A stretch of DNA of 64,000 nt from Bradyrhizobium stylosanthis. Its GTDB lineage: Bacteria; Pseudomonadota; Alphaproteobacteria; Rhizobiales; Xanthobacteraceae. Of the stretch, positions 1-64,000 are shown piece after piece. Location of the stretch: the NCBI RefSeq assembly GCF_001641335.1, contig NZ_LVEM01000001.1:2631-66630 (forward strand), written 5' to 3'. The notes below the pieces were generated by a model. It was not told the DNA's origin and ran no database searches. It saw nothing but the letters and a program-made list of their open reading frames with translations. Position 1 is the stretch's first letter. Each line of letters opens with the position of its first letter. Position numbers and translations under genes: made by a program.

Positions 1-1524
1 TCGACGCTTGCGACCGCCGACGATCTCTTGACCGCGATCGATCTGGCCAGCGGCGTGGATACGGCGTCCATCACCGCAGGTGCTGCGACGATCACCAACA
101 GCGTCAACCAGACGCCGTCGAGCATTGCCGGTACCGGCAAGGTGACCCTGCAAAGCTCGACCGGTGCGGATCTGAGCGTCACCGGCAAGGCGGACCTGCT
201 CAATGCGCTCGGTCTGACCTCGGCCGTGGGTGGCGGCAACGCCACCATCAACGTCGCCCGGACCACGAGCGCGGGCTCGCTCGGTGCGACGATTGCGGAC
301 GGTTCGACGCTGAATGTCGACGGTCACGTGATCACCTTCAAGAACGCGCCGATCCCGGGTTCGACCGGTGCTCCGAGCGTTCCGAGCGGCTTCGGCGCTT
401 CCGGCAACGTCCTCACCGACGGCGCCGGCAACTCGACCGTCTACCTGCAAGGCGGCACGGTCAACGACGTGCTGAAGGCGATCGACCTTGCCACCGGCGT
501 GCAGACGGCAACGATCTCGAGCGGCACCGCGACGCTCAAGACCGCCACCGGCCAGACCAACTCGTCGATCAACGCCTCCGGCCAGCTCAAGCTCTCGACC
601 GGCGTCAACGCCGATCTGTCGATCACGGGCACCGGCAACGCGCTGAACGTGCTCGGCCTCGCCGGCAACACCGGAACCGCGACCGCGTTCACCGCGGCTC
701 GTACCTCCGGCGTTGGCGGCATCAGCGGCAAGACCTTGACCTTCTCCTCCTTCAACGGCGGTACGGCGGTCAACGTCACCTTCGGCGACGGCACCAACGG
801 CACGGTCAAGACGCTCGATCAGCTCAACACGCAGCTCCAGGCCAACAACCTGACTGCGACGATCGACGCCAACGGCCTGCTGACCGTTTCGACCACCAAC
901 GACTACGCGTCCTCGACCATCGGCTCGAGCACCGCAGGTGGTTCGATCGGCGGTACGCTGACCACGTCGCTCACGTTCTCGACGGCTTCCAGCCCCGTCC
1001 AGGACTCGGTTGCGCAGACGTCACGTGCCAATCTGGTCAACCAGTACAACAACATCCTCCAGCAGATCGACTCGACTGCGCAGGACTCCTCGTTCAACGG
1101 TGTCAACCTCCTGAACGGCGACCAGCTCAAGCTGGTGTTCGACGAGACCGGCAAGTCGAACCTGAGCATCACGGGTGTGACCTACAACTCCAAGGGTCTG
1201 GGCCTCGCTGCGCTGACCGGTGGTGTCGACTTCATCGACAACGCCGCCACCAACAAGGTGCTGACCAACCTGAACTCGGCCTCGAGCACGCTGCGCTCGG
1301 AAGCTTCGAGCCTCGGCTCGAACCTGACGATCGTGCAGGTTCGTCAGGACTTCAACAAGAACCTGATCAACGTGCTGCAGACCGGTTCGTCCAACCTGAC
1401 CCTGGCCGACACCAACGTCGAAGCGGCGAACAGCCAGGCGCTGTCGACCCGTCAGTCGATCGCGGTCTCCGCGCTGTCGCTGGCCAACCAGTCGCAGCAG
1501 AGCGTGCTGCAGCTGCTCCGCTAA
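1..1524 (+). CDS. fliC: flagellin, 5' end outside window
   Basis: Structural subunit of the flagellar filament, exported through the flagellar type III apparatus. The frame is open from base 1, and alignment with the next gene shows about 257 N-terminal residues lie upstream of the window. The visible part holds the surface-exposed repeat region followed by the conserved C-terminal D0/D1 helices, which end in the motif QSVLQLLR shared by all three copies. It is the first of three tandem flagellins. Bases 1-206 match 2623-2828 of the second copy exactly and then diverge, which suggests gene conversion. A strong terminator follows the stop. Confidence 0.95.
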   Translation, partial: STLATADDLLTAIDLASGVDTASITAGAATITNSVNQTPSSIAGTGKVTLQSSTGADLSVTGKADLLNALGLTSAVGGGNATINVARTTSAGSLGATIADGSTLNVDGHVITFKNAPIPGSTGAPSVPSGFGASGNVLTDGAGNSTVYLQGGTVNDVLKAIDLATGVQTATISSGTATLKTATGQTNSSINASGQLKLSTGVNADLSITGTGNALNVLGLAGNTGTATAFTAARTSGVGGISGKTLTFSSFNGGTAVNVTFGDGTNGTVKTLDQLNTQLQANNLTATIDANGLLTVSTTNDYASSTIGSSTAGGSIGGTLTTSLTFSTASSPVQDSVAQTSRANLVNQYNNILQQIDSTAQDSSFNGVNLLNGDQLKLVFDETGKSNLSITGVTYNSKGLGLAALTGGVDFIDNAATNKVLTNLNSASSTLRSEASSLGSNLTIVQVRQDFNKNLINVLQTGSSNLTLADTNVEAANSQALSTRQSIAVSALSLANQSQQSVLQLLR

Positions 1525-1553
1525 GTCGCGGACGACATCGCAAGCAAGATCCG

Positions 1554-1586
1554 GCGGCGGGGCTTCGGCCCCGCCGCTTTCTTTTT
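1554..1586 (+). terminator. rho-independent terminator after flagellin 1
   Basis: Ten GC pairs (1554-1563 with 1568-1577) close on a TTCG tetraloop and are followed by a T-rich tract. It isolates this flagellin transcript from the next copy. Confidence 0.9.
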
Positions 1587-1851
1587 GTCGCCAATTGGAA
1601 TCGGAGGAGGGCGGGGAGCGCTCGAAAAAGTAACCAGCGGTTATGGTTAATGGAGAGTAAGCGCGCAGAATCGCCAACGATTTCAGGCTGATTACGCGGC
1701 CGACCAGCGCGTCACAATGGTTTATGGTGAACCGGCGCTTATGACTGCGATGTTCGCTTCACGCTTTGTTAGCCATGTCAGCGCACCCTCAGGGCGTCAC
1801 TCGATCCAGAAGCGATCGAACGAAGACGCGTAAGCCAGAAGGGTAAGAGTC

Positions 1852-4149
1852 ATGTCCGGTATTGTTCTCTCTGCGTCGGTTCGTCAGAACCTCCTCTCTC
1901 TCCAGTCCACCGCCGATCTTCTCGCCACCACACAGAACCGTCTGTCGACCGGCAAGAGCGTCAATTCGGCCCTGGACAACCCCACCAACTTCTTCACCGC
2001 CCAGTCGCTCGACAACCGCGCCAGCGACATCAACAACCTGCTCGATGGCATCGCCAACGGCGTGCAGGTGCTGCAGGCTGCCAACACCGGCCTGACCTCG
2101 CTGCAGAAGCTGATCGACTCCGCGAAGTCGATTGCCAACCAGGCGCTGCAGACCACGGTCGGTTACTCCACCAAGTCCAACGTCTCCACCACCATCGCGG
2201 GTGCGACGGCGGCCGATCTGCGCGGCACGACCTCTTTTGCCAGCGCAACCGCAAGCAGCAACGTGCTCTATAACGGCACGGCCGGCGGCACCACGGCGGC
2301 GAACGGCACCACGACGCTCGGCGCCACCATCGGTGCCTTCACGGGCACGGCGGCAACGACCGGCGCGGGCGGCACCACGCTCCTGGGCGGCACCATCACC
2401 CTGATCGCCACCAACGGCACGAGCGCCAGCGGCCTTGCCGGCGTCGCCCAGCCCGCCGACGGCGACACGCTGACCGTGAACGGCAAGACCATCACGTTCC
2501 GCGCCGGCCTCGCGCCGGCCACGACCGCGCTTCCGGCCGGTTCGGGCCTGAGCGCCAACGGCCACCTCGTCACCGACGGTAGCGGCAACACCACCGTCTA
2601 TCTGGGCAGCACCGGCACGGCGTCGACGCTTGCGACCGCCGACGATCTCTTGACCGCGATCGATCTGGCCAGCGGCGTGGATACGGCGTCCATCACCGCA
2701 GGTGCTGCGACGATCACCAACAGCGTCAACCAGACGCCGTCGAGCATTGCCGGTACCGGCAAGGTGACCCTGCAAAGCTCGACCGGTGCGGATCTGAGCG
2801 TCACCGGCAAGGCGGACCTGCTCAATGCACTCGGCCTGACGACGTCTTCCGGTGCGGGCAATGCCACCATCAATGTCGCCCGGACCACGAGCGCGGCCTC
2901 GCTGGGGGCGACGATCACGGACGGTTCGACGCTGAATGTCGACGGCCACGTCATCACCTTCAAGAACGCGCCGACCCCGGGCTCGACCGGTGCGCCGGCC
3001 GTTCCGAGCGGATATGGTTCGAGCGGCGCAGTCGTCACCGACGGTAACGGCAACTCGACGGTCTACCTGCAGTCCGGCACGGTCAACGACGTGCTGAAGG
3101 CGATCGACCTTGCCACCGGCGTGCAGACCGCGACGATCAACGCCAATGGTACCGCGACGCTGGCGACCGCGACCGGCCAGTCGAACTCGACCATCAATAC
3201 GTCGGGTCAGCTCAAGATCTCGACTGGCATCAATGCCGATCTGTCGATCACGGGCACCGGCAACGCACTCAACGTGTTCGGTCTCGCCGGTAACACCGGG
3301 ACCGCGACCGCGTTTGCCGCATCACGGACCTCCGGCGTCGGCGGCATCGCCGGCAAGACCTTGACCTTCTCCTCCTTCAACGGCGGCACGGCGGTCAACG
3401 TCACCTTCGGCGACGGCACCAACGGCACGGTCAAGACGCTCGATCAGCTCAACACCAAGCTCCAGGCCAACAACCTGGCTGCGACGATCGACGCCAACGG
3501 CCTGCTGACCATCACCGCGTCCAACGACTACGCATCCTCGACGCTCGGCTCGATTGCGGCGGGCGGCGTGATCGGCGGCACGCTCACTTCGGCGCTGACC
3601 TTCTCGACGGCTTCCAACCCCGTCCAGGATGGCGTTGCCCAGACGGCGCGTGCCAACCTGGTGTCGCAGTACAACAACATCCTGAACCAGATCGACACGA
3701 CCTCGCAGGACTCCTCGTTCAACGGCGTCAACCTGCTCAACGGCGACCAGCTCAAGCTGGTGTTCGACGAGACCGGCAAGTCGAGCCTGAACATCACCGG
3801 CGTGACCTACAACTCCAAGGGTCTGGGCCTCGCCTCGCTGACCGTCGGCGTCGACTTCATCGACAACGCCGCCGCCAACCGGGTGCTGACCAACCTGAAC
3901 GCCGCCTCGAGCACGCTGCGCTCGGAGGCCTCGAGTCTCGGCTCGAACCTCTCGGTGGTGCAGATCCGTCAGGACTTCAACAAGAACCTGATCAACGTGC
4001 TGCAGACCGGTTCGTCCAACCTGACCCTGGCCGACACCAACGTCGAAGCCGCCAACAGCCAGGCGCTGTCGACCCGTCAGTCGATCGCGGTCTCCGCGCT
4101 GTCGCTGGCCAACACCTCGCAGCAGAGCGTGCTCCAGCTGCTCCGCTAA
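1852..4149 (+). CDS. fliC: flagellin, second tandem copy
   Basis: A 765-aa flagellin, far longer than enteric FliC (about 500 aa). It has the conserved N-terminal D0/D1 helices (residues 1-90, with LSTGKSVNSALDNP), a large variable middle and the C-terminal D1/D0 helices (about 620-765). The middle holds two tandem units of about 115 aa, each with the pattern DGxTLxVxGxxITF, a GN-S/T-TVYL strand and an AIDLAxGVxTAxI helix. These resemble flagellin hook IN-type modules; a degenerate third unit follows. The start is ATG 1852, with a weak Shine-Dalgarno about 10 nt upstream. The 5' leader is about 265 bp. Such long flagellins form the thick subpolar filament in Bradyrhizobium. Confidence 0.96.
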   Translation: MSGIVLSASVRQNLLSLQSTADLLATTQNRLSTGKSVNSALDNPTNFFTAQSLDNRASDINNLLDGIANGVQVLQAANTGLTSLQKLIDSAKSIANQALQTTVGYSTKSNVSTTIAGATAADLRGTTSFASATASSNVLYNGTAGGTTAANGTTTLGATIGAFTGTAATTGAGGTTLLGGTITLIATNGTSASGLAGVAQPADGDTLTVNGKTITFRAGLAPATTALPAGSGLSANGHLVTDGSGNTTVYLGSTGTASTLATADDLLTAIDLASGVDTASITAGAATITNSVNQTPSSIAGTGKVTLQSSTGADLSVTGKADLLNALGLTTSSGAGNATINVARTTSAASLGATITDGSTLNVDGHVITFKNAPTPGSTGAPAVPSGYGSSGAVVTDGNGNSTVYLQSGTVNDVLKAIDLATGVQTATINANGTATLATATGQSNSTINTSGQLKISTGINADLSITGTGNALNVFGLAGNTGTATAFAASRTSGVGGIAGKTLTFSSFNGGTAVNVTFGDGTNGTVKTLDQLNTKLQANNLAATIDANGLLTITASNDYASSTLGSIAAGGVIGGTLTSALTFSTASNPVQDGVAQTARANLVSQYNNILNQIDTTSQDSSFNGVNLLNGDQLKLVFDETGKSSLNITGVTYNSKGLGLASLTVGVDFIDNAAANRVLTNLNAASSTLRSEASSLGSNLSVVQIRQDFNKNLINVLQTGSSNLTLADTNVEAANSQALSTRQSIAVSALSLANTSQQSVLQLLR

Positions 4150-4179
4150 TAAGCGACTGAAATTACTAACGAAAATCGG

Positions 4180-4212
4180 GCGGCGAGGCGATTTGCCCCG
4201 CCGCTCTTTTTT
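4180..4212 (+). terminator. rho-independent terminator after flagellin 2
   Basis: The stem 4180-4189/4195-4204 has one A-C mismatch and is followed by TCTTTTTT. Confidence 0.85.
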
Positions 4213-4259
4213 GCGTCCGGAGGCGGGCAGGGGCGTTCACCGGCCATTAACCGTATCCC

Positions 4260-4285
4260 TTAAACCGCCGTTAACCATACTTTAA
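4260..4285 (+). promoter_or_regulatory. two overlapping perfect CtrA boxes
   Basis: Three TTAA blocks sit at 4260-4263, 4271-4274 and 4282-4285, each separated by exactly 7 nt, so two TTAA-N7-TTAA CtrA consensus sites share the middle block. Another TTAA lies at 4247-4250. The array is 84-109 bp upstream of flagellin 3. The CtrA assignment rests on the family consensus and was not tested. Equivalent arrays are absent from the leader of flagellin 2. Confidence 0.7.
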
Positions 4286-4368
4286 AGGACACCTCCTAAA
4301 ACTGGACGAAAGCCCGCTCTCCAGACCGCGCGGCCGATTCGTATCCGGTTCAAGAGGAAGTCTCGCCA

Positions 4369-6660
4369 ATGTCCAACATCGTTCTCTCGGCGTCAGTTCG
4401 CCAGAACCTGTTGTCGCTGCAGTCGACGGCCGACTTGCTGGCCACGACGCAGGAACGGCTGTCGACCGGCAAGAAGGTCAACACGGCGCTCGACAATCCC
4501 ACCAACTTCTTCACGGCGCAGGGACTGGACAACCGGGCGAGCGACATCAGCAACCTCCTGGACGGCATCAACAACGGTGTGCAGGTGCTGCAGGCAGCCA
4601 ATACCGGCATCACCTCGCTGCAGAAGCTGATCGACAGCGCGAAATCGATCGCCAACCAGGCGCTGCAGACCACGGTCGGCTATTCCACCAAGTCGAACGT
4701 CTCCACCACGATTCCCGGCGCGACGCCCGCCGATTTGCGCGGCACGACCTCCTATGCCAGCGCGACCGCCAAGAGCAACGTGCTTTATACCGGCGCCCCC
4801 GGTGGCGTGACCCCGGTGACGGGCACCGCCGCGCTCGGCGCTTCGCTGGGTTCGAGCGCCGGCACCTTCGCCGGAACCGGAGCGGTCGCCGCCGACGGCA
4901 CCACCGCACTGTCCGGCACCGCCACGCTGCTCGGCACCACGGCATCCTCCACCTTCGGCGCGGCGCCCGCGGATGGCGACACCATCACGGTGAACGGCAA
5001 GACCATCACCTTCCGCACCGGCATTGCTCCGGGCACCCAGCCGACCGGCTGGGGCCTCGATGCCAGCGGCCACATCGCCACCGACGGCAACGGCAATTCG
5101 ATCGTCTATGAGGGCACGCCGACCGCGCCCGGCGCGACCGTCAACGACGTTCTGACCGCGATCGACCTCGCCAGCGGTGTCAAGACCGCGACGATCAGCG
5201 CGAGCGCGGCGACCATCGCCATCAGCGGCTCGGCCGGTCCTGTCGGCACGCTTCAGGTGGCATCTTCCGCCACGGCGGGTGCGGTGACGCTGAAGAGCTC
5301 GACCGGTGCCGATCTGAGCGTGACGGGCAAGGCCGACTTCCTCAAGGCGCTCGGCCTGACCTCGGCGACCGGCGCCGGCAACGCCACCGTCACCGCCAAC
5401 CGGTCGACCACCGCAGGCTCGCTCGGCTCGCTGGTGCAGGACGGCTCGACGCTCAACATCGACGGCCACACCATCACGTTCAAGAACGCCCAGACGCCGC
5501 AATCGGCGGCGAGCGTGGCCAACGGCTTCGGCGTAAGCGGCAACGTCGTCACCGACGGCAACGGCAACTCGACGGTCTACATCCAGAGCGCGACGCTGAC
5601 CGACCTCCTGAACTCGATCGACCTTGCCACCGGCGTCAAGACCGCCAGCATCTTCAACGGCGCGGCGACCATCACGACCACGCCGGGCCAGATCCCGTCG
5701 TCGGTGAACTCGAGCGGCCAGCTCTCGCTCTCGACCGGCGTCAACGCCGACCTTTCGATCACCGGCACCGGCAACGCGCTCAACGCCTTCGGCCTCAGCG
5801 GCAACACGGGCACGGCGACCGCCTTCACCGCGGCGCGCACCTCGGGCGTCGGCGGCATCAGCGGCAAGACGCTGACCTTCACCTCCTTCAACGGCGGCAC
5901 GCCCGTCAACGTCACCTTCGGCGACGGCACCAACGGTACCGTCAAGACGCTCGACCAGCTCAACGCGCAGCTTCAGGCCAACCACCTGACCGCGACGATC
6001 GACGCCAACGGCGTGCTGACGGTGACCACCGTCAACGAATACGCCTCCTCGACGCTCGGTTCGACCACCGCCGGCGGCACGGTCGGCGGCACCATCACCG
6101 GTGTGCTGGCCTTCACCACGGCGCAGCCGCCGGTCCAGGATCCCGTCGCGCAGACGGCGCGCTCCAACCTGGTCAACCAGTTCAACAACATCCTCCAGCA
6201 GATCGACACGACGTCGCAGGACTCCTCCTTCAACGGCGTCAACCTGCTCAACGGCGATACGCTCAAGCTGGTCTTCAACGAAACCGGCAGCTCGACGCTC
6301 AGCATCAACGGCGTGGTGTTCAACGCGGCCGGCCTCGGCCTCAGCAACCTCGTCAACGGCGTCGACTTCATCGACAACGGCGCCACCAACAAGGTGCTGT
6401 CCAGCCTGAACGCCGCTTCGAGCACGCTGCGCTCGGAAGGCTCCTCGCTCGGTTCGAACCTCTCGATCGTGCAGGTGCGTCAGGACTTCTCCAAGAACCT
6501 GATCAACGTGCTGCAGACCGGCTCGTCCAACCTGACGCTCGCCGACACCAACGAGGAAGCGGCCAACAGCCAGGCGCTGTCGACCCGCCAGTCGATCGCG
6601 GTGTCCGCACTGTCGCTGGCGAACCAGTCGCAGCAGAGCGTGCTGCAGCTGCTCCGCTAA
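4369..6660 (+). CDS. fliC: flagellin, third tandem copy
   Basis: A 763-aa flagellin with the same architecture as the copy upstream: conserved N-terminal helices (1-90), two repeat modules in the variable region, and a C-terminal D1/D0 domain ending in QSVLQLLR. The variable region is clearly diverged from copies 1 and 2, which are closer to each other. It has small changes in the C-terminal domain, for example NEEAANSQ instead of NVEAANSQ. The start ATG 4369 is preceded by AAGAGGAAG, a good ribosome site. It differs from its neighbour in having CtrA-type boxes upstream, so the copies are probably expressed differently. Confidence 0.96.
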   Translation: MSNIVLSASVRQNLLSLQSTADLLATTQERLSTGKKVNTALDNPTNFFTAQGLDNRASDISNLLDGINNGVQVLQAANTGITSLQKLIDSAKSIANQALQTTVGYSTKSNVSTTIPGATPADLRGTTSYASATAKSNVLYTGAPGGVTPVTGTAALGASLGSSAGTFAGTGAVAADGTTALSGTATLLGTTASSTFGAAPADGDTITVNGKTITFRTGIAPGTQPTGWGLDASGHIATDGNGNSIVYEGTPTAPGATVNDVLTAIDLASGVKTATISASAATIAISGSAGPVGTLQVASSATAGAVTLKSSTGADLSVTGKADFLKALGLTSATGAGNATVTANRSTTAGSLGSLVQDGSTLNIDGHTITFKNAQTPQSAASVANGFGVSGNVVTDGNGNSTVYIQSATLTDLLNSIDLATGVKTASIFNGAATITTTPGQIPSSVNSSGQLSLSTGVNADLSITGTGNALNAFGLSGNTGTATAFTAARTSGVGGISGKTLTFTSFNGGTPVNVTFGDGTNGTVKTLDQLNAQLQANHLTATIDANGVLTVTTVNEYASSTLGSTTAGGTVGGTITGVLAFTTAQPPVQDPVAQTARSNLVNQFNNILQQIDTTSQDSSFNGVNLLNGDTLKLVFNETGSSTLSINGVVFNAAGLGLSNLVNGVDFIDNGATNKVLSSLNAASSTLRSEGSSLGSNLSIVQVRQDFSKNLINVLQTGSSNLTLADTNEEAANSQALSTRQSIAVSALSLANQSQQSVLQLLR

Positions 6661-6693
6661 CTTCGCAGCGCAACGTCTTTGATGCAGATAGCG

Positions 6694-6722
6694 CGGCGGG
6701 GCTAAAGCTCCGCCGTTCTTTT
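6694..6722 (+). terminator. rho-independent terminator after flagellin 3
   Basis: A nine-bp stem (6694-6702/6707-6715) with a TAAA loop and one G-T pair, then TTCTTTT. Confidence 0.85.
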
Positions 6723-6956
6723 GAGGGAGATCGCTAAGACAAGATTAGCTGAGATCGACGCGCATCACGCGAAGCGAGTTTACATCGTGCGTGCGTGCAT
6801 CTAGCGTTTGTGCAAACGAAGAAACCCCGCGACCCGTAATAATCCGGGGGGCTTCCAAGCACACACGTAAGCAAATCTTAAGCGGTGCTGCCTAGGGTTG
6901 GGAAAGAAATCCTTAAGCGCGTTCAACGGGCTAGGTAAACTTCCAGGGTGTGATTG

Positions 6957-7325
6957 ATGTCGAATTCCGCTGCCTCGGCTTATGCGCGTGTTGCAACAAC
7001 CACCGCATCTCCTCGCGACATCGAGGCGCAGACCCTGCTCAAGGCCGCCAACAAGCTCCAGGACGCGATCAACAGTGCTGATCCGTTCAGCGAGCAGACC
7101 ACGCAGGCTTTGATGTTCAACCGCAAGCTCTGGACGATCTTCCTGAGCGAAGCCATGCGCGACAGCAATCCGCAGCCGATCGACGTCCGGCAGAAGATCG
7201 CCAACATCAGCGTCTTCGTCCTGAGCCAGACCGCGGCGCTGCAGATGAGCCCGCAGTTCGATCACTTCCGTCCGCTGATCGAGATCAACCGCAACATCGC
7301 CGCGGGTCTGTCCGGCCGTCCGTGA
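6957..7325 (+). CDS. flaF: flagellar biosynthesis regulator FlaF
   Basis: A 122-aa protein of the FlaF family, found in alphaproteobacteria beside flagellin genes. In Caulobacter, FlaF promotes flagellin translation or secretion and opposes FlbT. The family is recognisable from RDIEAQTLLKAANKLQ and from the FNRKLWTIF segment with the downstream helix. ATG 6957 is chosen over TTG 6954. The leader from the flagellin terminator is about 235 bp with no other gene. The usual partner flbT is not found next to it, and the following gene is convergent. Confidence 0.9.
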   Translation: MSNSAASAYARVATTTASPRDIEAQTLLKAANKLQDAINSADPFSEQTTQALMFNRKLWTIFLSEAMRDSNPQPIDVRQKIANISVFVLSQTAALQMSPQFDHFRPLIEINRNIAAGLSGRP

Positions 7326-7460
7326 TGCGGCCCGTCATGGCCCGCATCATCGGCGTCCCGTCGACGGCAAACTAATCCAGCATCGGGAATTTCGCGCGCA
7401 GCATCGCTGTGAGAGAGCGCCGGCGCGTCCGGCGCCGTCGTCACGCATCATGGCCGATCG

Positions 7461-7823
7461 TCAGGCGCTGAGGTCCGTATTGAGCGGACGCGAGGGCTTC
7501 GACTTCATGTCTTCCGCATGGAAATAGGCCCGCCGGCGCAGCATCGCTTCGTCGGGGAACTGGTTCACCACCGCATCGGTCTTGTCATTGACGACCTGGA
7601 AGACGAAGGATGCGGCTGCCTGGTCGAACACGACCTGCCGCGAGATGTTTTCGTTCTTGTTCGGCAAGTCATTGCGGACAGGCGCGCTGGCATCGCTCGC
7701 GGCGACCGTCTGGCTCACGGGCAAATCGGTTTGCACGGCATCGTTCGCCGCCGAATTCGACGTCGTTACGATCTGTACGGGGGCCGGTATCCCCACCGGC
7801 CTGATGCTGAAATCTGTACTCAT
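7461..7823 (-). CDS. FlaG-family-like flagellar protein
   Basis: A 120-aa protein with a disordered N-terminal half and a C-terminal beta-rich segment (about 62-100) of the pattern VVFDQAAASFVFQVV, NDKTDAVVNQFPDEAMLRRR. This matches the FlaG domain, in which a strand, a turn and a Q-[IF]-P-x-E/D motif are conserved. FlaG affects filament length or cap function in other bacteria. Its place between flaF and the FlgN-like gene supports a flagellar role. The start ATG 7823 is preceded by GGAGG. The FlaG assignment is by pattern only; many relatives are listed as hypothetical. Confidence 0.65.
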   Translation of the reverse strand: MSTDFSIRPVGIPAPVQIVTTSNSAANDAVQTDLPVSQTVAASDASAPVRNDLPNKNENISRQVVFDQAAASFVFQVVNDKTDAVVNQFPDEAMLRRRAYFHAEDMKSKPSRPLNTDLSA

Positions 7824-7921
7824 GGCAGCCTCCTGGTTGCCTCACGTGAGTCAAATCCCAACCCCTCTCAATACGCAACCATGGAACACCAGGCCTGAAG
7901 ACCCGGTAAGTAAACGTGCCT

Positions 7922-7953
7922 AACCGCACGGCGACAACGCCGCGCGGTTTTTT
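7922..7953 (+). terminator. orphan rightward terminator
   Basis: Stem AACCGC-a-CGGCG pairs with CGCCG-c-GCGGTT (7922-7933/7938-7949) and runs into TTTTTT on the + strand. No + strand gene precedes it: the genes on both sides are leftward. On the minus strand the downstream side has no T-tract. It may end an unannotated antisense or small RNA. Confidence 0.6.
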
Positions 7954-7982
7954 CTAAAATTGTAGCTGGTTTTCGCGTGTGC

Positions 7983-8480
7983 TCAGAGCGAGCGGCTGAC
8001 CGCGAGCGGCGTGATGTGGCGCGGGCCCGGAGCGGCGCGACGTCCCGCGGCGGTATAGGTGTTCGGCACGTTGCGCTTCTGGATCTCGGCGTTGACGCCG
8101 CGCACCACGCTCTCGGAGACCGCGTGCGCGGTCGCAAGCACGGTGAGATTGACCTGGAGCATCGCGCGGAACGCATCATGATGGCGATGCAGCGTCGAGA
8201 GCAGCTCCGGCGCGGACTTCGCGAGCTGGGCCTGGTTCGCCTTGAGCTGGCTGACCGCGCCGACATAGTTGCGCGACAGCTCCTGCTTCTTGCTCTCCAG
8301 CGTCATCGCCTCGCGGACCTTGCCGGCGCGCACGAGCTCGGTCTCGCGTTCGATCAGGGCGAGCAGGGCGTTCATCGCATCCATCAGATCTTCGGCGAGC
8401 TTGCGTGCTTCGGCGCTGCCGGGCGCGGTGCCCGGGCGCTGCGCTTGCATCGGCTGACGTGAGGCGTTGAACTGGTTCAT
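7983..8480 (-). CDS. FlgN-like flagellar export chaperone
   Basis: A 165-aa, mostly helical protein. FlgN chaperones the hook-associated proteins FlgK and FlgL in the cytosol. Residues about 25-110 form a long helical stretch (EARKLAEDLMDAMNALLALI, then ETELVRAGKVREAMTLESKK) typical of FlgN-type proteins. The start ATG 8480 (MNQFNASR) is preferred to an upstream ATG that would overlap the flgJ-type gene. It is the last gene of a leftward flgI-flgJ-FlgN-like operon, 11 bp after flgJ. Sequence identity across the FlgN family is low, so the name is based on pattern and context. Confidence 0.7.
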   Translation of the reverse strand: MNQFNASRQPMQAQRPGTAPGSAEARKLAEDLMDAMNALLALIERETELVRAGKVREAMTLESKKQELSRNYVGAVSQLKANQAQLAKSAPELLSTLHRHHDAFRAMLQVNLTVLATAHAVSESVVRGVNAEIQKRNVPNTYTAAGRRAAPGPRHITPLAVSRSL

Positions 8481-8491
8481 CTCGTTGGACC

Positions 8492-8866
8492 TTATGCCGT
8501 ACGAAGAGTGGTTTTCGCCTGCTGGATGATCAGGGTACGGTAGACGTCGCGCGCAACGCCGACGCCGCCGGCATTGGCGAAGTTCTTGGAATATTGCTCG
8601 GTCAGCATCGAGCGCCACACGCCGGTACCGGGCGTGCTGCCGAACGGGCCATCGCCCTTCAGGCCCGACGTCATCTGCGAGAACATGCTGTTGAGGAACA
8701 TCGCCTCGAAGTCGGTGGCGGTCTTCTGCGCCTTGGCCTGCTGCTGCGGCGCGACCTTCTGCAGGGCGGCGGCGAGCTCGAAGTCGGGCCGGCCGTTGCG
8801 GCTCTCGACGGAGAAGGCCGGGGAGTAGGTCGTGAGGTGCGGGGTGTTGATCGTGCTCGTCTGCAT
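8492..8866 (-). CDS. flgJ: rod-binding protein, FlgJ N-terminal type (CheL-like)
   Basis: A 124-aa protein matching the rod-binding N-terminal domain of FlgJ, with the hallmark TDFEAMFLNSMFSQM and the later helix TEQYSKNFANAGGVG. The C-terminal muramidase domain of enteric FlgJ is absent, as usual in alphaproteobacteria, where the gene is called cheL or flgJ. It acts in the periplasm at the assembling rod. ATG 8866 overlaps the flgI stop as TGATG, so the two are translationally coupled. Confidence 0.9.
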   Translation of the reverse strand: MQTSTINTPHLTTYSPAFSVESRNGRPDFELAAALQKVAPQQQAKAQKTATDFEAMFLNSMFSQMTSGLKGDGPFGSTPGTGVWRSMLTEQYSKNFANAGGVGVARDVYRTLIIQQAKTTLRTA

Positions 8867-9990
8867 CACATCACCTCGATGTCGGCTTCGATCGCGCCGG
8901 CGGCCTTGATCGCCTGCAGGATGCTGATCATGTCGCGGGGGCCGATGCCGAGGCCGTTGAGGCCGTCGACGAGCTGCTGCAGCGAGACGCCGTCCTTGAC
9001 CAGCGCCAGCTTCCTGCCGTCCTCGGTGACGCTGACGCTGCTGCGCGGCGCCACCACGGTGCGGCCGCGGGACAGCGGGTTGGGCTGGCTCACCTGCGGG
9101 CTCTCGGAGATCGTGACGGTGAGGTTGCCCTGCGCGACCGCAACGGTGGCGACGCGGACGTCGCGGCCCATCACGATGATGCCGCTGCGTTCGTCGATGA
9201 TGATCTTGGCGGCGAGATCAGGGTCGACCTGGAGCTGCTCGATCTCGGTGAGGAAGGCAACGACGTTGCCCTTGAACTCCGGCGGGACCGACAACTGCAC
9301 CGTCGAGGGATCGATCGGCTCGGCCGTCTTGACGCCGAGATAGTCGTTGACCGCCGCCGCGATGCGCTTGGCGGTGGTGAAGTCGGCGTTGCGCAGCGCC
9401 AGGCGGACGTTCGGCAGCCGATTGAGCGCGAACTCGATCTCGCGCTCGATGATGGCGCCGTTGGCGATGCGGCCCACGGTCGGCACGCCGCGCACGATCT
9501 TGGCGGCCTCGCCCTCGGCCTGGAAGCCCGAGATCGCGAGCGAGCCCTGCGCCACCGCGTAGACATTGCCGTCGGCGCCGAGGAGGGGGGTGACGAGCAG
9601 GGTGCCGCCCTGCAGATTCTTGGCATCGCCGAGTGCGGAGACGGTGACGTCCATCCGCGTGCCCTGGGTGGCGAAGGCCGGCAGATTGCCTGTTACCATC
9701 ACGGCCGCGACGTTGCCGGTACGGATGGTCGCGCCGCGGATGTTGACGCCCATGCGCTCGAGCATCGCCTGCAGCGACTGTTTGGTGAAGGGGATGTTGT
9801 TGAGCGTGTCGCCGGTGCCGTTGAGGCCGACGACGAGGCCGTAGCCGATGAGCTGGTTCTGCCGCACGCCTTCGATATTGGCGAGGTCCTTGATGCGCGA
9901 GGTCGCAGCCGCCGACGTCACGGACAGCGCCAGCGCAGACAGCGCGGCGCAGGCCACCCCAACAATCCTCACCCAACGAACGCCTGGCAT
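8866..9990 (-). CDS. flgI: flagellar P-ring protein FlgI
   Basis: A 374-aa subunit of the P-ring that holds the rod in the peptidoglycan layer. It has an N-terminal signal peptide ending near SAAAT and the strongly conserved segment SRIKDLANIEGVRQNQLIGY, followed by GLVVGLNGTGD. Length fits the family. The start is ATG 9990 with a GGGGAGCAGAGG ribosome site, rather than a longer reading without one. It is the first gene of the leftward operon flgI-flgJ-FlgN-like and divergent from fliX, an arrangement also known from Caulobacter. Confidence 0.97.
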   Translation of the reverse strand: MPGVRWVRIVGVACAALSALALSVTSAAATSRIKDLANIEGVRQNQLIGYGLVVGLNGTGDTLNNIPFTKQSLQAMLERMGVNIRGATIRTGNVAAVMVTGNLPAFATQGTRMDVTVSALGDAKNLQGGTLLVTPLLGADGNVYAVAQGSLAISGFQAEGEAAKIVRGVPTVGRIANGAIIEREIEFALNRLPNVRLALRNADFTTAKRIAAAVNDYLGVKTAEPIDPSTVQLSVPPEFKGNVVAFLTEIEQLQVDPDLAAKIIIDERSGIIVMGRDVRVATVAVAQGNLTVTISESPQVSQPNPLSRGRTVVAPRSSVSVTEDGRKLALVKDGVSLQQLVDGLNGLGIGPRDMISILQAIKAAGAIEADIEVM

Positions 9991-10180
9991 CCTCTGCTCC
10001 CCGAGGCTCCTTAAATCTCGGACCAAACCCCACACTCCCATGTCGAGCTGGTCCGGCGCTTTCCTTGCGAGGGCTGTGCCAACGCGGGGCAGGGGGCTTA
10101 CGCGGTTGAATAGGTTGAATAAATCTGTTTTGACCGGCGTTAGCGGGCGTTGTCCGTGAGGAGCGAAACTGCCGCCTGTC

Positions 10181-10193
10181 GGCAGATTTTGCC
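10181..10193. promoter_or_regulatory. GGCAGATTTTGCC motif, flgI/fliX region
   Basis: A short inverted repeat GGCA-N5-TGCC that recurs almost unchanged at 20581, 29875 and 30071, always between divergent flagellar operons. Function unknown. The GG-to-GC spacing is 8 nt, so it is not a sigma-54 promoter. Confidence 0.4.
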
Positions 10194-10199
10194 GGGCTG

Positions 10200-10214
10200 T
10201 TTACGGCTCGTTAA
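10200..10214 (+). promoter_or_regulatory. CtrA-like box upstream of fliX
   Basis: TTTA-N7-TTAA-C matches the CtrA consensus TTAA-N7-TTAA in seven of eight positions. It lies 46 bp upstream of fliX. The GTTAACCATA half is shared with the boxes at flgB and flagellin 3. Confidence 0.55.
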
Positions 10215-10260
10215 CCATAAAACGGCGAATGTGGCGCATCGATCACCCGGATTCTTTCCG

Positions 10261-10674
10261 ATGCGCATCTACGGACCGAACGGCACCACGCTTGGGACGC
10301 CCGCCAGCCAGGCCCGGCGGACCGGCTCCGGCACCTTCGTGCTGCCCGACACCTCCTCGGCGCAGGAGACGCGAAGCGCCGCCGCACCGAAGGCCGCCGC
10401 CAACATCGACGCGCTGCTTGCATTGCAGGGTGTCGAGGAGGATCCGGTCGAGCGCCGCAAGCGCTCGGTCGCCCGCGGCAAGACCGCGCTCGACGTGCTC
10501 GACGAACTCAAGATGGGCCTGTTGTCCGGCAATCTCGACACATCGACCGTGTTGCGGCTGCGCGATGCCGCGGCGAATTTGAAATCGTCCTCGGGCGATC
10601 CCGGACTCGACTCCGTGCTCTCGGAGATCGAGTTGCGCGTCGAGGTCGAGCTGGCGAAGGCCGGGCAGGCTTAG
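10261..10674 (+). CDS. fliX: flagellar assembly regulator FliX
   Basis: A 137-aa FliX. In Caulobacter this protein links early basal-body assembly to FlbD-dependent late flagellar transcription. The family is clear from the start MRIYGPNGTT, a disordered Ser/Ala-rich stretch, IDALLALQGVEEDPVERRKR and the C-terminal helices DVLDELKMGLLSG and LDSVLSEIELRVEVELAKAG. The start is ATG 10261; an upstream extension lacks family similarity. It is divergent from flgI and preceded by a CtrA-like box. No flbD homologue is visible in the window. Confidence 0.93.
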   Translation: MRIYGPNGTTLGTPASQARRTGSGTFVLPDTSSAQETRSAAAPKAAANIDALLALQGVEEDPVERRKRSVARGKTALDVLDELKMGLLSGNLDTSTVLRLRDAAANLKSSSGDPGLDSVLSEIELRVEVELAKAGQA

Positions 10675-10690
10675 TCAGGCATTGCGCGTC

Positions 10691-10796
10691 GTCATCGCCC
10701 GCGAAGGCGGGCGATCCAGTATTCCAGAGGCAGTCGTTATTGAATCGAGAGGCCGCGGCGTACTGGATGCCCCGGTCAAGCCGGGGCATGACAGCG
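10691..10796. repeat. dispersed palindromic repeat, family B
   Basis: The element reads GTCATCGCCCGCGAAGGCGG at the left and GCCCCGGTCAAGCCGGGGCA at the right, with small stem-loops at both ends and AATCGAGAGGCCGCGGCGT in between. A full second copy is at 27928-28034 and a half copy in reverse orientation at 51666-51711. It marks the junction between fliX and non-flagellar genes. Confidence 0.85.
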
Positions 10797-10850
10797 GAGC
10801 TTGGGTCGAGACTGCGCGTCGCTTCACACGCACGTCGCTTCATCCCGCAC

Positions 10851-11222
10851 TTACGCCGCCTCCTCCTTCAGTTGCGCGTCGTAGCGGCGCTGGGCGGCGA
10901 GCACGTCTTTCAGGTTTTCCTCGGCCCAATCGCGCAGCGGGTCGACCGCTGCCGCGAGCGTCACGCCGAGCTGCGTGATCGAATATTCCACCGTCACGGG
11001 AACGGTTGCGATGGCACGGCGGCGGATCAGGCCGTCGCGTTCGAGTGACTTGAGAACCTGGCTCAGCATCTTCTGCGAAATGCCTTCAATCGTGCGGCGC
11101 AACTGATTGAAGCGCATCGGCTCTTCACGCAGCAGCAACAGGATCAGCACCGCCCATTTGTCGCCGACGCGGTCGAGGATTTGGCGCGTGGGGCAATTCG
11201 CTGCATAGACGTCGGGCTTCAT
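10851..11222 (-). CDS. HxlR-family transcriptional regulator
   Basis: A 123-aa winged-helix regulator of the HxlR/MarR-like type, usually a redox- or electrophile-responsive repressor of a neighbouring oxidoreductase. Family marks are CPTRQILDRVGDKWAVLIL near the N-terminus with the conserved Cys (about residue 10), RFNQLRRTIEGISQKMLSQV as the recognition helix and VEYSITQLG in the wing. ATG 11222 is chosen because the upstream extension is unlike the family. It diverges from an NAD(P)-binding protein gene, with an inverted repeat between them. Confidence 0.92.
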   Translation of the reverse strand: MKPDVYAANCPTRQILDRVGDKWAVLILLLLREEPMRFNQLRRTIEGISQKMLSQVLKSLERDGLIRRRAIATVPVTVEYSITQLGVTLAAAVDPLRDWAEENLKDVLAAQRRYDAQLKEEAA

Positions 11223-11338
11223 GTCGGGGTCCTCGATCCATTCCGGTCGCCTGCGCGCCGGTTTCGCTCTGCCGGTTACTCCAGCGTAATCAGGTAAGCA
11301 CAAAGTGCTCTCTTAACACCAGCATTCTTTGCGATATC

Positions 11339-11357
11339 TAGTAACCGTTAGGTACTA
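11339..11357. promoter_or_regulatory. candidate HxlR operator
   Basis: TAGTA-N9-TACTA is a perfect inverted repeat, 21 bp before the start of the divergent reductase gene and 116 bp from the HxlR start. The HxlR-reductase layout makes it the most likely operator. Confidence 0.5.
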
Positions 11358-11378
11358 CTCAAGCAAAGGAACCTTCCA

Positions 11379-11990
11379 ATGAAAATCGCAGTTGCCGGCG
11401 CCTCGGGCCGGGCCGGGTCGGAGATCACCAAGGAGCTGTCTCGCCGGGGTCACGCGGTCACCGCCATTGCCCGGAACCCGGAGAAGATCGCGGGCCTGCC
11501 GAACGTCACGCCGACCAAGGGTGACGTGCTCGACCAGGCGGGCTTGACCAAGCTGTGGGCCGGCCACGACGTCGCCGTGAGTTCCGTGCACTTCCTGGCC
11601 AGCGACCCGCAGAAGTTGATCGGCGCCGCCAAGGCGTCCGGGGTGGGCCGTTACCTCGTGGTCGGCGGCGCCGGCAGCCTCGAAGTCGCCCCGGGCGTGA
11701 AACTGGTCACGACTCCCAATTTCCCGGCCCAGTACAAGGCCGAGGCGGAGGCGGGCTCCGCCTTCCTGGATCTGCTGCGGCAGGAAAAGGACCTGAACTG
11801 GGCCTTCATCTCGCCCTCGGCGCTTTTCATCGAGGGGGAACGCACCGGCAAGTTCCGGCTCGGGACCGATCAGCTTCTCGCAGATGCGAACGGCAAGAGC
11901 TGGATCAGCTTCGCTGACTACGCCATCGCGCTCGCCGACGAGATCGAGCGGCCGGCCCATCAAAAGCAGCGTTTCACCGTCGGATACTAG
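11379..11990 (+). CDS. NAD(P)-binding oxidoreductase, NmrA/YwnB-like
   Basis: A 203-aa Rossmann-fold protein of the atypical short-chain dehydrogenase group. It opens with the dinucleotide loop GASGRAGSEI (residues 7-16) and has the conserved VVGGAGSLEVAPGV segment near residue 90, typical of YwnB/YesF-like NAD(P)H-binding proteins. The substrate is unknown. The gene has a ribosome site (AAAGGAACC) and diverges from the HxlR regulator, a common pairing for electrophile- or redox-stress reductases. Confidence 0.85.
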   Translation: MKIAVAGASGRAGSEITKELSRRGHAVTAIARNPEKIAGLPNVTPTKGDVLDQAGLTKLWAGHDVAVSSVHFLASDPQKLIGAAKASGVGRYLVVGGAGSLEVAPGVKLVTTPNFPAQYKAEAEAGSAFLDLLRQEKDLNWAFISPSALFIEGERTGKFRLGTDQLLADANGKSWISFADYAIALADEIERPAHQKQRFTVGY

Positions 11991-12161
11991 GCCTCCGGCC
12001 GCGCCCCGGGTCCTCCAGGATAAACCTTCCTGTGCAAGGGCTTGGGGCGGGCCGCCGGGCGATGAGGACAATATTGTCTGTCACAGGAGGCCGCTATATA
12101 ACGCCCCGCTCAACGGACCCCGTTCCGTTTGCGAGTCGTTGCTTAGACAGATAGGCCGCCC

Positions 12162-12572
12162 TTGGAAAAGTTGAAAAACTACCGACCGACCGAAAAAGAG
12201 CCTTTCATGAACGACCGGCAGAAGGAGTACTTCCGTTTGAAGCTCCTCGCCTGGAAGGATGAGATCCTCAAAGAGTCCAAGCTCACCCTGCAGGCCCTGC
12301 AGGAGGAGAACGTGAACCACCCCGATCTTGCCGATCGGGCATCGTCCGAAACCGACCGCGCCATCGAACTCCGCGCCCGCGACCGCCAGCGCAAGTTGAT
12401 CGCCAAGATCGACGCCGCGCTCCAGCGCATCGAGGACAACACCTACGGGTATTGCGAGGACACCGGCGAGCCGATCTCGTTGAAGCGGCTCGAAGCCCGG
12501 CCCATCGCGACGCTCTCGGTGGAAGCGCAGGAGCGCCACGAGAAACGCGAGAAGGTCTATCGCGACGAATAG
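12162..12572 (+). CDS. dksA: RNA polymerase-binding protein DksA, single-Cys type
   Basis: A 136-aa DksA/TraR family protein that binds in the RNA polymerase secondary channel and works with ppGpp in the stringent response. It has the coiled-coil with DxxDxA-type tip (HPDLADRASSETDRAIELRA, about 53-72) and the C-terminal finger region with YGYCEDTGEPI and RLEARPIATLS. Only one of the four zinc-binding cysteines remains: C-x-x-T, then S-x-x-A. Start: TTG 12162 fits the conserved KNYRPTEKEPFMNDRQ N-terminus; an ATG at 12207 is the alternative. A strong terminator follows, so it is probably monocistronic. Confidence 0.93.
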   Translation: MEKLKNYRPTEKEPFMNDRQKEYFRLKLLAWKDEILKESKLTLQALQEENVNHPDLADRASSETDRAIELRARDRQRKLIAKIDAALQRIEDNTYGYCEDTGEPISLKRLEARPIATLSVEAQERHEKREKVYRDE

Positions 12573-12577
12573 AGCCC

Positions 12578-12606
12578 GAGCCGCAGCGATGCGGCTCTTT
12601 GTTTTT
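12578..12606 (+). terminator. rho-independent terminator of dksA
   Basis: The stem GAGCCGCA/TGCGGCTC (12578-12585/12590-12597) with a GCGA loop is followed by TTTGTTTTT. The following 12607-12855 holds no gene that I can support. Confidence 0.92.
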
Positions 12607-12855
12607 GAAAGCAAAGGCGCCGTTCCGCGCCGTGATTAGCATTTTGCCTGTCGCTGGCCGCCGCGCGCCTCGATGCGCGGGCGCAATCGCGAAAAGTGAA
12701 TCGCGATCAATGGGCTAGACTCGACTCCTCCGAGCTCACGTGAGTTCGGATGAGAAACAGCCTTCACTTCAGGTGCGGAAGATTTTGCGAGTCGCATCAA
12801 CGAGATCGGCTCGGATGCTGAGGGGCCGATCCAGCGGCATCAAGCAGCGCTGCAA

Positions 12856-13254
12856 TCAGGCTTCTTGCGACGCCGCGAGGCGCGCGTCCCCATAAAGCCT
12901 CGACCAGCTCAATATTTCCTTAAACGCCGGCAACAGGCCGTAGGCCGCGTCCGTCAGCTCGTACTCGACCCTTAGGGGTTTCTCTGCAAAGGCGGTTCGG
13001 GACACCAGCCCGTCCTGCTCGAGCTCGCGCAGTTGCGTGGTCAGCATGTGCTGGGTGATGCCGCCGATCGCGCGCCGCAACGCACCGAAGCGGACCGCCC
13101 CGTTCATCAGCGCGAACAGGATCTCCAGTTTCCACTTGCCGCCGAGCGCATGGATCGCGCGCTTGAAGTCGGCGAGCAGGGCGGGGTCGGGGCTGCAATC
13201 GCAGTTGCGGTCGCAAGGGCTGGTCAGGTTTTCCATACCGGTCTCGAAATCCAT
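12856..13254 (-). CDS. HxlR-family transcriptional regulator
   Basis: A 132-aa HxlR regulator, the second in this region. It carries CDRNCDCSPDPALLADFKRA, a Cys-richer N-terminus than usual, then LGGKWKLEILFALMNGAVRF, the recognition helix ITQHMLTTQLRELEQDGLV and the wing VEYELTDAAYGL. It diverges from an epimerase/dehydratase-type reductase gene 93 bp away. A short perfect palindrome TCCCCGGGGA lies between at 13263-13272. The three clustered N-terminal cysteines (C14, C18, C20) could sense oxidants or metal, which is inference. Confidence 0.9.
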   Translation of the reverse strand: MDFETGMENLTSPCDRNCDCSPDPALLADFKRAIHALGGKWKLEILFALMNGAVRFGALRRAIGGITQHMLTTQLRELEQDGLVSRTAFAEKPLRVEYELTDAAYGLLPAFKEILSWSRLYGDARLAASQEA

Positions 13255-13347
13255 TCTACTTGTCCCCGGGGAGATAGTGACCAGATGCGGCCTTGAGCAG
13301 GGTGGCGGAACTCATTCGTGGACCTGCGCAACGAGGGAAATTTTGCA

Positions 13348-14376
13348 ATGAGCACTGTGCTGGTCACCGGCGGGTCGGGCTTCGTCGGCATCCATGTCAT
13401 CCTGCAGCTTCTGGCCGCCGGCCACACGGTGCGGACGACGGTGCGCCGGCCGGACCGGCGCGACGAGGTACTGGCTATGTTGCGCGAGGGCGGGGCGGCT
13501 GCGCCGGAGGGCCTGACCTTCTTCACGGCCGACCTGACCCGGGATGACGGCTGGCAGGAGGCGGTGACGGGCTGCGACTACGTTCTCCATGTCGCCTCGC
13601 CCCTGTCGACCAGTGTTCCCGAGGACGAGAACGAGATGATCATTCCAGCCCGGGACGGAACGCTGCGGGTGCTGCGCGCCGCGCGCGAGGCCGGCGTCAA
13701 GCGGGTGGTCATCACCTCGTCGCTGGGCGCGATCGGCTACGGCCACCCGCCGCGCGAAAAGCCGTTCGACGAGACCGACTGGACCAATCTCACAGGCAGC
13801 GACGTGCAGCCCTACATCAAGTCCAAGACGCTGGCCGAGCGGGCGGCCTGGGATTTCGTCGCGCGCGAGGGCGGCGGGCTCGAATTGTCGGTGGTCAATC
13901 CCGCCGGCATTTTCGGCCCCGTGCTGGGGCCGGACTTCTCCGGATCGATCGAGATCGTCAAATCGCTGCTGGACGGCGCCATGCCGGCGGTGCCGCGGGT
14001 CTATTTCGGCGTGGTCGAAGTCCGCGATGTCGCCGACCTGCATCTGCGGGCGATGACGGCGCCCGAGGCGAAGGGCGAGCGCTTCATCGCGGTGTCCGGC
14101 GAGACGATGTCGATCCTCGACATCGGCAAGGTGCTGCGGCGGGAACTGGGGCCGGCCGCGCGCCGGGTTCCGCGGCTCCAGGCCCCGGACTGGTTGGTGC
14201 GGCTGGCGGCGAACCGGATTCCGCTGCTGCGCGCCGTCGTGCCGATGCTCGGACGGGTCAGGCACTCCACCAGCGCCAAGGCGCGGTCGCTGCTCGGCTG
14301 GCAGCCCCGCTCCAACGATGAAGCGATCCTCGCCACCGCCGAGAGCCTGATCCGGCTTGGTCTCGTCAAGCGGTAA
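13348..14376 (+). CDS. extended SDR, aldehyde/dihydroflavonol reductase-like
   Basis: A 342-aa NAD-dependent epimerase/dehydratase family protein. The N-terminus has the glycine-rich loop TGGSGFVG (7-14), and the catalytic YxxxK appears as YIKSK near residue 155, before the AWDFV helix. NPAGIFGPVLGP is typical of the dihydroflavonol-4-reductase-like aldehyde reductases. Such enzymes reduce aldehydes or ketones with NAD(P)H; the substrate here is unknown. ATG 13348 follows GAGGGA. It is probably controlled by the divergent HxlR gene. Confidence 0.88.
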   Translation: MSTVLVTGGSGFVGIHVILQLLAAGHTVRTTVRRPDRRDEVLAMLREGGAAAPEGLTFFTADLTRDDGWQEAVTGCDYVLHVASPLSTSVPEDENEMIIPARDGTLRVLRAAREAGVKRVVITSSLGAIGYGHPPREKPFDETDWTNLTGSDVQPYIKSKTLAERAAWDFVAREGGGLELSVVNPAGIFGPVLGPDFSGSIEIVKSLLDGAMPAVPRVYFGVVEVRDVADLHLRAMTAPEAKGERFIAVSGETMSILDIGKVLRRELGPAARRVPRLQAPDWLVRLAANRIPLLRAVVPMLGRVRHSTSAKARSLLGWQPRSNDEAILATAESLIRLGLVKR

Positions 14377-14460
14377 GGCTGCCCGCCGCTCGCGCTTGTC
14401 AGGCCGGACCGGGGATGCTGAACTGCCCTCCTCGATTGCGTAGCGTGGGAGGCGGCGCCG

Positions 14461-15240
14461 ATGGACAAGATTCTCGAAGCCGCAAAGGCGATCGCGCTGG
14501 CGCGACGCAACCATGCGCCGCTGGCCGCCCTCGAGGATCCGCCGGTCGACGAGGCCGAGGGCTACCAGGTCCAGCGTGCGCTGCACGACCTGATGCTGCC
14601 GCATGTCGGGCCGCTGGTCGGCTACAAGATCGGCTGCACCAGCCAGGTGATGCAGGACTATATCGGCATCCCGCATCCCTGCGCCGGCGGCGTGTTCCAG
14701 AAGGGCGTGCACGACAGCGGTGCGAAGCTCGCAGCCTCCAAATATGTCCGCGTCGGCGTCGAATGCGAGATCGCGGTGCGGCTCAAGCGCGACCTTGCCG
14801 CCGGCGAGGCACCGTTCACCGCCGAATGGGTCGGCGAGGCCGTCGAGTCCTATCATCCCGCGATCGAGATCGTCGACGACCGCTACGTGAAGTGGGAGAC
14901 GATGGGTGCGCCGACCCTGATCGCCGACGATTTCTTCGCCGCCGGCTGCGTGCTGGGGCCGTCCGTGCCGCGCTCGTCGGTGCCGGACCTGAAGGCGGTC
15001 AAGGGCCGCGCCATCGTCAACGGCGAGGAGGTCAGCCACGGCACCGGCGCCGACGTGCTCGGCCATCCCCACAACGCACTCGCCTGGCTCGCCAACCATC
15101 TCGCCGCGGACGGCAAGGGGCTGCGTGCCGGCCAGCTCGTTCTCACCGGGAGCCTGGTGAAGACGCTGTGGCTGAAAGCCGGCGACAAGGTGCGGATGGA
15201 GCTGGACGGGCTCGGCGTGGTGGAGGCGGAGTTCAAGTGA
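14461..15240 (+). CDS. 2-keto-4-pentenoate hydratase / FAH-family protein
   Basis: A 259-aa fumarylacetoacetate-hydrolase-fold enzyme of the MhpD-like hydratase branch. These add water to 2-hydroxypenta-2,4-dienoate-type products of aromatic meta-cleavage. Family signs are VGYKIGCTS near residue 56, the metal-binding ECEIAVRL (about 101-108), PAIEIVDDRY and LVLTGSLVK. No meta-cleavage dioxygenase or aldolase is nearby, so the true substrate is open. It lies 84 bp after the SDR gene in the same direction and could be co-transcribed. Confidence 0.85.
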   Translation: MDKILEAAKAIALARRNHAPLAALEDPPVDEAEGYQVQRALHDLMLPHVGPLVGYKIGCTSQVMQDYIGIPHPCAGGVFQKGVHDSGAKLAASKYVRVGVECEIAVRLKRDLAAGEAPFTAEWVGEAVESYHPAIEIVDDRYVKWETMGAPTLIADDFFAAGCVLGPSVPRSSVPDLKAVKGRAIVNGEEVSHGTGADVLGHPHNALAWLANHLAADGKGLRAGQLVLTGSLVKTLWLKAGDKVRMELDGLGVVEAEFK

Positions 15241-15251
15241 GGGCTCTCCGC

Positions 15252-15331
15252 CGTCATTGCGAGCGCAGCGGAGCAATCCAGAATCTTTCCGCGGCGGCAG
15301 TCTGGATTGCTTCGCTGCGCTCGCAATGACG
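15252..15331. repeat. dispersed palindrome, family A, copy 1
   Basis: An 80-bp imperfect palindrome: CGTCATTGCGAGCGCAGCG at one end mirrors CGCTGCGCTCGCAATGACG at the other. Related copies lie at 31354, 36397, 38570 and 40948. The remaining 15332-15572 shows no gene. Confidence 0.9.
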
Positions 15332-15572
15332 GAGTGTGCGGTGTCGGCGTTGCGATAATGTCGCAGGCCTCTCTCCATTTGTGCCGTTTCTGAATCCCCG
15401 AGATAGAGACATCTTGCGCCCGCCGGCGATCGGGTCTATGAGCCCCGTCCTATTCAACCTGTGCGTTCAACGATGAGGAGACCAGCCGTGAGTCCTTTGT
15501 GGCGATCGACACGTTCCGTGCCGACGCTCTCAGTGCGTCCGGCTGACAGTCATCCAATCATGTTGAACGACA

Positions 15573-16739
15573 ATGGCACAGTCATTGATTCAGCGCCGCC
15601 GGGAGGCCGAGCGCGCGCGGGTTGAAGCGTACGAGATATCGCTGCGACACGTGTCGCAGCGGACGCGTCCTCCGCCGGATTTCGAGACCGCGATCTACGA
15701 GGCCAGGCGTGGCTTCGAGGCCGACATCGTGCGCGATGCCGAGGCCTGGAAGCCGCGAATGAAGACTCGCGATGCCGCGCGTCTTCGCCTTGCCGCGGCT
15801 CGCCATCTCTTCGCGCGCTATCCTGTCGCAGAACATCTGGAGCAGGTCTGGATCGAAGGCGCGGGACTTGGCGCCGACGAAATCCGTTTGCGCAAGCGCT
15901 GGTACATCGCTGCGGCCGGCGGTGGTCCGCTCTACGCCGTCGGTGCGGCCGAGTGGCTGTCGCGCAAGGAGGTCCATGCGTTCCTCAATCCGCTGGGGAA
16001 CGTCAGCTTCGAGGCTGCGATCTGGCAGGCGATTGCGCGATCCTATGCGACCGATCCGGCCGTTGCGATGCGGATCGCGCGTACCAGGATCACGCAGACG
16101 CCGCGGGCCCAGCATCGCTTCTGGCGCGAAGTGGCGCGCTTCTTCTGCGCGCATCCCACCACGGTCGAGGACATGGACGACTTCCACGATTACCTAGCCG
16201 ATTGCCACCGGCGTGATCCGCAGTACAGCCTCAAGGGGCGTTCGCTGATCTCGCTCGGCCGGCAGATGCGCGAATGGCATCGCGATCTCGATGCGATCGC
16301 TCGTATCGAGGCCGCGCGCCGTCGGGCCGAGGCTGCGCGAAACCGTGCGCGTGGGTTGGCAGGAGGCCCCGAGCAGATCGAGGACCGTTGGCTCGGTGCA
16401 GCGATCGCGGACTGGTCCTGGACGAAGTTGTCCAAGGACCGGGCCAAGCGTGAGGAGTATGTCGTGCTCCAGTTGCGGACCGCGGCCGATCTCGTCGCCG
16501 AGACACGCGGCATGCGTCACTGCGTTGCCACTTACGCGACGAAGTGCATCGCCGGGCATGCGTCGATCTGGTCGCTCCGTCGGCGTTCCGCCGGCAGTGT
16601 CCAGCGGCTGCTGACCATCGAGCTGGATCCCCGTTCGCGGGCGGTTCAGGTTCGCGGGTTTGCAAACCGTCCGCCGCTCGCGGAGGAGGGCAAGATCCTC
16701 GAGCGGTGGGCGCAGGCCCGCGGGATCATGCTGCTGTGA
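15573..16739 (+). CDS. PcfJ-like domain protein
   Basis: A 388-aa protein with a helical, Arg-rich N-terminal two thirds and a C-terminal PcfJ-like domain. The domain is seen as MRHCVATYA (HC at residues 316-317), a basic stretch, then RLLTIELDPRSRAVQVRG and NRPPLAEE. PcfJ-like proteins are known from conjugative plasmids and many genomes, but the biochemical role is unsettled. It stands alone between two flagellar blocks and no conjugation gene is nearby. No clear ribosome site precedes ATG 15573. Function unknown. Confidence 0.75.
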   Translation: MAQSLIQRRREAERARVEAYEISLRHVSQRTRPPPDFETAIYEARRGFEADIVRDAEAWKPRMKTRDAARLRLAAARHLFARYPVAEHLEQVWIEGAGLGADEIRLRKRWYIAAAGGGPLYAVGAAEWLSRKEVHAFLNPLGNVSFEAAIWQAIARSYATDPAVAMRIARTRITQTPRAQHRFWREVARFFCAHPTTVEDMDDFHDYLADCHRRDPQYSLKGRSLISLGRQMREWHRDLDAIARIEAARRRAEAARNRARGLAGGPEQIEDRWLGAAIADWSWTKLSKDRAKREEYVVLQLRTAADLVAETRGMRHCVATYATKCIAGHASIWSLRRRSAGSVQRLLTIELDPRSRAVQVRGFANRPPLAEEGKILERWAQARGIMLL

Positions 16740-16744
16740 GAGTT

Positions 16745-16770
16745 GCCTGCGCCGCCACGGCGGCGCAGGC
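16745..16770. other. long GC stem-loop
   Basis: GCCTGCGCCGCC and its complement are separated by only 2 nt (16745-16756/16759-16770). It follows the PcfJ-like stop but has no T-tract in either direction. Confidence 0.5.
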
Positions 16771-16812
16771 AAAAGACATGCGGCCCTCGCCAGGGGAGCT
16801 AGCGAGGGCCGC
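16771..16812 (-). terminator. probable terminator of the flgFGAH operon
   Basis: A perfect 11-bp stem (16780-16790/16802-16812). Read leftward it is followed by ATGTCTTTT, a weak T-tract. It sits 60 bp after the flgH stop. Confidence 0.6.
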
Positions 16813-16871
16813 GTAGTACACCGTCGTTCGCGCCTAGGTTCGCGAACACGATGTGGGAGCTCGGGAGAAGG

Positions 16872-17633
16872 TTAGAAGGGCAGCAGCACGTCCATGACCT
16901 GCTGGCCGTAGCGCGGCTGCTGCACGTCCATGATCTGGCCGCGGCCGCCATAGGCGATGCGGGCCTGCGCGATCTTGCTGGAATCGATGGTGTTGTCGCT
17001 CTGGATGTCTTCGGGGCGGACGATGCCGGCGACCACGAGCTCGCGGATCTCGTAGTTGACGCGGATCTCCTGCTTGCCCTCGACCACGAGGTTGCCGTTC
17101 GGCAGCACCTGGGTCACGACGGCCGCGACGTTGGTCTGCAGGGCTTCCGTGCGGTTGACCGAGCCCTTGCCGTCGCTGGAGGCGGTGGAGTCGGCGGTCA
17201 GGATGCGGCCGGGCAGGATCTTGTTGGCCTGGGTGATGGTCTTGGATCCGATGAAGTCGGTGATGCCGGAATCTTCCGAATTGGTGCGGCTGCGCTGGGT
17301 CTCGTTGGAGAGGTTGGCCTTGTCGGTGATGTTCACGGACACGGTGAGGAGGTCGCCGATCTGATGGGCGCGCTGGTCCTTGAAGAACGCGCGGCTGCCG
17401 TTGCGCCACAGCGAGTTCGGATTGTAGGAGGCGACTTCCGGCTTCGGCATCGGCATCTGCACTGGCTTGTAGCCGGGCTGCGTCGTCGGATTGTCGATCG
17501 CGGACAGTTTCGGCTGCTCGCCGATCTGCGACAGGCGGTCGATCGAGGAGCAGCCACCCAGCGCGCAAGAGGCCAGCAGCAGGGCGGAGATCGCGATGCG
17601 ACGAAGACGGGAAGCCGAACTGAACGAGGACAT
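16872..17633 (-). CDS. flgH: flagellar L-ring lipoprotein FlgH
   Basis: A 253-aa outer-membrane L-ring subunit. The N-terminus is a lipoprotein signal with lipobox LGGC (Cys at about residue 28). Conserved FlgH segments include SLWRNGSRAFFKDQRAHQIG, DLLTV and the C-terminal RIAYGGRGQIMDVQQP-type ending. It is the last gene of the leftward operon flgF-flgG-flgA-flgH and starts only 3 bp after the flgA stop. Confidence 0.97.
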   Translation of the reverse strand: MSSFSSASRLRRIAISALLLASCALGGCSSIDRLSQIGEQPKLSAIDNPTTQPGYKPVQMPMPKPEVASYNPNSLWRNGSRAFFKDQRAHQIGDLLTVSVNITDKANLSNETQRSRTNSEDSGITDFIGSKTITQANKILPGRILTADSTASSDGKGSVNRTEALQTNVAAVVTQVLPNGNLVVEGKQEIRVNYEIRELVVAGIVRPEDIQSDNTIDSSKIAQARIAYGGRGQIMDVQQPRYGQQVMDVLLPF

Positions 17634-17636
17634 GAC

Positions 17637-18782
17637 TTACTCTGACTTGGCTGGAGCTTGCGAGGCGCGAACTTGCGGGATCTGGGCTTGTGCGACTTGA
17701 GCGGGCGAAGCGGGGGGCACGACCAGGCTGCGGACGATGGCTGCGGTGTCGACCGGCGCGGGCGCTTCGTCGCGCTTGAGCGAGGAGGTCTGCTCGACCG
17801 CCGGCGCGATCGGCACGGACGCGCTGGCACCCTGCACGGTGATCTGGCCGCGGCCGGTGACGACGCCGGTCAGCGTGCGCTTGGATTGCAGGTTGAGCAC
17901 GGAGACGGTGTCGCCTTCGGCGCCGCTCTCGACCGCCTTGCCGCGCGTGGTGAGGTAGAGGCCGGGCACCTGGTAGATGATGGTGACGGCCTGGTCGCGC
18001 TGCACGAAGTCGGGCTTGACGATGTCGGCGACGCGGATCGGCGTGCCCGCCCGCATCGGCCGGCGCAGCTGCATGCCGACGCTGCGGTCGCGCGAGGCGG
18101 GCTCGCCCGTGACCTCGGCCTTCGGCCGCCGCTCCAGCGAGATGTCCGAGGACTTCAGCATGTCGGCGCGGTCGATGTCGCGCGTCAGCACGGCGACTTC
18201 CACGGTCTCGATCGCGGTGCCGGTGAGGCGCAGCTTAGTCGGCGTCGGGTTGTTGTCGTTGCCGATCTCGAAGGCGATGTCGAAACGGCCGCCGCGCGCA
18301 TCGTAGCGGGTGGCGACCGGCAGCAGGGCGCCGGTGTTGGAGGCATCGAGCCGCATGTCGGAGACGCCGCGGTCGAAGGTGACGGCGATGTTGGCGGCAT
18401 CGCCGAGGCCGAAGCGGCGCTCGAGCGCGAAGGCCACCGCATTCTCGAGATCCTTGTTGGCGAGCGTGCGGGCGAGGCGGGTGACCTGGACTTCCCTGAT
18501 GTCGCCGGTCATCACGCCGATCACCTGCTTGGCGCGCAGCACGCCGAGGACCTGGGCGACCGGCAGCGCGCCGGTGGTGCCGAGATCGGGCGAGCGGTAG
18601 ACCGGGATCAGCGCAGCCGAGCCGGCATTGTCGATGAGATCGCCGACCCGAACCACGTCCGAGGTCACGGTGACGTTGGCGCGCAGCGTCGGCGCCGCGA
18701 TGCCGTCGTCGGCGGCCCGTGCCGGCAGTGCCAGCAGCAGCAGAGCTGAGATCGTGGCGATTGTGGTGCGGATCATCGTCAT
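17637..18782 (-). CDS. flgA: flagellar P-ring assembly chaperone FlgA
   Basis: A 381-aa periplasmic chaperone for FlgI polymerisation. It has a signal peptide (about 1-23, ending ALPARA), tandem SAF-like domains and the conserved C-terminal part with RPMRAGTPIRVADIVKPDFV, RDQAVTIIYQ and the GDTVSVLNLQSKRTLTGVV block. It is longer than enteric FlgA (219 aa), mainly through an extra N-terminal domain and a 60-aa Ala/Pro-rich tail, as in other Rhizobiales. ATG 18782 is used, and ATG 18776 is possible. Confidence 0.92.
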   Translation of the reverse strand: MTMIRTTIATISALLLLALPARAADDGIAAPTLRANVTVTSDVVRVGDLIDNAGSAALIPVYRSPDLGTTGALPVAQVLGVLRAKQVIGVMTGDIREVQVTRLARTLANKDLENAVAFALERRFGLGDAANIAVTFDRGVSDMRLDASNTGALLPVATRYDARGGRFDIAFEIGNDNNPTPTKLRLTGTAIETVEVAVLTRDIDRADMLKSSDISLERRPKAEVTGEPASRDRSVGMQLRRPMRAGTPIRVADIVKPDFVQRDQAVTIIYQVPGLYLTTRGKAVESGAEGDTVSVLNLQSKRTLTGVVTGRGQITVQGASASVPIAPAVEQTSSLKRDEAPAPVDTAAIVRSLVVPPASPAQVAQAQIPQVRASQAPAKSE

Positions 18783-18797
18783 TGCTTCAGTCTTGGC

Positions 18798-19586
18798 TCA
18801 GCGGAACAGCGCCGTGGTCGATTGCATCATCTGGTCGGCGGCGCTGATGACCTTGGCGTTCATCTCGTAGGCGCGCTGGGCTGCGATCAGGTCGCTCATC
18901 TCCGAGACGACGTCGACATTGGCCTGCTCGAGGCTGCCCTGGGTGATCTTGCCGTAGCCCTCGGAGTTCGCCGTGCCGTCCTGCGGCGGGCCGGAAGAGG
19001 GCGTTTCGGTGAACTGGTTGCTGCCGACCGGCTGCAGGCCCGCCTTGTTGATGAAGCGGGTCACGCCGATCTGGCCGAGAACGGTGTTGCTCGACGAGCC
19101 GGGCAGCGTCACCGAGACTTGGCCCTGCTCGTTGACGGTGAGGCCCGAGGCGTTGTTCGGGATCGTAATCGTCGGCTGCACCGGGTTGCCCTGGGCGGTG
19201 ACGACACGGCCCTGGTTGTCCATCTGGAAGGTGCCGTCGCGGGTGTACTGGTAGGTGCCGTCGGGCATCAGGATCTTGAAGAAGCCTTCGCCGGACATCG
19301 CGAGGTCGAGGTCGTTGCCGGTCTGCGACAGCGTTCCCTGCGTCATGCTGCGCGGCGTGCCGACGGTCTTGACGCCGCCGCCGATGTCGACGCCGACGGG
19401 CACGATGGTGCCCTGGTCCGAGGCCTGCGCGCCGACGCGGCGGACGTGTTCGTAGATCAGGTCCTGGAACGCCGCGGTCTGCTTCTTGAAGCCGGTGGTG
19501 CGGAGGTTCGCGATGTTGTTGGAGATCACCTGAACGTTGAGTTCCTGTGCCGCCATTCCGGTCGCTGCGGTGTGAAGCGCCTGCAT
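18798..19586 (-). CDS. flgG: flagellar distal rod protein FlgG
   Basis: A 262-aa rod protein. The N-terminus MQALHTAATGMAAQELNVQV and the C-terminus EMSDLIAAQRAYEMNAKVI are the canonical rod/hook helices, and the length matches FlgG exactly. It is exported without a signal peptide and assembles on the proximal rod. It lies between flgF and flgA in the operon, with GGGAGAACTGAC before the start. Confidence 0.98.
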   Translation of the reverse strand: MQALHTAATGMAAQELNVQVISNNIANLRTTGFKKQTAAFQDLIYEHVRRVGAQASDQGTIVPVGVDIGGGVKTVGTPRSMTQGTLSQTGNDLDLAMSGEGFFKILMPDGTYQYTRDGTFQMDNQGRVVTAQGNPVQPTITIPNNASGLTVNEQGQVSVTLPGSSSNTVLGQIGVTRFINKAGLQPVGSNQFTETPSSGPPQDGTANSEGYGKITQGSLEQANVDVVSEMSDLIAAQRAYEMNAKVISAADQMMQSTTALFR

Positions 19587-19602
19587 GTCAGTTCTCCCTC
19601 AA

Positions 19603-20364
19603 TCAGGCCGGCACGTCGGCGAGCTTCTCGATCGCCGATTTGTGCATGTCGCTCTGCTGCTGCAGCAGGTTGGCGATGGCGGTGTAGCTGCGCATGACCT
19701 CGACCATCCGGGTCATCTCGCCGACCGAGTTGACGTTCGACTTCTCGATGTAGCCCTGCTGCACGGTCGACTTGGTGTCGGCCTGCTGGTTCGCCGATCC
19801 CGTGGTGTAGAGGTTGGCGCCGAGCTTGGTCAGCTTGGCCGGATCGTCGAACGTCACCATCTTGATCTTGCCGCGGATCGAGTCGGTCTTGGCGGTGCCC
19901 TCGAGGACGGTCACGGTGCCGTCGGGCGCGACGTTGATGTCGTGGTCGGTCGGCTGGAAGGTGATCGGGCCGCCGGTGCCGAGCACGAGGTTGCCGTCGG
20001 GGGTGACGAGCTGGCCGGTGTTGTTCATCGTGAACTTGCCGTCGCGGGTGTAGCGCTCGGCGCCGCCGGCCTGCACGGCGAAGAAGGCATTGCCGCTGAT
20101 CGCCATGTCGAGCGGGTTGTTGGTCGGCTCCATCGGGCCCTGGCCGACGTCGCGGTAGGTGCCGCGGTCCTGCACATAGGAGACCCGGCGGTCGGAGCCG
20201 ACGAAATTGTCCTCACGCGCGTTCGAGTTGAGGAACTCCTCGAACAGCGAATGGTCGGCCTTGAAGCCGTTGGTGTTGGCATTGGCGACGTTGTTGGCGA
20301 TGACATCCATCTGCCGTTCCAACGTCATCTGCCGTGACAAGCCGATCAGAAGCGCGTTCTGCAT
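19603..20364 (-). CDS. flgF: flagellar proximal rod protein FlgF
   Basis: A 253-aa rod protein with MQNALLIGLSRQMTLERQMD and VIANNVANANTNGFKA at the N-terminus and the C-terminal NSVGEMTRMVEVMRSYTAIA helix. ATG 20364 has a strong GGGGAG ribosome site; a longer in-frame reading to 20493 has no similarity to the family. It is the first gene of the leftward operon, divergent from fliL across a 366-bp regulatory gap. Confidence 0.96.
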   Translation of the reverse strand: MQNALLIGLSRQMTLERQMDVIANNVANANTNGFKADHSLFEEFLNSNAREDNFVGSDRRVSYVQDRGTYRDVGQGPMEPTNNPLDMAISGNAFFAVQAGGAERYTRDGKFTMNNTGQLVTPDGNLVLGTGGPITFQPTDHDINVAPDGTVTVLEGTAKTDSIRGKIKMVTFDDPAKLTKLGANLYTTGSANQQADTKSTVQQGYIEKSNVNSVGEMTRMVEVMRSYTAIANLLQQQSDMHKSAIEKLADVPA

Positions 20365-20580
20365 CGGAAGATCTCCCCTGAGTGAGATCCGCCATTTCGC
20401 TCTCCCAAGCGCCTTGGCCGACCCCGTGAACGAGACTGTCGGGTTCTCCCAAACCCTGCGGTCTCGGTCCTTTCTCAGCGAAAGCCGTGCCAACTCGGAA
20501 AGATGTGTAATTTCAATTGATTGGATGTTTCGCGGGGGCGCGGGAGGGCGGCAGAAAGGTTCTGTTAGCCATGTTTGCCC

Positions 20581-20593
20581 GGCAGATTTTTCC
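20581..20593. promoter_or_regulatory. GGCAGATTTTTCC motif, flgF/fliL region
   Basis: A near copy of the motif at 10181, 29875 and 30071, in the gap between divergent flgF and fliL. Confidence 0.35.
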
Positions 20594-20619
20594 TAGCTGG
20601 GGCCCAATCGAAAGATTCC

Positions 20620-20628
20620 GTTAACCAT
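20620..20628 (+). promoter_or_regulatory. CtrA half-site upstream of fliL
   Basis: GTTAACCAT is the same half-site as at fliX, flgB and flagellin 3, but the partner TTAA is not at N7 spacing. It lies 102 bp upstream of fliL. Nothing else is visible in the 366-bp gap 20365-20730. Confidence 0.35.
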
Positions 20629-20730
20629 TATTACCGTAGCGTTTGCGTGCAAGAGGAGCGCATTGCGCTGGGACATTTGTATCGCGTCACTGTCTGCCAG
20701 GGGGCTTCGCTCTTTCGACACCTTTAAGAG

Positions 20731-21252
20731 ATGAGCGAGCCTGAGCGACCCATGGCAGAGAATGAAGCGGAAGGCGGCGCAGCCACTGATGGCGCAGAAG
20801 CCGCTCCCCCGAAGAACAAGCTCAAGCTCATCATCATGGCCGTCGGCCTGCTCGCCGTCCTCGGCGGCGGCGCGGCGACCTGGTTCTTCTTCTTCCGTCA
20901 CGGCGACGACGAGCACCATGCCGAGGCGGCGCCCCCGCCGAAGCCGCCGGCCTTCGTCGACGTGCCCGACATCATGGTCAACCTCGCCGGCGCGCCGGGC
21001 GAGCGCGTGCAATATCTGAAGCTGAAGATCGTGCTGGAGCTGAAGGAAGAGAAGCAGATCGAGGCGATCAAGCCGACCATGCCGCGCGTCACCGACATCT
21101 TCCAGACCTATGTGCGCGAGCTGCGCTCCTCCGACCTCAACGGCTCCGCCGGCATCTTCCGCCTCAAGGAGGAGCTGACCAAGCGCGTCAACGCCGCGGT
21201 CTCGCCGATCCAGGTCAGCGCGGTGCTGTTCAAGGAAGTCGTGATCCAGTGA
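20731..21252 (+). CDS. fliL: flagellar basal-body protein FliL
   Basis: A 173-aa inner-membrane protein that surrounds and stabilises the stator. It has a disordered N-terminus, one membrane segment (about 34-53, LIIMAVGLLAVLGGGAATWF), a His/Glu-rich linker and the periplasmic domain with LKLKIVLELKEEKQ and FRLKEELTKRVNAAV. ATG 20731 gives the longest reading; ATG 20752 is an alternative. It is the first gene of the rightward fliL-fliM-pflI-like-motE-TPR group. Confidence 0.95.
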   Translation: MSEPERPMAENEAEGGAATDGAEAAPPKNKLKLIIMAVGLLAVLGGGAATWFFFFRHGDDEHHAEAAPPPKPPAFVDVPDIMVNLAGAPGERVQYLKLKIVLELKEEKQIEAIKPTMPRVTDIFQTYVRELRSSDLNGSAGIFRLKEELTKRVNAAVSPIQVSAVLFKEVVIQ

Positions 21253-21282
21253 CGATGCGGCGGAAGGCAACGGGCTAGCGCC

Positions 21283-22485
21283 ATGGCCGGCAACGAGCAA
21301 ATGGACCAGGATGCGATTGCCGCCCAATGGGAGGCGTCGCTCGATTCCGAGGATCCCGCGGAGGCGGCGAAGGCCGCTGCCGAAAACGAACTATCGGAGA
21401 CCATGGCCCTGCAATGGGCGGCCATGGTCGAGGACGGCAGCCGCGATCTCGGCTCCGGCAAGAATTCCGGCGAACGGGTGCTGTCGCAGGAGGAGATCGA
21501 CAATCTCCTCGGCTTCACCGTCGGCGACGTCACGCTCGACGACCACAGCGGCATCCGCGCGATCATCGATTCGGCGATGGTCTCCTACGAGCGCCTGCCG
21601 ATGCTCGAAATCGTCTTCGACCGCCTGGTGCGGCTGTTGACGACCTCCTTGCGCAATTTCACCTCGGACAACGTCGAAGTCTCGCTCGACCGCATCACCT
21701 CGGTGCGCTTCGGCGACTACATGAACTCGATCCCGCTGCCGGCCGTGCTCTCGGTGTTCAAGGCCGAGGAGTGGGAAAACTTCGGCATGGCGACGGTCGA
21801 TTCCAACCTGATCTACTCGATGATCGACGTGCTGCTCGGGGGCCGCCGCGGCACCAGCCAGCTCCGCATCGAGGGCCGGCCCTACACCACGATCGAGACC
21901 GAGCTGGTCAAGCGCCTCGTCGAGGTGGTGCTGGCCGACGCCGAGCAGGCGTTCCGGCCGCTGTCGCCGGTGACCTTCACGATCGACCGGCTCGAGACCA
22001 ATCCGCGTTTCGCCGCGATCAGCCGCCCCGCCAATGCCGCGATCCTGGTGCGCCTGCGCATCGACATGGAAGACCGCGGCGGCAATATCGAGCTCCTGCT
22101 GCCCTACGCGACCATCGAACCGATCCGGGGCGTCCTGCTCCAGATGTTCATGGGCGAAAAGTTCGGCCGTGACCAGATCTGGGAAGGCCATTTCGCCACC
22201 GAGATCGTGCAGGCTGAGATCGCCGTCGATGCCGTGCTCTACGAGGCCGATATCCCGCTCAAGCAGCTGATGCGGCTCAAGGTCGGTGACACCCTGCCGC
22301 TCGAGATGCGCGCGGATGCCGCCGTGACCGTGCGCTGCGGCGACGTCACCCTGACCGAGGGGCGGATGGGCCGGGTCGGCGACCGCGTCGCGATCCGCGT
22401 GACGAAACCCTTGCGCAAGCCAAGTACGACACTTGCGATGTTCGAGAAGGTGGACGAGCAGAACAAGATGATGGAGGCCCCATGA
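21283..22485 (+). CDS. fliM: flagellar motor switch protein FliM
   Basis: A 400-aa C-ring component that binds CheY-P and sets rotation. The CheY-binding motif LSQEEIDNLLG is at residues 67-77 rather than at the very N-terminus. An acidic, Ala-rich extension of about 66 aa precedes it. The middle domain carries NFGMATVDSNLIYSMID and VLLGG, and the C-terminal surface-presentation domain follows from about residue 315. The stop overlaps the next start as ATGA. Confidence 0.95.
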   Translation: MAGNEQMDQDAIAAQWEASLDSEDPAEAAKAAAENELSETMALQWAAMVEDGSRDLGSGKNSGERVLSQEEIDNLLGFTVGDVTLDDHSGIRAIIDSAMVSYERLPMLEIVFDRLVRLLTTSLRNFTSDNVEVSLDRITSVRFGDYMNSIPLPAVLSVFKAEEWENFGMATVDSNLIYSMIDVLLGGRRGTSQLRIEGRPYTTIETELVKRLVEVVLADAEQAFRPLSPVTFTIDRLETNPRFAAISRPANAAILVRLRIDMEDRGGNIELLLPYATIEPIRGVLLQMFMGEKFGRDQIWEGHFATEIVQAEIAVDAVLYEADIPLKQLMRLKVGDTLPLEMRADAAVTVRCGDVTLTEGRMGRVGDRVAIRVTKPLRKPSTTLAMFEKVDEQNKMMEAP

Positions 22486-22928
22486 ACCACTCCCTTGGAA
22501 TGGCAATCGAAACGCTGGTGGCTATCCTGCTGATGCTCACCATCGGCTACTGTATCCTGCTGAACAAGCGGCTGACCCGGCTGAAGGCGGACGAGCATTC
22601 GCTGAAAGCCGTGATCGCCGAGCTGATCACCGCGACCGAGATCGCCGAGCGCGCGATCGGCGGGCTGAAGCTCGCGGTGCGCGACGTCAACGAGAACCTC
22701 GGCAGCCAGCTCGCGGCGGCGACCCAGATGTCGGACCAGCTCTACAAGCAGCTCGGCGAAGCCGACAACGTGGTGCGGCGCCTGTCCAAGATCGCGATCG
22801 CCGCGCGCCCCGTGACGGCCCCGGAAACGGTCGCCGCGCCTGCAGCAAAACCCTCGTCGGCCAAGGCGGTGGCGGCTGCAGCCGAAGCGTTCTCCGAGCG
22901 CCGCCGATCCAACGGCCTTGCCGCATGA
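22482..22928 (+). CDS. PflI-like flagellar membrane protein (DUF6468 type)
   Basis: A 148-aa protein with one N-terminal membrane segment (about 8-26) followed by a helical cytoplasmic region (30-105) and an Ala/Pro tail. In Caulobacter a protein of this kind in the same place, PflI, governs polar placement of the flagellum. The assignment rests on operon position and topology, because the sequence itself has few motifs. It overlaps fliM by 4 bp and is followed by motE after 9 bp. Confidence 0.65.
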   Translation: MNHSLGMAIETLVAILLMLTIGYCILLNKRLTRLKADEHSLKAVIAELITATEIAERAIGGLKLAVRDVNENLGSQLAAATQMSDQLYKQLGEADNVVRRLSKIAIAARPVTAPETVAAPAAKPSSAKAVAAAAEAFSERRRSNGLAA

Positions 22929-22937
22929 AGTCAGGGT

Positions 22938-23699
22938 ATGAAGTCCTTTCGTAACATCCGCGTCATTCCGGTCGTCCTGGTCGCCGTCGCAGGTCTTGCC
23001 ACGCTCAAGGTCGCAGGCCTGGCGATCAATGGCGGCTATGTCTTCGACTACAAGCCGAACCAGACCAAGAAGTCCTGGGCGCAGGAGAATTTGAACTTCC
23101 CGACCGGCCGCGAGGACCCCGACATCACCGGCTCGACCCATGGCGCGCCGAAGGAGGCACCGAAACCTGCCGCGCCCGAGACCAAGCCCGAAGGCACCGT
23201 GGTCAAGATCGAGGAAGGCCAGCCGCAGGTCTCGGCGTCGGAGCGCGCGATCCTCGAGCGCCTGCAGGCGCGCCGCCAGGAGATCGAGGCCCGCCAGCGC
23301 GAGATCGACATCCGCGAGAGCCTGCTCAAATCGGCCGAGAAGCGCATCGAGAACAAGGTCGAGGAGATGAAAGCGGTGGAAACCCGCATCTCCGCGACCC
23401 AGGCCGAGCAGAAGGCCGCCGAAGCCCAGCGCATGAAGGGCCTCGTCACCATGTATGAGGGCATGAAGCCGAAGGACGCCGCGCGGGTGTTCGACCGGCT
23501 CGAGATGGGCGTGCTGATCGAGATCGCCTCGGCGATCGCGCCGCGAAAGATGTCGGACATCCTCGGCCTGATGTCGCCGGAGGCCGCCGAGCGGCTGACG
23601 GTCGAGATGGCCCGCCGTGCCAATGGCGGCGGCGATCAGTCCGCCGCGGCCGGCGACCTGCCCAAGATCGACGGCAAGCCGACGCAAAAGCCGAATTGA
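22938..23699 (+). CDS. motE: MotE-family flagellar motility protein
   Basis: A 253-aa protein with an N-terminal membrane or signal segment (about 9-30), a Pro-rich linker, a long coiled coil (about 95-165, rich in Glu/Arg) and a C-terminal MgtE-N-like domain with YEGMKPKDAARVFDRLEMGV and ISxMSPExAxxLT-like helices. MotE in rhizobia is a periplasmic chaperone for MotC, which binds the stator. Its place behind the pflI-like gene supports this. The exact substrate here is inferred; no motC is in the window. Confidence 0.85.
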   Translation: MKSFRNIRVIPVVLVAVAGLATLKVAGLAINGGYVFDYKPNQTKKSWAQENLNFPTGREDPDITGSTHGAPKEAPKPAAPETKPEGTVVKIEEGQPQVSASERAILERLQARRQEIEARQREIDIRESLLKSAEKRIENKVEEMKAVETRISATQAEQKAAEAQRMKGLVTMYEGMKPKDAARVFDRLEMGVLIEIASAIAPRKMSDILGLMSPEAAERLTVEMARRANGGGDQSAAAGDLPKIDGKPTQKPN

Positions 23700-23709
23700 G
23701 GGCTCATAC

Positions 23710-23724
23710 TTAAGAAGTCCTTAA
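23710..23724 (+). promoter_or_regulatory. perfect CtrA-type box before the TPR gene
   Basis: TTAA-GAAGTCC-TTAA matches the CtrA consensus exactly. It sits in the 63-bp gap between motE and the TPR gene, 39 bp before the latter's start, suggesting an internal promoter or a repressor site within the operon. Confidence 0.5.
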
Positions 23725-23762
23725 TTGCCAAAACCTACAGTCGAGGGCAGGGGCCGGCACCA

Positions 23763-26700
23763 ATGCCGGCGTGGACCGTCGAACCGGAAGACATGCCGCC
23801 AATGGCGCAGAAGGCTGCCGATGGATTGTGGTCGCGAGCCCGCGCTTTGGCGTTCGGGCTGTCGCGCCATGTCCGCGTGGCGCCGCTGCTCGCCGCCTGC
23901 CTGCTGACCGGCCTCACGGCGCCGGCCCGTTCCGCCGATGCCGTCAAGGGCGAGGCGAGCTTCTCGGCCGGAGGCGGCTTTGCCCGTCTCGTGATCAAGC
24001 TCGGCGAGGACGTTCCCTCCGAGGTGACGACGGCCGGCTCCATCCTCATCATCCGCTTCGACCGGCCGGTCGACGTTCCCGTCGACCGCGTGCCTGAAGG
24101 CGCGCCCGACTACGTCAACTCCGCGCGCCGCGACCCGGACGGCGGTGCCATCCGCCTGTCGCTGGCGCGGCGCGTCACCGTCAACACGATGAATGCCGGC
24201 GAGCGCACCTTCGTTGACCTCCTGCCGGAGGGCTGGAAGGGGCCGCCGCCGAGCCTGCCGATGGACGTGGTCAAGGAACTCGCCGAGCGCGCCCGGCTCG
24301 CCGAACGCGCCTTGCGCGCCCAGCGCGCGGCAGCCGAGACCAAGAAGCGTCCGCAGATTCGCGTCCGGGCCTCGATGCAGCCGACCTTCGTGCGCTTCGT
24401 GTTCGAGATGCCCGACGGCGTCGGCGTGTCCTCCGTGCTCAATGAGCAGAAGCTCACGCTGATGTTCAACGCCAACCTCAATTTCGACCTGGCGGACGCC
24501 GTCGTCGCCGCGCCGCCGAACGTCGCCTCGATCAAGCAGAAGGCCGACATCGACCAGACCAGCGTCGAGATCGCGTTGATCGGCGATTCCGACGTGCACT
24601 CGTTCCGCGACGACAAGAACTACGTCGTCGACGTCTCCTTCCAGCCGGACAAGGGCAAGATGGCTGCGACGGCCGAGTCCGTGATCGCGCAGGCCAAGCC
24701 CGCCGGCCACGGACCGGCGCCTGCGCCGGAAAAGCCTGTGGCCGAGAAGCCGAAGGACGCGCATCGCGAGATCCCGCCGCCGACCTCGGAGACGATTGCG
24801 CGCGAGGCCAAGATCGACGTGAAGCCCGACGTGAAGCCCGACGTGAAGCCCGAGGCGAAGCCGGAAGCTCCTGCAGCGATGCCGGTCGTCGAAGCGCCGA
24901 AACCGGCGCCAGCGCCCGCGGTGACGGCCGAAGCCCCGCAAGTTGTGGAATCGCCGAAGGAAGCTCCCAAGCCCGCGCCTGCGGCTGAAGCTCCGGCCGC
25001 ACCCGTCAAGCCTGCAACGGCCGAGGCGCCCAAGGAGGCCGTGAAGGAAGCTGCGAAGGAGCCGGTCAAGGAAGCCGTCAAGGCCGCGCCGGCCGAGACG
25101 CCGGCGCCGCAGCCCTCGATCGCCAGCGTCGATGCGCGCCGCGACAGCGATGGCCTGCGGGTTACGTTCCCGCTTCAGGTTTCAACGCCGGCGGCGGCGT
25201 TCCGCCGCGGCGATACCATCTGGCTGGTGTTCGATACGCCGAAGCCGATCGACGTCGAGGCGATCCGCACCAAGGGCGGCGCGATGATCGGCGAGGTCGG
25301 ACGCATGCCGCTCGACAAGGGGCAGGCGGTGCGCATCCGTCTCACCCGGCCGCTGGTCTACTCGCTGACGAGCGAGGAGGTCGGCAAGGAAAACAACTGG
25401 CTGCTGACGCTCGCCGACAAGATCCAGGCGACGCCGCTGCCGCTGATGATGTCGCGCAACATCACCGATCCCGCGCTCGCCAACATCGCGATTCCCTTCG
25501 CCAATCCGGGCCAGCTGCACAAGCTGACCGATCCCGACGCCGGCGACACGCTCTACGTCGTCACCGGGCAGCGGCCGGTGCGCGGCTTCATCAAGCGGCA
25601 GGATCTCGTCGATCTCTCGCTGCTGGAATCCGCGCACGGCATCGCCATTCGGCCGAACTCGGACGAGGTCGGCGTCGAGGTCGGTTCCGACAAGGTCATC
25701 CTCGGCAAGAAGGGCGGGCTGACGCTGTCGCCGGTCGACATCTCGGCCGAGCGTGCGCCGACCGCGGTGCGTCCGATCTTCAGCCCCGAAGGCTGGCGCA
25801 AGGGGCAGTCGGAGAATTTCTGGACGCGGCAGACCGATCTGGTGATGGCGATCTCCGCGGTCGATCCGGCGATGCGTTCGCTGCCGCGGCTCGACCTCGC
25901 GCAGTTCTACATGTCGCGCGCGATGTATCACGAAGCCAAGGCCGTCACCGAGTTGATGCTGGCCGATCCGCTCAACAAGGAAGAGAGCGGCGCCCTGATC
26001 ATGCACGCGATCGCGAGCATCCTGATCGGCCGGCCGGCACAGGGCCTGAAGGACCTCGCCAATCCCGTGATCGGCAACAGCCACGATTCCCAGCTCTGGA
26101 AGGCGCTCGCTTATGCGCGCCAAGGCAAGTGGGCGGATGCGCGCGAGAAGTTCAAGAACGTCGAATTCGCCATCGCCTCGCTGCCGCTCGACATCCAGCG
26201 CATCGTGACGATGGACGCGATGCGCTCCTCGCTCGAAGTGAAGGACTATGCCGGCGCCTCCAAGCGCCGCAGCGAGCTCGAGGTCGTCGGCGTCTCGCCG
26301 GAGGCTGCGCCCGGCTTTGCGGTGTTGCGCGGCCGGCTCGCCGAGGCGCTCGGCCACGACAAGGATGCGCTCGACGACTACAAATTCGCAGTCGGCTCGA
26401 ACGACCGCCTGGCTGCCGCCGAAGCCAAGCAGCTCGAGGTGGCGCTGCGCCAGAAGCGCGACGAGATCGGCAAGGAAGACGCGCTGCGCGAGCTCGAGAC
26501 GCTGTCGATGACCTGGCGTGGGGACTCGATCGAGGTCAAGACGCTGCAGATGCTGTCGCAGCTTTATGCCGAGAACGGGCGCTACCGCGACGCGCTTACG
26601 GCGGCGCGCACCGCGACAAGGCTGCAGCCGAACGCCGAAGCCTCGCGCCAGGCGCAGGACCTCGCCTCCGAGCTGTTCACGCAGATCTTCCTGGGGCCGA

Positions 26701-27560
26701 AGGGCGACGAGCTGCCGGTGGTCGAAGCGCTCGGCATGTTCTACGAGTTCCGCGAGCTGACGCCGATCGGCCGCCGCGGCGACGAGTTGATCCGCCGGCT
26801 CGCCGACCGTCTCGCCTCGATCGACCTGCTCGATCAGGCCGCCGAGCTGCTGCAATACCAGGTCGACCACCGCCTCGAAGGCGCCGCCCGCGCCCAGGTC
26901 GCCGCGCGCTTGTCCATGATCTATCTGGCCAACCGCAGGCCCGACAAGGCGATCTCGGCGCTGCGCGCGAGCCGGATCAGCGATCTCTCCGGCGAGCTCA
27001 GGCAGCAGCGCCTGCTGCTGGAGGCCCGCGCGCAGAGCGACGTCGGCCGCCACGATCTCGCGCTCGACATCGTCTCCAACGTCTCCGGGCGCGAGGTGCT
27101 CCGCCTGCGCTCCGACATCTTCTGGGCGGCGCGGCGCTGGCGCGAATCCGCCGAGCAGATCGAGCTCTATTACGGCGAGCGGTTCCGCGACTTCAAGCCG
27201 CTCAACGCGGTGGAGAAGAGCGACATCATCCGCGCCGCGGTCGGCTACGCGCTCGCCGACGACTCGATCGGCCTGTCGCGCTTCCGCGAGAAATACGCGC
27301 CGCTGATGAGCGAGAGCGCCGACCGTCTCGCCTTCGACATCGCCAGCAAGCCGGCGGCGGCCTCCAGCGCCGAGTTCGCCGAAATCGCCAAGCTCGCCGC
27401 CAGCGTCGATACCCTCGACGGCTTCCTGCGCGAGATGAAGCAGCGCTTCCCGGACGCCACCGCCCGCGCGCCGGCTTCGCCCCAGGCCAAGGACGAGAGC
27501 GACCACACCGGCTCCCTGCCCACGATCCCGGTCGTGCGCCAGATCAAGATGACGCGCTAG
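23763..27560 (+). CDS. large periplasmic TPR protein of the flagellar operon
   Basis: A 1265-aa protein. A signal-like hydrophobic stretch occurs at about 39-58 after a long basic N-terminus. Next come two beta-rich, AMIN-like segments (about 65-300 and 455-560), separated by a low-complexity Pro/Ala/Lys/Glu linker (300-450) that contains tandem KPDV repeats. The C-terminal 550 residues are helical with TPR-like pairs. It is probably exported to the periplasm and may scaffold envelope or motor parts, which is inference from context. Comparable TPR genes follow motE in other alphaproteobacteria. ATG 23763 has an AGGGGCCGG site. Confidence 0.8.
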   Translation: MPAWTVEPEDMPPMAQKAADGLWSRARALAFGLSRHVRVAPLLAACLLTGLTAPARSADAVKGEASFSAGGGFARLVIKLGEDVPSEVTTAGSILIIRFDRPVDVPVDRVPEGAPDYVNSARRDPDGGAIRLSLARRVTVNTMNAGERTFVDLLPEGWKGPPPSLPMDVVKELAERARLAERALRAQRAAAETKKRPQIRVRASMQPTFVRFVFEMPDGVGVSSVLNEQKLTLMFNANLNFDLADAVVAAPPNVASIKQKADIDQTSVEIALIGDSDVHSFRDDKNYVVDVSFQPDKGKMAATAESVIAQAKPAGHGPAPAPEKPVAEKPKDAHREIPPPTSETIAREAKIDVKPDVKPDVKPEAKPEAPAAMPVVEAPKPAPAPAVTAEAPQVVESPKEAPKPAPAAEAPAAPVKPATAEAPKEAVKEAAKEPVKEAVKAAPAETPAPQPSIASVDARRDSDGLRVTFPLQVSTPAAAFRRGDTIWLVFDTPKPIDVEAIRTKGGAMIGEVGRMPLDKGQAVRIRLTRPLVYSLTSEEVGKENNWLLTLADKIQATPLPLMMSRNITDPALANIAIPFANPGQLHKLTDPDAGDTLYVVTGQRPVRGFIKRQDLVDLSLLESAHGIAIRPNSDEVGVEVGSDKVILGKKGGLTLSPVDISAERAPTAVRPIFSPEGWRKGQSENFWTRQTDLVMAISAVDPAMRSLPRLDLAQFYMSRAMYHEAKAVTELMLADPLNKEESGALIMHAIASILIGRPAQGLKDLANPVIGNSHDSQLWKALAYARQGKWADAREKFKNVEFAIASLPLDIQRIVTMDAMRSSLEVKDYAGASKRRSELEVVGVSPEAAPGFAVLRGRLAEALGHDKDALDDYKFAVGSNDRLAAAEAKQLEVALRQKRDEIGKEDALRELETLSMTWRGDSIEVKTLQMLSQLYAENGRYRDALTAARTATRLQPNAEASRQAQDLASELFTQIFLGPKGDELPVVEALGMFYEFRELTPIGRRGDELIRRLADRLASIDLLDQAAELLQYQVDHRLEGAARAQVAARLSMIYLANRRPDKAISALRASRISDLSGELRQQRLLLEARAQSDVGRHDLALDIVSNVSGREVLRLRSDIFWAARRWRESAEQIELYYGERFRDFKPLNAVEKSDIIRAAVGYALADDSIGLSRFREKYAPLMSESADRLAFDIASKPAAASSAEFAEIAKLAASVDTLDGFLREMKQRFPDATARAPASPQAKDESDHTGSLPTIPVVRQIKMTR

Positions 27561-27642
27561 GAACCTTGCTACCTCTGGACCCCTCGACAGGCGCCGCGCC
27601 AGGCGGCAACCTGAGGCAACTTCATGCCGGGAGAGGGACGAT

Positions 27643-27879
27643 ATGAGCAAGCCTGCCAAGACCGAAGCCGAACTCATCGCCATGGCGCGGGCCGAATTGA
27701 AGGCCCATGTCGACGGGCCCGACGGCTTTGGCATCTCCATCGTTCGCGACGGCGACAGCTGGGAGTTCCGCGCCGACGCCGATCAGGCGACGCGGGACAA
27801 GGCCGGCTTTCCCGAAAGCGTCGCCATGCTGGTGCAGATCGGCGACCATCTCAGCAAGCAGTACGACGTGAAGGGGTAG
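27643..27879 (+). CDS. conserved hypothetical, 78 aa
   Basis: A small soluble protein with a helix (about 5-22) and a beta segment GFGISIVRDGDSWEFRAD, then a second helix. No known domain recognised. ATG 27643 has an excellent GGGAGAGGGA site. It lies 82 bp after the TPR gene in the same direction and before a dispersed repeat. Confidence 0.75.
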   Translation: MSKPAKTEAELIAMARAELKAHVDGPDGFGISIVRDGDSWEFRADADQATRDKAGFPESVAMLVQIGDHLSKQYDVKG

Positions 27880-27927
27880 GGGGCGTAGCCTCGTTCGTTG
27901 TAACGCCGAACTCGCCACACGATCGAT

Positions 27928-28034
27928 GTCATCGCCCGACTTGATCGGGCGATCCAGTATTCCAGAGACGGCGGTGATGGAATCGAGAGGCCGCGGCGTG
28001 CGGGATGCCCCGGTCAAGCCGGGGCATGACAGCG
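27928..28034. repeat. dispersed palindromic repeat, family B, copy 2
   Basis: Shares both ends and the central AATCGAGAGGCCGCGGCGT with the copy at 10691-10796. It fills the gap between the convergent 78-aa gene and fliP. Confidence 0.85.
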
Positions 28035-28044
28035 ATGGGTGCTG

Positions 28045-28809
28045 TTATCCGCCCCCGTAACTCTGCACCAGGCTTCCCGCCACCAGCGACCAGCCGTCCA
28101 CCAGCACGAAGAAGATCAGCTTGAATGGCAGCGAGATCGTTGCCGGCGGCAGCATCATCATGCCCATCGACATCAGCACCGAGGCGACGACGAGGTCGAT
28201 GATCAGGAAGGGCAGGAACAGCAGGAAGCCGATCTCGAAGGCGCGCTTCAGCTCGGAGATCATGAAGGCGGGAACGAGGATACGCAGTGCGAGGTCGTCG
28301 GGGGTGGCCGGGGGCGGCTCGCCGGAGAGGTCGAGGAACAGCTTGAGATCCTTCTCGCGCACGTTCTTCTGCATGAAGCCGCGCAAGGGGACGGAGGCGC
28401 GCTGGAGCGCGTCCTCGACGCTGATCTGATTGGCGACGAGCGGACGGATGCCCTCGTCGTAGGACTTCTGCAGCACCGGTCCCATCACGAAGAAGGTGAG
28501 GAACATCGCGAGCGCGATGATCACCGAGTTCGGCGGCGCGGTCGCGGTGCCCATCGCGGTGCGCAGCAGCGACAGCACGACCACGATGCGCGTGAACGAG
28601 GTCATCATGATCAGGATCGACGGTGCGATCGACAGCACCGTGAGCAGCGCGATCAGCTGGATCGCGCGCTCGGTGACGCCGCCACCGCCGGCGCCGCCGC
28701 CACCGAGATTGATGCTGATGTCCTGCGCATGCGCAAGGGTTGCGAGCGAAGCCGCACCGGCCAGGACAGAAAGGAAAAGAACTCTACGCGGGAGGGCCGG
28801 CAGCCTCAC
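28045..28809 (-). CDS. fliP: flagellar type III export protein FliP
   Basis: A 254-aa core subunit of the export gate. It has a cleavable signal peptide (about 1-28, ending AHAQ), a Gly-rich stretch, then four membrane segments. Conserved FliP blocks include SIAPSILIMMTSFTRIVVVL, RTAMGTATAPPNSV and FLLFLPFLIIDLVVASVLMS followed by MGMMMLPP. It overlaps fliO by 4 bp (ATGA). A family B repeat follows the stop. Confidence 0.98.
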   Translation of the reverse strand: MRLPALPRRVLFLSVLAGAASLATLAHAQDISINLGGGGAGGGGVTERAIQLIALLTVLSIAPSILIMMTSFTRIVVVLSLLRTAMGTATAPPNSVIIALAMFLTFFVMGPVLQKSYDEGIRPLVANQISVEDALQRASVPLRGFMQKNVREKDLKLFLDLSGEPPPATPDDLALRILVPAFMISELKRAFEIGFLLFLPFLIIDLVVASVLMSMGMMMLPPATISLPFKLIFFVLVDGWSLVAGSLVQSYGGG

Positions 28810-29777
28810 GAAGACGGCTTCGGACGGCCGAGCAGCGAGGCCATCTCGTCTTCGAGATTTTCAAAGCTGGTCTTCTCCGCGGCAGGCTTTGCCGGCGGGG
28901 CGGCCGGGGGCGCCGGCGGCTCGCTTCGCGCCGCGCGCGGGGGAGCGGACGGCGGTTCCGGTGCCACCGGAGGCGCGACGTCACCGGCCGGGCGGCGTAG
29001 CGCAGCTTCCAGCCGCTGCGCCATCTCGGCGAGGTTCTGCTCGGCGCTGGACGGCGCTGCCGGAGCGGGCGCCGGCGGCGGAACGGGGGGCGCCTGCGGC
29101 ACGGGCGGAGGCGGCGGCGGCGCGGCTGCGCGTTCGGCGCGCACCGGCGGAACCTTCACCGGCTCGCTCTGGCGCGGCGGACGTGGCATCAGCGGCGGCT
29201 CGTTGCGGGCAATGCGCGGCGGCAGCGGCTCGGGCCGTGGCTCGCGCTCGGCACGCGGCGCCATCGGTTCCGGCGGGAAGGCCGGCGGCTCGCTGCGGCG
29301 TTCGGCCAGCGCGGGCGCGGGCCTGCGCACTTCGTCGGCGAAGGACGGGCGCGCGGGCCGCGGCGGCGGCTCGGGCATTTGCGGCTCGGGATGATCGAGC
29401 AGTTCGGGGCGCGGCGCTTCGTCGGCCCAGCCGCCGGCGTCCGGCATCGGGGCGAGCCGCGGCGGCTCGGCCGCGTTGGGACGCTGCGGAAGCTGGTCGC
29501 GGCCGGGCGCCGCACGCACGATATTGGGCTCGACGACGATGTCGGTCGGGCCGCCGATCATCAGCAGATGCTCGACATTGTCGCGCCGGACCAGCACCAG
29601 GCGGCGCCGGCCATCAACCGCGGCGGCATCGATCACCGCGAGGCGGGGCATCCGGCCGCGCTGGGTGTTGGCGCCGATCCGGTTGCCGGCGAATCGGCGA
29701 ACCAGCCATGCAGCGACGCCGATCAACGCCAGAACGACGATGAACGCGACGATGAAGGTGATAGGGCTGCCTTGCAT
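28806..29777 (-). CDS. fliO: flagellar export protein FliO with long Pro-rich tail
   Basis: A 323-aa bitopic protein that helps FliP oligomerise. One membrane segment (about 5-25) is followed by the conserved beta domain (45-85, LAVIDAAAVDGRRRLVLVRR and DNVEHLLMIGGPTDIVVE). The rest is a 200-aa disordered Pro/Arg/Glu region ending in a short conserved helix ENLEDEMASLLGRP. Typical FliO is 100-140 aa, so the tail is unusually long. ATG 29777 is preferred to TTG 29792. Confidence 0.9.
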   Translation of the reverse strand: MQGSPITFIVAFIVVLALIGVAAWLVRRFAGNRIGANTQRGRMPRLAVIDAAAVDGRRRLVLVRRDNVEHLLMIGGPTDIVVEPNIVRAAPGRDQLPQRPNAAEPPRLAPMPDAGGWADEAPRPELLDHPEPQMPEPPPRPARPSFADEVRRPAPALAERRSEPPAFPPEPMAPRAEREPRPEPLPPRIARNEPPLMPRPPRQSEPVKVPPVRAERAAAPPPPPPVPQAPPVPPPAPAPAAPSSAEQNLAEMAQRLEAALRRPAGDVAPPVAPEPPSAPPRAARSEPPAPPAAPPAKPAAEKTSFENLEDEMASLLGRPKPSS

Positions 29778-29874
29778 ACTTGTCCCCGACAAATGGCGCT
29801 GATTTCGTGCCCGCGGTCAGCTGCGCCAACCACCGGCATACGATGCCCCAAATTGAGATCTCTTAACGTTCCAC

Positions 29875-29887
29875 GGCAAGTTTTGCC
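29875..29887. promoter_or_regulatory. GGCAAGTTTTGCC motif upstream of fliO
   Basis: Same inverted-repeat motif as at 10181, 20581 and 30071, about 98 bp upstream of fliO. Confidence 0.4.
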
Positions 29888-30045
29888 GTCCCCAACTCTT
29901 AATAACCCATGAATCGCTCGATCCAAAACGACTTCTTGGCCTGTGCATGCGCCGCCAAGCGGTTGGGTTAATGCCACTTTTGGACGCGTAGAATCACGGT
30001 ATCGCAAGATCGTGTCCCGCGCGGGGACAGGTCTCTGCGGCATCC

Positions 30046-30060
30046 TTAACCACCTGTTAA
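30046..30060 (+). promoter_or_regulatory. perfect CtrA box upstream of flgB
   Basis: TTAA-CCACCTG-TTAA, followed by C, matches the full CtrA consensus 63 bp before flgB. flgB heads the rod and export-gate operon. The rest of the 346-bp gap 29778-30123 contains only the GGCA motifs. Confidence 0.75.
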
Positions 30061-30070
30061 CCATACAGGC

Positions 30071-30083
30071 GGCAAATTCTGCC
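30071..30083. promoter_or_regulatory. GGCAAATTCTGCC motif upstream of flgB
   Basis: Fourth copy of the flagellar intergenic motif, 10 bp after the CtrA box and 40 bp before flgB. Confidence 0.4.
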
Positions 30084-30123
30084 TAGCTTCGGACACAGGT
30101 CCGACGGGCAAGGAGCCGCAACG

Positions 30124-30528
30124 ATGTCCATCAACGACCTCCCGGTGCTGTCGGCGCTTCGCACCAAGATGCAGTGGCATCAGGAGCGCCAGCGCGTCCT
30201 GTCCGAGAACGTCTCCAACTCCGATACGCCCAAATTCCGGCCGCGCGACCTCGTGGAGCCGAAGCTCGACAAATCAGGCGCGGTCACGGGCTCGATGGGC
30301 CCCCTGGCGATGGCGGTCACCAGCGCCTCCCACATGAAGCCGTCAGGAGCGCCCTCCGGGTTCGACCAGAACAAGAATGCCGGCTTCGAGACCCGCCCCG
30401 CGGGCAATGCCGTCAATCTCGAGGAGGAGATGATGAAGGCCGCCAGCAACCAGATGGACTACGCGGCGGCGACCTCGCTCTATTCCAAGAGCCTGCATCT
30501 GCTCAAGACCGCGATCGGCAAGGGCTAG
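30124..30528 (+). CDS. flgB: flagellar proximal rod protein FlgB
   Basis: A 134-aa rod subunit. It has RQRVLSENVSNSDTPKFRPR-like N-terminal residues 20-40, a variable middle and the C-terminal QMDYAAATSLYSKSLHLLKT helix. The start has AAGGAGCC upstream. It is the first gene of flgB-flgC-fliE-fliQ-fliR-flhB. Confidence 0.97.
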   Translation: MSINDLPVLSALRTKMQWHQERQRVLSENVSNSDTPKFRPRDLVEPKLDKSGAVTGSMGPLAMAVTSASHMKPSGAPSGFDQNKNAGFETRPAGNAVNLEEEMMKAASNQMDYAAATSLYSKSLHLLKTAIGKG

Positions 30529-30567
30529 GTCGTGATCCGGAAACAGCAGGGCTAACGGAGGCAGATG

Positions 30568-30993
30568 ATGGCGAACGACAGCAGCGACTTTGCCCGTTCC
30601 ATGGCGATCGCAACCTCCGGCCTGCGCGCGCAGGCCGGGCGCATGCGGGTGATCTCCGAAAACATCGCGAACGCGGATTCGACCGCGCAGTCCGCCGGCG
30701 GCGATCCCTACCGGCGCAAGGTTCCGACCTTCTCCTCCGCGCTCGACCGCACGCTCGACGCGCAGGTCGTCACCCTCGGCAGGATCAAGCCCGACCAGTC
30801 CGCCTTCCGCGTCAGATACGAGCCGAACAATCCGGCGGCGGATGCCACCGGCAACGTCAAATATCCCAACGTGAACTCGGTGGTCGAGATGACCGACATG
30901 CGCGATGCGCAGCGGTCCTACGAGGCCAATCTCAACATCATCAGTGCGACGCGCCGGATGATCCAGCGCACGCTCGACATCCTCAAGAGCTGA
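30568..30993 (+). CDS. flgC: flagellar proximal rod protein FlgC
   Basis: A 141-aa rod subunit with RSMAIATSGLRAQAGRMRVI, SENIANADST near the N-terminus and SVVEMTDMRDAQRSYEANLN at the C-terminus. Two adjacent ATG codons (30565 and 30568) are possible; the second has better spacing to GGAGG. Exported by the flagellar type III system and assembled with FlgB and FliE. Confidence 0.97.
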   Translation: MANDSSDFARSMAIATSGLRAQAGRMRVISENIANADSTAQSAGGDPYRRKVPTFSSALDRTLDAQVVTLGRIKPDQSAFRVRYEPNNPAADATGNVKYPNVNSVVEMTDMRDAQRSYEANLNIISATRRMIQRTLDILKS

Positions 30994-31009
30994 ACAGGAC
31001 ATTTGAGCC

Positions 31010-31327
31010 ATGGCATCACCGTCAGTCGCCGCCAATGCTTATGCGAGCCTCGCCCGCGTGCTGGACAACACCGGCGCCGGTGCTGCCGGCAAGGGCAGTG
31101 AAGCAGGCGGGCAGTCTTTTGCCTCGCTGCTGAAAGACGCCGTCGGCAGCGTCATGGAATCCGGCCGCAAGTCCGACGCCCAGACGGTGGCGATGGCCTC
31201 CGGCAAGGCCAACGTGATGGACGTGGTGACGGCGGTCGCCGACACCGACGTCGCGGTGTCCACGCTGGTCTCGGTCCGCGACCGCGTGATCGCGGCGTAT
31301 GAAGACATCATGAAGATGCCGATCTGA
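31010..31327 (+). CDS. fliE: flagellar hook-basal body protein FliE
   Basis: A 105-aa protein that joins the MS ring to the rod. The conserved second half is SFASLLKDAVGSVMESGRKS and then KANVMDVVTAVADTDVAVST with VRDRVIAAYEDIMKMPI. Length is typical. It ends 170 bp before fliQ, and a family A palindrome occupies that gap. Confidence 0.96.
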   Translation: MASPSVAANAYASLARVLDNTGAGAAGKGSEAGGQSFASLLKDAVGSVMESGRKSDAQTVAMASGKANVMDVVTAVADTDVAVSTLVSVRDRVIAAYEDIMKMPI

Positions 31328-31353
31328 TTTTAGCGCTGGCGCTCGCCCCAATT

Positions 31354-31432
31354 GTCATTGCGAGCGAAGCGAAGCAATCCAGAATCTCTCTGCGGCGGCA
31401 GCCTGGATTGCTTCGCTTCGCTCGCAATGACG
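31354..31432. repeat. dispersed palindrome, family A, copy 2
   Basis: A 79-bp inverted repeat with arms GTCATTGCGAGCGAAGCGAA and its complement, located inside the flagellar operon between fliE and fliQ. As RNA it would form a stable hairpin in the polycistronic message. Confidence 0.9.
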
Positions 31433-31497
31433 GGGGGAGGTCTTCGCATCGCTCGGAACAGCGGTGGGAAGGTGGAAATGAACAAGGAAAGTTTGAA

Positions 31498-31761
31498 ATG
31501 ACCGGACCCGAGACCCTCGACGTCGCCCGCGATGCGATCTGGACCATCGTGATCGTGTCCTCGCCGCTGATGGTGGTTGGCCTGGTGGTCGGCGTCATCG
31601 TGTCGCTGTTCCAGGCGCTGACGCAGATCCAGGAGCAGACGTTGATCTACGTGCCGAAGATCCTCGCCATCTTCGCCACGATGCTATTGGCGCTACCGTT
31701 CATGGCCGACTCGCTCCACGCCCACATGCTGCGGATATCGTCGCGAATCATCGGCGGCTGA
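31498..31761 (+). CDS. fliQ: flagellar type III export protein FliQ
   Basis: An 87-aa export-gate subunit with two membrane helices (about 17-40 and 50-72). FQALTQIQEQTLIYVPKI is the family signature. ATG 31498 follows AAGGAAAG; upstream in-frame codons belong to the palindrome. It is 17 bp before fliR. Confidence 0.97.
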   Translation: MTGPETLDVARDAIWTIVIVSSPLMVVGLVVGVIVSLFQALTQIQEQTLIYVPKILAIFATMLLALPFMADSLHAHMLRISSRIIGG

Positions 31762-31778
31762 GGCACAATGCGGGTGCT

Positions 31779-32549
31779 ATGCGCATCGACGTCTCGCTGC
31801 TGCCGGCGCTCGCCGCTGCCTTCATGCTCGCCTTCGCCCGGGTCGGTGCGATGGTGATGCTGCTGCCTGGCCTGGGCGAGACCAATATCCCGACGCGGAT
31901 CAAGCTGTCGATCGCGCTGCTGCTCACGCTGATCATCCTGCCGCTGCATCGCAACGCCTATCAGGTCGACATGGGTTCGCTGGCGCCGCTGCTGGTGCTG
32001 ATGCTGCACGAGATCGCGATCGGCATCGTGCTGGGCGCGACCGCGCGCGTGACGCTGTCGGCGCTGCAGGTCGCGGGCTCCGTGATCGCGCAGCAGATGG
32101 GGCTCGGCTTCGTCACCTCGGTCGATCCGACCCAGGGACAGCAGGGCGTGCTGGTCGGCAACTTCCTGACCATGCTCGGGGTGACGCTGCTGTTCGCCAC
32201 CGACAGCCATCATCTGGTGATCGCGGCGCTGAACGACAGCTATACGATCTTCTCGCCGGGCGAGACGGTGTCGAGCGGCGATGTCGCTTCGCTCGCGACG
32301 CGCGCCTTTGCCGCAGCGTTCCGCCTCGGCCTGCAGCTCTCGGGGCCGTTCCTGGTGTTCGGCCTCGTCTTCAACATCGGGCTCGGCGTGCTGGCGCGGC
32401 TGATGCCGCAGATGCAGGTCTATTTCGTCGGCGTGCCGCTGTCGATCTTCGCAGGCTTCCTGGTGCTCGCCGTCGTGCTCACCGCGATGATGGGCACGTA
32501 TCTCGACTATTTCATCGGTGTCATGCACCAGATGATGCCGCTCAAGTAA
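31779..32549 (+). CDS. fliR: flagellar type III export protein FliR
   Basis: A 256-aa membrane protein of the export gate with six hydrophobic segments. FliR features are FARVGAMVMLLPGLGETNIP and the ALQVAGSVIAQQMGLGFVTS block, followed by VDPTQGQQ. It ends 10 bp before flhB, so both are probably translated from one message. Confidence 0.97.
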   Translation: MRIDVSLLPALAAAFMLAFARVGAMVMLLPGLGETNIPTRIKLSIALLLTLIILPLHRNAYQVDMGSLAPLLVLMLHEIAIGIVLGATARVTLSALQVAGSVIAQQMGLGFVTSVDPTQGQQGVLVGNFLTMLGVTLLFATDSHHLVIAALNDSYTIFSPGETVSSGDVASLATRAFAAAFRLGLQLSGPFLVFGLVFNIGLGVLARLMPQMQVYFVGVPLSIFAGFLVLAVVLTAMMGTYLDYFIGVMHQMMPLK

Positions 32550-32559
32550 CGAGGGATCG

Positions 32560-33639
32560 ATGGCGGAAGACAACGATCCAGAGAGTCAAACAGAAGACCC
32601 GACACAAAAACGTCTCGACGACGCGCTCGAACGCGGCGACGTTGCCAAAAGCCAGGAAATCAACACCTGGTTCATGATCGCCGGCGGCACGCTCGTGGTC
32701 TCGACGTTCTCGAGCTCGGTCGGCAGCGGGCTGGTGACGCCGATGCGCAACCTGCTGGCCAATTCCTGGATGATCAAGACCGACGGCGGGAACCTGATCA
32801 AGCTGATGCAGCAGATCGAGCTCGCCGTGCTCGCGGCGGTCGGCGTGCCCTTGCTGATGCTGGTGCTGGCGGCGATCGCCGGCAACATGCTCCAGCACCG
32901 CCTGGTGTGGTCGGCCGAATCCCTGACGCCCAAGTTCAGCAAGATCTCGCCCGGCGCCGGCTTCAAGCGCATCTTCGGCAAGCAGGCGGCCGCCAACTTC
33001 CTCAAGGGGATCGGCAAGCTGGTCGCGCTCAGCGTGGTCATGACCATGATCCTGTGGCCGGAGCGGCATCGCATGGAGGCGATGGTCAGGCTCGATCCGG
33101 CCGCCATGCTCGGCGCCAGCACCAGCATGACCGTCCACCTGCTCGGCGCGGTGGTCGCGGCGCTCGCGATCATCGCCATCGCCGACTATTTCTTCCAGTA
33201 CCGCAGCTGGTTCCAGCGGCAGAAGATGTCGCTCCAGGAGATCAAGGAAGAGTTCAAGCAGTCCGAAGGCGACCCGCACATCAAGGGCAAGCTGAGGCAA
33301 ATCCGGCAGCAGCGCGCCAAGAAGCGCATGATGGCGGCGGTTCCCAAGGCCTCGGTGATCATCACCAACCCGACCCACTATTCGGTGGCGTTGTCCTACG
33401 AGCGCGGCATGACCGCGCCGATCTGCGTCGCCAAGGGCGTCGACAACCTCGCCTTCAAGATCCGGGAGATTGCGCGCGAGCACGACATCCCGATCGTCGA
33501 AAATGTCCCGCTGGCCCGTGCGCTCTACGCCACCGTCGAGATCGACCAGGAAATCCCGACCGAGCACTACCATGCGGTTGCCGAGGTCATCGGCTACGTC
33601 ATGCGGCTGAAGCAGGGATTCCGCGCCGGGCGAGGCTAA
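32560..33639 (+). CDS. flhB: flagellar export switch protein FlhB
   Basis: A 359-aa export-gate protein that changes substrate class. The N-terminus is DPESQTEDPTQKRLDDALER, then four membrane helices and a cytoplasmic domain. The autocleavage motif NPTH is present within ASVIITNPTHYSVALSYERG at about residues 269-272. The start has CGAGGGATCG. A 154-bp gap without recognisable features separates it from cckA. Confidence 0.98.
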   Translation: MAEDNDPESQTEDPTQKRLDDALERGDVAKSQEINTWFMIAGGTLVVSTFSSSVGSGLVTPMRNLLANSWMIKTDGGNLIKLMQQIELAVLAAVGVPLLMLVLAAIAGNMLQHRLVWSAESLTPKFSKISPGAGFKRIFGKQAAANFLKGIGKLVALSVVMTMILWPERHRMEAMVRLDPAAMLGASTSMTVHLLGAVVAALAIIAIADYFFQYRSWFQRQKMSLQEIKEEFKQSEGDPHIKGKLRQIRQQRAKKRMMAAVPKASVIITNPTHYSVALSYERGMTAPICVAKGVDNLAFKIREIAREHDIPIVENVPLARALYATVEIDQEIPTEHYHAVAEVIGYVMRLKQGFRAGRG

Positions 33640-33793
33640 AACCCCCGAAAAGTACCGGAAATGGCTGTAAACTGGGAATCAGCGTACCTTTCAACCCGGC
33701 TGCCCTTGCGCCTGCGGGTCCTGATGAGGCAGGGAAGGCCCTGCGCGCGCGGCAGCGCGTTGATTCTCTGCCAACAGGCTGCGCCAGCTCGAT

Positions 33794-36382
<2,589 letters not shown>

Positions 36383-36396
36383 GGGCGCGTCCTCTT

Positions 36397-36488
36397 CGTC
36401 ATTGCGAGGAGCGAAGCGACGAAGCAATCCGGACTGCGTTTGCGGAACATTCTGGATTGCTTCGTCGCAAGGGCTCCTCGCAATGACG
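36397..36488. repeat. dispersed palindrome, family A, copy 3
   Basis: A 92-bp imperfect inverted repeat (CGTCATTGCGAGGAGCGAAG and complement) directly after the cckA stop. It may act as a bidirectional stabiliser or terminator. The following 36489-36731 shows nothing recognisable. Confidence 0.85.
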
Positions 36489-36731
36489 GTGGAGAGAGCC
36501 GCGACTTTCATGACGAGGATCGGGAAAACGCGGAATTTACCACGGCAAGCCAGCGGTAACCGGCGACCTCGGTTCCCCCGGCGCACCCGGCCAAACCCCC
36601 GTCAAATATGGGCTTTTGCCACATCCCCGCGACTGAGGGCCGCAGCTACAAGTTCCGAAACCGGCTTCACTTTTCGGGAAGTCTGCCCATCTTAGGGACA
36701 CGTCCCCATGCCGGGGATATGGGAAACGCAC

Positions 36732-37724
36732 ATGACTTTCTCGCAACGCTCCCGCACTCTCTTCAAGACGATGGCCGTCGTGCTGGCGCTTGCGCTGCCG
36801 ACCGCGCTCGCCATCTCGTCCGCCGACGCGCGCGTCGGCGGCGGCATGTCGTCGGGCTCGCGCGGCTCGCGCACCTATTCGGCGCCGCCCTCGACCACGA
36901 CCGCGCCGGGCTCGACTTCGCAGTTCAACCGCACCTACACCCAGCCGGGTGCAGGCATGAATTCGGCCGCAGCTGCGCCCGCGCGCGGCGGTCTGTTCGG
37001 CCGCGCCGGCGGCTTCATGGGCGGCCTTGCGGCCGGCTTCCTCGGCGCTGGCCTGCTCGGCATGCTGTTCGGTGGCGGCCTGTTCGGCGGCCTCGGTGGC
37101 CTGTCGTCGATCATCGGCCTGATCATCCAGATCGCCCTCGTGGTGCTGGTGGTTCGCCTCGCGATGTCGTGGTGGCAGCGCCGTCACACCCCGCAGACGG
37201 CTTACGCCAATGCTGACGCCGGCGCCGGCCAGGGACCGCAGCCGAACTATCGCAGCGGCCTCGGTGGCGGACTTGGCGGTGGCCTCGGCGGCTTCGGCTT
37301 CGGTGGTGCCAACAACGCGCCGCTCGAGATCAAGCCTGACGACTACGAGGCGTTCGAGCGCCTGCTCGGCGAAGTCCAGACCGCGTGGTCGAACGAGGAC
37401 GTGGCCAAGCTGCATACGCTCGCGACGCCGGAGATGGTCTCCTATTTCGAGCAGGACCTCAGCCAGAACCGCGCGCGCAACGTCGTCAACAAGGTGAGCA
37501 ACACCAAGCTGCTGCAGGGCGACCTCGCGGAAGCCTGGCGCGAAGGCGAGACCGACTACGCCACGGTGGCACTGCGCTTCGCGCTCACCGACAAGACGGT
37601 GGATCGCAACACCGGCGCGATCGTCGCCGGCAGCGAGCAGCCGGGCGAGGCCACCGAGATCTGGACCTTCGCCCGTCGCCCGAACGGCGGCTGGGAATTG
37701 TCGGCGATCCAGCAGACCAACTGA
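36732..37724 (+). CDS. Tim44-like domain protein
   Basis: A 330-aa protein. It has an N-terminal signal peptide (about 1-33, ending SSADA), a Ser/Gly/Pro-rich region, a Gly-rich hydrophobic hairpin (about 85-145, GGLAAGFLGAGLLGMLFGGG) and a C-terminal Tim44/calcium-channel-like domain (about 200-330, with DDYEAFERLLGEVQTAWSNE). Such proteins in alphaproteobacteria sit at the membrane with unclear function. ATG 36732 is used for the best signal peptide; ATG 36708 is possible. Confidence 0.85.
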   Translation: MTFSQRSRTLFKTMAVVLALALPTALAISSADARVGGGMSSGSRGSRTYSAPPSTTTAPGSTSQFNRTYTQPGAGMNSAAAAPARGGLFGRAGGFMGGLAAGFLGAGLLGMLFGGGLFGGLGGLSSIIGLIIQIALVVLVVRLAMSWWQRRHTPQTAYANADAGAGQGPQPNYRSGLGGGLGGGLGGFGFGGANNAPLEIKPDDYEAFERLLGEVQTAWSNEDVAKLHTLATPEMVSYFEQDLSQNRARNVVNKVSNTKLLQGDLAEAWREGETDYATVALRFALTDKTVDRNTGAIVAGSEQPGEATEIWTFARRPNGGWELSAIQQTN

Positions 37725-37746
37725 TCGCGGACGAGATGAGAAACCA

Positions 37747-37782
37747 GGGCGTCGTGCTTCCAGCACGGCGCCCTTTTCTTTT
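37747..37782 (+). terminator. terminator after Tim44-domain gene
   Basis: Stem GGGCGTCGTGC/GCACGGCGCCC with one G-T pair and a five-base loop, followed by TTTTCTTTT. Confidence 0.9.
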
Positions 37783-37869
37783 GGGCGTTCCGCATCGCGG
37801 CATCGGAATAAGCGGGCGCGCCCCGGGTTGAAGTCAGGCGGCGAACAAAAACACTCCTGGGAGGACAAG

Positions 37870-38550
37870 ATGATCCGTATCGAAAGATCCGTGACGATTT
37901 CAGGGCTCGCGCTCGCACTGGCCTTGCTCGCGGCGCCATCCGTGCACGCGCAGTCGGCTGACATGACGTTCTTCGTGACGTCGAACGGCCCGGGCAAGGG
38001 TGCCGACCTCGGCGGCCTGGAAGGAGCCGACGCGCAGTGCCAGAAGCTCGCACAGACCGCCGGTGCTGGCGCCAAGACCTGGCGCGCCTATCTGTCGACG
38101 CAGGCTGCCGACGGCAAGCCGGCCGTCAACGCCAAGGATCGCATCGGCAAGGGACCATGGCAGAACGCCAAGGGCGCGGTCATCGCCAAGGACGTCGCCG
38201 ATCTGCACGGCGCGGCCAACAATCTCACCAAGCAGACGGCACTGAGCGAGAAGGGCGAGGTGACCAACGGCCGCGGCGATACGCCGAACCGGCACGACAT
38301 CCTCACGGGAACGCAGCCCGACGGCACCGCGTTCGGAGCCGGCGACGACAAGACCTGCAAGAACTGGACGTCGAGCACGCAGGGCACGGCGGTGGTGGGC
38401 CATGCTGATCGGCAGGGCCTGCGCGACGACGAGCCGTCCAAGTCCTGGAACAGCTCGCACCCTTCGCGCGGTCCCGACGGCGGCTGCTCGCAGGCCGATC
38501 TCAAGAGCACCGGCGGCGACGGCCTGCTGTACTGCTTCGCGTCGAATTGA
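37870..38550 (+). CDS. secreted lectin/endostatin-like protein
   Basis: A 226-aa exported protein with a signal peptide (about 1-29, ending SVHAQ). The mature part starts MTFFVTSNGPGKGADLGGLE and contains KTWRAYLSTQ, then paired cysteines and a C-terminal GGDGLLYCFASN. This pattern resembles C-type-lectin or endostatin-like folds that occur in Bradyrhizobium secreted proteins; the ligand is unknown. ATG 37870 has GGGAGGACAAG. A terminator precedes it, so it has its own promoter. Confidence 0.7.
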   Translation: MIRIERSVTISGLALALALLAAPSVHAQSADMTFFVTSNGPGKGADLGGLEGADAQCQKLAQTAGAGAKTWRAYLSTQAADGKPAVNAKDRIGKGPWQNAKGAVIAKDVADLHGAANNLTKQTALSEKGEVTNGRGDTPNRHDILTGTQPDGTAFGAGDDKTCKNWTSSTQGTAVVGHADRQGLRDDEPSKSWNSSHPSRGPDGGCSQADLKSTGGDGLLYCFASN

Positions 38551-38569
38551 GGAACTGAGCTCTTTCCTT

Positions 38570-38655
38570 CGTCATTGCGAGGAGCGAAGCGACGGAGCAA
38601 TCCAGACTATCTCCGCGGAACGACTCTGGATTGCTTCGCTGCGCTCGCAATGACG
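38570..38655. repeat. dispersed palindrome, family A, copy 4
   Basis: An 86-bp imperfect inverted repeat directly after the lectin-like gene, between it and the GST gene. Confidence 0.9.
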
Positions 38656-38748
38656 GTGCTTGAAGCGCAGCTGTTCCGTCGCACCCTGACGGAACTCGAG
38701 GCCACATGCTACATTGGTCCGCAGCATCCACGCTCACGGACCCCTCCC

Positions 38749-39456
38749 ATGAAATACGAGCTCTACTACTGGCCCGAGATCCAGGGCCGCGGCGAATATG
38801 TGCGGCTGGCGCTGGAGGAGGCCGGCGCCGCTTATGTCGACGTCGCGCGTGGCCCGCGCGGCTCCGGTGCGATGATGAAAATGATGGATGCGCAGAAGGG
38901 CACGCCGCCTTTTGCGCCGCCGTTCCTCAAGGCCGGCAAGCTCGTGATCGGCCAGACCGCGAACATCCTGCTCTATCTGGGCGGTCGCCACGGCCTCGCG
39001 CCGAAGACCGAAGCCGGCAAACTCTGGGTACACCAGCTTCAGCTCACCATCACGGACTTCGTGCTGGAGATCCACGACACCCATCACCCGCTCGGTCCCT
39101 CGCTCTATTACGAGGACCAGAAGGCGCCGGCGAAGAAGCGCACCGCGGAGTTCTGGGATGAGCGCGTGCCGAAATATCTGGGCTATTTCGAGCAGCTGCT
39201 CGCCGGCAATGGCGGCGCTTACGTCACGGGCCGCCGGCTCACTTACGTCGATCTCTCGCTGTTCCAGATCGTCGCCGGGCTGCGCTATGCCTTTCCCAAG
39301 CGCATGAAGGCGTTCGAGACCGACATCCCGGGCCTCGTCGGCCTGCACGACCGCATCGCTGTGCGGCCCAACATCAAGGCCTACCTCGACAGCCCGCGCC
39401 GCATCGCCTTCAACGAGCAGGGCATCTTCCGCCGTTACAAGGAATTGGACGGCTAG
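38749..39456 (+). CDS. glutathione S-transferase family protein
   Basis: A 235-aa GST. The thioredoxin-like N-terminal domain starts MKYELYYWPEIQGRGEYVRL, with the Sigma/Alpha-class-like Tyr-x-x-x-x-x-x-R-G pattern, and includes PFLKAGKLVIGQTANILLYL with the cis-Pro region. The helical C-terminal domain (about 90-235) has TYVDLSLFQIVAGL. It conjugates glutathione to electrophiles; the specific substrate is not predictable. ATG 38749 is chosen because the upstream frame is repeat DNA. Confidence 0.88.
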   Translation: MKYELYYWPEIQGRGEYVRLALEEAGAAYVDVARGPRGSGAMMKMMDAQKGTPPFAPPFLKAGKLVIGQTANILLYLGGRHGLAPKTEAGKLWVHQLQLTITDFVLEIHDTHHPLGPSLYYEDQKAPAKKRTAEFWDERVPKYLGYFEQLLAGNGGAYVTGRRLTYVDLSLFQIVAGLRYAFPKRMKAFETDIPGLVGLHDRIAVRPNIKAYLDSPRRIAFNEQGIFRRYKELDG

Positions 39457-39518
39457 AGCGTTTTCGAGCGACGGGGATTCCGGCTCGCGTGAAGGTGCGC
39501 GTCCAATAAGAGCTAGCC
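39453..39518. repeat. decayed copy of a common Rhizobiales repeat
   Basis: CTAGAGCGTTTTCGAGCGA, then GGCTCGCGTGAAG and a closing GAGCTAGCC resemble a dispersed repeat widespread in Rhizobiales genomes. The identification is from memory of the family. The rest of 39519-39827 holds only one stem-loop. Confidence 0.5.
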
Positions 39519-39560
39519 GGTCCGGATGGAGGCTGGCGGCAGCCCCCGTTCCGGACCGGC
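39516..39560. other. isolated 11-bp stem-loop
   Basis: GCCGGTCCGGA (39516-39526) and its exact complement (39550-39560) flank a 23-nt loop. No T-tract, no gene attached. Role unknown. Confidence 0.5.
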
Positions 39561-39827
39561 CGTATCGGGCGCGATCAATCGCCCGAACGCGTCACGGCTT
39601 CCGGGCGCCTGTGAACGCTGCGGGCCGGATGGATGATTTGTATCGCCGGAGGCAGGAGCGGGATCATGCTCGTCGGGGCAGGGAGGCTTGCAGAACATCG
39701 TCGCGTCTTCCGCTTGCGTGGATGCGGCTTGCTCTAGCGAGGTTCGATCGCGGCGACGTCAGTCGATCGGAGGATGGCGGGCGCTTTTCCGGCAGATGTC
39801 GACGTGGTGCGCGACAGTGGTGCGCCC

Positions 39828-40502
39828 TCACCACACGCCGGGCACCAGGCGATAGCGCACCCGCGCGGCATAATCGACATAGCCCGGCAGGCCCTCGCGC
39901 AGCGTGCGCTCCTCGATGCGGATGCGGACGGCAAACAGGGCGAGGAACAGCGGCGCCATCGCAAGTCCCCACCACGAGCCCAGAGCCAACGGCAGGCCGG
40001 CGAAGAACAGCATCATGCCGCTATACATGGGATGGCGCACATACGCGTAGGGCCCGGTCGAGATCACGTGTTGCGCGCGCTCGGCCTGCAGCTTCACCAC
40101 GGGGGCCGCGAACGAGTTCTCGCGGAACACTGACATCGTGAACAGCATGCAGAGCATGAACAGCACGAAGCCGAGGACCTGGAGTGCAACCGGCATGTCG
40201 GACGCAAGCGCGCGCCGGTCGAGCCCCATCACGACCAGCCAGGCCAGCATCACCGCCATGAGCGCGGTGACGAAAACCTTGTCGGCCGGCGGCTGCTCCT
40301 TCTGGATTACCGGACGGAGACGCTCCGCCAGCAATGCCGGATCGAGCCGGTAGAGCCACCAGCCGCAGAGTGGACCGAGCGAGGCGGAGGCAGCGAGGAA
40401 CACCCAGGCCGACGGCCAATGCAGCGTGCCGGCGGAGGCGAACAGCAGCGCGCCCATCGCGACGGTGAAGGTGATGTTCTGCAACAGAAGGCGGGCGATC
40501 AT
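39828..40502 (-). CDS. isoprenylcysteine carboxyl methyltransferase-like membrane protein
   Basis: A 224-aa integral membrane protein of the ICMT/PEMT-like superfamily. About five hydrophobic segments are visible. The signature STGPYAYVRHPMYSGMMLFF near residue 145 and the C-terminal RIRIEERTLREGL form the SAM- and metal-free active site seen in the family. Bacterial members methylate small molecules or lipids, but the substrate is unknown. Its stop is far from the next gene. Confidence 0.87.
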   Translation of the reverse strand: MIARLLLQNITFTVAMGALLFASAGTLHWPSAWVFLAASASLGPLCGWWLYRLDPALLAERLRPVIQKEQPPADKVFVTALMAVMLAWLVVMGLDRRALASDMPVALQVLGFVLFMLCMLFTMSVFRENSFAAPVVKLQAERAQHVISTGPYAYVRHPMYSGMMLFFAGLPLALGSWWGLAMAPLFLALFAVRIRIEERTLREGLPGYVDYAARVRYRLVPGVW

Positions 40503-40572
40503 GCGCAGCTCTCAGGTTCGAGCGCGCACGAGCATGGTCCCGCTATCCGGCGAAGATGCGGCCGGAGACGCC

Positions 40573-40597
40573 AAAAGCCCGATCGACCGGATCGGGC
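40573..40597 (-). terminator. terminator after the 57-aa gene
   Basis: Perfect 8-bp stem GCCCGATC/GATCGGGC (40577-40584/40590-40597). Read leftward it runs into TTTTGG, 23 bp past the small gene. Confidence 0.7.
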
Positions 40598-40619
40598 GTT
40601 TCAGCTCTGGCAAGGCCGA

Positions 40620-40793
40620 TCAGGCGAGCTGATCGATCCGCGTGCCCTGACCCGGCGGCAGCGGCGCGGGCGGCGGCGGCTTGTAGGTCGGGTCGTTGTC
40701 CTTGGTCTTGGTCTGGTCGTCCTGCTGCTTGGTCGTGTCGTAGCTCGGCACCACGATCGCGATCGGCGGCGGCGCAACGGTAGAAACGCTCAT
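40620..40793 (-). CDS. small hypothetical protein, Pro-rich tail
   Basis: A 57-aa protein: MSVSTVAPPPIAIVVPSYDT, then a Gln/Asp/Lys-rich middle and a Pro-rich end PPPPAPLPPGQGTRIDQLA. No domain recognised. ATG 40793 has GAGGATTTGTGG; ATG 40811 lacks one. It has its own terminator, which supports a real gene. Confidence 0.65.
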   Translation of the reverse strand: MSVSTVAPPPIAIVVPSYDTTKQQDDQTKTKDNDPTYKPPPPAPLPPGQGTRIDQLA

Positions 40794-40947
40794 CCACAAA
40801 TCCTCACACATGGAAACAATTCAACCTGCCCCGACAGGAGCGAAATTTCCTTCAAGGCAATCGTTAAAATGCGAGGGATTGGGGTGGTGGTGTGCTCTTG
40901 TTCGCGCCCTTCATTCTGCAGTTTCGAGGAACACGAGCTCTCTCATC

Positions 40948-41027
40948 CGTGATTGCGAGCGCAGCGAAGCAATCCAGAGTCCCTCCGCGGAGACGGACTG
41001 GATTGCTTCGCTGCGCTCGCAATGACG
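40948..41027. repeat. dispersed palindrome, family A, copy 5
   Basis: An 80-bp inverted repeat nearly identical to copy 1, with one changed base in the left outer arm (CGTGATTG). Confidence 0.9.
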
Positions 41028-41096
41028 AAGTGTGTGGCGAGCGGCGTCCCGATGGTGGCGCCGGCGTGCGCGCGGAAAGAGCGCGAGAGCAGTTGC

Positions 41097-41570
41097 CTAC
41101 TCGTCCTTGCCGCGTGTGATCGCGATGGAGGCGTCCGTCTTGGTGCGGGTGCATTCCATGTTGAGGCGGCGGTAGCGCATGACGATCTTGTCGCCGCGCA
41201 ACAGACCCATCCGCTTCAGGCAGCGCGTCGCGCCGGTCGTGGTGTCGTCCTTGGTCACGGTGAAGACGATCGCCGCCATCGATCCCACCAGCGCGAAGAA
41301 CTCCGGCGTCGGCTTGCGATCGCCCTTGGCATAGAGCTCGATCGAGTATTTGTCGCCGCGGCACCCGACCGACAGCTCCTTGGCCGCCGGATGCGTCAGA
41401 TAGACGATGTTGCCGGCGCGGAAATTCACCTTGAGGCGATCGACCTGGTTCGCCAGCTCCTTGGCGCTGTCGTCGCAACGATCGGCGCGCGCAGGCGAGG
41501 CGAGAGCCACAAGTCCGGTGATGGCGGCGGCGACCAGGATCGCGCCGCGGACGTTCAAGTTGAAAAGCAT
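41097..41570 (-). CDS. secreted hypothetical protein
   Basis: A 157-aa protein with a signal peptide (about 1-29, ending SPARA) and a mature part starting DRCDDSAKELANQVDRLKVN. Cysteines (about 32, 72, 116, 141) are spaced so that two disulfides are possible. No known domain recognised. The start ATG 41570 gives a clean signal peptide; an upstream frame of 93 codons looks like non-coding. It diverges from fumarase across 245 bp. Confidence 0.75.
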   Translation of the reverse strand: MLFNLNVRGAILVAAAITGLVALASPARADRCDDSAKELANQVDRLKVNFRAGNIVYLTHPAAKELSVGCRGDKYSIELYAKGDRKPTPEFFALVGSMAAIVFTVTKDDTTTGATRCLKRMGLLRGDKIVMRYRRLNMECTRTKTDASIAITRGKDE

Positions 41571-41815
41571 GATGAAAAGCCCCTGAGGGCGCGCATTCAA
41601 CCGTCGTCGCGCGCGGAGCGCAAGGGGTGCAACCAGACCTTCTCGGGGACAATGATGGCCACGCACCGCCGCGGCCGTCGATCCGGAAAGGCCGTCTTGT
41701 CGCCGATTTGGGATGCCCCGGCCGCGCCAGAACGCCTTCCATTTGTGGCAAAAGAGCTTAAACGCTTCTACGCTTAGAGGCCCGCGCGGGCTCCAAAACC
41801 CCTGGATTCGACCCC

Positions 41816-43471
41816 ATGAACGCTCCCACCGCCTTTCCCGACCCGTCAAAGCCCGTTCCGCCCTACAAGCACACCCCGCTGTTCCCGCTGGGCAAGGACG
41901 AGACGCCCTACAAGAAGATTTCGTCCGAGGGTGTCAGGGTCGAGAAGGTCCTCGGCAAGGACATGCTGGTGGTGTCGCGCGAGGCGCTGCGGGCGCTGTC
42001 GGAGGCGGCTTTTGGCGACATCAACCACTATCTGCGGCCCGGCCATCTGAAGCAGCTCCGTGCGATCCTGGAGGACGGCGAGGCCAGCCCCAACGACAAG
42101 TTCGTCGCGCTCGACTTCCTGAAGAACGCCAACATCGCCGCCGGCGGCGTGCTGCCGATGTGCCAGGACACCGGCACCGCGATCATCATGGGCAAGAAGG
42201 GCTGCAACGTCATCACCGACGGTGAGGACGAGGCGGCGCTGTCGGAAGGCGCGCGCGATGCTTATTTGCGCCGCAACCTGCGCTACTCGCAGGTCGCGCC
42301 GCTCACGATGTACGAGGAGAAGAACACCGCGAACAACATGCCGGCGCAGTGCGAGATCTACGCCGAGGGCGACGATGCCTACAAGTTCATGTTCATGGCG
42401 AAGGGCGGCGGCTCCGCCAACAAGAGCTTCCTGTTCCAGGCCACACCCTCGGTGCTGACCAAGGACAGGTTGCTTGCCTTCCTGAAGGAAAAGATCCTCA
42501 CCCTCGGTACCGCCGCGTGCCCGCCCTATCACCTCGCGATCGTAATCGGCGGCACCTCGGCCGAGCTCTGCATGAAGACGGTGAAGCTCGCTTCCGCCCG
42601 CTATCTCGATGCGCTGCCGACCCACGGCTCGCCCGACGGCAACGCCTTCCGCGACGTCGAGATGGAGAAGGAAATCCACAAGATGACGCAGTCGCTCGGC
42701 GTCGGCGCGCAGTTCGGCGGCAAGTATTTCTGCCACGACGTGCGCGTGATCCGCATGCCGCGCCATGGCGCGTCGCTGCCGATCGGGCTTGGCGTGTCCT
42801 GCTCGGCCGACCGCCAGGTGCTTGGCAAGATCACCAAGGACGGCGTCTATCTCGAGGAGCTCGAGCACAATCCGGCGCAGTATCTGCCGCAGGTCGAAGA
42901 GGCGCTCGGTGGTGAGGTCGTCAAGATCGACCTCAACCAGCCGATGAAGGACATCCTGGCGACTTTCTCAAAGAACCCGATCAAGACGCGGGTCTCGATG
43001 ACGGGCACCATGATCGTCGCGCGCGACAGCGCGCACGCCAAGCTGCGCGAGCGGCTGGAGAAGGGCGAGCCGCTGCCGGATTACTTCAAGAACCACCCGG
43101 TCTACTACGCCGGTCCGGCCAAGACGCCCGACGGCTACGCCTCCGGCGCATTCGGTCCGACCACTGCGGGCCGCATGGATTCCTTCGTCGACCAGTTCCA
43201 GGCCGCCGGCGGCTCCATGGTGATGGTGGCCAAGGGCAACCGCGCGCCGGCCGTGCGCGAGGCCTGCAAGAAGTATGGCGGCTTCTATCTCGGCTCGATC
43301 GGCGGTGCTGCGGCGAACCTCGCCGAGCACTGCATCAAGAAGGTCGAGGTGCTCGAATATCCCGAGCTCGGCATGGAAGCGATCTGGCGTATCGAAGTCG
43401 TGGACTTTCCCGCCTTCATCATCATCGACGACAAGGGCAACGACTTCTTCAAGGAGTTGAACCTGGGCTAG
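41816..43471 (+). CDS. fumA: class I fumarate hydratase
   Basis: A 551-aa iron-sulfur fumarase that interconverts fumarate and malate in the citric acid cycle. The alpha-domain contains [19 protein letters not shown] (cluster Cys about residue 118), [17 protein letters not shown] and GVSCSADRQ. The beta-domain has [20 protein letters not shown] and [20 protein letters not shown]. Length fits the class I two-domain family and rules out class II FumC. No neighbouring TCA gene. Confidence 0.96.
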
Positions 43472-43587
43472 GCCCTCCGCTGTTCCGGAAAGGACAGCAG
43501 CAATTTGCCCCGGCGCCGTCTTGGCGTCGGGTAGGGCGTTATGACGCGCGACGGATCGCACCGATTGCTGCTTCAGGTTGTGCGGAA

Positions 43588-43602
43588 TTCACGGAACGTT
43601 AA
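43588..43602 (+). promoter_or_regulatory. near-consensus CtrA-like box
   Basis: TTCA-CGGAACG-TTAA-C matches TTAA-N7-TTAA at seven of eight positions, 48 bp before the 264-aa hypothetical gene. Could be chance. Confidence 0.3.
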
Positions 43603-43649
43603 CTGTCACGGGTGCTCCTCTTGCATGTCGAGGGGAAGTGGAGCAACCG

Positions 43650-44444
43650 ATGCGTGTAGGTGGCGCGGCCCAGATCCAATCCGAGCTCATTGCGCTGCAG
43701 ATCTTGTCGCGCGCATCGAGTGGGGCCCAGTCGGGTCCGTCAGCTCGCTCGCCGCTCGCGGCCTCCCGCGATGACGGCTTCACTGCATCGAGCCTGAACG
43801 GCGGTACAGGCGCTCTCCAGACTTATTCGGCATCCGGTGCTCTGTCCGACGGCGGCAACGCAATCGCCGCCATCAAGGCGATGGCGAAATCGGACGCCTT
43901 CCGAAATGCGGCGCAGGGACGTGCGGACGATCAGGTCCGCGCGCTCGTTCGCGATGGCAAGCTCGCCGAGCTTCCCGCACTCGATGAGACGCAATGGGCG
44001 AGCCTCAGCAAGAGCGAGCAAAGCATCTACGGTGTGGTTCGCACCTTGCAGGGGCTTTATGACGCCATGCCCAAGTCGATCGAGCAGGCGCTTTCGGATC
44101 ACGTCAAGACCGTGCTCGACTCCTATCCCGAGTCCATTGCGCGCATGAAGGATGGCCTGGCATCCGGCACGCTGCCCGCCAGTGACGGATGGACCGACAT
44201 CATTGCCAACTCCGAGGCTGAGCTCGAGGCGGCCCGGCAGGGTCGCATGCAGATCCATGCGGCGTCGGATTCCGGCATGGTGACGGCAACCGAGGAGTTC
44301 AGCGCCAGCGGCGGCGAATTCGGCTGGAGCGGCAGAGGCGTGACGGTGCATGCCGATATCCCGGCATTGCAGAAGGCTTACGGCACCAAGAACGTTCTGC
44401 CCGGCGACAGTCCGTATTTCGGGACCTATGTGATCACCTGGTAA
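43650..44444 (+). CDS. hypothetical protein, 264 aa
   Basis: No family recognised. ATG 43650 follows AGGGGAAG. There is no signal peptide. The N-terminal 70 residues are low complexity (Ser/Gly/Ala) and the rest predicts mostly helical, with DDQVRALVRDGKLAELPALD and a C-terminal YGTKNVLPGDSPYFGTYVITW. It is convergent with the SH3-domain gene. A CtrA-like box lies in front. It may be exported by a type III or other leaderless route, which is only a guess. Confidence 0.7.
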   Translation: MRVGGAAQIQSELIALQILSRASSGAQSGPSARSPLAASRDDGFTASSLNGGTGALQTYSASGALSDGGNAIAAIKAMAKSDAFRNAAQGRADDQVRALVRDGKLAELPALDETQWASLSKSEQSIYGVVRTLQGLYDAMPKSIEQALSDHVKTVLDSYPESIARMKDGLASGTLPASDGWTDIIANSEAELEAARQGRMQIHAASDSGMVTATEEFSASGGEFGWSGRGVTVHADIPALQKAYGTKNVLPGDSPYFGTYVITW

Positions 44445-44459
44445 GACGGTTGCAGCGTT

Positions 44460-45380
44460 TCAGCTGCAATTCGTGACCTGGTTGGAGCACAGCGAACGCC
44501 ACCAGCCGCGCACGTTGTCGTGGCTCTCGACCAGGCCCCAGAAGCCGCTGCAGGCGAGCAGGCGCTTCGGGCCGCCATCGCCGTCGATGGGGCCGCCGAG
44601 CTCGCGCTGGGCCGGCGTCCATTTGGCATCGACGAACGGCGCCTGGAACAGCCCGCCCGCGCGTGTGTAGCCGTTGGCGTAGTTTGCGCCGACCTTGTTC
44701 GAGGCGACCCAGCCGCGCCCTGCATAGGGTTTTGGCGCGTTGCGCGGATAGCGCTTCTCGTCCTCGTAATCCTTGCCCGGCGGTTTTGCGCCTTCGATCA
44801 GGAACCAGCCGTCCCTAAAACCGATGATGCGGAATTCGGTGAGCCAGCCGCCGTCGGGCGTGTTCTCGGCGCCGCCGAGCTTCAGCTTGTACGGCGGCGG
44901 CAGCGTGCCGAGCACGCGTCCCTTCACCGAGGGCTCGGCGCGGACGTTGAGACCATTCGGGTCCTTGTCGATGGACCAGGCGCCGAGATCGCAGGGCTCG
45001 GTGCCTTCGGGCATGCCGGCGCGTTTCGCGGCGAGCTCGGCGTGCAGCTTCGCGAAATCGCCGTCGTCATTGTCGGGATCAGGCTCGGCGCGCGGTTTCA
45101 GTTCGGCTGAAACGGCGCGTGCCGCATCCGGCGTCAGCGTAACGACGAGAGTCTGACGCGCGGCGAACACGCTTGCCGGTGTCTTCGGATCGTTCGATAT
45201 CGCCGGATAGACCGCGAGATAGCCGGTCGCCCCTTCAGTGCGGTAGGCGAGGCCGGCGACATAGCCGGCCGGCAGCATGGCGAGCGCGCTTGCGCGCCAC
45301 GCCGGTTCGGTGTCGTCCGCGCGCGCCGCCTGTGTCGCGGCACACAGGATCGTTGCCGCGATGAAGCGGAGCACGCGCAT
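44460..45380 (-). CDS. secreted SH3b-domain protein
   Basis: A 306-aa protein with a signal peptide (about 1-22, ending AARAD) and a central bacterial SH3-like segment (about 140-200: DPNGLNVRAEPSVKGRVLGT) typical of cell-wall-binding domains. The C-terminal third has GRGWVASNKVGANY, a second SH3-like strand pattern, and ends with SLCSNQVTNCS. Probably periplasmic. Followed by a 98-aa gene on its upstream side in the same direction. Confidence 0.78.
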   Translation of the reverse strand: MRVLRFIAATILCAATQAARADDTEPAWRASALAMLPAGYVAGLAYRTEGATGYLAVYPAISNDPKTPASVFAARQTLVVTLTPDAARAVSAELKPRAEPDPDNDDGDFAKLHAELAAKRAGMPEGTEPCDLGAWSIDKDPNGLNVRAEPSVKGRVLGTLPPPYKLKLGGAENTPDGGWLTEFRIIGFRDGWFLIEGAKPPGKDYEDEKRYPRNAPKPYAGRGWVASNKVGANYANGYTRAGGLFQAPFVDAKWTPAQRELGGPIDGDGGPKRLLACSGFWGLVESHDNVRGWWRSLCSNQVTNCS

Positions 45381-45397
45381 CGGTGCAGCCCGGCCCT

Positions 45398-45694
45398 TTA
45401 CGCGCGGGCGCCCGTGAACGGGAAGCTGCCCATCGGGCCGATGCCCATCTCGCCGTTGATGCTGTCGCCGGAGACGGTACCGGTGAATTCGAGCGTGAGC
45501 GGCATCGGGTTGGTGATCGAGACCTTCCAGGAGACGTTGTCGCCGGAGACGGTGCCGTCGAAAATCTCGGTGGTATCGCCTTCCGCGGCCTGGGTGCCTG
45601 TGAGCGTGCCGCCCGCAGCCTTCAGGCTCAGCGTCGTCCGGCGCTCGCCCATCGGCGTCGTCATGGTCAGATTCCAGTTGCCGTCTACGGCCAT
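45398..45694 (-). CDS. conserved hypothetical, beta-rich
   Basis: A 98-aa protein, MAVDGNWNLTMTTPMGERRT then repeated strand patterns (LSLKAAGGTLTGTQ, FDGTVSGDNVSWKVSI, LEFTGTVSGDSINGEM) suggesting a small lipocalin-like or avidin-like barrel. No signal peptide. Function unknown. It lies 17 bp upstream of the SH3-domain gene and may be co-transcribed. Confidence 0.75.
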   Translation of the reverse strand: MAVDGNWNLTMTTPMGERRTTLSLKAAGGTLTGTQAAEGDTTEIFDGTVSGDNVSWKVSITNPMPLTLEFTGTVSGDSINGEMGIGPMGSFPFTGARA

Positions 45695-45803
45695 TCCCGT
45701 CTCCCGAACAAATCCCGGCGGGCCGCGACGATCCGCGGCCAGTCCTGGGCGAGCCTATACCCCAACTCGCAGCGCCTGCCTAACGCTCCGATGGGGCATC
45801 GAA

Positions 45804-45886
45804 GCATGATCCGGAAAAGTGTGTGGCGGTTTTCCGAAAAGATCATGCTCAAACGTCAAGCTGAAGCGCGATCGCATCGCGCTTCA
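45804..45886. repeat. composite dispersed repeat
   Basis: GCATGATCCGGAAAA mirrors a later GATCATGC, and then a perfect inverted repeat with TGAAGCGCGAT arms (45862-45872/45876-45886) follows. The second hairpin contains the stop codon of the IspZ-like gene. A relative with CCGAAGCGC arms is at 62713-62740. Confidence 0.65.
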
Positions 45887-46438
45887 GGCGCGGGCGGCCG
45901 CACGGCGGCGGCTGGTGACGATGAGCCTGAGCACCACATACTGCACGGCAAAGGCCAGGATCTTGGCGCCGCCCGCGACCACCGTGATGTAGAACGCCCA
46001 CAGCTTCAGATCGCCGGTGGCGGCGACCGCGATCATGCCGGCGCCGATCACGAACATCAGCGCGGCCCAGGCATAGCCCGCGGCGGTCACGTATTCCGGG
46101 ACGGTCTCGGTGACGATCGGCGGCATGTAGCGCAGCATCCAGCCGCGCTTGAGCATGATGGCGCCGATCGCGAAATGCGCGATCGAGGGTTTTGCCAGCA
46201 TGAAGCGGGGATCGTTGGTCAGCAGCGTGACCGTGCCCAGCACGACGACGAGCGCGAGGCTCGCATAGGTCATGTAGTTGAGCTGCTGCCCCTTGACCCG
46301 GGCATAGATCACCTGCGCGAACGCGCCGGCGATCGCCACCGACGTCGCCAGGATGACGTTGTCGGTGATGAGATAGACGGCCAGGAAGATGATGGCGGAA
46401 AGGAAGTCGGAGGCGAGGCGGGCGAAAACGTCCTTCAT
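45884..46438 (-). CDS. septation protein IspZ/YciB-like membrane protein
   Basis: A 184-aa integral membrane protein with about five hydrophobic segments. Features of the YciB/IspZ family are DFLSAIIFLAVYLITDNVIL, VKGQQLNYMTYASLALVVVL and the NDPRFMLAKPSIAHFAIGAI block. YciB-type proteins affect envelope integrity and septation. ATG 46438 has ACAGGA; TTG 46444 is not needed. It lies 12 bp after the next membrane gene, so both form one leftward operon. Confidence 0.78.
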   Translation of the reverse strand: MKDVFARLASDFLSAIIFLAVYLITDNVILATSVAIAGAFAQVIYARVKGQQLNYMTYASLALVVVLGTVTLLTNDPRFMLAKPSIAHFAIGAIMLKRGWMLRYMPPIVTETVPEYVTAAGYAWAALMFVIGAGMIAVAATGDLKLWAFYITVVAGGAKILAFAVQYVVLRLIVTSRRRAAARA

Positions 46439-46450
46439 CGTCAATCCTGT

Positions 46451-47026
46451 TCAGCGGGCGTCGGGGAGAGCGCGGGCGGGCGTACCGTACTTGATCTGGC
46501 GATACTCGGGATACCATTTTGTGAAGTAGATCGCGCTGTTGCGGGCGGCGAAGGCGACCGCAAGGCTCGACCAGAGCGGCAGGCCGGGCACGTAGAGCAG
46601 CACGAGATTGGCGGCCGCCATCAGCAGCGCTGCCGCGGTCCAGGCGGCGGTAATGATGTAGTTGGCGCGGAGAAAACCGGGCATCGCCGCGGTCTCGGCC
46701 GGGACGGATTCGAGCGCATATTGCAGCGTGAAGGGACGGCGGAGCAGCATCGATCCCAGTGAAATGACGACGATGCCGACATCGACCGACAGCTTGACGC
46801 CGAGCGAGCCGAGCGCGGGGTCGACCAGCGCTAGGTAGAGGCCGATCGCCGCAAAGACGATCGCCGAGCCGACGGCCAGGATCTTCACCGAGCGGCCGCG
46901 CGCGACATCGAGTGCGACCGTGGCGAGGCAGATCGCGGAGGCCGCGAGCACGCTGATCGTGGCCGTCGTCACCAGCATCAGGAAGGTGTAGGCGCCGTAG
47001 GGCGCAAGGATCAGGAAAATCGCCAT
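46451..47026 (-). CDS. integral membrane protein, unknown family
   Basis: A 191-aa membrane protein with about five hydrophobic segments and a soluble C-terminal TKWYPEYRQIKYGTPARAL. No domain recognised. It heads the leftward operon with the IspZ-like gene. A perfect 8-3-8 inverted repeat lies 21 bp upstream of its start, identical in its arms to the one before the carotenoid oxygenase gene. So it is probably a TetR target. Confidence 0.75.
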   Translation of the reverse strand: MAIFLILAPYGAYTFLMLVTTATISVLAASAICLATVALDVARGRSVKILAVGSAIVFAAIGLYLALVDPALGSLGVKLSVDVGIVVISLGSMLLRRPFTLQYALESVPAETAAMPGFLRANYIITAAWTAAALLMAAANLVLLYVPGLPLWSSLAVAFAARNSAIYFTKWYPEYRQIKYGTPARALPDAR

Positions 47027-47046
47027 GGGCCGCCTCGGTCAGGTCG

Positions 47047-47065
47047 ATCTTTACGATGTAAAGAT
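47047..47065. promoter_or_regulatory. candidate TetR operator 1
   Basis: ATCTTTAC-GAT-GTAAAGAT, a perfect 19-bp inverted repeat before the membrane operon. The arms are identical to operator 3. Confidence 0.75.
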
Positions 47066-47098
47066 TAGTAGTCCGCGGACGGCGCCCGGTCAAGCGAA

Positions 47099-47117
47099 AT
47101 CTTTACAGTGTCAAAAT
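47099..47117. promoter_or_regulatory. candidate TetR operator 2 (imperfect)
   Basis: ATCTTTAC-AGT-GTCAAAAT: the left arm is intact and the right arm has two changes. It overlaps the stop of the 87-aa membrane gene. Confidence 0.55.
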
Positions 47118-47366
47118 CACGTAGGCGACCTCCAGCAGGTGGAGGGCTGCAACGGCCTGGTCGGACGCCTCCTCGGCCAATTCCGCCCAGGGCAGGCGCG
47201 ACAGCAGCGGCAGTGCGCAGGCGAGCAGCAGCCCGATAGTGAGCAGGATGCCGCCGTTGAAGAAGATGGGGCCATTCCGCCGCAACCGGATCATCTGAAT
47301 TACGAGCGCGCCGCCGGCGAGGGCGAGGAGGGCAAGCCAGGCCGCGATGATCGAGGGCATGTGCAT
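47103..47366 (-). CDS. small membrane protein, 87 aa
   Basis: Two hydrophobic segments (about 5-25 and 36-58) with a basic turn RLRRNG between them, so a hairpin membrane protein. ATG 47366 has AGAGG; ATG 47360 is possible. It follows the carotenoid oxygenase gene by 37 bp in the same direction, probably in its operon. No family recognised. Confidence 0.7.
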   Translation of the reverse strand: MHMPSIIAAWLALLALAGGALVIQMIRLRRNGPIFFNGGILLTIGLLLACALPLLSRLPWAELAEEASDQAVAALHLLEVAYVILTL

Positions 47367-47403
47367 GAAAGACCTCTCTGCGTTCGCGACGTCATTCCGC
47401 GCG

Positions 47404-48801
47404 TTACGCCGCGCCCACCCAATTGCCGTGAAAGCCGTCGGGCACGCGGTGGCCGAGCTGCACCAAGGCGGCGGGCCCGGCCTCGATGTCGGTAGCATTG
47501 AACACGGCGAGGTCGCTGCGGTTCTCCCGCGCGCGCCAGACCAAGGCGAGCAGCCAGCCGTCGCCCTCCGGTGCATCCTTCGACCGTTCGACGAAGACAG
47601 GCTCTGAAATGGTGTCGCCCGCCGGCAGCAGATAATGGCCGAGCCGCCTGCCGTTGCCGTCGACATGGACGATGCCGGACAGCGCACCGAACATCGGCAG
47701 CTTCGGATTGGCGCAGGCGTACCAGCCGTGCCGGCTCTTCAGCCCGGCGCGGCGATCGTCGATGCGCGGGAATTCGCCGGTGAGGTCGTCCAGGTAGGTC
47801 TGCTGGAAACGGTCGGTATTCCCTGAGAGATCGAAGCTCCAGCGGCAATGGCGGGCGCGCGATTTATCCGGATCGGTCGGCCGCCCGTCGGGATGCGGAA
47901 ACAGCGGCGCCTCCTCGAACTGCATGACGTCGGCGACGATACGGTTGTCCTCCTCCCACGCATTCATGATGTGGAAGACGTAGCAGGCCTCGCCGCGAAA
48001 CCATACGATGTCCTTCGCGGTGCCGCTGCGCTTCATCACGCCGACATAGGCGCCCTTGTCCGGCTCCCAGGCATAGGGCGGCCGTCCGCTCATCGCGCGT
48101 TCCATGCTGCCGGTGATGGGCAGGATCGGAAACAGCACATGGTTCGCGGTGACGATGAAGTCGTGCACCATGCTGGCATAGGGCGCCTCGAAACGTTCGA
48201 AGCGCGTGGCCCTGCCGGAAGCGTCGATCGATCCGTAGGAGAGGGCTGGTGTCAGCGGCCCCGCGGCGTTGTAGCCGAAGAACACCAGCTCGCCGGTGAC
48301 GGGGTCGACCTTCGGATGCGCGGTGAAGCTGCCGGCGACGCGGCCCTGATAGTTGTGATAGCCGCGCGTCGCCAGCGTGCCCGGCTCGATCTCGGTCGGC
48401 AGGTGCGCTTCTTCGAGTGCGAGCAGCTTGCCGGCGTGGAAGATGATGTTGGTGTTGGCGACGCCGCCGTCGGTGAGGTCTTTCGGTGCATCAGGCAGCT
48501 TGCGGCCGAAGCCGCCGAACAGCGCGCGGCCGGCGTCGTGCTCGGCCAGCCATTTCGGCGTGCGGATCCACCGGTTGCGGTAGCTGGCGCGGCCGTTCTC
48601 GAGGTGAAAGGCGTGCAGCATGCCGTCGCCCACGAACCAGTGCGCGCCGGGAGATTCGAACTGCGGATTGGGGCCGTTGCGATAGAGCACACCGTTGAGC
48701 TCCCGCGGCAATTCGCCGACGATCTTGAGGAAGGGGGCGTCGGCCTCGAACGGGATCGGCGCGATATTGTTGCGGCGCTCGGTGACGGCGTCGTGCTGCA
48801 C
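47404..48801 (-). CDS. carotenoid oxygenase family dioxygenase
   Basis: A 465-aa non-haem iron dioxygenase of the RPE65/carotenoid-cleavage family, which cleaves double bonds in apocarotenoids or stilbenes. The four iron-ligand His contexts are visible: FTAHPKVDP, MVHDFIVT, YVFHIMNAWEE and, at the C-terminus, DGFHGNWVG. The N-terminal ELNGVLYRNGPNPQFE block is typical. GTG 48801 is chosen because GGGGAGGA stands in front; a longer TTG start would place operator sites inside the gene. No carotenoid synthesis genes are nearby, so the substrate is open. Confidence 0.9.
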   Translation of the reverse strand: MQHDAVTERRNNIAPIPFEADAPFLKIVGELPRELNGVLYRNGPNPQFESPGAHWFVGDGMLHAFHLENGRASYRNRWIRTPKWLAEHDAGRALFGGFGRKLPDAPKDLTDGGVANTNIIFHAGKLLALEEAHLPTEIEPGTLATRGYHNYQGRVAGSFTAHPKVDPVTGELVFFGYNAAGPLTPALSYGSIDASGRATRFERFEAPYASMVHDFIVTANHVLFPILPITGSMERAMSGRPPYAWEPDKGAYVGVMKRSGTAKDIVWFRGEACYVFHIMNAWEEDNRIVADVMQFEEAPLFPHPDGRPTDPDKSRARHCRWSFDLSGNTDRFQQTYLDDLTGEFPRIDDRRAGLKSRHGWYACANPKLPMFGALSGIVHVDGNGRRLGHYLLPAGDTISEPVFVERSKDAPEGDGWLLALVWRARENRSDLAVFNATDIEAGPAALVQLGHRVPDGFHGNWVGAA

Positions 48802-48816
48802 GGCGTAGTCCTCCCC

Positions 48817-48835
48817 ATCTTTACATCGTAAAGAT
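48817..48835. promoter_or_regulatory. candidate TetR operator 3
   Basis: ATCTTTAC-ATC-GTAAAGAT, a perfect inverted repeat 15 bp upstream of the oxygenase GTG start, in its leader. Confidence 0.75.
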
Positions 48836-48869
48836 GGAATAGAGCTGATCGCGGCTTTCGTCAAGTGAA

Positions 48870-48888
48870 ATCTTTACACTGTCAATAT
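48870..48888. promoter_or_regulatory. candidate TetR operator 4 (imperfect)
   Basis: ATCTTTAC-ACT-GTCAATAT, 19 bp before the TetR start. The left arm is intact. Confidence 0.55.
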
Positions 48889-48907
48889 TGCGTCATATAG
48901 CTTGCAA

Positions 48908-49639
48908 ATGGCCAAGACCGACACCAAGAGCGAAACGGCACGAGGCGCGCGTGCCCCCAAGAGACCGACATCGGTTGCGGCATCGCGTCCGGCACGCCGC
49001 GCGGCGGGCGCGAAGACGGAGACGCCGTATCATCACGGCGCCCTGCGCGAAGCGCTGCTCCAGGCCGCCGAACGGGTGCTCGAGCGCGACGGGCTCGGAG
49101 GCCTGACCTTGCGCGCGGTGGCGCGCGAGGCGGGCGTCTCGCATGCGGCGCCGACGCATCATTTCGGCGATCTCACCGGGCTTCTCAGCGAGCTTGCAGC
49201 CGTCGGCTTCCGCCAGTTCAACGCCGCGATGGCCTCGTCCTGCGATGCCGCCACCACGCCGCTCGGGCGCGCGCTGGCGCGGCCGAAGGCCTATGTCGCC
49301 TATGCCCAGGCCCATCCCGGCATGTACGGCATCATGTTCCGCACCGAGCGGCTGGATTATTCCAGGCCCTCGCTGCACGAGGCGGCGGAGGCGTCCTTCG
49401 CCGGGCTTGCCAATGCCATCGGCGCGATGCGGCAGGAGCAGATCAGCGGCGATGCGCTGACGATGGAGCAGGGCGCCGCGATCGCGCGCGCCTGGTCGAT
49501 GGTGCACGGCTTCACCACATTGCTGCTCGACGGCCGCCTCGAGGACATTCTGGGGCGGCTGCCCGAGGGCACGACGGCCGAGCGGCTACTCGAGTCGATG
49601 TTGACGGCCCCCATCAGCGGCAAGCTGCCGGGGCCCTGA
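48908..49639 (+). CDS. TetR/AcrR-family transcriptional regulator
   Basis: A 243-aa regulator. A basic, low-complexity N-terminal tail of about 40 residues is followed by the HTH (about 41-90) with YHHGALREALLQAAERVLER and LTLRAVAREAGVSHAAPTHH. The ligand domain has TetR_C/WHG-like features (AYVAYAQAHPGMYGIMFR). Divergent from the carotenoid oxygenase gene, with operator 4 immediately upstream, so autoregulation is likely. No Shine-Dalgarno is seen before ATG 48908. Confidence 0.92.
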   Translation: MAKTDTKSETARGARAPKRPTSVAASRPARRAAGAKTETPYHHGALREALLQAAERVLERDGLGGLTLRAVAREAGVSHAAPTHHFGDLTGLLSELAAVGFRQFNAAMASSCDAATTPLGRALARPKAYVAYAQAHPGMYGIMFRTERLDYSRPSLHEAAEASFAGLANAIGAMRQEQISGDALTMEQGAAIARAWSMVHGFTTLLLDGRLEDILGRLPEGTTAERLLESMLTAPISGKLPGP

Positions 49640-49666
49640 TCCCTCGGGTCGGACGCAACCCTTGCC

Positions 49667-50314
49667 ATGGTCGGGCGTTGGACCCGCATGGCCGGAACAC
49701 CGCGCGCTCCCTGGAAACGCTCGAACCCGCGCAAGCGGGCAGGCAAGGCGTCGAAGCATCTCACGCCCGCGCAGAAATCGGCGGCGAAAGCTCGTGCCCG
49801 CCGCGCCGGCCGCCGCTATCCCAACCTCGTGGACAACATGCGCATGGCTGCGAAGAAGACGTCCGGATCGTCGAAGGCAAAGACGTCGGCGAAGAAGACA
49901 TCAGCGAAGAAGACCCGCAAGCGCACCGCGAAGAAGGCTGCCAAGAAGACCGCAAAGTCCGCGCGCAAGCGCCGTGCCTCGGCGCGGGAGAAAGATCCGC
50001 GCGGCGGTCTGACCGCCGCCGGCCGCAAGGCCTTTGCGCGCAAGCAGGGCGCGCATTTGCGGCCCGGCGTCACCAAGAAAGAATCCGAGATGACGCCGCA
50101 GGAGATGCGGCGCAAGGGCAGTTGGGCGGTGCGCTTCTATGGCCGCGCGAAACTGCCGCCGCTGGTCGATGCGAAGGGACGGCCGACCCGCCTCGCATTG
50201 TCGGCGCATGCCTGGGGCGAGCCTGTTCCGAAGACGGTAGCGGCAGCAAGGCGCATTGCGGCAAAGGGCGAGCGCCTCCTGGCGCACTATCACCGCATCA
50301 AGGCGCGTGCCTAG
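49667..50314 (+). CDS. histone-H1-like lysine-rich protein with DUF6321-type domain
   Basis: A 215-aa very basic protein. Residues about 60-105 are AKKT/AKK repeats of the kind seen in bacterial histone-H1-like nucleoid proteins. The C-terminal part (about 110-190: GGLTAAGRKAFARKQGAHLR, then TPQEMRRKGSWAVRFYGRA) is a conserved domain of unknown function, recalled as DUF6321. It probably binds nucleic acid, which is inference from composition. Start is uncertain: ATG 49667 or ATG 49688, neither with a good ribosome site. A SET-domain gene lies 0.8 kb downstream. Confidence 0.75.
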   Translation: MVGRWTRMAGTPRAPWKRSNPRKRAGKASKHLTPAQKSAAKARARRAGRRYPNLVDNMRMAAKKTSGSSKAKTSAKKTSAKKTRKRTAKKAAKKTAKSARKRRASAREKDPRGGLTAAGRKAFARKQGAHLRPGVTKKESEMTPQEMRRKGSWAVRFYGRAKLPPLVDAKGRPTRLALSAHAWGEPVPKTVAAARRIAAKGERLLAHYHRIKARA

Positions 50315-50324
50315 CGCCGGGACA

Positions 50325-50930
50325 TCAGCGCATGGTCGCAAGCTCGACCGCGCGGCCGCGCGCGCCGATGATCTTGACCTCGTCCTTGCCGCAGGTGAAG
50401 CCGCGGGCGAAATCGTCGGCGGCCTTGCGGGCGAGCTCATTGGCATTGGTGTTGGCGATGGCATCGACATAGACGACATGGCAGACCGGGCCGGGCGGCA
50501 GCCGGGTCACGACCAGCATGGCTTTCGTGTTGGGCCGTCCCTGCTTGTCGGGATCGGTGCTGTCGGCGATGTGCCAGCGCTGGATCATCGCAAACGGTTT
50601 TGCGCTAGCGCTGCGCCATTCGACCGTGTTCTCCGATGAATTGAACGGCGCAAACCACAGCTTCGCCGCCGGCTCCTCCGCGGCAGCCTTGCGATTGCGC
50701 CCGACCGACACGACCTCGCGCAGATCGTCCTCGGCGATCAGGACGATGAGACCATCCTTGCCCGGACAGGCCCGCGTCGTGCTGCCGTCGAGCTCGCTCG
50801 GCTTGCCGATCCGGCGGCAATCCTTTGGCGCGGTGGAGGTGTAGCTGCTGCCTATGGATTGAGCGCCGGCCGTACCGGCGTTCAAGCAAATCAGCAGCGC
50901 GGCCAGGGAAATGAACCCAATACGGCTCAT
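50325..50930 (-). CDS. secreted hypothetical protein, 201 aa
   Basis: A signal peptide (about 1-23, ending TAGAQ) precedes a soluble domain with cysteines at about 38, 55, 150 and 180, likely disulfide-bonded in the periplasm. Segments such as PVCHVVYVDAIANTNANELA and AADDFARGFTCGKDEV recur in Bradyrhizobium hypothetical proteins. Function unknown. It ends 10 bp from the lysine-rich gene, convergently. Confidence 0.75.
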   Translation of the reverse strand: MSRIGFISLAALLICLNAGTAGAQSIGSSYTSTAPKDCRRIGKPSELDGSTTRACPGKDGLIVLIAEDDLREVVSVGRNRKAAAEEPAAKLWFAPFNSSENTVEWRSASAKPFAMIQRWHIADSTDPDKQGRPNTKAMLVVTRLPPGPVCHVVYVDAIANTNANELARKAADDFARGFTCGKDEVKIIGARGRAVELATMR

Positions 50931-51090
50931 GATGATGCCTTGATGGTGCGGGAACTCCCTTCATCAGACGTCTTGATTGTGGGCAAGGTTCAAACAAAGG
51001 CGGGATAGACCTGACAGCGGCGCGGAATCATTCTAGAAGGGCGGCTTGCCCGCGCTTACCGCGCTTTCGTTCGCGTCATCTCATTCGATC

Positions 51091-51651
51091 ATGCCAGTCA
51101 CCGCTTCCAGCAAATCCTACCGCGTCGGCCGCTCCAAGACCGGACTCGGCCTCTTCGCCACCATGCCGATCAAGAAAGGCACCCGGATCATCCGATATTT
51201 CGGACCGATTCTGGATTCGCGGATTCCCGAGCAGGACGACATCGAGAACAAATATCTGTTCGAGCTCAACGGCCGCTGGACCATCGACGGCTCGGTGCGC
51301 AAGAACGTCGCGCGCTACATCAACCATTCCTGCCGGCCCAACGCGGAGTCGGACGTCCGCCCGCGCGAGCGCAAGGTTTTCATCCGCGCCATCAAGAACA
51401 TCGAGCCCGGCGACGAGATCAACTACGACTACGGTACCGACTATTTCAAAGCCTATCTGAAGCCGATCGGTTGCAAGTGTCCGTCCTGCGAGAACAAGCG
51501 CAAGAAGCAGCGCGCCGAAGCCCGCGCCGAGCGCGCCAAGGTGAAGGCGCGCACCGAACGCAAGGCCGCGAAGGCGGCTCCCAAAGCCACCAAAAAGAAG
51601 AAGCTTAACGGTCACGCCGCTGGCAAGGCCAACGGCCGAGCGCGGGCGTAG
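51091..51651 (+). CDS. SET-domain protein (putative protein lysine methyltransferase)
   Basis: A 186-aa SET-domain protein. SAM and lysine-binding motifs are visible: TGLGLFATMPIKKGTRIIRY, the catalytic YINHSCRPNAESD (NHS core), GDEINYDYG and a post-SET CKCPSC cysteine cluster. The last 40 residues are Lys/Arg/Ala-rich. Bacterial SET proteins can methylate histone-like or ribosomal proteins. A histone-H1-like gene in the neighbourhood makes a substrate pairing attractive but unproven. ATG 51091 is chosen. Confidence 0.88.
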   Translation: MPVTASSKSYRVGRSKTGLGLFATMPIKKGTRIIRYFGPILDSRIPEQDDIENKYLFELNGRWTIDGSVRKNVARYINHSCRPNAESDVRPRERKVFIRAIKNIEPGDEINYDYGTDYFKAYLKPIGCKCPSCENKRKKQRAEARAERAKVKARTERKAAKAAPKATKKKKLNGHAAGKANGRARA

Positions 51652-51665
51652 TCGTCAACCTCGGT

Positions 51666-51711
51666 GTCATGCCCCGGCTTGACCGGGGCATCCAGTACGC
51701 CGCGGCCTCTC
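51666..51711. repeat. half copy of family B repeat
   Basis: GTCATGCCCCGGCTTGACCG followed by GGGCATCCAGTACGCCGCGG is the reverse complement of the right half of the repeats at 10691 and 27928. The left half is missing. Confidence 0.75.
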
Positions 51712-51802
51712 CATATCCCTTCAACGTCACTGAAACACTGCATCGCCCGGTCCAGTGCGCAATTGTGCACATGGCCGGGCGACGACAGCAGCGGATGCGG
51801 CC

Positions 51803-52201
51803 TTACGCCGCCACGACACGCTCGCTCTTCCGCAATCCCACAAATTGCAGCTCCGCGAACACGCCGGTGGCGATCGCCTGCGCGACGACCATGAGCTCGC
51901 CGGCGATGTTCGGCGACACCGCGCCTGAGAACAGCAGCGCGATGCTGCCGACGGTCCAGGCCGCATTGCCGACCACGACCAGCAGGACCAGCGGCTTCGG
52001 CACTGAAGTCCGCGCGGCGAGCCAGCCGACCAGGGCGGTGTAGGCGATCAGGAACAGGCCGGTCTCGCGCAGCAGCGCTTCGGGCAGGTTGAACAGCGCT
52101 GCGAACGCGCTCGCGCCGAAGGTGAAGCCGAGGGCGGCGACGCCGCTGAAGATGGCATCGGCGAGCAGTGCGCGGCGCAGGAAGGTGGATGCGTCGATCA
52201 T
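51803..52201 (-). CDS. small integral membrane protein
   Basis: A 132-aa protein with four hydrophobic segments (about 13-35, 46-66, 73-93 and 100-120). ATG 52201 has AGGAG. A preceding 76-aa gene in the same direction suggests an operon divergent from the XRE regulator. No family name recognised with confidence. Confidence 0.78.
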   Translation of the reverse strand: MIDASTFLRRALLADAIFSGVAALGFTFGASAFAALFNLPEALLRETGLFLIAYTALVGWLAARTSVPKPLVLLVVVGNAAWTVGSIALLFSGAVSPNIAGELMVVAQAIATGVFAELQFVGLRKSERVVAA

Positions 52202-52238
52202 CTTTGGTCTCCTTGCTTGGGTTGGGCTGGGGTGGAAT

Positions 52239-52469
52239 TCAATGCAGTCCGCGCCACCAGGCGCGGAGCAGGCGGGCGAGGCGGAACGGGCAGAGGCTCC
52301 TGCCGAAGCCGTGCTCGAAGGCGATGACCTGCGCGACCACATAGTCGCCGGTCGAATGCACCAGCGGCTCCGGCATGTTGAGGCTGCGCGCCAGCATCCG
52401 GGTTGCGAATGCCATCGCCCAGGGCAAGACGTGGTCTGCGACGGTCCGGTAGAGCAGCAGCGCGATCAT
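52239..52469 (-). CDS. small hypothetical protein, 76 aa
   Basis: MIALLLYRTVADHVLPWAMA starts an amphipathic, partly hydrophobic sequence with a basic end RLARLLRAWWRGLH. ATG 52469 has AGGAG 6 nt upstream. It lies 37 bp ahead of the 132-aa membrane gene and is divergent from the XRE regulator. Not recognised. Confidence 0.55.
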   Translation of the reverse strand: MIALLLYRTVADHVLPWAMAFATRMLARSLNMPEPLVHSTGDYVVAQVIAFEHGFGRSLCPFRLARLLRAWWRGLH

Positions 52470-52518
52470 GGTCATCTCCTGTTGCGACCGAAGATGCGCC
52501 GCCGCGTGGCCCAATTCG

Positions 52519-52535
52519 ATTACCTCGCGGGTAAT
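52519..52535. promoter_or_regulatory. candidate XRE operator
   Basis: ATTACC-TCGCG-GGTAAT, a perfect inverted repeat midway between the divergent small-protein operon and the XRE regulator. Confidence 0.45.
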
Positions 52536-52570
52536 GGAAGGGCCGAAATCCGCATGCTAGGTTTTTGGTC

Positions 52571-53389
52571 ATGAACGCACATGCATCCACGGCCCAGGCC
52601 GAACGTAGCCAGCCGGTTCATATCGGCGACCATTTGCGCGAATGGCGGCAGCGCCGCCGCCTGAGCCAGCTCGATCTGGCGGGTGAGGCCGAGATCTCGG
52701 CGCGGCACCTGAGTTTCGTCGAGACCGGCCGTGCCGCGCCCTCGCGCGACATGGTGCTCCGGCTAGCCGAGCGTCTCGACGTGCCCTTGCGCGAACGCAA
52801 CGTGCTGCTGGTCGCGGCCGGCTTTGCTCCGGCGTTTCCGCAGCGCGCGCTGGAGGATCCCGCCTTGAAATCAGCCCGTCAGGCGATCGACCTCGTGCTT
52901 AGGGCGCATGAGCCCAATCCGGCGCTCGCGGTGGACAGGCACTGGAACCTGGTCTCGGCCAACCGGATGGTCGCGCCGCTGCTCGCCGGAATCCCGCAGC
53001 AGCTGCTCGGCCAGCCCGTCAACGTGCTCAAGCTCGCTTTCCATCCGGAGGCGCTGGCGCCGCGCACCGTCAATCTCGCGGAATGGTGCGGGCATCTGCT
53101 CGAGCGGCTGCACCGCCAATGTGAGGCGACGGCCGATCCAGAGCTGATCAAGCTCTACAATGACCTGAAGAGCTACCCGATCCCGGCGCGTTCGGGGCCG
53201 CTGTCGGCCGACAATGTCGCGATCCCCTTCAAGCTGCGGCATGGCGGGGAGATCCTCAGCTTCTTCTCCACCACCATGGTGTTCGGCACGCCCGTCGACA
53301 TCACGCTGTCGGAGTTGGCGCTGGAGACGTTCTTTCCGGCGGACGAGCGTACCGCCGAACGGCTGAAGCAGATGGCGGCCGGCCTCTAG
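52571..53389 (+). CDS. XRE-family regulator, MmyB-like, copy 1
   Basis: A 272-aa helix-turn-helix protein. The HTH (about 18-75: LREWRQRRRLSQLDLAGEAE, ISARHLSFVETGRAAPSRD) is followed by a MmyB-like ligand domain (about 105-265: HWNLVSANRMVAPLLAG). Such proteins bind fatty acids or similar ligands in MmyB-like families. Its paralogue follows after 43 bp. The upstream divergent genes probably form its target. Confidence 0.9.
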   Translation: MNAHASTAQAERSQPVHIGDHLREWRQRRRLSQLDLAGEAEISARHLSFVETGRAAPSRDMVLRLAERLDVPLRERNVLLVAAGFAPAFPQRALEDPALKSARQAIDLVLRAHEPNPALAVDRHWNLVSANRMVAPLLAGIPQQLLGQPVNVLKLAFHPEALAPRTVNLAEWCGHLLERLHRQCEATADPELIKLYNDLKSYPIPARSGPLSADNVAIPFKLRHGGEILSFFSTTMVFGTPVDITLSELALETFFPADERTAERLKQMAAGL

Positions 53390-53432
53390 CCGCGCCGTTT
53401 ACAGGAGCAAGCGCCGCTCGCATAATCCGCGG

Positions 53433-54257
53433 ATGGACACACGCGCGTTCCGGCGGTTGCGGCCGGCCAATCCCGTCGGTGATCTCCTGCGTGGCTGGCG
53501 CACGCGCCGTGCCTTGAGCCAGGCGGAGCTGGCGTTCGAGGCCGGCATCTCGATCAAGCATCTGAGCTATGTCGAGACCGGCAAGGCGGCGCCGGGCCGC
53601 GACATCCTGCTGCAGCTTGCGTCCGCGCTCGATCTGTCGCTGCGTGACCGCAATGCGCTGCTCGAGGCCGGAGGCTTCGCGCGGCAATATGGCGAGCGCG
53701 ATCTGTCGGCGCCAGAGCTGGCCGATGCACGCCGCGCCATCGATCTTCTGCTCGGCCGTCACGAGCCGTTCCCGGCGATCGTCACCGACCGGCGCTGGAA
53801 CGTGATGCAGGCCAATCGCGCCGCCGCGCGGCTGATGACCATGCTGCTTGGCCCGGCGCGCATGCAGCGACCGCTCAATCACATGCGCATGTTCCTCGCG
53901 CCGGACGAGCTCAAGCCGTTCGTCGAGAACTGGCCGATCGTTGCCGCCGCGCTGCTGGCGCGGGCGCGGCACGAGGCGATGGCCGCGCCGCTCGATGAAG
54001 CCCTGCAATCGACCTGGCGCGACTTGATGCGGCTGCCGGACCTTCCCGCGCCGGCGACCGAAGATAACGCCGTGCCGGGGCCGCTCTGCGAGGTGCGCCT
54101 GCGCAAGGGCGATGTCGGCATCGGCCTGATCGGTGCGGTGCTGACGCTCGGCACGCCGCAGGACGTGACGCTCCAGGAGCTTCGCGTCGAGATGTTCATG
54201 CCTGCCGATGCCGCATCCGAGGCCACCCTGACCGCGCTTGCGGCTCAGGACGCCTGA
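53433..54257 (+). CDS. XRE-family regulator, MmyB-like, copy 2
   Basis: A 274-aa paralogue of the preceding gene. The HTH is LLRGWRTRRALSQAELAFEA then ISIKHLSYVETGKAAPGRD, and the ligand domain has RRWNVMQANRAAARLM. The two share architecture but differ at many positions, so the duplication is old. Its 3' end overlaps the convergent thioesterase gene by 13 bp. Confidence 0.9.
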   Translation: MDTRAFRRLRPANPVGDLLRGWRTRRALSQAELAFEAGISIKHLSYVETGKAAPGRDILLQLASALDLSLRDRNALLEAGGFARQYGERDLSAPELADARRAIDLLLGRHEPFPAIVTDRRWNVMQANRAAARLMTMLLGPARMQRPLNHMRMFLAPDELKPFVENWPIVAAALLARARHEAMAAPLDEALQSTWRDLMRLPDLPAPATEDNAVPGPLCEVRLRKGDVGIGLIGAVLTLGTPQDVTLQELRVEMFMPADAASEATLTALAAQDA

Positions 54258-55045
54258 GCCTGCCTCGCCTCGCGCCGCTCGAAGCTCATGGCCTGCATCA
54301 CCTCCGCAAACGGGCCGTTGCGATCGCTCAGCGTTGCCGTGGTGAGGCCCGCGCCGTTGGCGCCGACGCGCGTCGCGGCACGGATCAGGATCCATTCGCC
54401 CTCGGGCGGACGAAAGAAGTAGAGGCTGATCTCGGGATTGATGAAGGTCCAGTCGCGCATGTCGACGATCTGCGCGACGCCGCTGGCGAAGTCCGCGGCC
54501 TGCACGGCCTGGATCAGCGGCGCGTTCGGCTCGCCCTCGACCAGCGGCGCATCGAGCCGCATCCAGGCCGCCGCCGGGCCCGGCTTCTCCAGCGCGCCCT
54601 CGATCAGGCGTACCGAGACGTTCTGGAAATAGCGGCTCCATTTCTGTGCGAAGGCCGGCGGCGGGCTGCCGGCCTCGGGCGCCGCGTCGATCGCCGCGGG
54701 CCTGGCGAAGGGATCGAGAGGCGATTCCGCGCTCGATGCCGTCAGAAGCGCCGTGCAGCGGCCGATCTCGGTCTCGCCGTCCATCAGGCGCACCTGCAAG
54801 GTCTTGGCCTTGCGGCCATCGCGCAGCAATTCGGCGACGGTCCTGAACAGGCGCAGGCCCGCCGGCCGCCACAGGTCGAAGGTCAGGCGCCGCACCGCAA
54901 AGCCGGATTCGGCGGCGAGCCGCGCCACGTCACGGGTCATCAGCCCTGTGGTGGCGCTTCCCTGCAACATGTCCGGCGACCACGGGCCGCCGGCATGCTC
55001 GGTGGCCCGGAACAGTTGGCCTTCCGGCTTGAAAATGGCGGTCAT
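54245..55045 (-). CDS. acyl-CoA thioesterase-like protein
   Basis: A 266-aa double-hotdog protein of the TesB-like type. The N-terminal hotdog has SGFAVRRLTFDLWRPAGLRL and the C-terminal one has MRDWTFINPEISLYFFRPPE, followed by GEWILIRAATRVGANGAGLT. Active-site residues cannot be named with certainty from the sequence. It hydrolyses acyl-CoA thioesters in related proteins. It overlaps the XRE copy 2 stop. Confidence 0.82.
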   Translation of the reverse strand: MTAIFKPEGQLFRATEHAGGPWSPDMLQGSATTGLMTRDVARLAAESGFAVRRLTFDLWRPAGLRLFRTVAELLRDGRKAKTLQVRLMDGETEIGRCTALLTASSAESPLDPFARPAAIDAAPEAGSPPPAFAQKWSRYFQNVSVRLIEGALEKPGPAAAWMRLDAPLVEGEPNAPLIQAVQAADFASGVAQIVDMRDWTFINPEISLYFFRPPEGEWILIRAATRVGANGAGLTTATLSDRNGPFAEVMQAMSFERREARQAQAS

Positions 55046-55213
55046 CGCGGTCTCCCCAGGGCTTGATCGTGCCGCAAGTATCGAGGCGAGTGAGACCGCT
55101 CACAATAACCGCAGAGGTGAAGTCGTGAGCCATGCAGGACGGGTGCCTTGCGCCGCCCCCGGTTCGGCTTATGTTCGGGCGAACCCTTGCAGTGCCCGAA
55201 GGAGGCGCCTGAC

Positions 55214-55879
55214 ATGAGCACGCTGAAACCGCTCCAGATCGACGTCGTCTCCGATGTGGTGTGCCCCTGGTGCTACATCGGAAAGCACCGCATCGAGAGC
55301 GCGCTGGCACTCGTGCCCGACGTTCCGGTCAAGCTGAATTTCCGGCCCTTCTTCCTCAATCCCTGGGTGCCGCGCGAGGGCATCAGCCGCGAGGCCTATC
55401 TCACCCAGAAGTTCGGCTCGGTCGAAGCCTACAAGGGCATCGCCGGGCGCGTGGTCGCGGCCGCGAGCGAGGAGGGCCTCGTCTACAAGCCCGAGCTCGT
55501 GGCGCGCCAACCCAACACGACCGACTGCCATCGCCTGATCCTGTGGGCGGAGGCGATCGGCAAGGCGCCGGAGATGAAGCAGCGCCTGATGGAACTCTAT
55601 TTCCGCGATGGCGGCGATCTCACCGATGTGAACGTGCTGGTGCAGGCGGCGGCCGATGTCGGCCTCGATGCCGAGGACGTGCGCAAGCGCCTTGCCACCG
55701 ACGAGGACGTCGCACGCGTGTCGGCGGACGCGCAGGAAGCCGCCGAGAAGGGTATCTCCGGCGTGCCGACCTACGTCTTCGCGCAAAAGTACGCCGTGTC
55801 CGGCGCGCAGGATCCGAACCTGCTCGCCCGCGCCATCCGTCAGGTCTCCGAGGAGATCAACGCGCAGGCGGCGGAGTAG
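55214..55879 (+). CDS. DsbA/FrnE-family oxidoreductase
   Basis: A 221-aa thioredoxin-fold protein with helical insertion. The active site is VVCPWCYIGKHRIESAL with CPWC at about residues 18-21 and the cis-Pro loop GISGVPTYVF near residue 180. This matches FrnE/2-hydroxychromene-2-carboxylate isomerase-like cytosolic DsbA proteins. No signal peptide. ATG 55214 has GGAGGCG. Confidence 0.92.
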   Translation: MSTLKPLQIDVVSDVVCPWCYIGKHRIESALALVPDVPVKLNFRPFFLNPWVPREGISREAYLTQKFGSVEAYKGIAGRVVAAASEEGLVYKPELVARQPNTTDCHRLILWAEAIGKAPEMKQRLMELYFRDGGDLTDVNVLVQAAADVGLDAEDVRKRLATDEDVARVSADAQEAAEKGISGVPTYVFAQKYAVSGAQDPNLLARAIRQVSEEINAQAAE

Positions 55880-55885
55880 CTTCGC

Positions 55886-57055
55886 TTATTTGCGGAGCCG
55901 CCGGACCACGCGTCGCGCCGTCTCGTGCGCGGCGTTGAGGCCGACCAGGGCCGCGTGAATCAACGCAACGACCGGATCGTTCCGCCGCAGCGGAATCAGC
56001 ACGTCACCGATTGCAAACCGCCCGCGCCAGATCGGGTTGATCATGGGGTGATCGGCGCTTGCCGTTGAGTCCGCGCCGGCGATGGCAGGGTCGGCGCAGA
56101 GATGGCGGGTGAGGTCGAGCGTAAGCTGCACGCCCGGCGAATGTCTCGCGAAGCGTTCGTCGACACCGAGCTTGAAGAAGAAGGCGCGGTCCTGATGACG
56201 CAGCACGATGCCGGCGGCGACCGGTGTCGTGCCGGCGCGAAGCGTGACGATCTCGCACTGTGCGGTCTCCGCCAGCGCCGGTACGGCGCGGCGGATGAAG
56301 GCGGCATCGCCGTCATGCTGGACCAGCGCGGTGCCGCGCTTGCCTTTCCAGCCGCTGGCTTCGAGCTGCAGGAAGGTTTCGAGTGCGAGCTTGATCTCAT
56401 CGGGACTGCGCGCGACCTCGAACGCGACGGGGCCGTGCTGCTCGAGGCGGTGGCGTTGGCGGCGCAGTTCCTTGAGCTTTTTGGCGCCGAGCGCATCGCG
56501 CAGCAGCGCCTCGCCATCCTGCGTCGCATCGAGGCTGGCGCGAATGTAGGAGGAGAGGATGCGCGGCTTCAGGCCGTCGCGGCTCAGAACCTGATTGAGA
56601 GATTGCATTGCCGCGCCGTCGAGCGCGACGTCGTTGAGCACGAGCGCATGCGCGCCGGCGTCACGCGCCTGCTGCAACAGGCGCATAGCTGCCTCGAGCG
56701 GCGCGTCGCGGTCGATCAGCGGGCTGCACAGCGTGCCGTAGGGATGCGCGCTCACCAGCGCGGGCAGGGGAATTTTCAGGGCGCGCCAGAGCGAGATCAC
56801 CGGCATCAGCCCGATCAGCCGCGGCGAAGATCCGTCAAATGCAGGAAGCGCCGAGGCATTGGTGCGGCCGCGCGCGCCGGCGCTGACGGCGAGCTCCCAT
56901 GCGGGCAGGTAATATCCGTTCGGTTCGACCGCGCGCTGCGCGAGCGCGCGCCATTGGCCGGGGTCGATCGCGGCGAGCGGGAGGGGCGCGCGCGCCGGCG
57001 CGGCATCCCTTGCCGATGCCGGATTGATCGCCGCCTGGTGCGCGATGTCGACCAC
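55886..57055 (-). CDS. GNAT-fold acetyltransferase, BioF2/FemAB-like
   Basis: A 389-aa protein with two GNAT-like halves. The C-terminal half (about 175-355) carries KKLKELRRQRHRLEQHGPVA, ASGWKGKRGTALVQHDGDAA and the long GTTPVAAGIVLRHQDRAFFF, KLGVDERFARHSPGVQLTLD blocks that mark the acetyltransf_6 family, often encoded near polysaccharide genes. No such genes are nearby here. A 146-bp gap precedes the start and contains a palindrome. Confidence 0.85.
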   Translation of the reverse strand: MVDIAHQAAINPASARDAAPARAPLPLAAIDPGQWRALAQRAVEPNGYYLPAWELAVSAGARGRTNASALPAFDGSSPRLIGLMPVISLWRALKIPLPALVSAHPYGTLCSPLIDRDAPLEAAMRLLQQARDAGAHALVLNDVALDGAAMQSLNQVLSRDGLKPRILSSYIRASLDATQDGEALLRDALGAKKLKELRRQRHRLEQHGPVAFEVARSPDEIKLALETFLQLEASGWKGKRGTALVQHDGDAAFIRRAVPALAETAQCEIVTLRAGTTPVAAGIVLRHQDRAFFFKLGVDERFARHSPGVQLTLDLTRHLCADPAIAGADSTASADHPMINPIWRGRFAIGDVLIPLRRNDPVVALIHAALVGLNAAHETARRVVRRLRK

Positions 57056-57138
57056 GTCCCGTCGTTCCCCGTTCAGGAGGCCATGCTTAGCGCAAAGATT
57101 GGAAAATACCGTTGGGACGCGGCTTCAATTCGAGTGGT

Positions 57139-57150
57139 AGTGTTAACACT
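57139..57150. other. 12-bp perfect palindrome
   Basis: AGTGTTAACACT, 84 bp upstream of the GNAT-fold gene and 52 bp past the ccoG stop. It may be an operator; no neighbouring regulator is obvious. Confidence 0.35.
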
Positions 57151-57201
57151 TCATTCAGCAGCCGAGCCGCGGCCGCGTGCGGCTGCTCAGTGGGATGGTG
57201 A

Positions 57202-58638
57202 CTAGTCTCCCGGCACGAAATGATCGCGGGTGCTGGCGCGATCGCCGCCGGCCGTATCGGTGATGGCGATATCGACGTCGCGGGAGGTCTTCGGCAGGTC
57301 AGCCGGGCCGACCTGCACCGAGAGCCGGACCTCCCGCGTCTGATCCTGCCCGACCTCGATGACCGGCTTGCCGCCGGGGCTGGCCTCGATCCCGGCGACA
57401 CGAATGACCGCACCCGGCAGACCGGAGACCTCGAGCGCAAACGATCGCTGGGCGCCCTTGTTGAGGATGCGCACAGTGTAGTCGTTGCGCACCCCGCCAT
57501 CCGAGAGCTGGACGAAGAGGGGATTGCGCTCGTGCAGCACGTTGACGTCCATCGTCGCGCGGGTGGCCAGGGTGTAGAGCATGATGCTGCCGACGATGGC
57601 GATGGCCGCGACATAGATCAGCGTGCGTGGACGGATGATGCGGTAGATCGGTGCCTTGCCCTCGCGCCGGCGCTGCATGTTGATGTCGGTGTCGTAGCCG
57701 ATCAGGCCCTTGGGTCGGCCGATCTCGCGCATGACGTTGTCGCAGGCGTCGATGCATAAGCCGCACTGAATGCAGCCGAGCTGGATTCCGTGGCGGATGT
57801 CGACGCCGGTCGGGCAGACATTGATGCACTGGTGGCAGTCGACGCAATCACCGGCGAGCTCGCCGTGGGCGCGAGCGGCGTCCGCCTTCTTCACTGACAT
57901 GCGCGGCTCGCCGCGGTCGCGACGATAGGTGACATTGAGCGCCCATTCGTCGGTCAGCGCCGCCTGGATGCGCGGCCAGGGGCAAATGTAGATGCAGGTC
58001 TGCTCGCGGGCGTGGCCGGCGAAGAGGTACGTCGTCGCGGTCAGGATGCCGATCCACAAGTAAGCGATGAATGGCGCCTGAAGGGTGGCGAGCTCCTTCA
58101 CCAGCGTTGGTGCGTCGGCGAAATACAGGACCCATGCGCCGCCGGTCCACCAGGCGATCATGATCCAGATAAAGTGCTTCAGCGCGACCTTCCGGATATG
58201 CTCGAAGGTCCAGTAGCGCTTGTCGCCCTGCATGCGCTCGCGCCGGTCGCCCTCGACCCAGCGCTCGACCGCGTAGAACAGGTCCGTCCACACCGTCTGC
58301 GGGCACATGTAGCCGCACCAGAGCCGGCCGGCGACCGCGTTCATCAGGAACAGCGTCATCGCTGCGATAATGAGGAGGCCGGTAAAATAATAGACTTCCT
58401 GCGGCCACAGCTCGACGAAAAAGAAATAGAAGCGGCGATGCGGAAGATCGATCAGAACGGCCTGATCGGGCAGGCCGGTTCCGCGATGCCAGCGCAAGAA
58501 CGGCAACAGATAATAGGTCCCCAGCGTGATGCAGAGGATTGCCCATTTGATGCGGCGGAACGGACCGTGCACCGACTGCGGATAGACCTTTCGGCGCTTC
58601 TCGTAGAGAGGCCCCTCAATGAAGGTGTTGTCGGTCAT
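57202..58638 (-). CDS. ccoG: cytochrome c oxidase accessory protein CcoG/FixG
   Basis: A 478-aa membrane iron-sulfur protein that reduces Cu(II) for cbb3 oxidase assembly. Five or so membrane helices are present, with RLWCGYMCPQTVW and QTCIYICPWPRIQ. The ferredoxin-type cluster region is CVDCHQCINVCPTGV and then CIQCGLCIDACDNV. A periplasmic C-terminal Ig-like domain follows (about 370-478). The genes for cbb3 oxidase (ccoNOQP) and copper export are not in this window, so this may be an orphan copy. It lies 31 bp after the ArsR gene, in the same direction. Confidence 0.95.
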   Translation of the reverse strand: MTDNTFIEGPLYEKRRKVYPQSVHGPFRRIKWAILCITLGTYYLLPFLRWHRGTGLPDQAVLIDLPHRRFYFFFVELWPQEVYYFTGLLIIAAMTLFLMNAVAGRLWCGYMCPQTVWTDLFYAVERWVEGDRRERMQGDKRYWTFEHIRKVALKHFIWIMIAWWTGGAWVLYFADAPTLVKELATLQAPFIAYLWIGILTATTYLFAGHAREQTCIYICPWPRIQAALTDEWALNVTYRRDRGEPRMSVKKADAARAHGELAGDCVDCHQCINVCPTGVDIRHGIQLGCIQCGLCIDACDNVMREIGRPKGLIGYDTDINMQRRREGKAPIYRIIRPRTLIYVAAIAIVGSIMLYTLATRATMDVNVLHERNPLFVQLSDGGVRNDYTVRILNKGAQRSFALEVSGLPGAVIRVAGIEASPGGKPVIEVGQDQTREVRLSVQVGPADLPKTSRDVDIAITDTAGGDRASTRDHFVPGD

Positions 58639-58669
58639 CCCGCGCGTCCCCGTTTGCGTCGGCGAATTC

Positions 58670-58990
58670 CTATTCCGGTGCGCAGAAGAGGCGGTACAAG
58701 GTCTCCAGCACCGAACGGACCTCGCGGCTCGCGATGCTGTAGTATATGGTCTGGCCGTCCCGCCGGGGTTTGATCAGGCTCAATGCGCGCATCTTTCCAA
58801 GATGCTGCGATAGCGCGGCCGACGACAGGCCGGCGATGTCGGCGAGTTCGCCGACGGACTTTTCGCCGTCCAGCATGTTGCAGAGAACCAACAACCGCTT
58901 GGGATTGCCCATGGCGGTGAGGAGGCGGGAGGCCTCTTCGGCCTTCTCCTCCAGAGCGAGCAGTTCCTGATTCCTGGGCTTGCGCTTCAT
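58670..58990 (-). CDS. ArsR-family repressor, BigR/SqrR type
   Basis: A 106-aa winged-helix repressor. It has GNPKRLLVLCNMLDGEKSVG, the recognition helix LSSAALSQHLGKMRALSLI, the wing RRDGQTIYYSI and the ending LETLYRLFCAPE. Cys37 and Cys103 are 66 residues apart, as are Cys41 and Cys107 of Rhodobacter SqrR, which form a tetrasulfide with persulfides. So this is likely a persulfide sensor. It is divergent from YeeE/YedE genes across an AT-rich 93-bp gap and upstream of ccoG. Confidence 0.9.
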   Translation of the reverse strand: MKRKPRNQELLALEEKAEEASRLLTAMGNPKRLLVLCNMLDGEKSVGELADIAGLSSAALSQHLGKMRALSLIKPRRDGQTIYYSIASREVRSVLETLYRLFCAPE

Positions 58991-59083
58991 GATCGCCAGA
59001 TATATTAGTAAATTCGAAAATAAGAAACAACTGAAGTAAATATATATCGCGCCCCGAAGGGTGCTCCCGGCCAGGAGAGGCTC

Positions 59084-59512
59084 ATGGTCACGACATCATT
59101 TACGCCGGTCACGTCGCTCGTTGGCGGCGCGATGATCGGCCTCGCCGCCGTTCTGCTGATGTGGGCGACGGGGCGGATTGCCGGCGTCAGCGGCATCGCG
59201 GTGCGGCTCTTTCCGCCCTATGAGGACCGCGAATTCGCCGGACGCCTCGCCTTCGTCGCCGGTCTCGTCGTCGCGCCCGTGCTGGTGTGGCTCGTCACAG
59301 GAAGCCTGCCGACGCAGACGATCGCCGCGGGGCCGGCCGTCCTGATCATCGGTGGATTGCTCACGGGTTTCGGGTCGGTGTGGGGCAGTGGCTGCACCTC
59401 CGGCCACGGCGTTTGCGGCTTGTCGCGGCTGTCGGTGCGCTCGCTGGTCGCGACGATGACCTTCATGGCAGCCGGCATGGCGACCGTCTTCGTGATGCGG
59501 CACTGGAGCTGA
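59084..59512 (+). CDS. YeeE/YedE-family transporter subunit
   Basis: A 142-aa membrane protein with about four hydrophobic helices. It carries the conserved Cys motif GSGCTSGHGVCGLSR near residue 103, characteristic of YeeE/YedE sulfur transport proteins. ATG 59084 has a strong CCAGGAGAGG site. It is the first gene of the operon divergent from the BigR-like repressor and pairs with the next half-size subunit. Confidence 0.9.
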   Translation: MVTTSFTPVTSLVGGAMIGLAAVLLMWATGRIAGVSGIAVRLFPPYEDREFAGRLAFVAGLVVAPVLVWLVTGSLPTQTIAAGPAVLIIGGLLTGFGSVWGSGCTSGHGVCGLSRLSVRSLVATMTFMAAGMATVFVMRHWS

Positions 59513-59517
59513 CGGCG

Positions 59518-59985
59518 ATGGCAATCCTCGTTCAATTCGCGATCGGCCTGATCTTCGGCATGGGCCTCATCGTCTCGGGCATGTCGAATCCGGCCAAGGT
59601 GCTGAACTTCCTGGACGTCGGCGGCATTCCGGCAGGGACATGGGATGCGAGCCTCGCCTTCGTGATGGCGGGCGCGGTGGCCGTGACCTTCATCGGCTTC
59701 CGCCGCGTGCTGAAGCTGGCGCGCCCGTTCTTCGCCGATCGATTCTATCTGCCGACGCGACGAGATATCGATCCCAGGATCGTCACAGGTCCCGCGATCT
59801 TCGGTATCGGTTGGGGACTGGCGGGCTTCTGTCCGGGCCCGGCGCTGACCGCGCTCGGATACGGCTCGGTCTCCGCGTTCATTTTCGTTGCAGCGATGTG
59901 TGCCGGCATGCTGCTCGCCCGCTTCACCGCCCACCTGCCGTCATTGACGCGCTTCGTCGCGCCGGCCGATCCGCTCGAAACCTGA
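59518..59985 (+). CDS. YeeE/YedE-like partner subunit (DUF6691 type)
   Basis: A 155-aa membrane protein with about four hydrophobic helices. GMGLIVSGMSNPAKVLNFLD and GWGLAGFCPGPALTALGYGS (single Cys) match the second half of YeeE/YedE. It lies 5 bp after the first subunit, so the two probably form one full transporter. Related pairs in bacteria import thiosulfate or sulfur compounds. Confidence 0.9.
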   Translation: MAILVQFAIGLIFGMGLIVSGMSNPAKVLNFLDVGGIPAGTWDASLAFVMAGAVAVTFIGFRRVLKLARPFFADRFYLPTRRDIDPRIVTGPAIFGIGWGLAGFCPGPALTALGYGSVSAFIFVAAMCAGMLLARFTAHLPSLTRFVAPADPLET

Positions 59986-60006
59986 GGGCACAATAGAGAG
60001 TAAGTC

Positions 60007-60363
60007 ATGGACAAGAACTATCCCGAGATCGTCAGGCAGATCTCCGCCAATCTGAAGAAGTTGCGGGGCGACATTCCCGACACCATGAAGGGATTTGCCC
60101 TGCTTGCCCAGGCCGCGACGCGCGACGGCGCGCTGGACAAGAAGACCAAGGAGCTGATCGCGCTGGCGCTCGGGGTCGCCTCGCATTGCGACGGCTGCAT
60201 CGGCTTTCACACCGAGGCGCTCGTCAAGCTCGGCGCAACGCGCGAGGAGGTCGAGGAGACTCTCGGCATGGCCGTCTACATGGGAGGCGGGCCGTCGCTG
60301 ATGTACGCCGCCGATGCAATCGCGGCCTACGAGCAGTTTCAGCAGCAATCCGTCGCCGCCTGA
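60007..60363 (+). CDS. carboxymuconolactone decarboxylase/AhpD-like protein
   Basis: A 118-aa AhpD-core protein. The redox CxxC is ASHCDGCIGFHTEALVKLGA with the conserved Glu and His around it. AhpD-like proteins are thiol-active. It is 21 bp after the YeeE/YedE pair and probably in the same operon, which fits a persulfide or peroxide response. A long stem-loop follows. Confidence 0.93.
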   Translation: MDKNYPEIVRQISANLKKLRGDIPDTMKGFALLAQAATRDGALDKKTKELIALALGVASHCDGCIGFHTEALVKLGATREEVEETLGMAVYMGGGPSLMYAADAIAAYEQFQQQSVAA

Positions 60364-60378
60364 TTCCGTTCCGGGCAC

Positions 60379-60418
60379 AAAAAAGCGGGATCGGGCGAGT
60401 TGTCTCGCCCGGTCCCGC
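60379..60418 (-). terminator. terminator of the 112-aa gene
   Basis: A 15-bp stem (60385-60399/60404-60418) with one G-T pair and a TTGT loop. Leftward it ends in TTTTTT, so it terminates the minus-strand gene; it may also slow rightward transcription. Confidence 0.9.
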
Positions 60419-60436
60419 CAATCAGTGCTTCATCGC

Positions 60437-60772
60437 TTACCAGCGGTCGTCGCCGACGCCCACGCCGACGCTGACGCCGGGCGCGCGGATGCCGACGCCG
60501 GCGCGCGGGCCGTCATCCCAGTCGCGGTGATAGGTGCGGCGCTCGTAGTAGCGCTCGCGCGGCATGTAGTTATAGGAATCGCGCACGATGACACGGGCGC
60601 CGCCTCGCGTGCGGTAGCAGCGGCCGGCGTCGTCGCAGACCAGCCGCACCTGCTGGACGAAATCCGGATTGGTGTATTCGCTGCTTGTGTAGATATCCGA
60701 AGCCTTCGCACCCGATGTGGCTGCCAAAGCTCCAACGCCCGCCAACAGCGCAATCGTCAACGTCCTCATCAT
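60437..60772 (-). CDS. secreted hypothetical, Gly/Val-rich tail
   Basis: A 111-aa protein with a signal peptide (about 1-25), a Tyr/Arg-rich middle (YNYMPRERYYERRTYHRDWD) and a GVGV-repeat end. Two cysteines lie near the centre (VCDDAGRCYRTRGG). It is a common Bradyrhizobium small secreted protein type of unknown function. ATG 60772 has GGAGGAGG. Confidence 0.75.
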   Translation of the reverse strand: MMRTLTIALLAGVGALAATSGAKASDIYTSSEYTNPDFVQQVRLVCDDAGRCYRTRGGARVIVRDSYNYMPRERYYERRTYHRDWDDGPRAGVGIRAPGVSVGVGVGDDRW

Positions 60773-60883
60773 GTCCTCCTCCGAAACTGCCCTCGGCGGT
60801 AACAAGAAGAGGAGGCGGTGATCGTTCCCGCATGCAATGCTGGTTTTTCCCGGAACCGGACCTTCGTGAGCGGCGGTTTGTTC

Positions 60884-61288
60884 CTAGATCGGCTCGTAGG
60901 TCTCGCTGCTGCAGGTGTCGACGGCTTCCGCGCGCCGGCGATCCACGACCTTCCCGCCGTTGATCGTCACGATATAGGTCTGCGGGCCGAGCGCCCCGCC
61001 GGTCGCGGAGGTGAGCTGCGCGCGAACGCAGGCGGTCCAGCCCGGTCCTCGCGGCTCGTGACGGGGCGGGGCCACGTGCACCTCGCGCGGGTTCGACGTG
61101 GTGAGGAACACCAGGTCCATCTGCTCACGCACCACGCGCTTGACGTCGGGCGGCGGCTCCGGCGGAGGCTGCTCGACTTCCTTGATGCGCATGAATTCGG
61201 GCACCGGCGCGCGGCTGTCGGCAAAGCCGCAGGCACCGAGCGCGAGCGCGCCGGCCAGCAGCGCCGCATGGGCAATGATCCGCAACAT
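60884..61288 (-). CDS. putative lipoprotein
   Basis: A 134-aa protein with a lipoprotein signal and lipobox LGAC (Cys at residue 20). The mature part has a Pro-rich spacer and a domain with CVRAQLTSATGGALGPQTYI, which resembles small envelope lipoproteins of unknown role. ATG 61288 is chosen over an upstream start that has no signal peptide. Confidence 0.75.
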   Translation of the reverse strand: MLRIIAHAALLAGALALGACGFADSRAPVPEFMRIKEVEQPPPEPPPDVKRVVREQMDLVFLTTSNPREVHVAPPRHEPRGPGWTACVRAQLTSATGGALGPQTYIVTINGGKVVDRRRAEAVDTCSSETYEPI

Positions 61289-61440
61289 CCGTGAAGGTCC
61301 CCTGCGGGCCAACAAATAGGTACGAATGCGGTCCGACGAAGCCCCGGCCGATCAAGATTTGCTGAAAGGCCCGGAACCGGTGGCATTGCTATTATGGGAT
61401 TGCGGGCTAGTTTGTACCCCAGGCGAGGGGGATTGCACGA

Positions 61441-61683
61441 ATGAAGATCTTGGTCATAGCGGCTGCGGTGCTGGCTCTGGCGTGCGGCTCGGCCGAGGCG
61501 CAGGGGCGGCGTTCTCCCAATGACACCGGCGCCAAGCCGGCGGACAACAAGCCCAAGGTCGACGAGAAGGCCTACAAGGCCGCGCTCGAGCGCATACCCG
61601 AGCCCAAGGAAAAGTACGATCCGTGGGGCGGGGCCCGCCCGGCCGAGCCTGCCAAGAACGAGCCTGCCAAGAAACCGAAATGA
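61441..61683 (+). CDS. small secreted protein with DPWGG motif, copy 1
   Basis: An 80-aa protein: a signal peptide (about 1-20, ending AEAQ), then KAYKAALERIPEPKEKYDPW with GGARP. A paralogue at 63642 has KAYKETLKKIPDAKTSNDPW with GGMR. Both have Lys/Pro-rich tails. No domain recognised. Confidence 0.7.
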   Translation: MKILVIAAAVLALACGSAEAQGRRSPNDTGAKPADNKPKVDEKAYKAALERIPEPKEKYDPWGGARPAEPAKNEPAKKPK

Positions 61684-61976
61684 TGTGACGGCTCGCGCGC
61701 GCGCCCGCCACGCGGGTTGCGGCCACGCGCGTCACGCTCCTTCCGACACGCAATGTACGCCGTGCCTTCGCACAGCCGGAACGTCAACGCGCCGTTTCGG
61801 CGCGCCGTCGCATCTGTGGTCGCACATGGTCGATTGTCCGAACGCGCGCGCGTCAGCGTCGCGTCTCGCGGTCATCGCGCGCGCGATCGCAGTCTCGGCA
61901 AGAGACGCCGTCGTCGTATCACGCAGACATAACCGTGTTGTGGATGCGATACGAACCGTCGTTCACATGCGACGCG
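61684..61976. other. gene-free stretch with CG-rich steps
   Basis: 293 bp with many alternating CGCG and GCGC runs (for example CTCGCGCGCGCGCCCG at the left). Frames here look like non-coding. I see no gene, terminator or repeat. Confidence 0.4.
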
Positions 61977-62225
61977 CTATTGCACGAAAGCGAGACCGAC
62001 GCGTCTGTCGTCGCGCCAAACGGGACGGCAATTCCGCACGAAATTGTCGCGCGCGATCGAGAGTGTGAATGATTGCGGCAGCGTGACAGCCGCATCGAGG
62101 TCGATCGCGGCGCCGCCTTCAGACATATTTCGCACGGTGCACGCGATTCCACTGTTTTCATAGGTGATCGTCCCACCCTTGAAAACACGGTGACGCTGCG
62201 TTGTCCGCTTCTCGATCATCCGCAT
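61977..62225 (-). CDS. PilZ-domain protein
   Basis: An 82-aa single-domain PilZ, a c-di-GMP receptor. The RxxxR motif (KRTTQRHRVFKGG) and N-x-S-x-x-G (NMSEGGAAIDLD) are both present, with Asn instead of the usual Asp. ATG 62225 or 62219 are both possible. No flagellar or EPS gene is adjacent. Confidence 0.85.
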   Translation of the reverse strand: MRMIEKRTTQRHRVFKGGTITYENSGIACTVRNMSEGGAAIDLDAAVTLPQSFTLSIARDNFVRNCRPVWRDDRRVGLAFVQ

Positions 62226-62399
62226 TAATCCATAATGACAATTGTGAAGTAGTGCATAGAAATTGCGTTGATCTAAATTCAATACTGGCGCTACTTGTGC
62301 ACCGCTTCAGACTTCGTTTACGACGTTTGAGCGGCGACTCCCTGCCGACTTTCCCGACAAGCCTTTCCTTTATGGCGTTACGCGCCGATGGAGATTCCG

Positions 62400-62693
62400 A
62401 TGAAGACCACGCTTTCGCTTCTGTTCGCCGCAGCGCTCTCGCTGTCGTCGATGCCCGCTCACGCCGTCAAGTGGGACCTCTCGACCATGACCTGCAAGCA
62501 ATTCCTCGAGAGCGGTGAAGACAACATCGCCGTCGTGCTGACCTGGATGGACGGCTGGTACAAGGGCGACGAAGACAACGCGATCATCGACACCGAAGTG
62601 TTCATCGAGAACGCCAAGAAGTTCGGCGCCTATTGCGGAAAGAATCCGACGGTCAGCGTCGTCACCGCGGCCGACGAGATTCTCGGCAAGTAA
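62400..62693 (+). CDS. HdeA/HdeB-like acid-resistance protein
   Basis: A 97-aa periplasmic protein with a signal peptide (about 1-22, ending AHAV). The mature part is WDLSTMTCKQFLESGEDNIA and VVLTWMDGWYKGDEDNAIID, with the second Cys in GAYCGKN, matching HdeA-type chaperones with one disulfide. ATG 62400 has GGAG upstream. A stem-loop follows at 62713-62740. Confidence 0.88.
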   Translation: MKTTLSLLFAAALSLSSMPAHAVKWDLSTMTCKQFLESGEDNIAVVLTWMDGWYKGDEDNAIIDTEVFIENAKKFGAYCGKNPTVSVVTAADEILGK

Positions 62694-62712
62694 CGCCCGC
62701 GAAGCGTGCCGG

Positions 62713-62740
62713 CCGAAGCGCGATCGCAATTGCGCTTCGG
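62713..62740. other. stem-loop after hdeA-like gene
   Basis: CCGAAGCGC and its complement (62713-62721/62732-62740). Shares its core with the repeat at 45862-45886. No T-tract. Confidence 0.45.
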
Positions 62741-62819
62741 TCCCTCGCTTCGATGCCAACCTGATGGAGAGCCGCGGAGCGATTGGCGCTGACGCGGCTC
62801 TCTTCGTTCTTGGATGTGG

Positions 62820-63302
62820 TCAGCCCGGCAGCATCGCGAACGCGCTCGACACCATCGCGACCGGCTTGTTGTCGGCAGCCGAGAGCAGGGTGACGCGGCC
62901 AAAGCTCATGGTGCGTCCGAGCCGCACCACCCGGGCATCCGCAAGCACGTCCGACGAGGACGCCGCGCGCATGAAATGCGTGGTCTGGTCGACCGTCGTC
63001 ATCGGGCGATAGCCGCGATTGGCGGCGAGGATCGCGATCACCATTGCGGTGTCGGCGAGGGCCATCAGCGCTTGGCCGCAGACCACTCCGCCGCTGCGGC
63101 ACAGCCGCTCCGAAAACGCCATGCGCAGCAGCGCGCCCGGCTGCCAGTCCGGGTCTTCCGGGGGCGGCGTATGCTCGATGCGCTCGACCGAGAGGTTGAG
63201 ATCCTGGACCCAGGGCGCGAAGACCTCGCCGAGGATGCGTCTGGCATCGGTGATGCCGAACTCGGCTTCTGGCTGCGATGGCATTGCTGTCGTGTCCCCC
63301 AT
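62820..63302 (-). CDS. PaaI-family hotdog thioesterase
   Basis: A 160-aa hotdog-fold thioesterase. The conserved motif is SGGVVCGQALMALADTAMVI, the PaaI-type helix bearing the catalytic Asp, then TTVDQTTHFMRAASSSDVLA. It acts on phenylacetyl-CoA-like or medium acyl-CoA thioesters in relatives. ATG 63302 or 63284 can serve as start. Confidence 0.85.
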   Translation of the reverse strand: MGDTTAMPSQPEAEFGITDARRILGEVFAPWVQDLNLSVERIEHTPPPEDPDWQPGALLRMAFSERLCRSGGVVCGQALMALADTAMVIAILAANRGYRPMTTVDQTTHFMRAASSSDVLADARVVRLGRTMSFGRVTLLSAADNKPVAMVSSAFAMLPG

Positions 63303-63430
63303 TGTTGCCGGATGTTTCGGCCATTCTGCGCGCATCGGCGCGGCAAAGTCACCCGGCAGGTCGCGGTCCTGTCGGCTTGAAAATGCCTGACTTGGCCCGA
63401 TATGATGCCTTGGTTGGGTACGGGTGGGCG

Positions 63431-63553
63431 ATGTTGCGTCGGTATGTCCTCGTCTTTTGTCTGGTGGCGCTCGGTCTTGCGCTGAACGGGTGCACCAAGT
63501 GCGGCCCGATCTGGGACGACTGGCTGCGCGCGCCGAAATCGTGCCGATCGTAG
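63431..63553 (+). CDS. tiny putative lipoprotein, 40 aa
   Basis: MLRRYVLVFCLVALGLALNG then CTKCGPIWDDWLRAPKSCRS: a signal with lipobox-like LNGC and a short mature end with three Cys. ATG 63431 is weakly supported by GGGTGGGCG. Small, and therefore easy to miss. Confidence 0.6.
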   Translation: MLRRYVLVFCLVALGLALNGCTKCGPIWDDWLRAPKSCRS

Positions 63554-63641
63554 CGGATCTTGCGGCCCCCATCGGCGGCCGCGCCGGGATGACAAGGCAC
63601 GGGCGATCCGCGCCCCCCATGAACGATCTGAGGAGTTAAAG

Positions 63642-63941
63642 ATGAAGCTTTTCCGTATGGCGGCGGTGATGCTGGCCGTGTTGGCTGGACCGGCCTACGC
63701 GCAAATGCCCAATCTCAATTTGCTGCAGGAAGGCCCGGGCAAGACCCCGGAGGAGAAGGCCGCGGAAGCCGAGCGCGAAAAGGCCTACAAGGAAACGCTG
63801 AAGAAGATCCCGGACGCCAAGACCTCCAACGATCCCTGGGGCGGCATGCGCTCCGATCCGCCGAAGCAGCAGCCGGTTGCGCCGAAGGCGGCCGCCACCA
63901 CAGCGCCGAAGAAGACCAAGGCGGGCACGGCCGCCAACTGA
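63642..63941 (+). CDS. small secreted protein with DPWGG motif, copy 2
   Basis: A 99-aa protein with a signal peptide (about 1-20, ending AYAQ), a Glu/Lys-rich helix EEKAAEAEREKAYKETLKK and IPDAKTSNDPWGGMRSDPP, then an Ala/Lys/Pro tail. Paralogue of the gene at 61441. Good ribosome site GAGGAG. Function unknown. Confidence 0.72.
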   Translation: MKLFRMAAVMLAVLAGPAYAQMPNLNLLQEGPGKTPEEKAAEAEREKAYKETLKKIPDAKTSNDPWGGMRSDPPKQQPVAPKAAATTAPKKTKAGTAAN

Positions 63942-64000
63942 GCCCTGCGGCCGGCGGCAGGTGCCGTCCGGCCGGGACTCCTCCTCGCCCCCGTCACGCC

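Follow-up and report, generated by a model that had tools for sequence, protein, structure and literature searches.

A carotenoid-oxygenase-family enzyme and membrane proteins under putative TetR control in Bradyrhizobium stylosanthis

Among the described systems closest to the locus presented here, which is from a bacterium of soil and root nodules, is SARO_RS18775 of Novosphingobium aromaticivorans (plasmid pNL2), which is annotated as an 8'-apo-carotenoid 13,14-cleaving oxygenase and which, from the species and the annotated activity, we take to be NACOX1 of PMC5133782. Like our oxygenase (P0001, Table 1), it belongs to the RPE65 family, is without the stilbene Tyr/Lys pair (Gly and Val in SARO_RS18775), and stands divergent to a TetR gene whose product is 35% identical to our P0002 and beside which sites of this class also occur in pairs. 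However, the enzyme is only ∼35% identical to P0001, no M191, IspA, or MAPEG partner is annotated adjacent to it, and its operators, in pairs spaced by 26 bp, follow the variant pattern ATGTT..AACAT. In the same species, PMC10046596 describes nov1/Saro_0803, where a dedicated repressor of a carotenoid-oxygenase-family gene is released by a substrate-like ligand; there, in contrast, the regulator is of the MarR type, the site is 22 bp and A/T-rich, and the substrate is a stilbene. The group nearest to P0001 in sequence is that of the lignostilbene dioxygenases LSD4 (PMC8191317) and PbLSD (PMC6097328), but the equivalents of their Tyr-101 and Lys-134 are Phe98 and Glu130 in P0001. Finally, MtCCO of Mycobacterium tuberculosis is a carotenoid oxygenase in an organism without carotenoid synthesis (PMC5133782). 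A literature search with most subscription journals outside its coverage found no paper about the regulon considered here, and the available part of PMC3420878 has no bearing on the module genes.

All positions refer to the window, the whole 64 kb stretch of DNA that was analyzed. The operator is an 8-3-8 repeat, ATCTTTAC-N3-GTAAAGAT, with four matches at ≤3 mismatches in the window. An earlier sequence-only reading had called the sites at 47047 and 48817 perfect and those at 47099 and 48870 partly kept, and the exact mismatch counts (0, 0, 2, and 2, respectively) agree with it. In 100 shuffles of the window the pattern occurs 0.02 times on average and once at most. Across the genome (8.8 Mb, 22 contigs) there are no other operators with 0–2 mismatches; four further 3-mismatch matches on other contigs do not stand out from a reversed-pattern control, which gives six matches at ≤3 mismatches. 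The shuffles and the genome-wide scan rule out a chance repeat, and since there are 0 further sites with ≤2 mismatches, a genome-wide regulon in the source strain is rejected as well.

The four operators form two pairs, one (48817/48870, 53 bp apart) in the divergent promoter between tetR and the oxygenase gene and the other (47047/47099, 52 bp apart) before the two membrane genes. In each pair, the weaker site has GTCAAxAT as its right arm. The sequence-only reading had four sites flanking every transcript; the sites are real, but they are two promoter-bracketing pairs rather than four independent flanking sites. Likewise, the regulon it placed at 46451–49639 holds, but the last gene, of the IspA/IspZ family (45884–46438), lies outside that block. 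The −35 core between the paired sites is conserved across loci at both the oxygenase and the membrane-gene promoters. A consensus promoter scan found 0 promoters, and all three in Table 1 were read from the sequence itself. The oxygenase most likely starts at the GTG at 48801, behind GGGGAGGA, and not at the TTG at 48864; a reading frame from the latter would cross the perfect operator.

Table 1. Predicted features of the module, in window coordinates
Feature	Position	Strand	Basis or remark
IspA/IspZ (YciB)-family membrane protein P0005, 184 aa	45884..46438	-	PF04279
Membrane protein P0004 ("M191"), 191 aa	46451..47026	-	weak match to NCBIfam VC0807; no family in Pfam
Operator O3 (before membrane-gene pair), perfect palindrome	47047..47065	.	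directly downstream of putative -10
Putative membrane-gene promoter	47065..47093	-	-35 TTGACC 47088-47093, 17 nt, -10 TACTAA 47065-47070
Operator O4, 2 mismatches	47099..47117	.	upstream of putative -35; overlaps small ORF 3' end
P0003, 87-aa two-helix-sized membrane ORF, internally deleted MAPEG protein	47103..47366	-	relatives
Carotenoid-oxygenase (RPE65) family enzyme P0001, 465 aa	47404..48801	-	profile match, iron His ligands
Operator O1 (oxygenase promoter), perfect 8-3-8 palindrome	48817..48835	.	directly downstream of putative -10
Putative oxygenase promoter	48836..48864	-	-35 TTGACG 48859-48864, 17 nt, -10 TATTCC 48836-48841
Operator O2 (oxygenase promoter), 2 mismatches	48870..48888	.	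upstream of oxygenase -35, over putative tetR -35
Putative tetR promoter	48873..48901	+	TTTACA 48873-48878, 17 nt, TATAGC 48896-48901; sequence reading only
TetR-family repressor P0002, 243 aa	48908..49639	+	PF00440 + TetR_C_33; recognition helix SHAAPTHHF with His84

P0002 has both parts of a TetR-family regulator, the TetR_N helix-turn-helix (PF00440, 36.4 bits, cut-off 24) and a C-terminal ligand domain (TetR_C_33, 52.4 bits, cut-off 26.8). Both the operator pairs and the gene order are widely kept across Bradyrhizobium and its related genera. Among 128 nonredundant oxygenase loci, 117 have TetR together with sites and 10 have neither; a TetR without a site occurs once, and a site without a TetR never (0). 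The spacing within the pair is 52–55 bp in 115/117 paired oxygenase promoters and 52–54 bp in 94/94 paired M191 promoters. Base 3 of the half-site tracks one residue of the recognition helix, with His going with C, Arg with G, and Asn with A: the best sites have C/G at base 3 in 33/34 His-type loci and G/C in 3/3 Arg-type loci, and A is found there in the left arm in 4/4 Asn-type loci. In the wider TetR clade, 27 of 35 loci carry this site class, compared with 0.075 in shuffles, and the other 8 have no site. These covariation and clade counts are not independent events, since the 41 loci of the covariation set are related to one another and chosen by hand, and the degenerate site patterns behind both were written after the sites had been looked at.

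The covariation of helix residue and operator base, together with the same site class in TetR relatives, makes it very likely that P0002 binds the four candidate operators directly. That the operators belong to another regulator, with the TetR a mere chance neighbor, is highly improbable in view of this covariation, the joint presence (117) or absence (10) of TetR and site in the 128 loci, and the finding of such sites next to members of this TetR family elsewhere in the class. Indeed, the earlier proposal of a local TetR regulon of a cleavage-family enzyme and membrane proteins appears well supported by the computed sites, their conservation, co-occurrence, and covariation.

On the enzyme side, the computed basis is family and residues. 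P0001 matches PF03055 with 445.5 bits (cut-off 27) over residues 14–462 and is the only RPE65-family gene found in the genome. Its iron ligands, His 162, 213, 277, and 458, are kept in 150, 150, 150, and 149 of the 150 rows of an alignment that was not deduplicated. The sequence-only reading had suggested apocarotenoid or stilbene handling. The same TetR regulon could indeed serve a lignin-type stilbene, isoeugenol, or other phenylpropanoid, as a catabolic outpost for root exudate or lignin. The nearest PDB relatives of P0001 are lignostilbene-type dioxygenases (E 7e-97), the NCBIfam lignostilbene-alpha,beta-dioxygenase model is its best (414.8 bits, under the cut-off of 800), and a regulator that responds to resveratrol is known for a stilbene oxygenase gene (PMC10046596). 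However, Tyr-101 and Lys-134, which bind the substrate 4-hydroxyl in lignostilbene dioxygenases according to PMC8191317, correspond to Phe98 and Glu130 in P0001, and these are found in 149/150 and 148/150 rows of the same alignment. A 4-hydroxystilbene-type substrate is therefore disfavored despite the highest similarity being to that group, and the stilbene half of the suggestion probably falls. With carotenoid-type families as partners of the TetR clade and no aromatic catabolic gene in the module, we regard the phenylpropanoid reading as unlikely. P0001 is also below the cut-offs of the NCBIfam NOV2 model (332.1 bits, cut-off 650) and of NF052295, for the 8'-apo-carotenoid 13,14-cleaving dioxygenase (308.2 bits, cut-off 675). 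MtCCO falls under another NCBIfam model, for which P0001 is below the cut-off. A TetR gene presumably adjoins MtCCO in Mycobacterium tuberculosis.

Predicted membrane helices would place the module at the envelope. P0003 gives no match over the MAPEG domain PF01124, whereas its full-length 160-aa relative at locus L036 does (E = 3.3e-19), and P0003 is therefore read as a MAPEG deletion derivative. Over 82 loci, the small ORF has 83–89 aa in 34 and 137–160 aa in 12, and is not recognized in 36. This deletion form and the bracketing of promoters by the sites both go beyond the sequence-only reading. P0005 matches PF04279 (54.7 bits, cut-off 28.7) but is below the NCBIfam IspZ equivalog cut-off (51.1 bits against 165.2), and is thus a paralogous member of the family and not IspZ itself. 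Homology links M191 to the N-terminal domain of a fusion protein of carotenoid-isomerase-like type; the predicted fold of M191 (mean pLDDT 85) has no PDB match at E ≤ 0.001, and so no function follows from the fold.

The genome has no crtI above the cut-off; the best crtI-family match (116 bits versus 238) is judged to be another FAD oxidoreductase. Nor is there a crtI above the cut-off in any of nine other Bradyrhizobium genomes. Three genes match the squalene/phytoene-synthase family (PF00494), two side by side, which are probably hopanoid genes, and a third at C1:1177240. With the crtI-family match so far under its cut-off and the adjacent pair probably hopanoid, an endogenous carotenoid substrate is disfavored. 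The same regulon could instead act in membrane-lipid or isoprenoid quality control, where the ligand of TetR would be a long-chain or isoprenoid lipid product of the cell itself, and the oxygenase would cleave not carotenoids but an endogenous polyene, a quinone tail, or a product of the hopanoid pathway. These three PF00494 genes without a crtI above the cut-off are consistent with such a role, as is the persistence of the membrane genes as targets: among 10 genomes of the genus without the oxygenase, 6 retain TetR, the site pair, and M191 (a fragment in genome G030), which is 6/6 of those bearing sites. However, no lipid-pathway gene is among the conserved regulon members in the loci studied and partner genes elsewhere are carotenoid-type, so we hold this role to be rather doubtful.

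The divergent partner in the TetR clade is ABA4-like in 16/28 cases, NnrU in one, an RPE65 oxygenase in one, and none of these in 10, one of which is DUF2306. In Caballeronia, NnrU is the partner of the TetR/site class, and the fusion of an M191 domain with a carotenoid-isomerase-like domain occurs with site pairs in genomes G098 and G030 and beside TetR in Thauera. This pairing of the TetR/site class with ABA4-like, NnrU, and carotenoid-isomerase-like genes was not part of the sequence-only reading. Two single-genome targets, an M20 peptidase and a possible hydrolase, do not fit an apocarotenoid theme. In a class draw of 385 genomes, in each of which only the two top candidates of a first pass were scored, fusion relatives were found in two genomes, neither with a site or TetR nearby. 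In Cupriavidus metallidurans, an oxygenase (56% identical) is followed immediately, in the same orientation, by a TetR (34% identical), but there is no site; two Variovorax oxygenase loci have no TetR match. Azospirillum plasmids carry M191 homologues, and at one such locus (L246) no carotenoid-type partner is among the neighbors listed. The Streptomyces and Nostoc plasmid loci were uninformative, and a prophage library search gave nothing relevant to the module. Finally, crtI is no commoner with the TetR (6/29 genomes) than in 26 comparison genomes (6/26) that were chosen from the listed genomes without a match rather than drawn at random, and thus the TetR has no link to carotenoid producers.

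The reading that we prefer, at about even odds, is a repressor-controlled module directed at an exogenous apocarotenoid-like compound. In such a module, TetR would be a local repressor, and we infer repression rather than activation. At both promoters it would occupy a pair of operators, the one immediately upstream of the −35 element and the other covering the transcription start, some five helical turns away. This would silence the oxygenase together with the small membrane protein derived from MAPEG, M191 together with the IspA-family protein, and the tetR gene itself. The presumed inducer would be hydrophobic, most likely apocarotenoid-like (non-phenolic, conjugated, isoprenoid-type), would come from outside the cell, e.g., from plants or other soil microbes, and would release TetR. 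The oxygenase would then cleave a double bond of the inducer, or of its parent compound, as the presumed substrate, and the membrane proteins may host, import, or further convert the cleavage product.

More tentatively, a new TetR clade with a readable code (His, Arg, or Asn at the His84 position going with C, G, or A at half-site base 3) could govern carotenoid-type proteins, namely RPE65 oxygenases, the membrane/carotenoid-isomerase-like fusion, ABA4-like proteins, and NnrU. This possible general bacterial system would sense and process foreign apocarotenoids in mostly crtI-less hosts; its oxygenase branch would serve Bradyrhizobium in the rhizosphere. Plants release carotenoid-type compounds as signals. 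The observations hint that bacteria probably lacking carotenoid synthesis have a little-known way to sense molecules of this type and to process them. If true, root bacteria without carotenoid synthesis would possess an inducible response dedicated to such compounds, and the operator code would let the regulon be read from genome sequence alone. It would also give a testable function to the bacterial ABA4-like/DUF4281 proteins, the M191 membrane family, and the carotenoid-isomerase-like fusion, as well as to a gene that is near-core in Bradyrhizobium, a genus central to agriculture.

The sequence-only reading described an 8-3-8 palindromic repeat at four places flanking every transcript of the oxygenase block. 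The repeat is as it described: it matches the window at four places, twice perfectly and twice with two mismatches, where 0.02 matches are expected. The four sites are arranged as two pairs. Beyond these four, the 8.8 Mb genome contains no site at ≤2 mismatches, and at ≤3 mismatches the forward pattern is found eight times and a reversed-pattern control six times, so the three-mismatch sites are noise. Each pair brackets putative promoter hexamers read by eye from the sequence, TTGACG (−35) and TATTCC (−10) for the oxygenase and TTGACC and TACTAA for the 191-residue membrane protein M191, 17 nt apart in both cases. The expected start point falls within the inner site, and the −35 is preceded by the outer site, which at the oxygenase also overlaps a possible tetR −35. 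Because a simple consensus scan of the region called no promoters, the hexamers rest on reading and on conservation, the −35 core between the sites being conserved in each of the two promoter sets, of 133 and 104 loci (partly non-independent).

Coordinates of the module and of related features (window positions unless a relative's locus is named)
Feature	Position	Strand	Remark
Oxygenase (P0001)	47404-48801	−	
TetR (P0002)	48908-49639	+	
Small ORF (P0003)	47103-47366	−	possible two-helix remnant with its own role; also noted for L036 (full-length 160-residue relative), L138 and others
M191 (P0004)	46451-47026	−	
IspA-family protein (P0005)	45884-46438	−	
Site pair	48817/48870		53 bp; between divergent tetR and oxygenase genes
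Site pair	47047/47099		52 bp; between small ORF and M191
SET-domain-like protein (by eye) and lysine-rich basic protein	51046-51651 and 49667-50314		adjoin the module
L226 (G070), oxygenase gene	3575-4864		three pieces with internal stop; TetR, operators, M191 and IspA kept
L092 (other genus of the family), IspA-like ORF	4995-5318		C-terminally truncated, own operator pair, between oxygenase and M191; IspA match 22 bits, under cut-off
L074-L079, L091, operators noted with the L092 ORF	+1441/+1496		
L216 (G128:C134), site pair	3582/3635		3 and 0 mismatches, 53 bp apart; before M20 peptidase
TetR/ABA4-like/membrane protein set	L252-L255, L257, L259-L263, L267, L268, L270, L274, L278		

The oxygenase is present in 136 of 146 Bradyrhizobium genomes. 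A family-level draw gave matches in 50 of 198 genomes at E ≤ 1e-60, the weaker ones being other oxygenases (∼36–42% identical), and an order-level draw gave 11 of 297 at E ≤ 1e-100, nine of them in Bradyrhizobium itself. The site occurs at ≤1 mismatch in 138 of 142 genomes of the genus; the reversed pattern does not appear among the matches listed at that threshold. Of 567 candidates, 80 loci of named relatives were kept. Of 128 de-duplicated oxygenase loci with enough upstream sequence, 117 have the divergent TetR together with the site and 10 have neither; these 10 come from a small number of related genera and some distant ones and do not represent ten independent events. Sites without TetR are seen at none of the 128, and the single split case (L098, oxygenase 70% identical) has TetR with sites only at four mismatches. 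Spacing within the pair is 52–55 bp at 115 of the 117 oxygenase promoters (42 bp at two) and 52–54 bp at all 94 M191 promoters. Six of the ten Bradyrhizobium genomes that lack the oxygenase retain the site, and all six keep TetR, the site pair and M191 (a fragment only in G030); G041, G048, G090 and G101, also without the oxygenase, have no site at ≤1 mismatch. A record titled 'Frankia sp. RB7' (L156) contains the Bradyrhizobium module, operators included, at 92% identity and is probably mislabelled.

In the wider TetR clade, a site pattern composed after inspecting the sites is found within ∼290 bp in 27 of 35 loci at ≤3 mismatches and in 22 at ≤2, with 200 rounds of shuffling giving means of 0.075 and 0. 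Base 3 of the half-site, left free in the search, tracks one recognition-helix residue (His84 in P0002). The best site carries a left-arm C or a right-arm G in 33 of 34 His-type loci (exception, L243), Arg-type loci with a site have G..C in 3/3 (an oxygenase, an annotated apocarotenoid enzyme and a Thauera fusion), and Asn-type loci, which fall in two parts of the TetR tree, have A on the left arm in 4/4. Five loci gave no site in this search, namely His-type L236, L258 and L275 and Arg-type L272 and L273. We regard this covariation of residue and base as the best evidence that this TetR would bind these sites.

Profile searches place P0001 in the carotenoid-oxygenase family (RPE65 match, 445 bits), P0002 among TetR proteins with a TetR_C_33 domain, and P0005 in the IspA family of Pfam with a weak NCBIfam VC0807 match; M191 matches VC0807 weakly and no Pfam family. 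Profile scans of P0003 gave no match. Relatives have a 160-residue MAPEG protein at its position (PF01124, E 3.3e-19). In 82 de-duplicated loci whose oxygenase is ≥84% identical, a start-motif rule recognized a form of 83–89 residues in 34 and of 137–160 residues in 12, and none in 36. From the full-length MAPEG at the same position and the short and long forms, we read P0003 as a MAPEG protein shortened by an in-frame deletion of its middle portion and retained as an ORF across many species.

The sites also precede other genes in relatives. In G098 and G030, both lacking the oxygenase, paired sites precede a gene for a 710–726-residue fusion of an N-terminal M191-like membrane domain to a C-terminal FAD oxidoreductase. 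Among NCBIfam models, carotenoid isomerase scores highest for the oxidoreductase part (142 and 145 bits; cut-off 587), and the crtI family comes next. Plasmid pTX1 of Thauera sp. K11 encodes the same fusion type (FAD part 49% identical); a divergent gene there encodes a TetR with 38% identity to P0002, and the intervening DNA contains two GTTTAC-N3-GTAAAC palindromes. Because a homologous domain is fused to a carotenoid-isomerase-like enzyme, M191 may act as a membrane partner in polyene chemistry, a role we infer, since its predicted fold has no PDB match. The M20 peptidase preceded by a site pair in G128 and a possible hydrolase near a single site in G083 do not fit a carotenoid-type theme. 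At L216 a second, near-identical M20 ORF precedes the M20 gene, and the operator may have been recruited to an amidohydrolase there.

P0002-like TetR proteins occur at E ≤ 1e-28 in 31 genomes of a 385-genome class draw. For 28 of the 31 listed matches from outside the genus the locus was retrieved, and the divergent neighbor is ABA4-like in 16, NnrU in one and an RPE65 oxygenase in one; the other ten have other or no recognized types, one being DUF2306. A second membrane protein without a Pfam family (one such protein scanned) follows the ABA4-like gene in 15 of 16. This three-gene set is conserved in many Alphaproteobacteria, often with site pairs 32–33 bp apart. On hand-picked annotated plasmids, the partner is ABA4-like in Microvirga, NnrU in Caballeronia SBC2 and an annotated 8'-apo-carotenoid 13,14-cleaving dioxygenase in Novosphingobium, and none of these adjoins TetR on the R. 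leguminosarum, R. lentis and Caballeronia M1242 plasmids. Plant carotenoid pathways include members of ABA4 and, through Z-ISO, of the NnrU superfamily; among the papers listed for DUF4281, only one has a title on a neoxanthin synthase gene. Partner types are clustered on a tree of 47 TetR sequences (15 changes versus 25.4 shuffled), and partner switching is also seen.

Overall sequence similarity of P0001 favors lignostilbene dioxygenases. In LSD4, however, a Tyr and a Lys are described as binding the substrate 4-hydroxyl (PMC8191317), and these positions are Phe98 and Glu130 in P0001. Phe98 is found in 149 and Glu130 in 148 of 150 aligned oxygenase rows, with the iron ligands retained; the Novosphingobium apocarotenoid enzyme has Gly and Val at the equivalent positions, and L266 has Trp and Asp. 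The Lys of PbLSD is described as occupying the would-be opening of a carotenoid through-tunnel (PMC6097328), and apocarotenoids are given as substrates of NACOX1 and MtCCO (PMC5133782). The host genome has one RPE65-family gene and no crtI above cut-off. crtI is likewise absent from 9/9 other Bradyrhizobium genomes tested and from 23/29 TetR-bearing genomes of the class, and TetR shows no enrichment among crtI-holding genomes. Since the hosts mostly lack crtI, the substrate would either be of foreign origin or be something other than a carotenoid.

TetR control of an adjacent catabolic gene is of a known kind. To our knowledge, this regulon, the clade-wide site class and the association with ABA4, NnrU and the fusion have not been described, and we found no description of them in the open-access literature searched. 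Regulation by this TetR is highly probable; granted that, the balance tips barely, if at all, toward an apocarotenoid-like substrate. Most likely, TetR would repress from the paired sites until a ligand releases repression, and the oxygenase, the MAPEG-derived protein and the membrane proteins would be co-induced to process a foreign apocarotenoid-like compound.
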